A model generated the notes under the pieces. It saw nothing but the letters and a program-made list of their open reading frames with translations. It searched no databases and was not told where the DNA came from. Shown piece by piece: positions 1 to 39,326 of a stretch of 39,326 nt of DNA. The DNA is from Pseudomonadota bacterium (GTDB taxonomy: Bacteria; Pseudomonadota; Alphaproteobacteria; UBA6615): assembly GCA_027618305.1 (NCBI GenBank), contig JAQCFD010000003.1:1-39326 (forward strand), read 5' to 3'. Position 1 is the first letter of the stretch; every line of letters begins with the position of its first letter. The position numbers and the translations under genes are program-made.

Positions 1-623
1 GTCTCGACATCGATGGCGTAGAGAATGCCCCCGATCGAGCTGATTTAGACGACACCGTCCACGACGGCCGGCGACGCCAGCACGCCACCTCCGGTGCGAA
101 ACTTCCAGCGGACCGTGCCCGTGCCGGCGTTCAGCGCGTAGACATATTTGTCGAAGGCGCCGAAATACACGACGTCATCGACGACAGCGGGCGAGGATTG
201 CTGGCCGCCCGGGCCAAGATCGAATGTCCAATTCGCCGCGCCCGTCGCCGCATCCACGGCATAGAATTTATTGTCGTCGGCGCCGAAATACACCGTCCCG
301 GCGACCACCGCCGGTGACGCACGCAACAGACCGCCGACCGGGAATTGCCAGATTTCCTCACCCGAATCCCCGTCAACCGCGAACAACGCCTGCGCAAAGC
401 TGCCCGCATAAACAACACCGTCCACGACGGCCGGCGAAGACTCGACGACGGCACCCGTGTCGAATTCCCAGAGAAGTTTCGGCGCAACCGCAACTTCACC
501 CGCGCCATCCCACGCGCTGTGGGCCGCGTCGCGCCGGAAGGCGGGCCAGTCGTCAGCCGATGTCGGAACGGCACCCAAGGAAAACAGGAAGAGAATGATT
601 ACGGCCAGGCGCATGCGTACCAT
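1..623 (-). pseudogene. PQQ-type beta-propeller repeat protein, interrupted by in-frame TAA and cut by window edge
   Basis: The reading frame starts at ATG 623 (or ATG 614) with a hydrophobic signal peptide ending near PTSA-DD. It continues with repeated blades of the form SSPAVVDGVVYxG...YAxDAxTG...W.F, the pattern of outer-membrane assembly or quinoprotein-type propellers (PQQ_2/PQQ_3 families). At 45-47 the frame hits TAA exactly where each blade has the Tyr of VVY. Beyond the stop the same frame goes on with ISSIGGILYAIDVE, a normal blade continuation, to the window edge. A single change of TAC or TAT to TAA explains this. The product would be periplasmic; no specific enzyme activity can be assigned. 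It is divergent from the lipocalin-like gene, with about 110 bp between them. It could be a true pseudogene or a sequence error. Confidence 0.85.
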
Positions 624-731
624 GGTGCGCAATGTCCCCGACGGCCGTGTGGCCGGCCAGTCAAAGCTTCGTGCGTCGGCGGTTCGCGCTATGATGACTG
701 CCTCACCTTTTCTGCTCAGGATAAAAGTCTC

Positions 732-1157
732 ATGCCCCTCAAACCCGAAGACATCATCGGTGCCTGGAACCTCGTCGACACGTTCCGGGAGAATGCCGAC
801 GGCACCACCACCAAGCACCAGGGGGCCGACCCCAAGGGCATCATCATGTACACCGCCGACGGCCATATGAGTGCGATCACCCGCTCGGGCAACCGTCCTT
901 TTCCGGCGCGCGATGCCTCCGACGCCGACAAGGCCCGGATGTTCGATACCTATCTGAGTTACGCCGGTCGCTGGTCGCTCGACGGCAACACGGTCACCCA
1001 CCATATCGAGCACGCCCTGAACGAGAATTTCGTCGGCAACGACCGCAAGCGGGTGATCGACCATCAAGGCGACCGCATGGTGCTGAAGGGCGAGGGTGGC
1101 GACGGGGCATCGACGGCGACGATCATCTGGGAACGCCACAAACCGACCGGCAGCTGA
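732..1157 (+). CDS. lipocalin-like domain protein
   Basis: A 141-residue protein beginning MPLKPEDIIGAWNLVD, with a following GIIMYTADGHMSA segment and a late YAGRWSLDGNTVTHHIE segment. This pattern matches the lipocalin-like family (Lipocalin_5), in which a short beta-barrel protein of about 140 residues starts with a GxW motif. No signal peptide is visible, so it is probably cytoplasmic. The ATG at 732 is chosen because the family start motif lies right behind it; the open frame upstream to 345 is antisense to the propeller gene. It ends three bases before the convergent glcF stop. The ligand is unknown; family members occur beside oxygenase and polyketide genes, but nothing here points to a substrate. 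Confidence 0.8.
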   Translation: MPLKPEDIIGAWNLVDTFRENADGTTTKHQGADPKGIIMYTADGHMSAITRSGNRPFPARDASDADKARMFDTYLSYAGRWSLDGNTVTHHIEHALNENFVGNDRKRVIDHQGDRMVLKGEGGDGASTATIIWERHKPTGS

Positions 1158-1160
1158 GCC

Positions 1161-2453
1161 CTATCCAAGCTTTTTCGGCTTCGGGCCGCCGGTCGCCCAA
1201 TCGAGCAACTCGACCGTGTGCACCACCGGCACGTCCAGCGCGCCGGCAAGCTGCGTGATGCAGCCGATATTCCCGGTCGCAACCACCTCGGGCGTGGTGC
1301 GGGCGATATTCGCCGCCTTGCGGTCGCGCAGGCGACCGGCGATCTCCGGCTGCAGGATGTTGTAGGTCCCGGCCGAGCCGCAGCACAGATGCCCCTCACC
1401 CGGCTCGCTCACCGTGAAACCGGCCGCCGTGAGAAGCGCCTTGGGCGGCGTTCGGATCTGCTGGCCATGCTGCATGGAACAGGCCGAATGATAGGTCACG
1501 CGCAGTTCGGGGATGCCCGAAACCGGCGTCAGCTCGGGTTCCAGGGCGGCGAGATACTCGCTCACATCCTGGGTCAGTTCGGACACCCGGACCGCCTTGT
1601 CGCCATAGGCCGCGTCCTCGCGGAACATGAAGCCGTAATCCTTGACCTGGGTACCGCAGCCGCTGGTGTTGATGATGATCGCATCGAGACCGGCGCCGTC
1701 CGCTTCGGCGATCCAGGCGTCGATGTTGGCGGCGGCCTGGGCGTGGGACGCATCGACCTTGCCCAGATGGTGGACGAGCGAGCCACAACAGCCCGCACCG
1801 TCGGCCACCACGACCTCGATACCGAGCCGGGTCAGCAGACGCACAGTCGCCTCGTTGATCTGCGGGGCGATCACGGTTTGCGCACAGCCGTTCAACAGCG
1901 CCACACGCCCACGGCGCACGCCTTCGGCGGGAATGACCTGGGGCACATCCACCGGCGACGGCGGCCCGAGATCGGTCGGCGCCAACTCCAGCATCGCGCG
2001 GGTGCGGCCTCGAAACAGGCCGCGCAACGGGCGGGCCAGCGACGCCGCAAAGAGCAACGCGCGGAACCGCTGCGGATGGGGGATCGACCAGGCCAGCGCC
2101 CCGCGGATCACCCGATCGAACAGCGGCCGGGTATACGTCTCTTCGATATGCCTGCGGCCGTGGTCGACCAGATGCTGATAGTGCACCCCCGACGGGCAGG
2201 TGGTCATGCAGGACAGGCAGGACAGGCAGCGGTCCAAATGGCGGACGGTCTCTTCATCAGCTGGCGCGTCGGCCTCCAGCATCTGCTTCATCAGGTAGAT
2301 GCGCCCGCGCGGGCTGTCGAGCTCGTCGCCGAGCAGCACATAGGTCGGGCAGGTCGCCGTGCAGAAGCCGCAATGGACGCAGGCGCGCAGAATGTCGTTG
2401 GCGACCGCAATGTCGGGGTTGGCGAGCTGGGCGAGTGAGAAGTGGGTTTGCAT
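1161..2453 (-). CDS. glcF: glycolate oxidase iron-sulfur subunit
   Basis: A 430-residue protein with two ferredoxin-type cluster motifs: Cys25-Cys28-Cys31-Cys35-Pro and Cys76-Cys79-Cys82-Cys86-Pro. Two CCG (cysteine-rich) domains follow, seen as GAGCCGSLVHHLG and HLCCGSAGTYN. This is the GlcF architecture at its usual length of about 410-430 residues. With GlcD and GlcE it forms the membrane-associated, FAD-dependent complex that oxidises glycolate (and D-lactate) to glyoxylate and passes electrons through the clusters to the quinone pool. It is the last gene of the minus-strand glcD-glcE-glcF set. The gap to glcE is 117 bp and is filled by a palindromic repeat. Confidence 0.95.
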   Translation of the reverse strand: MQTHFSLAQLANPDIAVANDILRACVHCGFCTATCPTYVLLGDELDSPRGRIYLMKQMLEADAPADEETVRHLDRCLSCLSCMTTCPSGVHYQHLVDHGRRHIEETYTRPLFDRVIRGALAWSIPHPQRFRALLFAASLARPLRGLFRGRTRAMLELAPTDLGPPSPVDVPQVIPAEGVRRGRVALLNGCAQTVIAPQINEATVRLLTRLGIEVVVADGAGCCGSLVHHLGKVDASHAQAAANIDAWIAEADGAGLDAIIINTSGCGTQVKDYGFMFREDAAYGDKAVRVSELTQDVSEYLAALEPELTPVSGIPELRVTYHSACSMQHGQQIRTPPKALLTAAGFTVSEPGEGHLCCGSAGTYNILQPEIAGRLRDRKAANIARTTPEVVATGNIGCITQLAGALDVPVVHTVELLDWATGGPKPKKLG

Positions 2454-2466
2454 CGGTCAGACATCC

Positions 2467-2531
2467 CTCATGCTGAGCTTGTCGAAGTATGAGGGTTCCA
2501 CAACCGCATCCTTCGTCAAGCTCAGGATGAG
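2467..2531. repeat. REP-like imperfect palindrome between glcE and glcF
   Basis: Two 21-base arms, 2467-2487 and 2511-2531, are inverted copies with two mismatches. They carry the core TGAGCTTGTCGAAG and its reverse complement. The core resembles the REP/BIME-type intergenic palindromes common in proteobacteria. A related palindrome lies at 13969-14011. On the transcript it would fold into a long hairpin between two co-transcribed genes. Confidence 0.8.
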
Positions 2532-2570
2532 GTGGTTTCTTGCGAGCCCGGTCACGTACGATATCATCAG

Positions 2571-3779
2571 CTAGACCCCGCTATACATGCGGCCGGGGTT
2601 GAGGACATGGCGCGGGTCGAAGCTCTCCTTCACCCGGGCCGACAGGGCCGCGAGCGGTCCCGGCTGGGGCTGGAATACATCGACCTTGCGGCGCACATCT
2701 TCCGGTGCGCGCACCAGGGTGGCATGGCCGCCGCCGTTTGCCGCGAGCACTTCGCGTATGACCGCGCCACCTGTATCGCCCCCATCGCTGCCGACGCGGA
2801 ACCAGATCAGTCCGCCGCCCCAATCAAAGAGTGCGGTCCCCGGTACACGGGCCGAGATGGCCTCCATGATATCGGCTGACTTGTCCGGCGTGACAGAAAG
2901 ACGCCAGAGCGGCGCATCGCCATCGCCCACACCTTCGACATCGCGTACCGACGCCCAAAAGGCCTGCGAGGCCTCCCGATCGAGGGTCGTGACGTTGCCG
3001 CGCGCACCCACCAACGCACGCAGCGCCTCACTGCGCGCCGCGACGGAGGGAACGAACCCCTCGACCCGGAATGCAGTGACCGGGCCCGAGACGGATGCCA
3101 AACCCGCCGGCAAGTGCGCCGCACCGGAAACTTCGTTGCTGGAATTCAGCGCCGCGGACATGATTTCAACGGCATCCGCAGCTGTCGCCCCGGACAGCAA
3201 TATTGTTTCCTCGGTCTCCGCGGCGGGCAGAACCTTGATGGTGATCTGGGTGAGCGCCGCCAGCGTGCCGAACGACCCGGTCAACAGCTTCGACAGATCA
3301 TAGCCGGTCACATTCTTGACCACCCGGCCGCCGCTCTTCACGAGGTCACCACGGCCCGTCACCGCCTCGATTCCCAGGATGTGATCGCGCGCCGCGCCCG
3401 CCTTGATACGGCGCGGACCGGCAAGGTTGCAGGCGATCATGCCACCCAGGGTGCCGCCGTCGCCACCGTACAGCCGCGCGAAACGCGGCGGCTCGAAGGC
3501 CAGCATCTGTCCCTTCGCCGCGACGGCGGCCTCGATCTCGGCGAGCGGCGTGCCCGCCCAGGCGGAGAGGACCAGCTCTTCGGGCTCATACAGGGTGATG
3601 CCGGTCAGGCCGGACAGGTCGACCGCGTGGGCGATGATGCGGTTGCCGTCGCCCATGGGCCGTCCGAAGCCGCGCTTGGTGCCGGTGCCGAGAATCTCGA
3701 GCGGGGTTTCCTCGCTGCTCGCCCAGGCAATCGCTTCGACGACCTGCGCGGAGGTTTCGGGTTTGAAGGTTTCCGTCAT
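2571..3779 (-). CDS. glcE: glycolate oxidase FAD-binding subunit
   Basis: A 402-residue protein starting MTETFKPETSAQVVEAI. It has an FAD-linked oxidase N-terminal half, with the LEILGTGTKRGFGRP segment (where the family has the flavin pyrophosphate loop) and GGDGGTLGGMIACNLAGPRR. The SGGRVVKNVTGYDLSKLLTGSFGTLA motif is diagnostic for GlcE. The C-terminus ends in DPRHVLNPGRMYSGV, typical of the family. GlcE is the second flavoprotein-like subunit of glycolate oxidase. ATG 3779 is chosen because the open frame upstream of it runs into an inverted repeat. It sits between glcD and glcF on the same strand. Confidence 0.94.
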   Translation of the reverse strand: MTETFKPETSAQVVEAIAWASSEETPLEILGTGTKRGFGRPMGDGNRIIAHAVDLSGLTGITLYEPEELVLSAWAGTPLAEIEAAVAAKGQMLAFEPPRFARLYGGDGGTLGGMIACNLAGPRRIKAGAARDHILGIEAVTGRGDLVKSGGRVVKNVTGYDLSKLLTGSFGTLAALTQITIKVLPAAETEETILLSGATAADAVEIMSAALNSSNEVSGAAHLPAGLASVSGPVTAFRVEGFVPSVAARSEALRALVGARGNVTTLDREASQAFWASVRDVEGVGDGDAPLWRLSVTPDKSADIMEAISARVPGTALFDWGGGLIWFRVGSDGGDTGGAVIREVLAANGGGHATLVRAPEDVRRKVDVFQPQPGPLAALSARVKESFDPRHVLNPGRMYSGV

Positions 3780-3800
3780 ATTTCCAAGCCACTTTTGATC

Positions 3801-3890
3801 GTCGTTCCCGCGAAGGCGGGCATCCATAAAACCCGATGCAAACCCGGGCTACCTACCGTGTTTATGGGTTCCCGCCTTCGCGGGAACGAC
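3801..3890. repeat. 30-bp inverted repeat between glcD and glcE
   Basis: The left arm at 3801-3830 and the right arm at 3861-3890 are inverted copies with two mismatches in 30, around a 30-base spacer. Each arm itself contains the palindrome TTCCCGCGAAGGCGGGAA (or a near version). The family of GTTCCCGCGAAGGCGGG repeats is widespread between genes in alphaproteobacteria. It is unrelated in core sequence to the 2467-2531 palindrome, so the two gaps of the glc operon hold two different repeat families. Confidence 0.85.
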
Positions 3891-3930
3891 GCGTATAACC
3901 GGTTGGGCCCAGCCATTTGCACGACGCCAC

Positions 3931-5424
3931 TCAGAAGCGCGGCAGATCGGGGAACGGCATCTTGCCGCGATGAATATGCATGCGGCCGAGTTCGGCGCAG
4001 CGGTGCAGGGTCGGGAAGACCTTGCCCGGATTGAGCAGCTGGTTTGGGTCGAAGGCGCATTTGACCCGCATCTGCTGGTTCAGATCATCGTCGGTGAAGA
4101 CCTCGGACATCAGGTCGCGCTTCTCGACCCCCACGCCATGCTCGCCGGTCAGGACGCCGCCCACCTCGACGCACAGGCGCAGGATATCGGAGCCGAAATT
4201 CTCCGCCCGGTCCAGCTCGCCGGGCTTGTTGGCGTCATACATGATCAGCGGGTGCAGGTTGCCGTCACCGGCGTGGAACACGTTGGCGACGCCGAGCCCG
4301 TATTTCTCCGACAGCCCCGACATGCGCTCGAGTACTTCGGGCAGGCGATGGCGCGGAATGGTGCCGTCCATGCAGTAATAATCGGGGGTCAGGCGGCCGA
4401 TCGCCGGGAAGGCCGCCTTGCGGCCGGCCCAGAACTGGTTGCGCTCGTCCTCGCTCTCGGAAACCCGGATCGAGACCGCGCCCAGCCCTTCGGCGATCTC
4501 GCGCACCCGGCCGATCAGGTAGTCCACCTCGACCGGCGGGCCGTCGAGTTCGACCAGCAGCAGCGCCTCCACATCCAGCGGGTAGCCGACCTGAACGAAG
4601 GCTTCGGCCGCCTTAATGGCGGGCCGGTCCATCATCTCCATGCCGCCGGGAATGATGCCCGCGCCGATGATGTCGGCGACGCACTGGCCGCCCGCGGTGC
4701 TGGACCCGAAGCCGATCATCAGTGCGCGCGCCGTGGTCGGCTTGGGCAGAATGCGTACCGTCACTTCCGTGATCACGCCCAGCAGGCCCTCCGAGCCGGT
4801 CATCAGGCCGAGCAGATCATAGCCTTCGGAATCCATATGCTTGCCGCCGAGACGCATAATCTCGCCGTCCGGCAGTACCATCTCGATGCCCAGGATATTG
4901 TTGGTGGTCAGGCCGTATTTCAGACAATGCACGCCGCCGGAATTCTCCGCCACGTTGCCGCCGATAGTGCAGGCGATCTGGCTCGACGGGTCGGGAGCGT
5001 AATAAAAGCCGTCCGCCTCGACCGCATGGGTGATCCCCAGGTTGGTAACCCCCGGCTGGACGACGGCGCAGCGATTGGCATAGTCGATCTCAAGCACCCG
5101 GTTGAACTTGCCGAGCCCGAGCGTGATCGCATCGGCCGCCGGCAGCGCGCCGCCCGACAGGGACGTGCCGGCACCGCGCGGGACGATCTTCACCGCATTC
5201 GCGTTGCAATAGCGCATGATCGCCGAGACCTGCGCGACAGTCTCGGGCAGAACGACAATCATCGGCATCTGCCGATAGGCGGTGAGCCCGTCGGATTCAT
5301 AGACTGACATGCCCTTTTCGTCGGCGATCACCCCCTCACCCGGCACGAAGGCGCGCATGGCCGCGACGATCTCGTCGCGGCGCGCGAGGGTCTGGGCATC
5401 GGGCTCAGGCATCAACATGGGCAT
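3931..5424 (-). CDS. glcD: glycolate oxidase catalytic FAD subunit
   Basis: A 497-residue FAD-linked oxidase. The FAD_binding_4 domain lies in the N-terminal half, with VPRGAGTSLSGGALP and the GGNVAENSGGVHCLKYG motif. The C-terminal oxidase cap includes NVFHAGDGNLHPLI and GGVLTGEHGVGVEKRD, whose histidines lie at the substrate site in this family. The tail DPNQLLNPGKVFPTLHRCAELGRM and final PRF fit GlcD. It catalyses glycolate to glyoxylate oxidation. The start at 5424 has further in-frame ATG codons at 5418 and 5412, so the first few residues are uncertain. It is the first gene of glcDEF, which is followed by palindromic repeats in both gaps. Confidence 0.95.
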   Translation of the reverse strand: MPMLMPEPDAQTLARRDEIVAAMRAFVPGEGVIADEKGMSVYESDGLTAYRQMPMIVVLPETVAQVSAIMRYCNANAVKIVPRGAGTSLSGGALPAADAITLGLGKFNRVLEIDYANRCAVVQPGVTNLGITHAVEADGFYYAPDPSSQIACTIGGNVAENSGGVHCLKYGLTTNNILGIEMVLPDGEIMRLGGKHMDSEGYDLLGLMTGSEGLLGVITEVTVRILPKPTTARALMIGFGSSTAGGQCVADIIGAGIIPGGMEMMDRPAIKAAEAFVQVGYPLDVEALLLVELDGPPVEVDYLIGRVREIAEGLGAVSIRVSESEDERNQFWAGRKAAFPAIGRLTPDYYCMDGTIPRHRLPEVLERMSGLSEKYGLGVANVFHAGDGNLHPLIMYDANKPGELDRAENFGSDILRLCVEVGGVLTGEHGVGVEKRDLMSEVFTDDDLNQQMRVKCAFDPNQLLNPGKVFPTLHRCAELGRMHIHRGKMPFPDLPRF

Positions 5425-5480
5425 ATCAACATGGGGACATCTCCAAAACGGTGCACGGAGTATAGCGGGCGGCGGGCAAC

Positions 5481-5509
5481 AAAAAACCGCGCATCACGCG
5501 CGGCTTTTT
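5481..5509 (-). terminator. rho-independent terminator of rpmJ
   Basis: The stem 5487-5492 pairs with 5498-5503 (CCGCGC and GCGCGG) around a five-base loop. It is flanked by six A on the left and five T on the right. It lies just after the rpmJ stop and reads as hairpin plus U-tract on the minus strand. By symmetry it could also work on the plus strand. Confidence 0.85.
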
Positions 5510-5541
5510 CATCACTTCGTCTATGACACGCGACGAAGGGC

Positions 5542-5667
5542 TCAGCCCTGGCGCGCCTTGAAGCGGGGGTTCAGCTTGTTGATCACGTAGATGCGTCCAC
5601 GCCGGCGTACGACCTGGCAGCCGCGACCGCGCTTCTTGAGTGTCTTCAGCGAACTTGCGACCTTCAT
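5542..5667 (-). CDS. rpmJ: 50S ribosomal protein L36
   Basis: A 41-residue, very basic protein that begins [20 protein letters not shown] and ends NPRFKARQG. This is the alphaproteobacterial form of L36: the KVxxSLKxLKxR start, the [13 protein letters not shown] centre and the NPRFKARQG tail. Length matches the family exactly. The start has a purine-rich GGAGCGGTCC stretch directly upstream. It stands alone rather than in the spc operon, which is usual for this form. A strong hairpin terminator follows at 5481-5509. Confidence 0.96.
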
Positions 5668-5763
5668 AGGACCGCTCCCAAATATGAAATCCCCGCCCCA
5701 AATGGCGGAAACGCGCGGAAACTAACCGCGACACCCCCCCATGTCAACGCCCGTTTGGGCGAT

Positions 5764-6345
5764 TCATCGCGCCTTGGCGTGATATTCCGGGTTAGGCATC
5801 CGATCCAGCGCCGTCGAGACCCGGTTGGTCATGTTGAAGAAGGCCGCAACGTTGGCGATGTCGAGGATGTCGCGCTCGTCGAAACCGGCGTCCCGCAAAG
5901 CCTGGCGGTCGGATTCCTCGACCTCGGCGGGGGCGCGGGTCATTTTCACGGCGAAATCCAGCATCGCACGCTGGCGCGCCGAGATCTCCGCCGCACGATA
6001 GTTGATCGCCATCAGTTCTCCCAGCGCGGGATCACCGGACAGCTCGCGCACGCCGGCACCATGGGCCACCACGCAATAGAAGCACTTGTTCTCCGACGAG
6101 ACGACGGTCGCGATCATCTCGCGCTCGAGGCGACTCAGGCCCATCTCGGACAGCATCAGCTCGTTGTACATGGCGATGAAGGCGCGCAAGCGTTCCGGCA
6201 CCACCGCATAGCTCTGCAACACGTTCGGGATCATGCCGAGCTTGTCCTGACAGACGGCGAAGTATTTCCGCAGATCCTCGTCCAGCTCCTCGGCACCGGG
6301 AATCCGCAGGTCGAGGGCGTGAATATGGTCGGGCTGGGCGCTCAT
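5764..6345 (-). CDS. AhpD-like peroxidase-related protein
   Basis: A 193-residue protein of the carboxymuconolactone decarboxylase/AhpD superfamily, in the 'uncharacterised peroxidase-related enzyme' branch. The redox motif is Cys88-x-x-Cys91 followed by His95 (ENKCFYCVVAHG), as in AhpD. The N-terminal LGMIPNVLQSYAVVPERL helix and the C-terminal DILDIANVAAFFNMTNRVS segment are typical. It should reduce peroxides through the dithiol centre in the cytoplasm; the physiological partner is unknown. It is divergent from the following 2OG oxygenase gene. Confidence 0.88.
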   Translation of the reverse strand: MSAQPDHIHALDLRIPGAEELDEDLRKYFAVCQDKLGMIPNVLQSYAVVPERLRAFIAMYNELMLSEMGLSRLEREMIATVVSSENKCFYCVVAHGAGVRELSGDPALGELMAINYRAAEISARQRAMLDFAVKMTRAPAEVEESDRQALRDAGFDERDILDIANVAAFFNMTNRVSTALDRMPNPEYHAKAR

Positions 6346-6527
6346 CAGAGGAACCGTTCGGGTCGTTGAATGGAACTGTCAGTATAGATTGGGTGGCAAG
6401 ACGTGTGACCAAGGAACTTCATGCCATTCACGTCCCTCGGTCCATCTATGCGATAATGGGAAACGCGGCGCGGGACGAGCCACTTGCCTATCTCACGCGA
6501 CGCCGTCGCAATCGAGGAGATATTGCC

Positions 6528-7565
6528 ATGAGCGCTCAAAGCGAATTCCAGGCCGACACGGCCATCACAAGCGAGATTCCGGTGCTCGATGCGGGTGCCT
6601 ATTTCGACGGTGATGACGACGCCCTCGAGCCGCTGGCCGATGCCGTGCGCCATGCCCAGGAAGATATCGGGTTTTATTTTCTGGCCCATCACGGCGTCTC
6701 CGCGGATCTGATCGCGCGTACGTTCGACGCGGTCGGGCGGTTTTTCGCCTTGCCGGAAAACGAGAAGCTGGCGCTCAAGGTGAATGAGCACCAGATCGGC
6801 TACATCCCTCCGAAGGCGAGCATCCTGAAAACCTCGGGCATCGAGAACAACACCAAGCCCGACACCAACGAGGCCTTCCAGGTGATGCGCGACCGCGTGG
6901 CGGACGATCCGAAGGTGGTCGACGGCATCCGCTTCAACGCGTGCAATCAGTGGCCGGACGAGGACCGTGTGCCGGGGTTGCGCGCCACATTGCTCGAATA
7001 TCACGACAGCATGGAGCGGCTCGGCTGGCGCATGCTGCCGGTCTATGCCCGCGCCCTGAGCCTGCCGGCGGACGCGCTGTACAAATATTTCCGCGACCCC
7101 CACTTCATCAACCGCAACGCCCATTACGCGCCGGGCAAGGCCGAACCCGGCCAGCATGGGCTCGGCGCCCATGCCGATCACAGCTTCATGACATTCCTGC
7201 CGCTGTCGAAAGTCCCGGGCCTGCAGGTGAAGACCCAGGCGGGCGCCTGGATCGACGTGCCCCATGTTCAGGACGCCATGCTCATCAACACCGGCGAATT
7301 CCTCAACCGCTGGTCGAACGGGCGCTTCATCGCCACCCCGCACCGGGTCACGATCCCGGACCGGGACCGGCTGACGATCACATTCTTCTACAATCCGAGC
7401 GACGAAACGGTGAACACACCGTTCGCGACCTGCGTCAGCCCGGAGAACCCGCAACGTTTCGAATCGGTGACATTCCTTCAATACTTGACGGACTACGCTG
7501 AGGGGAACTACCTCCATCAGGCGGAGTATGCGCGTCGAAGCTCGGCACCGAACAACACGCCCTAA
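6528..7565 (+). CDS. 2-oxoglutarate/Fe(II)-dependent oxygenase, isopenicillin-N-synthase family
   Basis: A 345-residue protein with the DIOX_N domain (residues about 16-130) and the 2OG-Fe(II) oxygenase core. The iron ligands are visible as His215-x-Asp217 (GAHADHSFMTFL) and His272 (ATPHRVT). Arg281 in RLTITFF is the likely 2-oxoglutarate carboxylate ligand, with Thr where many members have Ser. ATG 6528 is preferred over the longer frame from 6366 because GAGGAGA lies seven bases upstream and the domain starts directly after it. The substrate is not predictable. The next gene starts 42 bp downstream in the same direction and may be co-transcribed. Confidence 0.9.
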   Translation: MSAQSEFQADTAITSEIPVLDAGAYFDGDDDALEPLADAVRHAQEDIGFYFLAHHGVSADLIARTFDAVGRFFALPENEKLALKVNEHQIGYIPPKASILKTSGIENNTKPDTNEAFQVMRDRVADDPKVVDGIRFNACNQWPDEDRVPGLRATLLEYHDSMERLGWRMLPVYARALSLPADALYKYFRDPHFINRNAHYAPGKAEPGQHGLGAHADHSFMTFLPLSKVPGLQVKTQAGAWIDVPHVQDAMLINTGEFLNRWSNGRFIATPHRVTIPDRDRLTITFFYNPSDETVNTPFATCVSPENPQRFESVTFLQYLTDYAEGNYLHQAEYARRSSAPNNTP

Positions 7566-7607
7566 CGGCCCTCACGGGCCACAACCCAAAGTATCGGAGC
7601 GCCAGGC

Positions 7608-8585
7608 GTGAGTGACTCACACCCTTGGAACCTGAACCTCGGACGACATCCGAGCCCCGACGAAGTGTCATTCGATCTTGAGCGCACGCTCTCCTCGGTC
7701 GTCGCCCTTCAGTCGCGCGTGCCGGATGACGCCTTCACGGCCCCGATCCTCGGCACCGAACGGGAAGGACAGGGCGTGGTCATCAGCGACGACGGTATGG
7801 TCCTGACCATCGGCTATCTCGTGACCGAGGCCGAGAATGTCTGGCTGATCGACAATCATGGCGGCGCCCATGCCGCCCATGTCGTCGGCTATGACCAGGA
7901 AACCGGGTTCGGGCTGGTGCAGGCGCTGGGGGTGCTGAACCTGCCGGCGATGCCGCTCGGGAATTCCGCCGAGATCTCGACCGGCGATTCGCTGATCGTG
8001 GCCGGACAGGGCGGACGCGAGGCGGCCATCAACACCCAGGTGATTTCGGTCCGCGAGTTCGCCGGTTCCTGGGAGTATGTCCTCGACAGCGCCATCTTCA
8101 CGGTGCCCGCGCATCCGCGCTGGAGCGGCGCGGCCGTGATCGACTGGTCGGGCCATCTCGTCGGGATCGGGTCGCTGTATATCCAGCAGGCCGCCGGCGA
8201 CGATGACGAGATCGACGGCAACATGATCGTACCGATCGATCTGCTGAAGCCCATTCTCCAGGAAATCAAGGATTCCGGCGGTCGCCGCCGCGCCGCGCGG
8301 CCCTGGCTGGGCATGACGACGGCAGAGGCCGAGAACCACCTCGTCGTCGCAGGCATTGCCGAAGGCGGCCCCGCCATGCGCGCCGGGGTCGAGCCGGGTG
8401 ACATGGTGTTGGGCGTCGATGGCGAGGAGATTTCAGGCCTCTCGACCCTGTTCCGCAAGATCTGGTCCCTTGGCGATGCCGGGGTGATGGTGCCGCTGAC
8501 CCTGCATCGCGACAGCCAGGTGTTGTCGGTGCGGGTCGAAAGCGCCGCACGGGCCGACTTCCTCAAAAAGCCGCAGGTCAACTAG
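7608..8585 (+). CDS. trypsin-fold PDZ protein, probable inactive serine protease
   Basis: A 325-residue protein with a DegP/HtrA-like trypsin fold (residues about 25-215) and one C-terminal PDZ domain (about 230-315, with GLxVAGIAEGGPAxRAGVEPGDMVLGVDGEEI-like spacing). The family motif LTNxHVV reads LTIGYLV, putting Tyr70 at the catalytic His position. The TDLALL motif reads TGFGLV, putting Gly100 at the catalytic Asp position. Only Ser173 of RWSGAAV remains where GNSGGP is expected. No signal peptide is seen, so it is probably cytoplasmic. It is likely a non-catalytic binding or scaffold protein. GTG 7608 is the only start consistent with the fold, and GGAGCGCCAG precedes it. Confidence 0.85.
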   Translation: MSDSHPWNLNLGRHPSPDEVSFDLERTLSSVVALQSRVPDDAFTAPILGTEREGQGVVISDDGMVLTIGYLVTEAENVWLIDNHGGAHAAHVVGYDQETGFGLVQALGVLNLPAMPLGNSAEISTGDSLIVAGQGGREAAINTQVISVREFAGSWEYVLDSAIFTVPAHPRWSGAAVIDWSGHLVGIGSLYIQQAAGDDDEIDGNMIVPIDLLKPILQEIKDSGGRRRAARPWLGMTTAEAENHLVVAGIAEGGPAMRAGVEPGDMVLGVDGEEISGLSTLFRKIWSLGDAGVMVPLTLHRDSQVLSVRVESAARADFLKKPQVN

Positions 8586-8610
8586 ACCCCAGCCTATCCA
8601 GAAGCCCGCC

Positions 8611-9591
8611 CTAGAAGGCCGTGACGTCGAAGAGTCTCGGCGCATCCGGGTCGATCCGGATTCGGACCGCGCGGATGTCGAGCGCGCCCGGCACTTCGAC
8701 CCGCCACAGCTTGTGCAACGAATTGCCGGCGAAATCCTGAAACGGGGTATCGACGGTGAAGACATGACCATCGCCATGGATCACGAGCACCGGGCCGCCG
8801 AATGCCATCGCGCCCTCGGTGATCGCGGCGAGGGTCGCGTGGAAGCCGCCACCCAGCCCGTAGAGCAGGTAAGGGTCGGCCTGGAACGCCAGCACCACCG
8901 CGGTTGACCGCTCCGCCCGGGCGACCTCGAACAGCGCGGTAATCCAGGCAATATTCGCGGCATTCCGGCTTTCATACTCCGCCATCGCCGCGATGTCGCC
9001 GGCCCGGCGCCCGTTGTTCGAACCCACGATATGGGCCGTCGCGAACAACACCCCGTTGATCCGCCAGCGCGCATTTTCCACCAGCGCGGCGTGCGCCGGG
9101 GTCAGGTCGGACTGGCGCTCGAGTTTGACCTGGTCGCGACCCAGACTGATCGGTTCCGCGAAGAACAGATCGCGCAGCACCGACAGGCGTTCGCGCGGGT
9201 CGTAGTCGCCCCAGCCCGGCCGGTGGCAGTCGGTCCATTCATTGTCGCCCGGGGTGTAGACCAGCGGCCCGTCCACGCTGTTCATATAGTCGCGCTGACG
9301 CAGGAAAACCGCCTCGTCGCACGGCCCACCCCCCTTGATATCGCCCACATTGATCGTGACGTCCGGTGCTTCGGCGCTGATCTTGCGCAGCAGCTCTTCA
9401 TAGGCGGCGATATCCGCTGTGCGGTAGGGCATGTCGCCGAACGCAACAATCGTGACCGGGGTGTCGGCGCTCGGGTTGCGGGGGGCGGGTTTTTGGTGCG
9501 CCGACCCGCAGGCAGCCAGAACCAGACAGCACAACAGGGAGACGGTGCGCCAACCACGAAAATGATGCGCAAATGCTTGAAATATAGGCAT
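8611..9591 (-). CDS. lipoprotein metallophosphoesterase-like protein
   Basis: A 326-residue protein from ATG 9591 (GGAGG lies about 13 bases upstream). An N-terminal hydrophobic stretch ends in the lipobox LVLAAC, so it should be lipid-anchored after cleavage before Cys. The mature part shows metallophosphoesterase-like motifs: VAFGDMPY, NVGDIKGGG, YTPGDNEWTDC, TAHIVGSNN and VIHGDGHVF. These follow the order of calcineurin-like phosphatase blocks, but the first D-x-H block lacks its His and GNHE is replaced by GDNE. Activity is therefore plausible but unproven, and the substrate is unknown. It is divergent from the aap-type operon. Confidence 0.72.
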   Translation of the reverse strand: MPIFQAFAHHFRGWRTVSLLCCLVLAACGSAHQKPAPRNPSADTPVTIVAFGDMPYRTADIAAYEELLRKISAEAPDVTINVGDIKGGGPCDEAVFLRQRDYMNSVDGPLVYTPGDNEWTDCHRPGWGDYDPRERLSVLRDLFFAEPISLGRDQVKLERQSDLTPAHAALVENARWRINGVLFATAHIVGSNNGRRAGDIAAMAEYESRNAANIAWITALFEVARAERSTAVVLAFQADPYLLYGLGGGFHATLAAITEGAMAFGGPVLVIHGDGHVFTVDTPFQDFAGNSLHKLWRVEVPGALDIRAVRIRIDPDAPRLFDVTAF

Positions 9592-9749
9592 TTCGGGAGT
9601 CTGCCTCCGTGGAACCGCACCGATCAATTTTTTTGATAACCCTGTTGTGGTCGACCTCCCGATACAGGCAAGATCATACTAACAAAATAAGAAAGAACCG
9701 CCTACGTGGGGGAAATCCAACAGCGGATACCAAACCAGGGAGTATCAAA

Positions 9750-10781
9750 ATGAAAGCGAAACTACTGACAGGCATCGTTGCCGTTGCCGGCCTCATGGCG
9801 ATTGGCAGCAATGTAAACACCGCACACGCGGCCACGCTGGACGATGTCCGCGCCGCCGGCGAATAGAAATGCGGCATCAACACGGGCCTTCCCGGCTTTG
9901 CGTATACCGATGACAAGGGCAACTGGACCGGCTTCGACGTCGCCTATTGCCGCGCGCTCGCCGGCGCCGTGCTCGGCGATCCGAACAAGGTGAAATGGGT
10001 CAACCTGACCGGCAAGAACCGTTTCCCGGCGCTGACCTCGGGCGAGATCGATGTGCTGTCGCGCAACACGACATGGACCTTCTCGCGCGATGTCGATCTG
10101 GGCTTTACCTTCGTCGGTGTGAACTATTACGACGGCCAGGGCTTCATCGGCCGGACTGCATTGGGCGCGAAAAGCCTGAAGGAGCTCGATGGCGCCTCCA
10201 TCTGCATCCAGACGGGCACGACCACCCAGCTCAATCTGGCGGATTATTTCCGGTCCAACTCGATCAGCTACGAACCCGTACCGATCGAAACCAACGAAGA
10301 GGCCCGCAAGGCGTATGAAGCCGAACGTTGCGACGCCTACACCACGGACGCATCGGGCCTCGCGGCCACACGTTCGACCTTCCCGGACGCCCAGGCGCAT
10401 ATGATTTTCCCGGAGATCATCTCCAAGGAACCTCTGGGACCGCTGGTGCGCCAGGGTGATGATCAGTGGGCGGACATCGCGCGCTGGACCCTCAATGCGC
10501 TGATCAACGCCGAGGAGATGGGCATTACCCAGGCCAATGTCGATGAACTCGCCAAGGGCACCGACAATCCGGAAATCAACCGTATGCTCGGCGCCGAAGG
10601 TTCGCTGGCCGAAATGCTTGGGCTGGATAAGGCCTGGGCGGTCAACGCGATCAAGGCCGAAGGCAATTACAGTGAGATTTTCGAGCGCTACCTCGGAAAG
10701 AGCACACCACTGGCTCTTGAGCGCGGGCTCAATGCCCTGTGGAAAGACGGCGGCATCCTCTACGCCCCGCCGATGCGATAG
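9750..10781 (+). pseudogene. aapJ: general L-amino acid ABC transporter binding protein (AapJ-like) with in-frame amber codon
   Basis: ATG 9750 follows AGGGAG by seven bases. It encodes a clear signal peptide ending NTAHA-ATLDD. Codon 39 at 9864-9866 is TAG; the same frame then runs uninterrupted to 10781 through KCGINTGLPGFAYTDDKGNW and on to the family ending GGILYAPPMR. The full frame is 343 sense codons long, as expected for AapJ/BztA. Translation stopping at TAG would give only the signal peptide and about 12 residues. Internal ATG starts would lack export. AapJ captures a broad range of L-amino acids in the periplasm for AapQMP. The permease and ATPase genes behind it look intact. A nonsense mutation, readthrough or a base-calling error are all possible. 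Confidence 0.87.
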
Positions 10782-10790
10782 GCAACGTAT

Positions 10791-10818
10791 GAAGGCTCGC
10801 GGGAAACCGCGGGCCTTC
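10791..10818 (+). terminator. hairpin between aapJ and aapQ, probable attenuating terminator
   Basis: A 12-bp stem (10791-10802 with 10807-10818, one G-U pair) closes a GAAA tetraloop. It is followed by a T-rich CTTCGTTTTG stretch but not by a clean T run. It sits ten bases after the aapJ stop and 35 before the aapQ start. In binding-protein operons such a hairpin keeps the binding-protein message abundant relative to permease message; that role is inferred here. Confidence 0.75.
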
Positions 10819-10852
10819 TTCGTTTTGACCTGACAGCAACGGGCAGACTTTC

Positions 10853-12043
10853 GTGACGCAGACCACACCGACCGACAATGACGGACGGTTCGAATTTCGC
10901 CGGATCCTGACCGACGAACGCAGCCGCGGGATCGTTATCCAGATCGCCGTCGTGCTGGCGATTGCGGCATTTATTGCGTTCATCACATTCAACACGATCA
11001 CGAACCTGAAGAGCGCCGGGCTGGCGACGGGATTCGGGTTCCTGGCCGATCCGGCATTCTTCGACATCAACCAGCCCCTGATCGAATACACATCGCAATC
11101 TTCCTTCGCGCGCGCCCTGCTCGTCGGCCTTCTCAACACGATCATGGTGTCGGTACTCGGCATCGTTGCGGCGACCCTGATCGGGTTCATGGCCGGTGTC
11201 CTGCGCCTGTCCGACAACTGGCTTATCAGCCGTCTGGTGACGTCTTATGTCGAGTTCACCCGCAATGTACCGGTTCTGTTGCAGATCATTTTCTGGTGGG
11301 CGCTGCTGACAGGCCTGCCCAAGGTCCGCGACTCGCTCTCGATCGGCGATGTGGCGTTTCTCAACAACCGCGGCCTGCGGATGCCGGCACCGATCACGGA
11401 GCCCGGCTTCCTGTGGGTTGCCATCGCATTCTTTCTCGGCATCCTCGGCGCCATCCTGGTAAGCCGCTGGGCGCGCAAGCGCCAGGACCTTACGGGCCAG
11501 ATATTCCCGGCGGGCTGGGTGAGCCTCGGGCTCATTATCAGCCTCCCGCTTCTCGTTCACATCGCGCTGGGACAGCCGCTCGGCTGGGAGATTCCCCGAC
11601 GCACGCGCTTCAACTTCCAAGGCGGCATCAACCTGACGCCGGAACTGATCGCGCTCTGGCTGGCGCTCGCGACCTACACCGGCGCCTTCATTTCCGAGAT
11701 TGTGCGCGCGGGCATTCTGTCGGTCAGCCGCGGCCAGAGCGAAGCGGCCTTCGCGCTGGGCCTGCGCCCCAACCTGACGATGCGCAAGATCATCTTGCCC
11801 CAGGCCCTGCGGGTGATCATTCCGCCGCTCACCAGCCAGTATCTCAATCTGACCAAGAACTCGTCTCTGGCCATCGTCATTGGCTTCCAGGACCTGGTCT
11901 CGATCGGCGGATCGATTCTCAACCAGTCAGGCCATTCGCTCGAGATTGTCGGGATATGGATGGCGATCTATCTGTCCCTGAGCCTGGCGACCTCCGCCTA
12001 TATGAACTGGTACAACAAGCGTATCGCACTGGTGGAGCGCTAG
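10853..12043 (+). CDS. aapQ: general L-amino acid ABC transporter permease AapQ-like
   Basis: A 396-residue His/Glu/Gln/Arg/opine-family permease with a GTG start. The first membrane segment is near residues 28-47. A binding-protein-dependent permease domain follows (about 85-390), with the late EAA loop EAAFALGLRPNLTMRKIILPQALRVIIPPLTSQYLNLTKNSSLA. The long insertion between the first membrane helices of the core domain is typical of AapQ and BztB, which are larger than normal polar amino-acid permeases. It pairs with AapM in the inner membrane. It starts 35 bp after the aapJ hairpin and ends three bases before aapM. Confidence 0.93.
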   Translation: MTQTTPTDNDGRFEFRRILTDERSRGIVIQIAVVLAIAAFIAFITFNTITNLKSAGLATGFGFLADPAFFDINQPLIEYTSQSSFARALLVGLLNTIMVSVLGIVAATLIGFMAGVLRLSDNWLISRLVTSYVEFTRNVPVLLQIIFWWALLTGLPKVRDSLSIGDVAFLNNRGLRMPAPITEPGFLWVAIAFFLGILGAILVSRWARKRQDLTGQIFPAGWVSLGLIISLPLLVHIALGQPLGWEIPRRTRFNFQGGINLTPELIALWLALATYTGAFISEIVRAGILSVSRGQSEAAFALGLRPNLTMRKIILPQALRVIIPPLTSQYLNLTKNSSLAIVIGFQDLVSIGGSILNQSGHSLEIVGIWMAIYLSLSLATSAYMNWYNKRIALVER

Positions 12044-12046
12044 GCG

Positions 12047-13153
12047 ATGCACGAACCCTTCCACAGAACCCACGAAGAGATGCTTCCTGAGCGCCCCGCC
12101 CCGCTGGCGAGCGTCGGGCTTGTCGGTTGGCTGCGTGCGAGCCTTTTTTCGAGCCTGTCCAACACGATCCTGACCCTCGTCGCACTCTACATCCTGTGGC
12201 TCGCGGTCCCCACCTTCCTCGATTGGGCATTCTTCAGCGGCCAGCTTGCGGGCGAAGACCGGTTTTCCTGCGGCAACCACGGTGCCTGCTGGGCCTGGAT
12301 CGATCAGCGCATCGGTCAGTTTCTCTATGGCTTCTACCCGTCGGACGAGACCTGGCGGATCAACATCGCCTTCCTCCTGCTGTTCCCCGCACTGGCGCCA
12401 TGGTTGATGGACAATGTGCCGGGCAAGGCGCATCTGCGCTGGTTCTCCGTCATCTACCCGTTCATCGCGGTGTACCTGCTCGTCGGTGGCTTCGGGCTCG
12501 AAGAGGTGACGACCGACAAGCTCGGTGGCTTCAGCCTCAACCTCGTGGTCGGCCTTGCGGGTATCGTCCTCTCATTGCCGATCGGCATCCTGCTGGCGCT
12601 CGGCCGCCAGTCGCGCCTGCCCCTGATCCGCTGGTTCTCGATTATCTTTATCGAGGTGGTTCGGGGCGTCCCCCTGATCACGCTCCTGTTCGTCTCGAAC
12701 ATCATCCTTCCGATCTTCCTTCCCGCCGACGTGGCGCTGGACTCGGTGATCCGCGTGATCGTAATGGTGACGGCCTTCGCCTCGGCCTATATGGCGGAAG
12801 TCATCCGCGGCGGCCTGCAGGCGATCCCCAACGGCCAGTATGAAGCCGCCCAGGCCATGGGGCTGAACTATTGGAAATCCATGCGCCTGATTATCCTGCC
12901 TCAGGCCCTGAAGATTTCGATCCCGGGTATCGTCAACACCTTCATCGGCCTGTTCAAGGACACCACGCTGGTGATCGTGATCGGCCTGTTTGATATCCTG
13001 GGCATCGCCAATGCCATGGTCTCGAATGCCGACTGGCTCGGGCTTTCGTCCGAGACCTACGTCTTTGTGTCCTTCTTCTTCTTCGTGGTCTGCTTTGCCA
13101 TGTCGCGCTATTCGATGCGCCTGGAAAGCAAACTCGACACCGACAAACGCTGA
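12047..13153 (+). CDS. aapM: general L-amino acid ABC transporter permease AapM-like
   Basis: A 368-residue inner-membrane permease of the same family as AapQ. It has an N-terminal membrane helix (about residues 38-58), then a non-conserved loop containing CGNHGACWAWI, and a C-terminal permease domain. The EAA loop is YEAAQAMGLNYWKSMRLIILPQALKISIPGIVNTFIGLFKDTTL. The length and the RGVPLITLLFVSN segment fit AapM. It lies three bases after aapQ and 12 bases before the ATPase gene, so the three form one transcript. Confidence 0.93.
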   Translation: MHEPFHRTHEEMLPERPAPLASVGLVGWLRASLFSSLSNTILTLVALYILWLAVPTFLDWAFFSGQLAGEDRFSCGNHGACWAWIDQRIGQFLYGFYPSDETWRINIAFLLLFPALAPWLMDNVPGKAHLRWFSVIYPFIAVYLLVGGFGLEEVTTDKLGGFSLNLVVGLAGIVLSLPIGILLALGRQSRLPLIRWFSIIFIEVVRGVPLITLLFVSNIILPIFLPADVALDSVIRVIVMVTAFASAYMAEVIRGGLQAIPNGQYEAAQAMGLNYWKSMRLIILPQALKISIPGIVNTFIGLFKDTTLVIVIGLFDILGIANAMVSNADWLGLSSETYVFVSFFFFVVCFAMSRYSMRLESKLDTDKR

Positions 13154-13165
13154 CCGGAGGGCCCG

Positions 13166-13930
13166 ATGTCCGCAACCGACCAAGCCGTGAACGAGGCGCC
13201 CGTCATTGAAATCGAGGGCCTGAACAAGTGGTACGGCGCATTTCATGTCCTGCGCGACATCAACCTGTCGGTCGATCAGAGCGAGCGGATCGTCATCTGC
13301 GGCCCGTCGGGCAGCGGCAAATCCACCCTGATCCGCTGCATCAACCGGCTCGAGGAACATCAGGAAGGCCGCATCGTCGTCAACGGCACCCGCCTGACCA
13401 ACGATCTCAAGCAGATCGACACGATCCGGCGCGAGGTCGGCATGGTGTTTCAGTCGTTCAATCTGTTCCCCCACCTCACCGTGCTGGAAAACTGCACCCT
13501 GGCCCCGATCTGGGTTCGCAAAACCCCCAAGGCCGAGGCCGAGGCGGTTGCGATGGAGTATCTCGAGCGGGTCAAAATCCCCGAGCAGGCGTCGAAATTC
13601 CCGGGCCAGCTGTCGGGCGGCCAGCAGCAACGTGTCGCCATTGCACGCTCCCTGTGCATGAAGCCCAAGATCATGCTGTTCGATGAACCGACCTCGGCAC
13701 TCGACCCTGAGATGATCAAGGAAGTGCTCGACGTGATGGTCGACCTGGCGGACACGGGCATGACCATGCTGGTTGTCACCCATGAAATGGGCTTTGCATC
13801 GCAGGTCGCCGACCGGGTCATTTTCATGGACGAAGGCCAGATCGTGGAGCAGAACAATCCCGATGAATTCTTCAACAATCCGAAGTCGGAGCGGACCAAG
13901 CTGTTCCTGAGCCAAATCCTGAGTCACTGA
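13166..13930 (+). CDS. aapP: general L-amino acid ABC transporter ATPase AapP-like
   Basis: A 254-residue ABC ATPase. Walker A is GPSGSGKST around residues 46-54, the Q-loop is in [13 protein letters not shown], the signature is LSGGQQQR, and Walker B is [12 protein letters not shown] followed by the His switch VVTHEMGFA. The RINRLEE-type segment reads [12 protein letters not shown], typical of polar amino-acid importers. It energises AapQM. A GGAGG sequence precedes ATG 13166. It closes the four-gene operon; a palindromic repeat follows within 40 bp. Confidence 0.95.
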
Positions 13931-13968
13931 CGCCGCGGCGCGAGCGAAGGTTTGCGGAGACCCCGTCC

Positions 13969-14011
13969 TTCGACAGGCTCAGGACGAGGCCCTCATACTG
14001 AGCCTGTCGAA
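13969..14011. repeat. REP-like palindrome downstream of aapP
   Basis: The 20-base arms at 13969-13988 and 13992-14011 are inverted copies with two mismatches around three bases. The core TTCGACAGGCTCAG and its complement match the core of the palindrome at 2467-2531 with few changes, so both belong to one repeat family. It fills most of the gap between aapP and the AEC transporter gene. Confidence 0.82.
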
Positions 14012-14052
14012 ATATGCGGGCCGTCGCCCCAAATCTTTCAAGTAGATATTCA

Positions 14053-14979
14053 ATGTTCGAAACATTTCTCGCGCTCGCGCCCGTCTTTCTGCTGATCGCC
14101 ATCGGCTGGGCACTGAAGGCCCTGTGGCTGCGCGACGAGGCGATGTGGCGTCCGGCGGAAAAACTCGCCTACTTCGTGCTGATTCCAGCGCTGGTTGTCC
14201 ATGATTTGTACAACGCGGATCTCGCATCCCTGCCCTTCTCGCGCATGGTCATCGCGCTTCTGGGGGCCGTGATCATCGTCGCCCTGGCCCTGCTGGCCCT
14301 GCGCCCCCTGTTATCGAAGATCCTGGTCGAGGGGGACGCGAGCTTCACCTCCGTTTTCCAGGGCTCGATCCGGGCCAACTTCTTCATCACCCTTGCCGCC
14401 GCACCGGCGCTTCTGCCGGCGGATGGGGCGGCATTGGTCATCATCGCCGTCGCATTTTTCACGGTTACGGCAAACATCCTCAGTGTATTGGTGCTGGCGC
14501 GCTGGGGCCGCGACGGCAAGGCGGATCTCGGCGCCCTGATCAAACGCCTCGCGACCAATCCATTCATCGTCGCCACCCTGGTCGGGATCGCCGTCAACCT
14601 GTCCGCAGTACCAGTACCCCGGGTCGTGGATTCCACCTTCGCCCTGCTCGCCGCGGCCGGGTTGCCCCTGGCGCTGCTGACGGCGGGTGCGGGCCTTCGG
14701 CTTGCAACGGTTGGGGTGCATTTGCCGGGGATATTCATCGCCAGCCTCGGCAAGCTTTTGATCCTCCCGGCCGTGGCCGTGGGGCTCGGGACGCTGCTCG
14801 GCCTCGAAGCCTCGGTGGTCGCCATGCTGGTGCTGTTCCACAGCCAACCCACCGCCATCACGTCCTATGTGCTGGCCAGGCAGATGGGGGGCGATCATGA
14901 GCTGATGGCGGGCATCCTGACGACCCAGACATTGCTGGCCGTTTTCACCGTTCCGGTCATGCTGGCGATGTTCACATAG
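14053..14979 (+). CDS. AEC family transporter
   Basis: A 308-residue membrane protein starting MFETFLALAPVFLLIAIGW. It has about ten predicted hydrophobic segments in a 5+5 arrangement, as in the auxin efflux carrier (Mem_trans) family. Recognisable pieces are the DLYNADLASLP segment after helix 2 and the C-terminal HSQPTAITSYVLARQMGGDHELMAGILTTQTLLAVFTVPVML block. In bacteria such carriers move carboxylates such as malate or malonate; the substrate here is unknown. ATG 14053 is chosen because the first helix follows directly and the upstream frame enters the palindrome. Confidence 0.88.
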   Translation: MFETFLALAPVFLLIAIGWALKALWLRDEAMWRPAEKLAYFVLIPALVVHDLYNADLASLPFSRMVIALLGAVIIVALALLALRPLLSKILVEGDASFTSVFQGSIRANFFITLAAAPALLPADGAALVIIAVAFFTVTANILSVLVLARWGRDGKADLGALIKRLATNPFIVATLVGIAVNLSAVPVPRVVDSTFALLAAAGLPLALLTAGAGLRLATVGVHLPGIFIASLGKLLILPAVAVGLGTLLGLEASVVAMLVLFHSQPTAITSYVLARQMGGDHELMAGILTTQTLLAVFTVPVMLAMFT

Positions 14980-15102
14980 ATTTATGGCGGTTTGTGACGG
15001 GACCCAAAGCGCGCGCCCGCGAACGCCTTGCCTGACAGTCTCAGACGGCTACACTCGCACCTGGACGTGACAGAATCCCATATTCAGCAAAGTGGCGATG
15101 CC

Positions 15103-15546
15103 ATGAAAATTGAAACCATCGACCATATCGGCATCCGCGTCGCGGACCTCGACCGCGCCCTGGCCTTCTACACGCTGTTCGGATTCAAGCAGATCGGGAA
15201 AGCGGGAAACGATCCTGTTGCCGTGGTCATGAACGACGCCGGGGTCGAACTGAACCTGGTCTTCAACGCCAACGACGACAATGGTGGCGACAATATTCTG
15301 ATGGATGGGGACACGAAATATCCCGGCTTTACCCATGTGGCGTTTCGCGTCGATTCCATCGCCGGCAGCATCCGACTGCTGAACGAAAACAACATCGAGA
15401 TCACACAAGGGCCCGTGAAATTCGGGCGCGGCGGGCATGTGTCCGTCTTCCTGCGTGACCCCGACCGCAACACCATCGAACTGCGCGGCCGCGAGGAGGA
15501 TCTATCCGATCTCGGCGGCGTTGAATCCTACGAAAACGAAAATTGA
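15103..15546 (+). CDS. VOC superfamily (glyoxalase-like) protein
   Basis: A 147-residue single-subunit VOC protein with the start MKIETIDHIGIRVADLDRAL. Two beta-alpha-beta-beta-beta modules cover residues about 4-60 and 70-130. Candidate metal ligands are His8, His in GFTHVAFRV and Glu in NTIELRG, the pattern of glyoxalase I and related lyases or dioxygenases. The substrate cannot be named. ATG 15103 is chosen over the longer frame from 15028 because the fold starts immediately. It converges on the broken cysteine peptidase gene, 27 bp away. Confidence 0.87.
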   Translation: MKIETIDHIGIRVADLDRALAFYTLFGFKQIGKAGNDPVAVVMNDAGVELNLVFNANDDNGGDNILMDGDTKYPGFTHVAFRVDSIAGSIRLLNENNIEITQGPVKFGRGGHVSVFLRDPDRNTIELRGREEDLSDLGGVESYENEN

Positions 15547-15573
15547 GAATCCTGACCCTTCCGCGACGGCTAT

Positions 15574-16231
15574 TCAGTCCACGGTAACAGCAGCAAGAAA
15601 TGTCGAGCCGGCGAATTCCTGATCGGTCAGGCGCCGACGATTCGGACGACCGGGCCACGGGTCGCGGACAATAATGTTCTGCAATTGATAATTGCCGAAA
15701 TTGTCCTCGACCCATTCCATCGCCGTCATCAGAGTTGCGTGCCCCAGCGCACCATTGATGAGCGGCGTATCATTTGCCAGAAACCATGACGCCTGCTCAA
15801 GCGCTGCCGGATTCACAATCCCGAACTGCAAATCCGCCAAAACCTGGGCGGATGCGTAGAATTCGTTCCCATTACGGTCCTGCCATTGTCCCTCGATCGC
15901 CGACACAATTCCCGGGCCTGCCGCTGGTTCGCAGATGAATTGATTGCCATAGAGCTTCTCGACGATCGCCTCCTGCGGCACATCGAACCCCGCGATGCCA
16001 AAGGCCGCCTCGATGCAAGCAGCCCAGCACCATTGGTCACAGTTTTTGGCCTACCACCTGTCCCACATTGACGCCGACCGCACATTCGCGGGCCAAACCA
16101 GCGCCGTAGGGTACCCAGGGACCACAACTTCCGGCAGCAGCAGCTTCATTCGAGACCATGCCCATACCACCCATCGCCGCGAGAGACGCCGCCCCCACAC
16201 TTCGAATAAACTGTCGTCTCGACATCTCCAT
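15574..16231 (-). pseudogene. Tat-exported papain-like cysteine peptidase, frameshifted at an A5 run
   Basis: The N-terminal frame from ATG 16231 (or 16225) gives MSRRQFIRSVGAASLAAMGG. This has an SRRQFIR twin-arginine motif and a hydrophobic stretch ending near NEAAAA, but it stops at TGA 16037-16039. The next frame opens with QWCWAACIEAAFG, the nucleophile motif of papain-like peptidases. It continues through GALGHATLMTAMEW (candidate His) to IIVRDPWPGRPNRR (the Asn/Asp-Pro-Trp-Pro-Gly motif) and ends at 15574. Removing one base from the five A at 16043-16047 (minus strand) restores GQNCDQWCWAAC and a single frame of about 218 residues. The intact protein would be exported folded to the periplasm. 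It could be a pseudogene, a phase-variable gene or a homopolymer sequencing error. Confidence 0.8.
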
Positions 16232-16424
16232 AGAACAATCCTAGGTTATATTCGTTTGTCTATAAACAATTTTACGTGGCATTTTTCGCAGCTGCAAATA
16301 TTCGATTTTTCACACCACAGTTAGAAAATTCGGACCGCAGCGAACGCTCTCTTGCATTACGGTCCGATCTCCACCAGCTTACGCGCCAAAGCCTGGATAT
16401 CGGGCGATTGAGAAAGGTTTCAAC

Positions 16425-17129
16425 ATGCAGCTGATCGATCTGAGTGGCGAGATTTTCCACAAGTGCCCAACGCTGGCGAACCATCCGCCGGCGGTGATCA
16501 CCGACTGGAACACCCATGACACCTACCGCGAGGCCGAGGGGGTCAGATTCTCGATCGCGTCCAAGTTCATGTCCTTCGGTGAACACACCGGCAGCCATGT
16601 GGACGCGCCGGTGCATTTCGACGCCGACCCGAACGCGTTGTCCGTCGATCAGATGCCTCTGGAGGATTTCTACACCGATGCCGTCTGCCTCGACCTGTCC
16701 CACAAGGAACTAAAGAGCCGGATCACGGTCGAAGACCTCGAGGCCGCCGAGAAGGCCGCGGGCATCGAGATTCGGCCGCGCGATACGGTGTTTCTTTATA
16801 TGGCCCATTACGACCGGACCTTTGGCACGCCGGAATTCCTCACGGATTTCCCGGGCCTGACCAAGGAATCCGCCGAATGGCTGGGTGCCAAGGGGATCGT
16901 CATGTTCGGCGTCGAGGCCGTGAGCCCGGGCCGCCCCGGCAAGGATAATTTCGAGGTGCATCTGGTATGCCGCGACATGGGCTTCACCCATATGGAAGGG
17001 CTCACCAACCTCGATAAGGTCGTCGGCAAGGGGCGGTTCCGCTTTATCGGGTTTCCGCTGAAGATTCGCGGCGGGACGGGAAGCCCCATCCGCGCCGTCG
17101 CCGTCCTTGGCGAGAATAGCGCCGAATAG
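16425..17129 (+). CDS. cyclase family protein (kynurenine-formamidase-like metal hydrolase)
   Basis: A 234-residue protein with the family metal-binding motif HxGxHxDxPxHF visible as EHTGSHVDAPVHFD around residues 50-63. It starts MQLIDLSGEIFHKCP and has a late GVEAVSPGRPG segment with the VHLVCRDMGFTHMEGL block typical of the cyclase/KynB-like family. Members hydrolyse amide or cyclic bonds, for example N-formylkynurenine; the substrate here is not predictable. It converges with the SDR gene, whose stop lies four bases after its own, and the two stop regions form one hairpin. Confidence 0.88.
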   Translation: MQLIDLSGEIFHKCPTLANHPPAVITDWNTHDTYREAEGVRFSIASKFMSFGEHTGSHVDAPVHFDADPNALSVDQMPLEDFYTDAVCLDLSHKELKSRITVEDLEAAEKAAGIEIRPRDTVFLYMAHYDRTFGTPEFLTDFPGLTKESAEWLGAKGIVMFGVEAVSPGRPGKDNFEVHLVCRDMGFTHMEGLTNLDKVVGKGRFRFIGFPLKIRGGTGSPIRAVAVLGENSAE

Positions 17130-17141
17130 CCCCTATTCGGC
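17121..17141. terminator. hairpin spanning both stop codons of convergent genes
   Basis: A perfect 9-bp stem (17121-17129 with 17133-17141, GCCGAATAG and its complement) closes a CCC loop. Each arm encodes the last three codons Ala-Glu-stop of one of the two convergent genes. There is no U-tract on either side, so a terminator role is only a suggestion. Confidence 0.5.
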
Positions 17142-17870
17142 GGTCAGGCCTCCGTCGACGGCAATCACCTGCCCCGTCAGCGAGGGTCCGGCGCTCGCCA
17201 GGTAGAGCACGGCGTCGGCAATCTCCTGCGCGGCGGGGAAATCACCCGTGGGAATGCGCGCCTGCATGCGTGCGCGATGGTCGGGGTCTTGCAGGAGGAC
17301 CTGACGAGATTCCGTCATCACGGTCCCCGGTGCGACAGCATTCACGCGAATGCCCGCCTTGGCCCACTCGATGGCCAGCATGCGGGTCATCTGAATCAGC
17401 CCGCCCTTGGAAATGCCGTAGACCGAGCGACCCGCAAATCCGGTCATCCCGTGGGTCGATGCGATATTGACGACCGAGCCGGGCTTTCCCGCATCCATGC
17501 AATGTTCGGCGAGGCGCGCGGCCGCGAAATAGGCGCCCTTGAGATTGATGCCGATGACCGAATCCCACTCCTCCCAGGTGACGTCGACCGCCTGCTGCAG
17601 GAGCGTGCGACCGGCATTGTTTACGAGGGTGTCGAGCCCGCCCAGACCATCAATGGCCGCCGCGACCCCGTCACGGATACTCGCTTCGGACTCGAGCTCG
17701 ATTTCGACAGGCATGGCCGTCACACCGGACAGATCCGGGTGGGTCATCACCTCGTCCAGCAGCCCGATTTCGCGGTCCGCGAGCGCCACGTCGTAGCCGG
17801 CGCGGGCCAGGGTGAGTGCCGTTTCCCGGCCCAGGCCGGTTGACGCACCGGTTACAAGTGCCTTGCTCAT
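17133..17870 (-). CDS. short-chain dehydrogenase/reductase
   Basis: A 245-residue classical SDR. The nucleotide motif is TGASTGLG (residues about 7-14), the NNAG motif is VNNAGRTL, and the catalytic Ser lies in NIASTHG. Tyr and Lys lie in SVYGISKGG. The end is GQVIAVDGGLTAE. ATG 17870 overlaps the cupin stop as ATGA, so it is translationally coupled. It is the last of the nine-gene minus-strand run that includes a complete ABC importer. It probably oxidises or reduces a hydroxyl group of the imported compound or an intermediate, which is inference from context. Confidence 0.92.
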   Translation of the reverse strand: MSKALVTGASTGLGRETALTLARAGYDVALADREIGLLDEVMTHPDLSGVTAMPVEIELESEASIRDGVAAAIDGLGGLDTLVNNAGRTLLQQAVDVTWEEWDSVIGINLKGAYFAAARLAEHCMDAGKPGSVVNIASTHGMTGFAGRSVYGISKGGLIQMTRMLAIEWAKAGIRVNAVAPGTVMTESRQVLLQDPDHRARMQARIPTGDFPAAQEIADAVLYLASAGPSLTGQVIAVDGGLTAE

Positions 17871-18406
17871 GCCGACACCTTCAGGTCGCCGGCCGCGTCG
17901 CGTGCGAGGCCGGTCTCGGACGCCGCATCGGTGATCGTCGGATGCCATTCGACACGCCCGGCCTCAGGACCGCCGATGATTGTTAGCAATGTTCCGGTGC
18001 CCTCGCCGACATGACGGAAGCCGCGATAAACGCCCATGGGCACACTGATCGAATCGAACGGCTCAAGTGTAACCGCGTTTTCGCCGTCGTCGGTCGCCCA
18101 ATAGACCTCCCACGGCCCGATCAGCGGCATGAAGACTTCTTCGGTCTCATGGGAATGCAGGGCGGCGCCGTTGCCCTTCTCGGCCTGGATCATGCCGAGG
18201 TTGAAACCTTTGGCCGGCAACGGGATGTTCGGGCGGAGCTCCGGCTTGTCCGTGGCCTCGACCACGCCCATGCCGACGATGTTGATCTTGAAGCGCTTGT
18301 GCCCCGGGAGACGGCTGTCGACAAACGCCTCGTCCGACCCTGTCAGCTTGGAAAACCGTGCGACAAAGGCTTCCATTTCCGTGACCGAAAGATTGTTGAC
18401 GTCCAT
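17867..18406 (-). CDS. cupin domain protein
   Basis: A 179-residue protein with a cupin barrel in the C-terminal two thirds. Motif 1 is visible as ALHSHETEEVFMPLIGPWEVYW, which has the two His and one Glu spacing of metal cupins. Motif 2 is around VPMGVYRGFRHVGEG. GGAG lies eight bases upstream of ATG 18406. It overlaps the SDR start by four bases. Cupins of this size in catabolic operons are often dioxygenases or isomerases, but no reaction can be named. Confidence 0.86.
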   Translation of the reverse strand: MDVNNLSVTEMEAFVARFSKLTGSDEAFVDSRLPGHKRFKINIVGMGVVEATDKPELRPNIPLPAKGFNLGMIQAEKGNGAALHSHETEEVFMPLIGPWEVYWATDDGENAVTLEPFDSISVPMGVYRGFRHVGEGTGTLLTIIGGPEAGRVEWHPTITDAASETGLARDAAGDLKVSA

Positions 18407-18435
18407 CGGGTGTCTCCTGATTTGAGCAGTACTGT

Positions 18436-19380
18436 CTAGGATGCGGCGGCCTCGGCGACCTTCTTCTCATGCACGGCCAGACCGGCGCGCGCCGCCAACA
18501 GGATCGGCGTGTGCAGCCCGGCGGCCTGAGCGCGGTCAACCATATCGCCGATGATGTGATCGCCCTCGGTGCGGTTTCCGGCCAGCACGTCGCGCAGCAT
18601 CGACGAGGCAAACTTCGAGCCCTGGGTCGAGAACATCTTCTCATAGGTCGCGATGACCTTCTCGGAGACCGTATGACCCAGCGCATCGGCCGTGTCCCGG
18701 CATTCGGCGAGCGCCGCCGTCAGGAACTCGGGACCGGACGGGGTATCGAGAATCTCGCCCACCAAACCGCGGGTCAGTGTGTTGACCGACGACATGGCGC
18801 ACAGCATGGCGAATTTGTCCCACATCACCTGGGAGACATTCGGGCTCGGATCGATGTCGAACTTGACCTTGTCATTGAGCGCTGCGAAGGCCTCGACCCG
18901 CGCCGACATGCCGCCCGCCATCTCGCCATAGGCGATACGGTGGAAGTCTCCGAAATGGGTGATGTCGCCGGTCTCCGGATCGCGCTTGGCGCCGATATAG
19001 CAGGTGCCGCCGAGCACCTTGTCGTCGCCGAACCGCGCCTGCATCAGATCGATCTGTTTCATGCCGTTCAGCAGCGGCAGGATCGTGGTCTGCGCCCCAA
19101 CGGCCGGTGCGATCACATCCATCGCCGCGCCGAGATCGTAGGCCTTGCAGGCCACGATAATCAGGTCGAACTCACCCGATAATTGATCGGCGGTCGCGGC
19201 GTTTACCGGGACCGTGAAATCGTCGAAGAAATCGCTGTGCACGATCAGGCCGCGTTCGGCGAGCTGGGCCTGCCGGTGCGGCCGCACCAGGAAGGTCACA
19301 TCGCAACCGGCTTCGGCCAGGCGACCGCCGAAATAGGCGCCGACGCCGCCGGCGCCGAACACAAGAATGCGCATACTCAT
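18436..19380 (-). CDS. ketopantoate reductase family protein
   Basis: A 314-residue oxidoreductase with the N-terminal nucleotide motif GAGGVGAYFGG and the segments DLIIVACKAYD and ILPLLNGMKQIDLM, all characteristic of the ApbA/PanE family. The C-terminal helical domain has KFAMLCAMSSVNTLTRG and the SSMLRDVLAGNRTEGDHIIGDMV block with the family Glu. PanE reduces 2-dehydropantoate with NADPH, but many paralogues in catabolic clusters act on other 2-oxo acids. Its place between ABC ATPases and a cupin suggests such a paralogue, so no symbol is given. Confidence 0.88.
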   Translation of the reverse strand: MSMRILVFGAGGVGAYFGGRLAEAGCDVTFLVRPHRQAQLAERGLIVHSDFFDDFTVPVNAATADQLSGEFDLIIVACKAYDLGAAMDVIAPAVGAQTTILPLLNGMKQIDLMQARFGDDKVLGGTCYIGAKRDPETGDITHFGDFHRIAYGEMAGGMSARVEAFAALNDKVKFDIDPSPNVSQVMWDKFAMLCAMSSVNTLTRGLVGEILDTPSGPEFLTAALAECRDTADALGHTVSEKVIATYEKMFSTQGSKFASSMLRDVLAGNRTEGDHIIGDMVDRAQAAGLHTPILLAARAGLAVHEKKVAEAAAS

Positions 19381-19392
19381 GACAGTAATTTC

Positions 19393-20511
19393 CTAGTCGG
19401 TCAGGCAGAGACCATGTTCAGGCCGGAAGGTCAGCCAGACCGTCTGGTCGGGGCGCAGATTCTCGTAATGGTCGATCTGAATGCCGATCTCATGTCCGCT
19501 CGCGCTCACCCGGCCCTCGAGGAAACTCCCGAGATAGATGGTATCGATGACCTTACCCTCGATGACATTTTGGCCATCCGATACATCGGGCGCATCGAGA
19601 TGGAGCTGCACATCTTCGGGCCGCAGGTTGAAGAAGATCCGATCACCCGTTTGCGCGGCGGGGGCACCCGTCCCGCGCAGCCGCAGCGGCGCACCGCCAT
19701 TGGTCGACGGCACCTCGACCTCGCAGGTCTCGCCGCTGCGCGCGGTCAGCTTGCCCTCGAGCAGGCTGGTCACGCCGATGAAGTTTGCGACAAATGAATT
19801 GACCGGGTTCGCATAGATGTCCTCCGGGTCGCCGATCTGCTGGATCACGGCCTTGTCCATGACCACCACCCGGTCGCTCATGACCAGCGCTTCGGACTGG
19901 TCATGGGTGACGAAGATCGAGGTGATCCCGACTTCCTTCTGCAGGCGCACAATCTCGTCGCGCATCTGCTCACGCAGCTTCGCATCGAGGTTCGAGAGCG
20001 GCTCATCGAACAGGATGACATCCGGTTCGTAGACAATCGCGCGGGCGAGCGCGACGCGCTGGCGCTGGCCACCCGAAAGCTTCGTGGCGAACCGGTCGGC
20101 GACGTGATCGAGGCCGACAAGCTCCAGGGCCTTCATGGTCTTCGTCTTGATTTCGGCACCGGACGCACGGCGCACCCGCAGCCCGTAGGCGACGTTGTCA
20201 AACACCGTCATATGCGGCCACACGGCGTAACTCTGGAAGACCATCCCGATGTTGCGGTGTTCCGGGAACAGGTAGATGTCCTTCTCCGGCGCGACAACGG
20301 TTTCGCCGCCAATCCGGATTTCACCGGCTTCCGGCCGCTCGAGACCCGCGACACAGCGCAGAGTCGTGGTCTTCCCGCAACCCGACGGCCCCAGGAGAGT
20401 AACGAATTCGCCCTGGGCGATATCCAGGTTGAAGTCCTTCACGGCGGTCTCCGCACCGTAACTCTTGTAGAGATGCTCGATCGAGACTTTGATGTCGCTA
20501 TTCGAGGTCAT
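19393..20511 (-). CDS. ABC importer ATPase, Fe3+/polyamine type (second of two)
   Basis: A 372-residue ABC ATPase starting MTSNSDIKVSIEHLYKSYGA. Walker A is GPSGCGKTT, the Q-loop is in MVFQSYAVWPHMT, the signature is LSGGQRQR, and Walker B is VILFDEPLSNLDAKL. A C-terminal TOBE region of about 120 residues (from FVANFIGVTSLLEG onward) places it with importer ATPases of the PotA/FbpC/UgpC type. ATG 20511 overlaps the stop of the neighbouring ATPase gene as ATGA, which fixes the start. It is similar in design to that neighbour but differs throughout, so the pair probably forms a heterodimer or serves two states of one permease; this is inference. Confidence 0.93.
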   Translation of the reverse strand: MTSNSDIKVSIEHLYKSYGAETAVKDFNLDIAQGEFVTLLGPSGCGKTTTLRCVAGLERPEAGEIRIGGETVVAPEKDIYLFPEHRNIGMVFQSYAVWPHMTVFDNVAYGLRVRRASGAEIKTKTMKALELVGLDHVADRFATKLSGGQRQRVALARAIVYEPDVILFDEPLSNLDAKLREQMRDEIVRLQKEVGITSIFVTHDQSEALVMSDRVVVMDKAVIQQIGDPEDIYANPVNSFVANFIGVTSLLEGKLTARSGETCEVEVPSTNGGAPLRLRGTGAPAAQTGDRIFFNLRPEDVQLHLDAPDVSDGQNVIEGKVIDTIYLGSFLEGRVSASGHEIGIQIDHYENLRPDQTVWLTFRPEHGLCLTD

Positions 20512-21611
20512 GGCTGCACCGCCAAAGTGTGTTCGGCATCGAAGCGCAGATGCACTTTCTCGCCGGTACGCGGATGATTGCGGGGGTGAGAGATCACCTT
20601 CCACTCGAAGTCGCCCCACTTCACCCGGCAGTCGACATAACTGCCCAGGAAAATAGCGTGGATACACTCGCCCGTCAGCACACCACCACCGCCCTCGGGG
20701 ACGGCATGGACGTTCTCGGGACGGACTGAAAGAACCGCGTCCTCGCCGGCGGCAATGCCGGCCGTAAGGCGGCACGGCAGCTGTACCGTCTGCCCGTCCT
20801 GGGTGACTTCGAACTTGCCGATGCCCGGCTCGCTGACTTCAACGACCTTCCCCTTCATGAGATTGGCGATGCCGATGAAGTTGCTGACATACTCGTTGAC
20901 GGGCTTCGAATAGATTTCAACGGGCCCGCCACGTTGCTCGATCTTGCCCTTGCTCATGACGATGATCTCGTCGCTCATCACCAGCGCTTCGGACTGGTCA
21001 TGGGTCACATAAATCGATGTGATGCCGACCTCGTTCTGGATGCGCTTGAGCTCGACGCGCATCTGTTCGCGCAACTTGAGATCGAGGTTCGAGAGGGGTT
21101 CGTCGAACAGCAGCAGGCTCGGTTTGGACACAATGGCACGTGCCAGGGAGGCACGCTGCTGCTGGCCGCCCGACAGGTTGGTCGCGAGGCTGTCCGCCCA
21201 GTCGGTCAATCCGACCAGCTCGAGCACCTCGGCCACACGGTCGTCGATGTCCGATTGGTCCCAATTACGAATCTCGAGCGGATAGGCGACATTCTGCGCC
21301 ACCGTCATGTGCGGCCAGATGGCGTAGCTCTGGAAGACCATCCCGATGTCGCGTTTTTCCGGCGGCAGGAACAGACCTTCCTTGGGCGACGTGAATATCG
21401 TCTCGCCAACCCGAATTCGCCCACCATCGATCGTATGCAGGCCGGCAATGCTCATCAGCGTCGTCGTCTTGCCGCAGCCCGAGGGGCCCAACAGCGTCAG
21501 GAATGCGCCCTTCGGTATACCGAAGGAAATGCCGTCCACAGCCTTGTCGTCGCCGAAATACTTGACGAGATTATCGACCTGCAGATAGGCGCCGGATGTA
21601 TCAACAGCCAT
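20508..21611 (-). CDS. ABC importer ATPase, Fe3+/polyamine type (first of two)
   Basis: A 367-residue ABC ATPase starting MAVDTSGAYLQVDNLVKYFGD. Walker A is GPSGCGKTTT, the signature is LSGGQQQR, Walker B is LLLFDEPLSNLDLKL, and a TOBE domain lies in the last 120 residues. It follows the permease by ten bases and overlaps the second ATPase start by four. Two consecutive, non-identical ATPases with one fused permease is a known layout for some Fe3+-type importers, which normally need two ATPase subunits per transporter. Confidence 0.93.
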   Translation of the reverse strand: MAVDTSGAYLQVDNLVKYFGDDKAVDGISFGIPKGAFLTLLGPSGCGKTTTLMSIAGLHTIDGGRIRVGETIFTSPKEGLFLPPEKRDIGMVFQSYAIWPHMTVAQNVAYPLEIRNWDQSDIDDRVAEVLELVGLTDWADSLATNLSGGQQQRASLARAIVSKPSLLLFDEPLSNLDLKLREQMRVELKRIQNEVGITSIYVTHDQSEALVMSDEIIVMSKGKIEQRGGPVEIYSKPVNEYVSNFIGIANLMKGKVVEVSEPGIGKFEVTQDGQTVQLPCRLTAGIAAGEDAVLSVRPENVHAVPEGGGGVLTGECIHAIFLGSYVDCRVKWGDFEWKVISHPRNHPRTGEKVHLRFDAEHTLAVQP

Positions 21612-21621
21612 GATTCTCCCC

Positions 21622-23373
21622 CTAGGCCGTCAGGGCTTCGCGCCCGGCGAAGCGCCGGAATGCATAGATTGCGATCAGCAGCAGAACCGTCTGCGCCATC
21701 GACAGGGCCGCGGTGAGCGGCTCGTTCTCGAAGTTCGTCAGATAGTAAACGCCGACCGACAGTGTTTCGGTGCCCGTCGTGAACAGGATAATCGAGATCG
21801 ACAGTTCACGCAGGAAGATGATGAACAGCAAAATCCAGCCCGCGAACAGACCGGGTTTCAACAGCGGGATCGTGATCCGCCACAGGGTCGTGAACCAGGA
21901 TGCACCCGCCATCCGCGACGACTGGTCGAGCTCTTCGGAGATCGCCAGCATGATCGAGGAGATGTTGCGCTGCCCGTAAGGGAAGAAGCGCGTGATGTAG
22001 GCCAGCATCAAAATCCACAGCGTCGCGTAGATCGGGGTCTGGATGTAGGTCACCAGCACGCCCATCGCCAACACGATGCCCGGGAAGCCGATCGGCACCA
22101 CCGACAGGAAGTCGAGCATCCGCACGCCGAAACCCTTGGTGCGGTGGATCATGTAGGAGATGACCAGCGCCATCACCATCGCAATCGACGCGCCGCCGAA
22201 GGCCAGAATCAGCGAGTTGCCGATGCCGTTGGTCGCCGCCGAGATCGCTTCCGGACGCCACCAGAACAGGGTCTTCACATAGTTGATGGTGGTCAAATCC
22301 GCCCACACGATCTTGCCGGTCCACACCGGGTGCAGGCTGACGATGATCAGGCAGACGATCGGCAGCACCACCGCAACGGCGATGAACGTCAGATTGTAGC
22401 CGAAGGCCACCCACTTCCACGGGCCCAGATCGAGCACGTTCGGGCGGAAGCCCTTGCCGGTCACGGTTGTGAAGGACCGCGGCGCGATGTAGCGCTGCTG
22501 AACCCAGATTAGGAACACGGTGATAATGCCCAGCGCCATGCTCATCGCGGCGCCGAGGTAATGGTTGGCGTCGTCGCCGACCGCCTTGGAGAAAATCTGT
22601 GTCGTCAGGGTTTCCCAGCCATAAGGAGCCGAGAGCTTGAACGGTACGCCGAACTCGCCGGCACTGGTCACGAACACGATGATCGCGCCCGAAAGGATGC
22701 CCGGCATGACCAGCGGCAGGGTGACCGTCATGGTCGTGCGCACGAGGCCGGCACCGGTCGTCCGCGCACTGTCCTCCAGCGAGGGGTCCATGCGTCGCAG
22801 CGAGCCAACCACAAAGAGATAAACCAGTGGCGCGAAGAAGATGCCGGTCACCCAGATCACGCCCCAGATATTGTCGATATTCATGATCGCGCCCTCGATC
22901 CCGAGGACATCGCGCGCCAGGTTGTTCAGCAGTCCGGTCTGGGGCTCACCCAGATTGTGCCAGGCGATCGCGCCGACGAAGGGCGAAAGGAAGAACGGGA
23001 TCAGATTGTAGGGCTCGAGATAGTCGCGGCCCGGGCAGTTGGTGCGCGCGTTGATCCAGGCGAGTGACACACCGAGGAAGGTGGCCAGCACCGTGGAGCC
23101 CGACGAGATGATCAGCGTGTTGATGAATGCCTTCGGGATAATCCGGTCGGTGAACATCTCGACATAGTTGCCGAAGCCCCAGGCCGTATCCCAACCCAGC
23201 GGGTCGAGCACCTTGAAGCTGGAGACGAACAAAACCGCCAAAGGCACGATCACAGCGCCGGCGACGATAATCGCCACGACAAAGGTGATCAGGTTCTCCT
23301 GCGTCATCATGGCGCGCAGGCGGTTGCTGGTGCGGGAGCGTTCGCGCGTCGGCGAAAGTGTTTCCGTGGTCAT
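21622..23373 (-). CDS. ABC importer permease, fused two-domain Fe3+ type
   Basis: A 583-residue inner-membrane protein that holds two permease domains in one chain, like FbpB or ThiP. The first EAA-like loop is around LEDSARTTGAGLVRTTMTVTLPLVMPGILSG and the second around LDQSSRMAGASWFTTLWRITIPLLKPGLFAGW. About twelve membrane segments are expected. The fused form means the transporter needs no second permease gene, which agrees with the cluster. The upstream binding-protein gene ends about 140 bp before, with a strong hairpin in the gap. Confidence 0.92.
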   Translation of the reverse strand: MTTETLSPTRERSRTSNRLRAMMTQENLITFVVAIIVAGAVIVPLAVLFVSSFKVLDPLGWDTAWGFGNYVEMFTDRIIPKAFINTLIISSGSTVLATFLGVSLAWINARTNCPGRDYLEPYNLIPFFLSPFVGAIAWHNLGEPQTGLLNNLARDVLGIEGAIMNIDNIWGVIWVTGIFFAPLVYLFVVGSLRRMDPSLEDSARTTGAGLVRTTMTVTLPLVMPGILSGAIIVFVTSAGEFGVPFKLSAPYGWETLTTQIFSKAVGDDANHYLGAAMSMALGIITVFLIWVQQRYIAPRSFTTVTGKGFRPNVLDLGPWKWVAFGYNLTFIAVAVVLPIVCLIIVSLHPVWTGKIVWADLTTINYVKTLFWWRPEAISAATNGIGNSLILAFGGASIAMVMALVISYMIHRTKGFGVRMLDFLSVVPIGFPGIVLAMGVLVTYIQTPIYATLWILMLAYITRFFPYGQRNISSIMLAISEELDQSSRMAGASWFTTLWRITIPLLKPGLFAGWILLFIIFLRELSISIILFTTGTETLSVGVYYLTNFENEPLTAALSMAQTVLLLIAIYAFRRFAGREALTA

Positions 23374-23460
23374 CGCGTATCCACCGGATCAAATCTGAAT
23401 GGGGTCACACGACGAATTCGCCGTGCAATGCATAAAAGCTGCAGCTGGGAAGTGGAAGTG

Positions 23461-23495
23461 ATCGCGGGGTCCGGGAATTTTCCGGACCCCGCGAT
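23461..23495 (-). other. 15-bp hairpin between binding-protein and permease genes
   Basis: The arms 23461-23475 and 23481-23495 pair over 15 positions (one G-U) around a five-base AT loop. They contain GCGGGGTCCGG and its complement. There is no T run on the minus-strand 3' side, so it is more likely an mRNA-stabilising or partial-termination structure than a full terminator. It lies 20 bp after the binding-protein stop. Confidence 0.75.
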
Positions 23496-23514
23496 ATCCG
23501 TCAGGCTCTGGGGC

Positions 23515-24633
23515 CTAGCGGAAGTTCTCTTGCCAAAGGTCGCGCGCAGGCTTGGCATCCTTCGCCGCCTGAACAACCCAGTCCTTCATGCCGAGCAGCT
23601 TGGTCTTATCAAGGTCAAGCAGATACGGCGCAGCTGCAGCCGGCGGCTCGTAGCCCGCACGCATGCTGTAGACGGCCTCACCTTCGACGAAGATGTCTGA
23701 ACCTTCTTTCGACAGCAGGAACTCGATCAGCAGTTTGCCGGCGTTCGGGTGCGGGGCACCTTTGAGCACGGCAACCTGGTTGCCGAGCATGACCTGACCT
23801 TCGCTGTAGGAGCCGATCTTGAGCTTGTCCTTGAGGTCCTCGGACTTGAGCACGTTCTGATACACGCGGCCCGACAGGTTCCACATGTCGAACGGACGCT
23901 GACAGGAAATGACCATCTGCATCTTCGGCTCGGTGCGGAACTCGACGAGGGGGTCGGTCTTCTTCAGTGCCGGCCAGAACTCGTTGAAGTTCACGGCGCC
24001 CGCCTCAGCCAACGCCAACGTCGTGTTGGTGTAGGTGAACGACTTGGTGATGTCGGACGAGATGGTCTTGCCGCTCAGGCTGGCCGCGACCGTGTCCGCA
24101 TAAGACGTGACGTTGAAGTTCTCCATGCCGGGGCAGGATGCGTTCCAGACCGGCTGGAACGTGTAAGCCAACGGCGTCACCACATACGGATACTTCGAAT
24201 ACTGACCGGCCTTCTCGACCAATCCCACGCTGTCTGCCCAGTAACCGCTATCGAGTTTCTCGAACGCATCGCGCTCGGCAGCGGCAGCAAAGAAGCTCGG
24301 CGCGCTGACCAGAATCAGGTCGACGGTGAACTTGCCGGCCTGAATTTCCTGGCGGACCTGCGCCACCGTGGCGCCCGTGCCCTTGCGAAGGCTGTTGAAT
24401 TCGAAGTCGTCGCCAAGATTATAGCGCGCCCTGAAAGCCTCGCCCATGCGCTGCGCCGTACGGTCGCTGAACAGAGGATGAATGATGGTGACACCACCTT
24501 CGGCCTTTGCCAGCGGCGCGAGCGCCTTTTCCTGGGCATTGAGATGGCCGTCGGCCTGCGCAACCGAACCGGCCGCGAGAAGAGCGATCGCCGACACGGC
24601 TCCCGCCCACACTGATTTACGTTGGAATTTCAT
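23515..24633 (-). CDS. ABC importer extracellular solute-binding protein
   Basis: A 372-residue periplasmic binding protein with a signal peptide (about residues 1-27, ending SVAQA-DGH). It has the two-lobe pattern of the SBP_bac_1/6 or Fe3+-type group: GGVTIIHPLFSDRTAQRMGEAF, ATVAQVRQEIQAGKFTVDLILVSAP, and the C-terminal LKGAPHPNAGKLLIEFLLSKEGSDIFV. The GAPHPNAGKLLIEFLLS segment is typical of type-II iron, putrescine and phosphonate binding proteins. The ligand is unknown. GGGAGAGG lies ten bases before ATG 24633. It is the first gene of the transport set, about 100 bp after the hydratase gene. Confidence 0.92.
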   Translation of the reverse strand: MKFQRKSVWAGAVSAIALLAAGSVAQADGHLNAQEKALAPLAKAEGGVTIIHPLFSDRTAQRMGEAFRARYNLGDDFEFNSLRKGTGATVAQVRQEIQAGKFTVDLILVSAPSFFAAAAERDAFEKLDSGYWADSVGLVEKAGQYSKYPYVVTPLAYTFQPVWNASCPGMENFNVTSYADTVAASLSGKTISSDITKSFTYTNTTLALAEAGAVNFNEFWPALKKTDPLVEFRTEPKMQMVISCQRPFDMWNLSGRVYQNVLKSEDLKDKLKIGSYSEGQVMLGNQVAVLKGAPHPNAGKLLIEFLLSKEGSDIFVEGEAVYSMRAGYEPPAAAAPYLLDLDKTKLLGMKDWVVQAAKDAKPARDLWQENFR

Positions 24634-24733
24634 CGAATTCCTCTCCCTATGTTCATTTAGTTAACGGAACGCCACTATTTTTCTTTTTGTGTAACGGATT
24701 TGTGGGGCAGAGGGAAGAGGATGTTGTCCGGAC

Positions 24734-25501
24734 TTATCCAGATATTTTAGTCAGCGCGGCGGCCTGGGCCGCCCGGGCTTCCGAACTCGTCATATTGAGC
24801 AATACCTGATCCTGCTCCAGCGTTGCGGTATCGGTCCCTGAGAACAGCCGGTTCACCGATTCCTTGATCATCTGCTGGGCCACCCGGGGTTTGGCCGTGA
24901 TCTCCGCCGCCATCACCAGCGCCGCGGCCATCGTGTCGTCACTCACCTCTTCACACAGGCCCCAGTCGAGTGCCGTCGCGGCGTCGACCCGGCGGCACAG
25001 CCCGGCGATCAGCTTGGCGCGGGCCGGCCCGACGAGCCGGACCAGGCGCGGCAGCGTGCCCCAGGAATAGGTGATGCCGAGCTCCACCTCCGGTGCGCGC
25101 AACCATGCGCCCGTCTGCAGAATGCGGAAGTCACACGACAGGGCGAGCGAAATGCCACCGCCAATCGCGAACCGGTCAACCGCCGCAATCGTCAGCTGGG
25201 GCAGTGCCTCCCAGGCGCGGCACATCTCCAGGCCAAGGCGGATGTGCCGCCGCGCCTCAACAAGCGGAAGCTCCTGCGCAAATGAATCCGGTTGGGAGAT
25301 ATCGTTGCCCGCACAGAAGGCGCCCCCGGCGCCGGCCAGGATAATCGCACCGATATCGGTCCGCTCGGCCAGCGCGTGCGCCGTGGCAGCAAGCTCTCGC
25401 TTCAATTCAGACGACAGCGCGTTGCGTTTGTGTGGCCGATTGAGCCGCACAATCAGCGTATCGCCGCCGGCCTCCTCGACGGTCACGACGGGATCGGACA
25501 C
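24734..25501 (-). CDS. enoyl-CoA hydratase/isomerase family protein
   Basis: A 255-residue crotonase-fold protein from GTG 25501; AAGGAGA lies six bases upstream, and the longer frame starting at 25621 is antisense-like sequence. The oxyanion-hole motifs are AGAGGAFCAGNDIS and FAIGGGISLALSCDFRI. The catalytic segment APEVELGITYSWGTLPRLVRLVG has a Glu, but the second classical Glu position is not certain. Family members hydrate or isomerise CoA thioesters. The gene starts 25 bp after the CmcJ-like gene stop and precedes the binding-protein gene in the same direction. Confidence 0.88.
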   Translation of the reverse strand: MSDPVVTVEEAGGDTLIVRLNRPHKRNALSSELKRELAATAHALAERTDIGAIILAGAGGAFCAGNDISQPDSFAQELPLVEARRHIRLGLEMCRAWEALPQLTIAAVDRFAIGGGISLALSCDFRILQTGAWLRAPEVELGITYSWGTLPRLVRLVGPARAKLIAGLCRRVDAATALDWGLCEEVSDDTMAAALVMAAEITAKPRVAQQMIKESVNRLFSGTDTATLEQDQVLLNMTSSEARAAQAAALTKISG

Positions 25502-25526
25502 AACAATTCTCCTTAAACGCGAACCA

Positions 25527-26390
25527 CTAGTCGTAAAACACGAACACCCGGGTCTCGATGGTCTCACGCGCCGCCGGGACCGGCGGCGAGTTCGGGTCCT
25601 CGAAGGCGGAGTGCAGGGCATAACGCGCCGTGCCGTCGGTGAGCGTGTCGTAATTCTTGAACAGCAGGACCTCGTCCCGCGTCATGCGCGGAAAATAATA
25701 CCAGCGATGGTTCGCATCATACGCCGCATGGCGCGTGGCACTGGGGCGCGCATATTCGAAGGACGGCTCCGGGCGGATTGGCGCCTCACGGCGGGTCGAG
25801 ATCAGAAAATCTTCATCGATCGTGCGCGAATCGCACACGGTCAGCGGCCACTGTTCGATCGGCCCGGACATCGAGCGCCAGACGTTCACGATGGCGAATC
25901 GGCCCCGCAGACGTTCGTCTGCCGCATCGCCGAACTTGTCACGCATACGTTGCCTGGCGGAGGAATCGTCGTAATCGCTATGGGGTGCGGGAACGGGATC
26001 GCGCGACCCGTATTTCTCCCGGTGCGATGCATCGGTCGAACGCCGGGTGTGGTCGAACACGATGGCTTCACGGGCCCCGGCGATCCTGGCCACCAGCGTT
26101 TCGATCTCTGGTGTGTAGACGGATGCCAGCTGCGCATCATCATTGAAGTCGGTCACCTGCGTTACCTGCTCGGCGAATGCGAAACCCTCAATATCCAGAG
26201 TCAAACTCTCAGCCAACGGCCGGGCGTTTCGAATGGTAACCGTCCGCGGCTGGCGCGCACCGCTCAAACTGACTGTACCGGCGGCTGTCGCGGTCTGGGT
26301 GAAGACGGGCGTCTCGCTTGTATCCACCAAATAGTTGAGCGCCGCCATTATCTCGGGCGCCATTGACCTATCCCCTGCTCCGCCAGTCAT
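25527..26390 (-). CDS. CmcJ/NvfI (AsaB-like) family protein
   Basis: A 287-residue protein from ATG 26390; a strong GGGGAGG lies seven bases upstream. Characteristic pieces of this family of putative oxygenases are VFDHTRR, the PHSDYDDSSARQRMRD segment with His137-x-Asp139, and FAIVNVWRSMSGPIEQWPLTVCD. Also present are the LISTRREAP and HRWYYFPRMTRDEVLLFKNYD blocks. Fungal and streptomycete relatives act in natural-product pathways (cephamycin CmcJ, novofumigatonin NvfI). The His-x-Asp suggests iron binding. It leads the nine-gene minus-strand run, so it may modify the compound brought in by the adjacent importer; this is inference. Confidence 0.82.
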   Translation of the reverse strand: MTGGAGDRSMAPEIMAALNYLVDTSETPVFTQTATAAGTVSLSGARQPRTVTIRNARPLAESLTLDIEGFAFAEQVTQVTDFNDDAQLASVYTPEIETLVARIAGAREAIVFDHTRRSTDASHREKYGSRDPVPAPHSDYDDSSARQRMRDKFGDAADERLRGRFAIVNVWRSMSGPIEQWPLTVCDSRTIDEDFLISTRREAPIRPEPSFEYARPSATRHAAYDANHRWYYFPRMTRDEVLLFKNYDTLTDGTARYALHSAFEDPNSPPVPAARETIETRVFVFYD

Positions 26391-26574
26391 GGCGCAACCT
26401 CCCCTTTGGTCACCCGCCCGTTCCTCCGAGCGTGGCAAGCAGTCTATGGCGCAAGTTGCAGCGGAGTCCACGAACCGAATAATATTGGCGCGCCGACGCG
26501 CATCGCGGCGCAGCGGCAGAATCGTTTAGAATTGATGGGACAATACATGGTCGCGCCAAACAGGCTCGACCGGC

Positions 26575-27531
26575 ATGTTTCCACAACAAAGAGCCATGGC
26601 GCACGAATGTCTGAAATTGGCGCCTCTCAAACCCCGTTTGCCGATGATCGACAAACTCGCTAAGGCCGCCCGCGATCCCGTGCTCGCATGGGCCTGGGCC
26701 TACAGTCGATGGTGCCCGCAACGGGCCGTGAAGCGTGCGACCGCGCTCGCGCGGCGGGCGGGCCTGCGCCAACCTCATTTCGTGTTGTCTTTCGACTGCG
26801 ATACCGATGCCGACAGCGCGGTGGTGCCTGCGATGCATGCCCGGCTGCGCTCCGGCGGCCTGTCGCCCTTATATGCGGTCGCCGGCGAAGTGCTCGCGGC
26901 GGCGGCAAACGACTACCGCGCGATAGCCGAAGAAGGCGCGGTATTCCTCAATCATGGCTTTCGCCGCCACGCCGCACGGGACTCTGCATCCGGCGACGTG
27001 ACATCGACCTACTTCTATGGCGACGTCTCCGAGGCAGAGTGGCAAGACGATATTCGCCGGGGTGCCGAGGCTGTCGGGGACATTCTCGGTCAGCGACCGG
27101 ATGGATTTCGCACACCCCATTTCGCGAGCTTCGAATCCCCGCGTGACTTGATGGCCCTGTGGCAGTTCCTGTCCGAACTCGGATATCGCTATTCAAGCTC
27201 GACACGTCCGCTGTTCGGATTGCGGCACGGACCGTTCTTCACGCGCGCAGGGATCGTCGAGTTTCCCGTGAGTGGTTGCCTGACCGAACCGGGGCAGATA
27301 TTGGACAGCTGGGGATTGATACGCCGCGGCGACGGCACATCGCGGCGCCTCCTCGAAGAATTACGTGCCTATCTGGCGTTGATGGAGACCGGCCAGCCGG
27401 GCCTCCTCAACCTTTACCTGGACCCGGCGGATGTCGCCGACGATGAAGATGTTCTCAAGATGCTGACGCGCTTTGCACCTTTTGCTGCGAAAGACTTTGC
27501 ATCCGTACTCGGGCGGGCCGACCATGGCTGA
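26575..27531 (+). CDS. NodB-like polysaccharide deacetylase
   Basis: A 318-residue protein with NodB-fold motifs. SFDCD (Asp74, Asp76) stands for motif 1. HGFRRH (His127, His132) is motif 2, the metal-binding pair. FRTPHFAS (Arg179 to Pro181) is motif 3. It should remove N-acetyl groups from a sugar polymer or precursor. No convincing signal peptide is seen. The start is uncertain: ATG 26575, 26596 or 26644 are all in frame, and none has a strong ribosome site. Its stop overlaps the following glycosyltransferase start. It is the first gene of the + strand polysaccharide set. Confidence 0.82.
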   Translation: MFPQQRAMAHECLKLAPLKPRLPMIDKLAKAARDPVLAWAWAYSRWCPQRAVKRATALARRAGLRQPHFVLSFDCDTDADSAVVPAMHARLRSGGLSPLYAVAGEVLAAAANDYRAIAEEGAVFLNHGFRRHAARDSASGDVTSTYFYGDVSEAEWQDDIRRGAEAVGDILGQRPDGFRTPHFASFESPRDLMALWQFLSELGYRYSSSTRPLFGLRHGPFFTRAGIVEFPVSGCLTEPGQILDSWGLIRRGDGTSRRLLEELRAYLALMETGQPGLLNLYLDPADVADDEDVLKMLTRFAPFAAKDFASVLGRADHG

Positions 27532-28759
27532 CACCAACATGCGCATCCTGTGCCTTGGCTATTGTTTTCCGCCTGTGGCCAGCCCCGAGGCGTTCGTCAC
27601 CGCCAAGACGATGGCCGCTATTCCCGATGCAGAGGTCGATATCGTGACGGCCTCGGCAAATCTTTATGCCCAGCTCCCCGATCACAGTCTCGACGCCTAT
27701 GTCGAATCGCGTTTCGGCCGGATCGAACGGATCGACGGCGGGTTGTTTCGGATGCTGGGGAAAATTTCACGGCTGCCCCTGCGGCCCGACCGGTATCTGT
27801 TGCTCACGCGCGCCACCACGGCCCGCGCGGAAGCCATGCAACCCGACGGATATGACTGCCTGGTCACACGCTCGCAGTATCATTCGGTCCATGCCGCAGG
27901 ACGCCGCCTGAAGCAGCGCCACCCCGATCTGCCCTGGGTCGCGTGTTTTTCGGACCCATGGTCGGGGGGGGCCTATGAACGCCAGGTCCCGCTGATGTCG
28001 CCCTGGAGCCGCAACCTGGAGCGCAAGGTCTTGCGCGAAGCCGACGCGCTGGTGTTTCCCACGGCCGAGATGCGGGACTATTTTGCGGCACTGAACACCG
28101 GGATTTCGATCACGCAAAAGAGCCATGTCGTACCCCATGGGTACGACCCCACGCTCTACGACGGCACGTCGCCGACGCAAACGTCGCAAAAAGTCCGGGT
28201 TGGGATGTTCGGCACATTCTACGGCCCGCGGACACCGCAGTTGCTTCTCGAAGCGATCGAACGCGCCGCGGGCGACGGATCGGCACCTGAATTCACTGTT
28301 GAAATTTTCGGGCCTGGCGGCGCGGCCTTCAATCGTGAACTGGTCAAACACCCCGCCGCGGAAAAACTTGTCACCCATGGCGGCGTTCTTCCCCATACGG
28401 ACGCGCTCGTCCGCATGAAATCTTTCGACCTGCTAGTCATCAGCGACGCGCCCATGGCGACGCGTTCCATGTTTCTGCCCTCGAAGATTGCGGATTATCT
28501 GGGGTCCGGAAGACAGATGTTCGCAATCACGCCGGAAGGACCCACGCAGGATTTGATTGAACGCATCGGGGGTTGGTCCGTAATCCCTGACGAGCCCGCC
28601 GCCGTGGCGGCGGTTCTGATCGACGCCATTCGGGGCGTCAACGCAGTGAAACCGGCACAGTCTGATGAGGCACGCGACGCGTACAGCATCGAGCGGATCG
28701 GTCGCCGCTTCCGCGACATACTGGACCAGTTGATCGCCTCAAAGGCGGCGAAATCTTGA
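27524..28759 (+). CDS. glycosyltransferase, GT4-like
   Basis: A 411-residue GT-B protein from ATG 27524, which overlaps the deacetylase stop. The N-terminal Rossmann part starts MRILCLGYCFPPVASPEAFVTAK. The C-terminal part has HGYDPTLYDG, VGMFGTFYGPRTPQLLLEAI and PSKIADYLGSGRQMF, positioned as in family 4 transferases, where an acidic residue near the end binds the nucleotide sugar. It probably adds one sugar to the lipid-linked repeat unit in the cytoplasm. The donor is unknown. It overlaps the next gene by four bases. Confidence 0.85.
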   Translation: MADTNMRILCLGYCFPPVASPEAFVTAKTMAAIPDAEVDIVTASANLYAQLPDHSLDAYVESRFGRIERIDGGLFRMLGKISRLPLRPDRYLLLTRATTARAEAMQPDGYDCLVTRSQYHSVHAAGRRLKQRHPDLPWVACFSDPWSGGAYERQVPLMSPWSRNLERKVLREADALVFPTAEMRDYFAALNTGISITQKSHVVPHGYDPTLYDGTSPTQTSQKVRVGMFGTFYGPRTPQLLLEAIERAAGDGSAPEFTVEIFGPGGAAFNRELVKHPAAEKLVTHGGVLPHTDALVRMKSFDLLVISDAPMATRSMFLPSKIADYLGSGRQMFAITPEGPTQDLIERIGGWSVIPDEPAAVAAVLIDAIRGVNAVKPAQSDEARDAYSIERIGRRFRDILDQLIASKAAKS

Positions 28760-30024
28760 GTGGCCAGGAAACCTGGGGTCGCGGGTTCTTCTGGTTCGCG
28801 TTGCTTTCGAGTTTGGTTGGCTTTCTCGGCTACTACGACGCGCAGGGCTTCGTCACAACGCCCCCCGCAATCGTGCTCGGCCTGCAACTCATTGCAGGTG
28901 GCGTTGGATTTTTGCTCCTGCGCGGACAACTGCTGACGAATATCCGAGGCGTCCTGCCCTTGATCCTGGTTGTTGCATGGGCTGCGATCACATTGGTCTG
29001 GGCCGATGATCCGTCCACGGCCCTGCGGCGCTGGCTTCTTGTGTTCACACCCGGGATTCTGCTTTGTCTGCTGGCGGCCAGCGACCCTCGACCACGACAG
29101 ACATTTGCTTGGTTCACCGCCCTCGTCGCCGTGATCACGATCGCGTCGGGAGCATTCTTCGCGGTCATAATGGCGTTCTGGGAGACGACAATCCCCGAGA
29201 ACGCACTGCGGTACTTTCTGGTTGATATCAATGGATGGGTGCTTGGCGTCGCGGAGGGGGGGCGGCAGTACAAACTAGGCATGTATATACCGCGCTTTTC
29301 CGGCCTGACCTCAAACCCCAACAGCTTGGGCCTGTTCGCCGCGATCGGCCTCATCGCGCTGGCGGCGATTGCGCACCCGAAACGTGATGCGCAAGGTGTC
29401 GGCCTCATTCTGGTCATAGGACTTGTCGCCTTCCTGTTGCTGATATCAGGGTCGCGTGCGGCATTCGCCATGGCCGCGACCGGCATCTTTTTCGTCGGCC
29501 TGCTCCGTACAAACAGACGCCGAACAGCGCGTCTCGCCGTTCTGCTGGTATGCGTCATGACCCTGTCGCTATATCTCATGACGTGGCTGACCGGCACCAC
29601 ACAGGACCTCGGACATGTAGAAGTCTTCGAACTGCGCGATCGCGCCCATGGGTGGCAAATTGCGATACGCGCGATAGGCGATGTCTGGCTGTCCGGGTTG
29701 GGTTTCGGGCTGACGCAGGAAGCGATCTATGCGCCCCTTGGCCTTCAAACAACCGCCCATTCCCTCTCATTGTCCATGCTCGTTGAAACCGGGGTTGTGG
29801 GATTTATTCTGGTTCTGGCCGCCTGGTTCACCCCGGTGTTCAAGGCCACGCGGCAGGGCCGAAACGTCACGGCCACCGATATCGCCATCGTGGCCCTGCT
29901 GATGGGCCTTTTCGTTCATCAGACAGTGGACAGTTCGGTTTTCCGTTATCATTGGGCGCACTTCGTCTTCGTCTACCTTCTCGGCGCCAGCGCCGGGTTG
30001 TCGGGATCGCGAACAAACGCGTAA
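28756..30024 (+). CDS. O-antigen ligase/polymerase (Wzy/WaaL) family membrane protein
   Basis: A 422-residue membrane protein with about ten to eleven hydrophobic segments and one large periplasmic loop. The loop region contains RFSGLTSNPNSLGLF, a motif of the Wzy_C/WaaL family, and the later GSRAAFA block. It is followed by GLGFGLTQEAIYAPLGLQTTAHSLSLSMLVETG, the typical His segment. It starts at TTG 28756, overlapping the glycosyltransferase stop. It polymerises or ligates the repeat unit at the periplasmic face of the inner membrane. Polymerase is favoured because a flippase follows in the same locus. Confidence 0.85.
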   Translation: MSGQETWGRGFFWFALLSSLVGFLGYYDAQGFVTTPPAIVLGLQLIAGGVGFLLLRGQLLTNIRGVLPLILVVAWAAITLVWADDPSTALRRWLLVFTPGILLCLLAASDPRPRQTFAWFTALVAVITIASGAFFAVIMAFWETTIPENALRYFLVDINGWVLGVAEGGRQYKLGMYIPRFSGLTSNPNSLGLFAAIGLIALAAIAHPKRDAQGVGLILVIGLVAFLLLISGSRAAFAMAATGIFFVGLLRTNRRRTARLAVLLVCVMTLSLYLMTWLTGTTQDLGHVEVFELRDRAHGWQIAIRAIGDVWLSGLGFGLTQEAIYAPLGLQTTAHSLSLSMLVETGVVGFILVLAAWFTPVFKATRQGRNVTATDIAIVALLMGLFVHQTVDSSVFRYHWAHFVFVYLLGASAGLSGSRTNA

Positions 30025-30048
30025 GTATCACCCCCGAGAGGGTTGGTC

Positions 30049-31128
30049 GTGGCTTCAAACTTTAACTTCGTCTCAAGACGCGACACCGGTCCCGAGGCCT
30101 GGAACAGGTCTGCGGACATGTTTCCGGACGCTTGGATATGGCATCGCTGGGAAGCGATTGACGCCTATGCGACGTGGCCGAATACCCGCGATGCCAGCTT
30201 CGCGCTGCTCGACCCGACGACAAACCAGCCAGTCGCCCTGGTCCCCTTGCGGCATGTGGCAGGGCGTTGGCCGGCACGGCGCCTGACCAGCCGACTGGAA
30301 TCCACCGGCGGCCCGGCTTACGCAGCAACATTGTCACCGCGCCAGCGCAGCAACGCCGAACGCGACGTGCGCACCGGGTTGATTGATATCGCCCGGAAAG
30401 AAGGCGCACACCAGATCGAACTGGCGATGGCGCCACTTGCGCCGGCGCGGCACGGAGACGCGTCCAGCAACGTCAATCCGCTCGCAATGCTCGGCTGCGC
30501 GGAGGCCTCGACGCAGAGTTGGATCCTCGACCTTGAGGATCGGAGTGAGGCCGCGCTTTGGCGCAATCTTGAACACCGGGTCCGCAAGACCGTCAACAAG
30601 GCCGAACGCGGTGGGGTTACCGTGCGCGACGTTGGACCGGAGGACCTCGCAGACTATCTCCGTCTTCATCAAAGCGCTTCCGTCCGCAACGGATTGCCGG
30701 TCAAGCCTGCGGCCTATTTCGAAACGATTTTTGAGACCTTCCTGAAGCATGACCTGGCGGCCGGCTTCTGCGCGGTCGCACCGGACGGGCGAACAATCGC
30801 GATCCACATCTTTGCGGTCTACAAAGAGGCCGCCCTCTACTGGGTCGTGGCCAGTGACGAGGAAGCCCTGACGAGCGGCGCCAATGATCTGGTCCAGTGG
30901 CACGCGATCCACACGTTCGCCGCTCGAGGTCTCGTTCGTTATGAGTGCGGCGAAGCGTTTCCCGGTGCGCCCGCCGGCAAGCGTCGCCGGATCAGCGATT
31001 TCAAGAAAGGGTTCGGCGGCAACCTGGCACCCTATTATCGCGGCACGTTGACACACAGACCAATGGTTGCGGCGGCCCTGGAACTGGTCAGATCAACACG
31101 CCGGAATGACGACGGGGGCGAGTCGTGA
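30049..31128 (+). CDS. FemAB/GNAT-like acyltransferase
   Basis: A 359-residue protein with a double GNAT-like layout. The C-terminal half has LEHRVRKTVNKAERGGVTVRDVG and GFCAVAPDGRTIAIHIFAVYKEAALYWVVASDEEA, ending in RYECGEAFPGAPAGKRRRISDFKKGFGGNLAPYY. These are the marks of FemAB-like proteins that serve exopolysaccharide (XrtA-type) loci. It probably transfers an acyl or aminoacyl group to a sugar. GTG 30049 is chosen because GAGAGG lies six bases upstream; a TTG at 30043 is also in frame. It overlaps the methyltransferase start by four bases. Confidence 0.78.
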   Translation: MASNFNFVSRRDTGPEAWNRSADMFPDAWIWHRWEAIDAYATWPNTRDASFALLDPTTNQPVALVPLRHVAGRWPARRLTSRLESTGGPAYAATLSPRQRSNAERDVRTGLIDIARKEGAHQIELAMAPLAPARHGDASSNVNPLAMLGCAEASTQSWILDLEDRSEAALWRNLEHRVRKTVNKAERGGVTVRDVGPEDLADYLRLHQSASVRNGLPVKPAAYFETIFETFLKHDLAAGFCAVAPDGRTIAIHIFAVYKEAALYWVVASDEEALTSGANDLVQWHAIHTFAARGLVRYECGEAFPGAPAGKRRRISDFKKGFGGNLAPYYRGTLTHRPMVAAALELVRSTRRNDDGGES

Positions 31129-31871
31129 GTCAGACCGCGGCGCATTTCGACCGTGAGGCCGCAGAATATCCGACCCATATCGGCACGGACTACATCCAGG
31201 CGCGGAAATGGGCGCTCGTCGATGCCCATGCGCCCGGCACTGGGCGCGTGGCCGATATCGGGGCCGCCACAGGCCGCCACGCGCTTGCGCTCGCGGCGCG
31301 GCCGCTGGACATCGTCGCGATCGACCCGAGCCAACAGATGCTCGCGCAGCTTTGCCGGCTGGCCGACACCCGCGACCAAGACGGCACCATCCTGCCCTGT
31401 GCCGCAGCGCTACCCGCGCTGCCGATGACCGGCGCCACGTTCGACCTGATCTACTGTTTCTCGACATTGCTGCTGTTGTCCCCGCAGGATCAGGAGGCCG
31501 CACTTGCCGAGATGGCCGGGCTGCTTCGACCGGGTGGCTCTCTGATCGTCGATATCGCGGGATCCCGATCACTCGCCATAAGATACTGGCACCGCCATTA
31601 CCGTCGGCGCGGCCTAAGCGGTGTGTTCGGTCATTCCGCCCCGCGAACACGCGAGATGCTTGAGCAAAACGGGCTGAAAATCATCTCGATAGAAGCACAT
31701 GGTGTGCTCTCACAATTTCTGTTGGCACCCGGATTACAGCGGTTCCCCGGATTGATCAGACGCGTCCGGGGCAGTGAAACAAGACCGGGCTGGGACGCGG
31801 TGATCTCGTGCCGCCTGCCCGCCCTGGCGGAACGCTGGTACGTCGTGGCGCGGCGACCGGAGACGGTCTGA
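31125..31871 (+). CDS. class I SAM-dependent methyltransferase
   Basis: A 248-residue methyltransferase. Motif I is VADIGAATGRHALALA (residues about 40-55), followed by IVAIDPSQQML and the FDLIYCFSTLLLL post-motif. The LRPGGSLIVDIAGS segment is motif III-like. It starts at GTG 31125, which overlaps the previous stop as GTGA. It probably methylates a sugar or lipid of the polymer, in keeping with its place between the FemAB-like and flippase genes. The target is not known. Confidence 0.85.
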   Translation: MSQTAAHFDREAAEYPTHIGTDYIQARKWALVDAHAPGTGRVADIGAATGRHALALAARPLDIVAIDPSQQMLAQLCRLADTRDQDGTILPCAAALPALPMTGATFDLIYCFSTLLLLSPQDQEAALAEMAGLLRPGGSLIVDIAGSRSLAIRYWHRHYRRRGLSGVFGHSAPRTREMLEQNGLKIISIEAHGVLSQFLLAPGLQRFPGLIRRVRGSETRPGWDAVISCRLPALAERWYVVARRPETV

Positions 31872-31872
31872 G

Positions 31873-33326
31873 ATGATGATCGGTCGACATCGGATCGACG
31901 GCGATCTCGTGCTGCGGTTTATCGCCGAGGGTATGACCAAGGGCACCGCGCTTATCCTGGCCTTCCTCCTGGCGCGATGGCTGGCAGCGGACGGGTTTGG
32001 CGGCTATTCACAAACTCAGGCCCTGGTCGCCGTGCTCGTCCCCATCGTCCTCCTCGGCCTCGGCTTTGCGGTCATTCGCCAAATTGCGGGCGCCCGCACG
32101 ACCGCAGATATCGCGGCACCGATTGCCACGGCTTTCGTGATCTCATCGGCAATTTCATTGATCCTGGCAACGATCATGTGGACGGCGGCCAACTCGATTG
32201 CCGTACATTTTTCCAACCATCCGGCAGCGGCCACGCTGGTCCGCGCGGCAGCCATACTGCTCCCGATTGCGGCATGGCAATCCCTGATGTTCGAAGCCCT
32301 GCGCGCCCGACACAGGGTCAAATCGGCAACCCTGCTCCAGATCACCGAGGCTATCGCATCCCTGATCGCTATTATTGTCCTGACATTCCTCGATAACCTG
32401 ACGCCCGTCATCGCCATCAGGGTCATAACGGGGCTAAAATTTTTCTTCTTCCTGTGTGCCGGCGCCGACTTCCTGCTGCTACAGCGCATCCGCCCCAACC
32501 AACTCGTGATCCTGCCCCTGCCCGGCATCCGGTCGGCCCTTGCCCTGGGCATTCCATTCATGATCGCCGGTCTGGGCGAGTCACTCATGGGCCTCGTCGA
32601 TCGCGTTCTGGTCGGCAGCCTGGCCGGGGCCGACACCGTGGGGCGCTATGTTGCCGCGCAGACACTGATCGCCATTCTCGCATCATGGGGCGCGCCCTAC
32701 TGGTGGCTGCTCTATCCGCGCATGGCGCGCGCCATGGCCAACGACTCGCCGGCGGAAGCACAGGCGGCCACCCATCGACTTTTCGGGAACTTCATCGCCT
32801 GGGGCACGCCCCTCGCCGTTTTGCTCGCCATCCTCGGCGCACAAATTCTCACCCTCGCCCTGGGCGAGACGTTCCGAATCTCGCCGACAATAATGAGCGT
32901 CCTCGTCCTGGCCGTGTTTGTGAATCAATCCGCCACGCCGTGGGAATATTATCTGTACATCACCGGCAAGGCGGTTTTCCTGATGTGGGCATCCCTGGCG
33001 TGGGGCCTCGTCGCGGTCGCCGGCATCGTGCTCCTTTTGCCGGAGATCGGCCTGCTCGGCACCGCGATTTCAGTGGCGGCGGCTTCGCCCTGTCCGTGGT
33101 GGTGATGGCCGGCCGGCAAGGCGTGGGGCTTCAACTGCTGCCGCCCCACGTCACCCAGCGCTCGACCATCGGCTTTGCTGCGGGAGTCGGCGTGATTGGT
33201 TTTATGTATCTGGTGGCGATCCCGGCAACATTCCTGCCCTGGCACATCGCAGCCGCATTTCTCGCGACCTACGTGATCGCAAGCGGGCTCACCGCGCTGC
33301 TTCAGGCCCGCTGGCGAACCGCCTGA
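31873..33326 (+). pseudogene. polysaccharide flippase (Wzx/MATE-like), frameshifted near its 3' end
   Basis: The frame from ATG 31873 encodes a membrane protein with many hydrophobic segments (LILAFLLARWLAADGFGGY onward), typical of the Polysacc_synt/Wzx family. It stops at TGA 33103-33105 after GTAISVAAASPCPWW. From about 33082 another frame continues the protein as GFALSVVVMAGRQGVGLQLLPP. It goes through two more hydrophobic stretches to the stop at 33326. One added base in the G run at 33081-33082 rejoins the parts into about 484 residues, the normal flippase length of 12-14 helices. The truncated 410-residue form would lack the last two helices. Start follows the methyltransferase stop by one base. 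The end overlaps convergent wecB by 25 bp. Confidence 0.82.
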
Positions 33327-34429
33327 TCCGCCTCAATTTGCCGCAGCAGCGCCGCCGCCGCTGCCGCACCGGCATTCCCATCACCCTGCAGTGCGCGCCA
33401 CTTCGCAACGGCGACCGGATCAACCGGCACCGACATAAAATCATTCACCGCGTCGATGAGACCCGTCGCATCTGCGCCGACGATGCGCGTCAGGCCGAGA
33501 TCCACGGCGTCGGGCCGTTCGGTTTTTTCCCGCACAATCGCGACCCGGGTTCCCAGTGAGGCGGCTTCTTCCTGGACCCCGCCGGAATCCGACACGACAA
33601 ATTTCGCGGCCCGCTGCGCATGGAGAAATTTCGGATAGTCCAGGGGCTTACTCAACATCACCCGGTCGTTCCGGTCGCCGAAAAACTGGAAGGCCGTGCT
33701 GCGAACCCTGGGGTTGGGATGGACCGGCCAAAGAATTTGAAGATTGGGATAAGCATCCAGAATGGTGATCAGTTGACGACATGTCGCTTCGAGACGCGCC
33801 CCGAGATTTTCGCGCCGGTGCAATGTGACCAGCACGAAGTCCCCATTCGGCAGCCAGGCTATATCCCCGTCAGCGATCTGCGCCAACATCCCGTCCTGGC
33901 TGTCGAGGCCGCTGTTCCCGATGACCTCGATGCTCTCCGGCGGAACACCCTCGTTCAGCAAGTTCTCGCGCGCGCATGGATAGGGCGCCAGGTGAAGGCT
34001 CGCCAGGCGCGCGATTTCCTGCCGGAAACCCTCTTCCGGCCAGGGCTCGTGAATATCATGTGTGCGCAGGCCGGCCTCAAGGTGAATCACGGTGCTCTCA
34101 CCGAGATACCCGAAGAGCGCGCCGGCGAAGGCTGTCGCCGTATCGCCCTGCACGAGAATCCAGTCAGGACGTTTGCTGGCGTATCGTTCCGTCAGGCTGA
34201 CGATGGTGCGCTCGACCACCTCCATCGGGGTCTGGTCGCGCTGCATGAGGTTCAAATTCACATCGACCGTGAAGTCGAGCGCGTTCAATGTCTGCGTCAT
34301 AATCTCGGCATGCTGACCGGTACATACAACGCCAACATCACCGGCCAACTGCGTGCCGCGAATACGCGCAACCATCGGTGCGAGTTTGATCGCCTCGGGC
34401 CTCGTCCCAAAAATCACCAGCCCAGACAT
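33302..34429 (-). CDS. wecB: UDP-N-acetylglucosamine 2-epimerase (non-hydrolysing)
   Basis: A 375-residue protein from ATG 34429 beginning MSGLVIFGTRPEAIKLAP, the strict start motif of this family. Further motifs are VVCTGQHAEIMTQTL, LVQGDTATAFAGAL, VIHLEAGLRTHD and VSDSGGVQEEAASLG. It interconverts UDP-GlcNAc and UDP-ManNAc in the cytoplasm, giving a precursor of surface polymers. It lies 24 bp downstream of the minus-strand glycosyltransferase, so the two form a small operon. Its end overlaps the broken flippase gene. Confidence 0.94.
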   Translation of the reverse strand: MSGLVIFGTRPEAIKLAPMVARIRGTQLAGDVGVVCTGQHAEIMTQTLNALDFTVDVNLNLMQRDQTPMEVVERTIVSLTERYASKRPDWILVQGDTATAFAGALFGYLGESTVIHLEAGLRTHDIHEPWPEEGFRQEIARLASLHLAPYPCARENLLNEGVPPESIEVIGNSGLDSQDGMLAQIADGDIAWLPNGDFVLVTLHRRENLGARLEATCRQLITILDAYPNLQILWPVHPNPRVRSTAFQFFGDRNDRVMLSKPLDYPKFLHAQRAAKFVVSDSGGVQEEAASLGTRVAIVREKTERPDAVDLGLTRIVGADATGLIDAVNDFMSVPVDPVAVAKWRALQGDGNAGAAAAAALLRQIEADQAVRQRA

Positions 34430-34453
34430 GCAACGCCCTTTGTCATTCAAGTC

Positions 34454-35608
34454 TCAATCTGCGCGTTCCGCGAGTGCGCGCAAAATGTCCGCAGTTTGCG
34501 TGGCAACCCTGTCCGGGTCCCACATGCGCCAGGCCGCGTCCTGCGTTTCTTGCGCGAACGCAACCCGCTTGCGGGGATTGCCTTCCAAATCCCGCAACGC
34601 AGACGCGTAGGCACCGGAGTTCCCATCCACGAACAACACATGCAAACTTGCATATTCCGGCGACTCCACCGCAGGCAAGCGATTCACGATAATCGGCAGT
34701 CCTGAAAGCGCGGCCTCCATCACCGTTTTAGGCATTTCCCGAAAGGCGCTGTTCACGACCAGCACGTCATAGCGCGGCAAACTCGCGCAGAGTTCGCGAT
34801 TGTCCATGGCCCGGATGAAGCTGGTGCGGCGCCCCACACCACCCTCTTCGGCGGCGCGCTGCGCGGTGTCATGAAGCGGACCATCACCAATGAGCGTCAA
34901 TTCGACATTGGGCGTCACCTTGAGTGCTGCAATGATCGGGCCGGGATCCCGGCCCGGCATCTGGCGGCCCAACCAAAGCGCCCGCATCGGCACCCCGTAG
35001 CGCTCGCTGACGGTCGGGCGCGCCGTGACACCCACGACATTCGGCACCACGACGGTACGCTCGGCAATGTCAGGCGGCAGATAATCACGGATGGGCGCAT
35101 ACACCGCCATGACCGCCCCTGCACCCCGCAACGCCTGATGAACCGATGGCGCCAGCAGGCGTCGCCACAGCCGATCCCGCGCGCCAACATATTGCGATTG
35201 GATATGCGGATCAGGCGTCGTGTGAAGGCTCACGGCGTAGGGTATTTGGGCCTCGCGGCCGACAACAGCGGCCGCGACCGCCGCCAAACCATCACCATAG
35301 GCACGCACCAGGTCAGGCGGGTCCGACAGCAAATCGGATATGAGCCGCGCCAATCGCGTCTCGAGACGGCCCGGTCGCAGCCCAAAGGTTGCCGTCATCA
35401 ATCCACGACGGTCGATGCCCACATTCACATATCGGTGGCGTGCCGGTGCGCACAGACGCGCGATCATCAAATCCTCGGGCTGGTCCTCGACCAGGCCAAG
35501 CACCGTCACGGTATCGAACACGCCCGCCGGATTGAAATAGCCGTCCAGGATCTCGCCCTTGGCTTCCCATTCGGAAATTCGGTCTTCCAGGATGACCATC
35601 AGGTGCAT
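34454..35608 (-). CDS. glycosyltransferase, GT4-like
   Basis: A 384-residue GT-B protein from ATG 35608 (MHLMVILEDRISEWEAKGEI). The C-terminal domain has MRALWLGRQMPGRDPGPIIAALK and LTLIGDGPLHDTAQRAAEEGG, then VVNSAFREMPKTVMEAALSGLPIIVNRLPAVESPEYA. This is the family-4 pattern, with the acidic EAALSGLP donor-binding region. The longer open frame to 35830 is not supported. It precedes wecB in the same operon and belongs to the polysaccharide locus. Donor and acceptor are unknown. Confidence 0.86.
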   Translation of the reverse strand: MHLMVILEDRISEWEAKGEILDGYFNPAGVFDTVTVLGLVEDQPEDLMIARLCAPARHRYVNVGIDRRGLMTATFGLRPGRLETRLARLISDLLSDPPDLVRAYGDGLAAVAAAVVGREAQIPYAVSLHTTPDPHIQSQYVGARDRLWRRLLAPSVHQALRGAGAVMAVYAPIRDYLPPDIAERTVVVPNVVGVTARPTVSERYGVPMRALWLGRQMPGRDPGPIIAALKVTPNVELTLIGDGPLHDTAQRAAEEGGVGRRTSFIRAMDNRELCASLPRYDVLVVNSAFREMPKTVMEAALSGLPIIVNRLPAVESPEYASLHVLFVDGNSGAYASALRDLEGNPRKRVAFAQETQDAAWRMWDPDRVATQTADILRALAERAD

Positions 35609-35860
35609 GGAACTTTGCTCTTTCCGGTTGCGGCCGCGGTCATCGCGACACCGTATTACTGTTCCGGCAAACACACACGGGTCCGATCCGGAGCACCGTA
35701 AAAACCGTGAGTACGAACAACGTCGCAGCCCGCCACCGGGTGGCGTCAACTGCTCACATGTAGACGATAATGTCGGCCACGCTATTCCTCCGAAACGGAT
35801 CTCCCTGTCGGAATAACCGCCCCCGGCCACGCGTCAGCCAAGATCAACAAGGGGGGGGAA

Positions 35861-35935
35861 TGGTGGGCACGGCTGGGATTGAACCAGCGACCCCTGCGAT
35901 GTCAACACAGTGCTCTCCCGCTGAGCTACGCGCCC
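35861..35935 (-). tRNA. tRNA-Val (GAC)
   Basis: A 75-nt tRNA with encoded CCA. The acceptor stem GGGCGCG pairs with CGTGCCC (one G-U). The D stem is GCTC/GAGC, the anticodon stem CTGTG/CGCAG, and the anticodon loop TTGACAT gives GAC, which reads Val codons GUC/GUU. The T arm is GCTGG-TTCAATC-CCAGC. All arms fold, so it should be functional. No protein gene overlaps it; no integrase or attachment repeat was seen next to it. Confidence 0.95.
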
Positions 35936-36058
35936 CACCTGATACGGGTTTCAGCGTCGTCGGCAGAGACCATCTACGGTCTTCCGTCCACGACAGGGGC
36001 GGGTGATACACCGCACCTCCGCCGATGGCAAGAGGCACACCCGCCAAATTCACAAGCG

Positions 36059-36388
36059 TTACCGCTTGTACTCGATCTCGTAGCCCACAACGTCCGTATT
36101 GCCGGTGTTGACCGCGTTATGCTCCACCGGTGCCGAATAGGATCCGGCCTTGCCGGGTTCGTAGCTGAACACCTTCGTGGTGCCGTCGGCAAAGTGCGAT
36201 GTGAGTTCGCCGGCGGTGAGATAGATCACCACATAATCGAGTTGGTGGGTGTGCCAGCCCGTCTGTTCACCGGGCTTGAGGGTGTATTTGATGATACGCG
36301 ACCGGTCATCCTCGTGGACGATATCGCTGAGCGCGGCCGTGCGGTCGGCGGCATCCGGTGTGTAGCTGATTTCGGCAGTGTTGGACAC
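36059..36388 (-). CDS. small cupin protein
   Basis: A 109-residue single-domain cupin. The metal motif is seen in GEQTGWHTHQLDYVVIYLTAGELT, which has the His-x-His and Tyr/Glu spacing. The second motif is KAGSYSAPVEHNAVNTGNTDV with one His. It ends ...VVGYEIEYKR. It is probably a cytoplasmic beta-barrel protein that binds a metal or a small ligand; no reaction can be named. It stands alone between the tRNA and the response-regulator gene on the minus strand. Confidence 0.82.
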   Translation of the reverse strand: MSNTAEISYTPDAADRTAALSDIVHEDDRSRIIKYTLKPGEQTGWHTHQLDYVVIYLTAGELTSHFADGTTKVFSYEPGKAGSYSAPVEHNAVNTGNTDVVGYEIEYKR

Positions 36389-36448
36389 GAGAGCCCCCAG
36401 AATTATTGTTGTAACGTCCAGGGGACTATAGCAAATAACAGCGTCTCG

Positions 36449-36814
36449 TCAGGCGACCTGTTGTTCAAGGATCGCATCCACCTGATCGACCAGATCGCGC
36501 AGATGGAACGGTTTGGACAGGACCTTGGTGTCACCCATTTCCTCCCGCGCATTCATGGCCACCGCCGCGAAGCCCGTGATGAACAATACCTTCAGATCGG
36601 CATTCACCTTGCTGGCCTGGCGCGAAACCTCGATCCCGTCAATTCCCGGCATCACGATATCCGCGATCAGCAGTTCATAGGCGCGCTCCGACACGGCGTC
36701 GAGGGCAGCCAGACCGTCGGGCACCGCCGTGACCTCATGTCCGCTGCGCTCCAGCGCACGGGTCAGAAACTCACGCATTGATTGGTCGTCTTCGGCGAGC
36801 AAAATTCGCGCCAT
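36449..36814 (-). CDS. cpdR: CpdR-like single-domain response regulator
   Basis: A 121-residue receiver domain with no output domain, starting MARILLAEDDQSMREFL. The acidic pair is Asp9-Asp10, the phospho-acceptor Asp52 lies in LLIADIVMPGIDG, the switch Thr lies in VLFITGFA, and Lys is in VLSKPFHLRDLV. The length and sequence fit CpdR, which in alphaproteobacteria controls ClpXP-dependent proteolysis during the cell cycle when unphosphorylated. ATG 36814 is used; the TTG one codon earlier is less likely. It is divergent from the N-formylglutamate amidohydrolase gene. Confidence 0.87.
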   Translation of the reverse strand: MARILLAEDDQSMREFLTRALERSGHEVTAVPDGLAALDAVSERAYELLIADIVMPGIDGIEVSRQASKVNADLKVLFITGFAAVAMNAREEMGDTKVLSKPFHLRDLVDQVDAILEQQVA

Positions 36815-37011
36815 CAAACCCGTATCCTCTAGGCTCGTCAGTGAAGGTCCGCATCGTCAGCACGGGGTATCCAAGGCTACCCCCAAAGCGGTTTCGAAAG
36901 GGTGAAGAAATTCGATCGCAGCGGCTGACGCCGCTTCCCGGCACTCACGTCAAAACACGCATCCGTGTCAAGGGTGACAGCCACCCCGCTTTTCGCTACA
37001 TCAGACATGTT

Positions 37012-37896
37012 ATGGACCGCGAACCCGTCAACGATTCAGCCGCCGCGATTGAGATTCTCGCGCCCGCCGAGCAGCGTGTTCCGCTGGTCTTCTCGTCGCC
37101 CCATAGCGGACGGGCCTACCCCGAGGCATTCCTCGCCGCCTCCAAACTCGATGCACATGCCATCCGCCGATCCGAAGATTCTTTCGTCGACGAATTGTTC
37201 GCCCAGGCACCACATCATGGTGCGCCGCTGCTGAAGGCATTGTTTCCGCGCGCCTTCGTGGACCCAAACCGCGAGCCTTATGAGCTCGATCCGGCGATGT
37301 TCATCGAAGCGCTCCCGGCCTTCGTCAACAAGCACTCGCCCCGGGTGGCTGCCGGGCTCGGCACGATCGCACGGGTGGTCGCCAATGGCGCGGAGATATA
37401 CTCGTGCAAGCTCTCCTTCTCGGAGGTGTGCGAACGCATCGAACGTTGCTACCAGCCCTACCATGAAGCGCTGGAAGATCTGATTACCCAGACCCGCACG
37501 GCATTTGGCACCTGCATACTCATCGACTGCCATTCCATGCCATCCGTCGGAGGACCGATGGAGAATGACGCCGGGCGCCGGCGCCAGGTAGATTTCATCC
37601 TCGGCGACGCCCATGGCCGGTCCTGCAACCGGTCCCTGACGGGCCTGGTCGAGGAAACCTTGCGCGAGATGGGCTACACCGTCGTCCGCAACGCGCCCTA
37701 TTCGGGCGGCTTTATCACCCGCAATTATGGTCGTCCGGATATCGGGGTGCATGCGCTGCAGATCGAAATCAACCGCGCGCTCTATATGGACGAAGCAACC
37801 ATCGAACGCACCGAAGGCATGGCAAAAGTCGCCGAGAATATGAGCCTGCTGGCGGCGCGACTGGCCGCGCTTGAACCTGCGGCCCTCGCTGCCTGA
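37012..37896 (+). CDS. N-formylglutamate amidohydrolase family protein
   Basis: A 294-residue protein from ATG 37012 (MDREPVNDSAAAIEIL). Family motifs are VFSSPHSGRAYP, the DPNREPYELDPAMF block, LIDCHSMPSVGG and the C-terminal GGFITRNYGRPDIGVHALQIEINRALYMDE. These include the conserved His and Glu residues of the zinc-dependent FGase family related to HutG. It would hydrolyse N-formylglutamate or a related N-formyl/acyl compound. The longer open frame upstream to 36778 has no family similarity. No other histidine-degradation genes are near. Confidence 0.88.
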   Translation: MDREPVNDSAAAIEILAPAEQRVPLVFSSPHSGRAYPEAFLAASKLDAHAIRRSEDSFVDELFAQAPHHGAPLLKALFPRAFVDPNREPYELDPAMFIEALPAFVNKHSPRVAAGLGTIARVVANGAEIYSCKLSFSEVCERIERCYQPYHEALEDLITQTRTAFGTCILIDCHSMPSVGGPMENDAGRRRQVDFILGDAHGRSCNRSLTGLVEETLREMGYTVVRNAPYSGGFITRNYGRPDIGVHALQIEINRALYMDEATIERTEGMAKVAENMSLLAARLAALEPAALAA

Positions 37897-37904
37897 GACA
37901 GACC

Positions 37905-38474
37905 TTGGTATTGGCCCCCGATCAGGCTGGTTCATTCACGCTGCGCGATGCATGTGCGGATGATGCGGTGGCCGTTCAGGCGATCTACGCCACCCATGTG
38001 CTGACCGGGCTCGCCTCGTTCGAGGAAGTGCCGCCGGATGCCGGCGAGATGGCACGGCGCATGGCGGTCATTCAGGCAAAGGGACTGCCGTATATTGTCG
38101 CCGAGCGTGACGGCCGGATAGGCGGCTACGCCTATGCCAGCCCCTTTCGCGAACGTTCCGCGTACCGCTATACCGTCGAGGATTCGGTCTACGTCGCAAA
38201 TGACGCGCTGCGCCGCGGGCTGGGTCGATCCTTGCTGAACGCGGTCATCACACGCTGCACCGCAGCGGGCTTCCGGCAAATGATCGCGGTGATCGGCGAC
38301 AGCGAAAACCAGGGTTCAATCGGCCTTCACAGACATCTGGGTTTCGAAATGATCGGGACCATGCCGGCCGTGGGCTACAAATTCGGTCGTTGGGTCGACA
38401 GCGTACGCATGCAGCGCGCACTTGGCCCCGGCGCCGAAACACCACCCGGGGCCGCCGGCCACGAGCGAAACTAG
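37905..38474 (+). CDS. GNAT N-acetyltransferase, phosphinothricin-acetyltransferase-like
   Basis: A 189-residue GNAT protein. The segment FTLRDACADDAVAVQAIYATHVLTGLASFEEVPP is the typical start of the Pat/YwnH branch. The acetyl-CoA loop is NDALRRGLGRSLL, and the NQGSIGLHRHLGFEMIGTMPAVGYKFGRWVDSVRMQR end block is diagnostic of that branch. Such enzymes acetylate amino-acid-like amines, for example methionine sulfoximine. The start is uncertain: TTG 37905 and TTG 37911 are both in frame and no ATG precedes the fold. It follows the amidohydrolase by eight bases, so the two are likely co-transcribed. Confidence 0.86.
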   Translation: MVLAPDQAGSFTLRDACADDAVAVQAIYATHVLTGLASFEEVPPDAGEMARRMAVIQAKGLPYIVAERDGRIGGYAYASPFRERSAYRYTVEDSVYVANDALRRGLGRSLLNAVITRCTAAGFRQMIAVIGDSENQGSIGLHRHLGFEMIGTMPAVGYKFGRWVDSVRMQRALGPGAETPPGAAGHERN

Positions 38475-38789
38475 GCGTGGCGGCTGACCAAATCGACCGC
38501 AGCCTGCGTATGTGGGGGTAAAAAAAAGGGCCGTGGAAACCACGGCCCGAAGTCATAGGGAGGAAACGCTTTAAAGCGACACCGCAGTACGATGCCGCAG
38601 TGCAATATATGCTTCTCGCATATGCGAAGACAAGCCGTTCGGGTGCATGCCGTGGTAATTAAAAGAAAATTCTCTATTCACTGAATTTCGTTGAAATAAT
38701 ATTTCGCGATTATCATGCACTGCACAATAGATAAGCAGGATTGGTGCACCCGGCCATGATGGCACGGCGTTTGCGACGTAAGTCGTGCC
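38475..38789. other. 315-bp intergenic region with no supported protein gene
   Basis: The region holds a strong minus-strand terminator (38521-38548). From about 38640 to 38740 lies an AT-rich stretch that may carry promoters for the lytic transglycosylase gene and for an opposite-strand transcript. A 25-codon frame on the minus strand (38571-38648) ends just before the terminator but has no ribosome-binding site and no recognised similarity. I make no gene call in it. Confidence 0.5.
38521..38548 (-). terminator. rho-independent terminator on minus strand
   Basis: A perfect 9-bp GC-rich stem (38528-38536 with 38540-38548, GGGCCGTGG and its complement) has a three-base loop. A run of seven A on the plus strand becomes seven U after the hairpin on the minus strand. 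It is one of the best terminators in the window, yet no minus-strand gene of known type lies upstream of it. Confidence 0.85.
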
Positions 38790-39326
38790 ATGACGATCAC
38801 ATTTCACAACCCCTATCGACATTTCCTGGTGTCCGCGCTCGCAGCGGCCGTTTTCACGCTGGCGGCGATCGTCGACCCATACCCCGCCAACGCTATGGAA
38901 ACGCACAGTATTTGCGCCTCGGCCATCGGCCCCGCGGAGATCGAAAGGAATATACCAAACGATCTCCTCATGGCGATCGCACATACGGAATCCGGGCGCT
39001 GGGATGCGCGCCGGCAGGCAATATTTGCCTGGCCCTGGACGGTCACAAGTGGTCCGGATGGGCGGTTTTTTCCGACCAAGGCGGAGGCCATCGACCATGT
39101 TCGCCGTTTGCAGGCGCGCGGCGTTCAAAATATCGACGTCGGCTGCATGCAGATCAATTTGCGCCATCACCCCAACGCTTTTCCCGATCTGGAAACGGCA
39201 TTCGATCCTGCGAAAAATACCGCCTATGCAGCTCAATTCCTGGGCGACCTTTTCAAAGCGCACAACTCCTGGGGCGAGGCGATACGGCGCTACCATTCCA
39301 AGAACTCGAAATTCAACCGCCCCTAT
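38790..39326 (+). CDS. lytic transglycosylase, SLT domain (3' end beyond window)
   Basis: A frame from ATG 38790 stays open to the window edge (179 codons). The N-terminal signal peptide runs over a hydrophobic stretch to about YPANA-METH. The catalytic domain starts with IPNDLLMAIAHTESGRWD, where Glu67 is the expected catalytic acid. The GCMQIN motif at 118-123 and the AAQFLGDLFKAHNSWGEAIRRYHSKN block match soluble lytic transglycosylases (Slt family). It would cleave peptidoglycan glycan strands in the periplasm. The C-terminal remainder is outside the window, so its full domain content is not known. Confidence 0.88.
   Translation, partial: MTITFHNPYRHFLVSALAAAVFTLAAIVDPYPANAMETHSICASAIGPAEIERNIPNDLLMAIAHTESGRWDARRQAIFAWPWTVTSGPDGRFFPTKAEAIDHVRRLQARGVQNIDVGCMQINLRHHPNAFPDLETAFDPAKNTAYAAQFLGDLFKAHNSWGEAIRRYHSKNSKFNRPY

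Follow-up and report, generated by a model that had tools for sequence, protein, structure and literature searches.

An HtrA-derived candidate pseudoprotease family of Alphaproteobacteria with exported and cytoplasmic forms

Proteases of the HtrA type (MEROPS S1C), among them the quality-control protease DegP together with DegQ, DegS and AlgW, combine a trypsin fold with a PDZ domain behind it. Earlier descriptions of HtrA-type pseudoproteases come from magnetotactic bacteria and present a special case. MamO, an HtrA-derived pseudoprotease of these bacteria, keeps the catalytic His and Asp and has Thr as its predicted nucleophile, and a residue other than Gly at position 193 disallows the active form (PMC4794232). 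This magnetosome protein also carries a surface metal-binding di-histidine (PMC4794232). On a broader scale, a 2008 survey of prokaryotic serine proteases counts 42 inactive homologues (SPHs), five families taken together (PMC2605481).

The window analysed here, a stretch of 39,326 nucleotides of alphaproteobacterial DNA, carries a gene whose product belongs to a family resembling all three. Like DegP, DegQ, DegS and AlgW, which are its best matches by sequence and structure, the family joins a trypsin fold to a PDZ domain with a carboxylate-binding loop; unlike them, it lacks His, Asp and the oxyanion Gly, does not conserve Ser and forms a separate clade, and the form in the window is not exported. 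As in MamO, an alphaproteobacterial HtrA-derived protein has a residue other than Gly at position 193 (PMC4794232), but the family has lost the His and Asp that MamO keeps, so that the MamO pattern of His and Asp retained with Ser replaced by Thr is not the pattern seen here. Its set of invariant residues likewise differs from that of MamO, and it is not confined to magnetotactic bacteria. With the SPHs it shares being an inactive member of a serine protease family in bacterial genomes (PMC2605481), whereas neither the family, its signature nor its pairing across compartments is described in the accessible passages of that survey. A full-text literature search, with most subscription journals outside its scope, returned MamO and general surveys and nothing on this family, which is apparently undescribed so far.

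In our reading, the window gene encodes the cytoplasmic form within an old family of pseudoproteases that arose from HtrA in Alphaproteobacteria, and its product would have a non-proteolytic binding or adaptor role exerted through a remodelled cleft and the PDZ domain. We give this reading a probability of about 0.62.

The gene and its product

The gene begins with a GTG codon that close relatives keep (in one, L002, it is TTG instead). Pairwise comparison with seven close relatives gives a dN/dS of ~0.05–0.13, and the family is under purifying selection. A sequencing error or a dying gene is ruled out by these ratios together with conservation across the 137 relatives introduced below.

Pfam recognizes Trypsin_2 at residues 54–187 (E 1.5e-15) and PDZ_2 at residues 233–311 (E 2.9e-11) of the 325-residue protein. 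AlphaFold confidence is high (pLDDT 92.3 for the whole protein), and the closest PDB matches to the predicted structure are DegP, DegQ and AlgW, which are also the closest solved relatives by sequence. Superposition on DegP, which the sequence-only reading had proposed as a check, showed the HtrA fold to be retained in the model of the protease domain. Whole-protein models reach lower TM-scores of 0.5–0.6, probably because the PDZ domain is oriented differently.

That reading had also described a well-kept PDZ domain and no signal peptide, and both descriptions hold. The PDZ loop PWLG is retained, residues W233 and G235 are common to the family and the true HtrAs in the alignment, and 70 of 70 family members have a PDZ match. 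At the other end of the protein, the start codon and the GGAG before it are conserved in close relatives, and no hydrophobic stretch occurs within the conserved N-terminal region. Since the carboxylate-binding loop is kept, PDZ-mediated peptide binding is plausible.

Table 1. Coordinates of features in the window.
Feature	Position	Strand	Basis or remark
Glycolate-oxidase-like set, iron-sulfur subunit	1161–2453	minus	
Glycolate-oxidase-like set, FAD-binding subunit	2571–3827	minus	
Glycolate-oxidase-like set, FAD-binding subunit	3931–5424	minus	
2OG-Fe(II) oxygenase gene, 42 bp upstream of pseudoprotease gene	6528–7565	plus	Pfam DIOX_N, 2OG-FeII_Oxy
Ribosome-binding site CGGAG, 5' of GTG start	7595–7599	plus	GGAG at equal position in close relatives
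HtrA-like pseudoprotease gene, 325 aa, cytoplasmic form	7608–8585	plus	ORF, Pfam, dN/dS
Trypsin-fold domain, aa 54–224	7767–8279	plus	Pfam Trypsin_2; domain model pLDDT 94.3; TM-score 0.80 to DegP
Motif TIGYL, aa 67–71, Tyr70 at catalytic His	7806–7820	plus	Tyr or Phe in 137 relatives; His in all HtrA controls
Gly100 at catalytic Asp	7905–7907	plus	Gly in 137/137 relatives; Asp in all controls
Motif FAGSWEY, aa 151–157, invariant, family-specific	8058–8078	plus	F, W, E, Y conserved to ≥99%; not present in true HtrAs
Degenerate oxyanion/nucleophile loop R-W-S-G-A, aa 171–175, replacing G-N-S-G-G	8118–8132	plus	Alignment with HtrA controls
GSL, aa 188–190, where HtrA has N-T-A after conserved G-I	8169–8177	plus	97–99% in family; N-T-A in nearly all controls
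PDZ domain, aa 232–311, carboxylate-binding loop PWLG (232–235)	8301–8540	plus	Pfam PDZ_2
tRNA-Val (gac)	35861–35935	minus	

Catalytic residues and the family signature

The family set comprises 137 non-redundant relatives (<90% identity) drawn from GTDB genomes and whole-genome searches. Fifteen true HtrA paralogues, encoded in the same genomes or in related ones, were aligned together with this set as a positive control. Each of the 15 carries His in column 70, Asp in column 100 and Ser in column 173, nearly all within GNSGG. In the family, the His column holds Tyr in 133 members and Phe in four, and the Asp column is Gly throughout; the Gly193 equivalent of the oxyanion hole persists in only two and is lost in 135, and the Asn194 equivalent has become an aromatic residue in 136. 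Pairwise alignments with DegP, DegQ and AlgW likewise put Y70 on His and G100 on Asp. The sequence-only reading had assigned these two positions by eye, and a misreading of the motifs is excluded by the HtrA controls. Its further statement that Ser173 is the only triad residue left is true of the window protein and fails for the family, in which this column is Gly in 69 members, Ser in 59, Ala in five, Thr in two, and Pro and Gln in one each.

Measured against an active S1C protease, the window protein has the trypsin-like domain followed by PDZ, but not the His-Asp-Ser triad, the G-N-S-G-G oxyanion hole or the periplasmic or exported location. What marks pseudoproteases in general is present: a protease fold, catalytic residues gone, and conservation by selection. 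The earlier designation of the protein as a cytoplasmic pseudoprotease is well supported by its sequence and extends to the whole family. With His and Asp absent from all 137 relatives, the alignment indicates that the loss of catalytic residues is an old family trait rather than an oddity of the window gene. The equivalents of His57, Asp102, the Gly193 oxyanion hole and usually Ser195 are missing family-wide, most simply through one loss at the base of the family.

In place of the triad, the family has a signature of its own, LTIGYL, TG[FL]G, FAGSWEY, IGSL and GNMxVP. Positions at which the family has an invariant or nearly invariant residue that differs from HtrA include G69, Y70, G100, F151, W155, E156 and Y157, and further along A162, P167, G188, S189, L190, N205 and P232. 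Placed by alignment with HtrA, most signature residues would sit in loops and strands forming the active-site cleft. Mean conservation is 0.63 in the protease domain against 0.54 in the PDZ domain, with 27 of 178 columns against eight of 81 conserved at 95% or more. Such a signature goes further than peptide binding by the PDZ domain alone would require, and suggests that the old cleft has a specific ligand. Because the replacement residues are named and invariant, they are open to functional tests by point mutation.

The strict conservation of residues in the old cleft could also be taken to mean that the protein is still an enzyme, one that uses Ser173 or another cleft residue (such as Tyr70, His169 or Glu156) and a non-classical mechanism to catalyze hydrolysis or some other reaction. 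In keeping with this, 81% of the family retains His169, which lies four residues ahead of Ser173. However, no column of the family alignment has His above that figure, which leaves a rescue by another His without a candidate; the Ser173 column is Gly or another residue in 78 of 137 members; and the oxyanion Gly is lost. Together these leave no invariant nucleophile/base pair of the serine-protease type, and we regard continued catalysis as improbable. D96 was considered as a substitute Asp and rejected: it is well kept in the family, but is also Asp in most true HtrA controls.

As an alternative, the protein could be a plain client-holding chaperone in the cytoplasm, of the DegP(S210A) type, whose protease domain would serve only to scaffold an oligomer and whose PDZ domain would bind unfolded proteins. 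HtrA variants without proteolytic activity do retain chaperone activity (PMC11642142), and the family retains both the fold and the PDZ domain. A scaffold alone, however, does not account for the family's own invariant residues where the active site used to be, and the protein has only one PDZ domain; we consider this alternative unlikely.

Our preferred reading remains a binding or adaptor protein, one that, we infer, cuts nothing and acts as a binding module. In the mechanism we propose from conservation, a fixed ligand or a protein segment would occupy the remodelled cleft, and C-terminal or extended peptides would be recruited by the PDZ domain. The cytoplasmic copy would then be an adaptor, client holder or sensor, an exported paralogue would do the equivalent job in the periplasm, and the interaction partner would not be encoded next door.

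Exported and cytoplasmic forms and their distribution

In a rooted tree built without the triad columns and with 14 true HtrAs, the split between the family and the true HtrAs has 99% support and a long stem, so that the family forms a single clade separate from the sampled true HtrAs. Within it, exported forms lie at the base, signal-peptide-less forms are nested, and the signal-peptide label switches once or twice. The 35-row sub-clade containing the window protein has a support of 97–98, the pure cytoplasmic clade a modest 74–80, and a slightly larger clade enclosing the latter 94. By this topology, the exported form is the older and the window protein represents the nested form, and the cytoplasmic form probably has a single origin.

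Signal peptides were called by a hydropathy rule and by-eye reading. Under the simple hydropathy rule, 26 of the 28 genomes with two copies pair one exported with one signal-peptide-less copy. As to the two exceptions, by-eye reading suggests that L153 is exported, and the N-terminus of L172 is short and may be truncated. A second member occurs in the genome of the window itself (L101, G000:C215:17395-18342), 43% identical, with no triad and with a signal peptide clear by eye. Divergently upstream of this second copy is a UvrD-like helicase gene, an arrangement also seen around several other exported copies.

That exported and cytoplasmic copies occur in pairs is unusual and calls for an explanation. 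Tentatively, the family may form a class-wide pseudoprotease system in which the HtrA cleft has been turned into a strictly conserved ligand site and the two paralogues of a pair sense one kind of signal from opposite sides of the inner membrane, a proposal we hold to be possible rather than probable.

The family is present in 101 of 377 good alphaproteobacterial genomes (~27%) and in 70 of 263 genera, and a phylum-wide sample yielded only two members outside Alphaproteobacteria. Matches also came from metagenome-assembled genomes (MAGs) that carry beta-, gamma- or deltaproteobacterial labels, and from one planctomycete. Named hosts include Azospirillum and plasmids of Rhizobium, Neorhizobium and Phyllobacterium. 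Annotated copies go by 'S1C family serine protease' (NCBI; Rhizobiaceae plasmids) or 'signal protein PDZ'; the former label implies an active protease, which the family sequences do not support. About a quarter of the sampled Alphaproteobacteria, including plant-associated Rhizobium and Azospirillum, thus carry a conserved, inactive HtrA-like family that is annotated as a protease. Two streamlined, complete-looking genomes of 1.2 Mb (G115 and G345) each retain a member, in G115 the exported form, and retention in genomes of this size hints at a useful function.

Gene neighbourhood

The gene upstream of the window's pseudoprotease gene encodes a 2OG-Fe(II) oxygenase, in the same direction and at the spacing given by the sequence-only reading, which suggested a shared pathway and proposed the neighbour's conservation as a check. 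The oxygenase adjoins the pseudoprotease gene in 10 of 14 relatives with at least 60% identity (L004 and L006–L014). It is not adjacent in the other four (L001, L002, L003 and L005), three of which belong to the window's own genus, nor at any relative below 60% identity. The association therefore amounts to local synteny, and a shared pathway is not supported by the comparison. In one relative (L010:3724-5842), the pseudoprotease gene is preceded by a tandem pair of 2OG-Fe(II) oxygenases with 50% and 72% identity to that of the window, and differential loss of an ancestral tandem pair is therefore likely. In another (L008:434-1407), two reading frames share the oxygenase and the pseudoprotease has its N-terminal part out of frame, through MAG error or decay.

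A pathway joining the two proteins, with the pseudoprotease as adaptor or substrate for example, would draw on the short gap, the common strand, the lack of any terminator-like site found between the genes on that strand, and the neighbour's presence in most close relatives. The relatives in which it is not adjacent, and the involvement of two divergent oxygenase copies, both carried by L010, make such a pathway very improbable in our view.

Clustering of all ORFs around 93 loci found no family-wide neighbour, only synteny within sub-clades. The close group has glycolate-oxidase-like and amino-acid ABC transporter genes nearby; other sub-clades have EamA transporter and PrfC genes, queuosine genes, or UvrD (gene names outside the window come from sequence reading). 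In two Neorhizobium loci (L190 and L192), a signal-peptide-less member lies between a DUF992/hypothetical gene and a gene of the glycerate kinase/hydroxypyruvate reductase type, and the parallel between these glycerate-type neighbours and the glycolate-oxidase-type neighbours in the window is possibly a coincidence.
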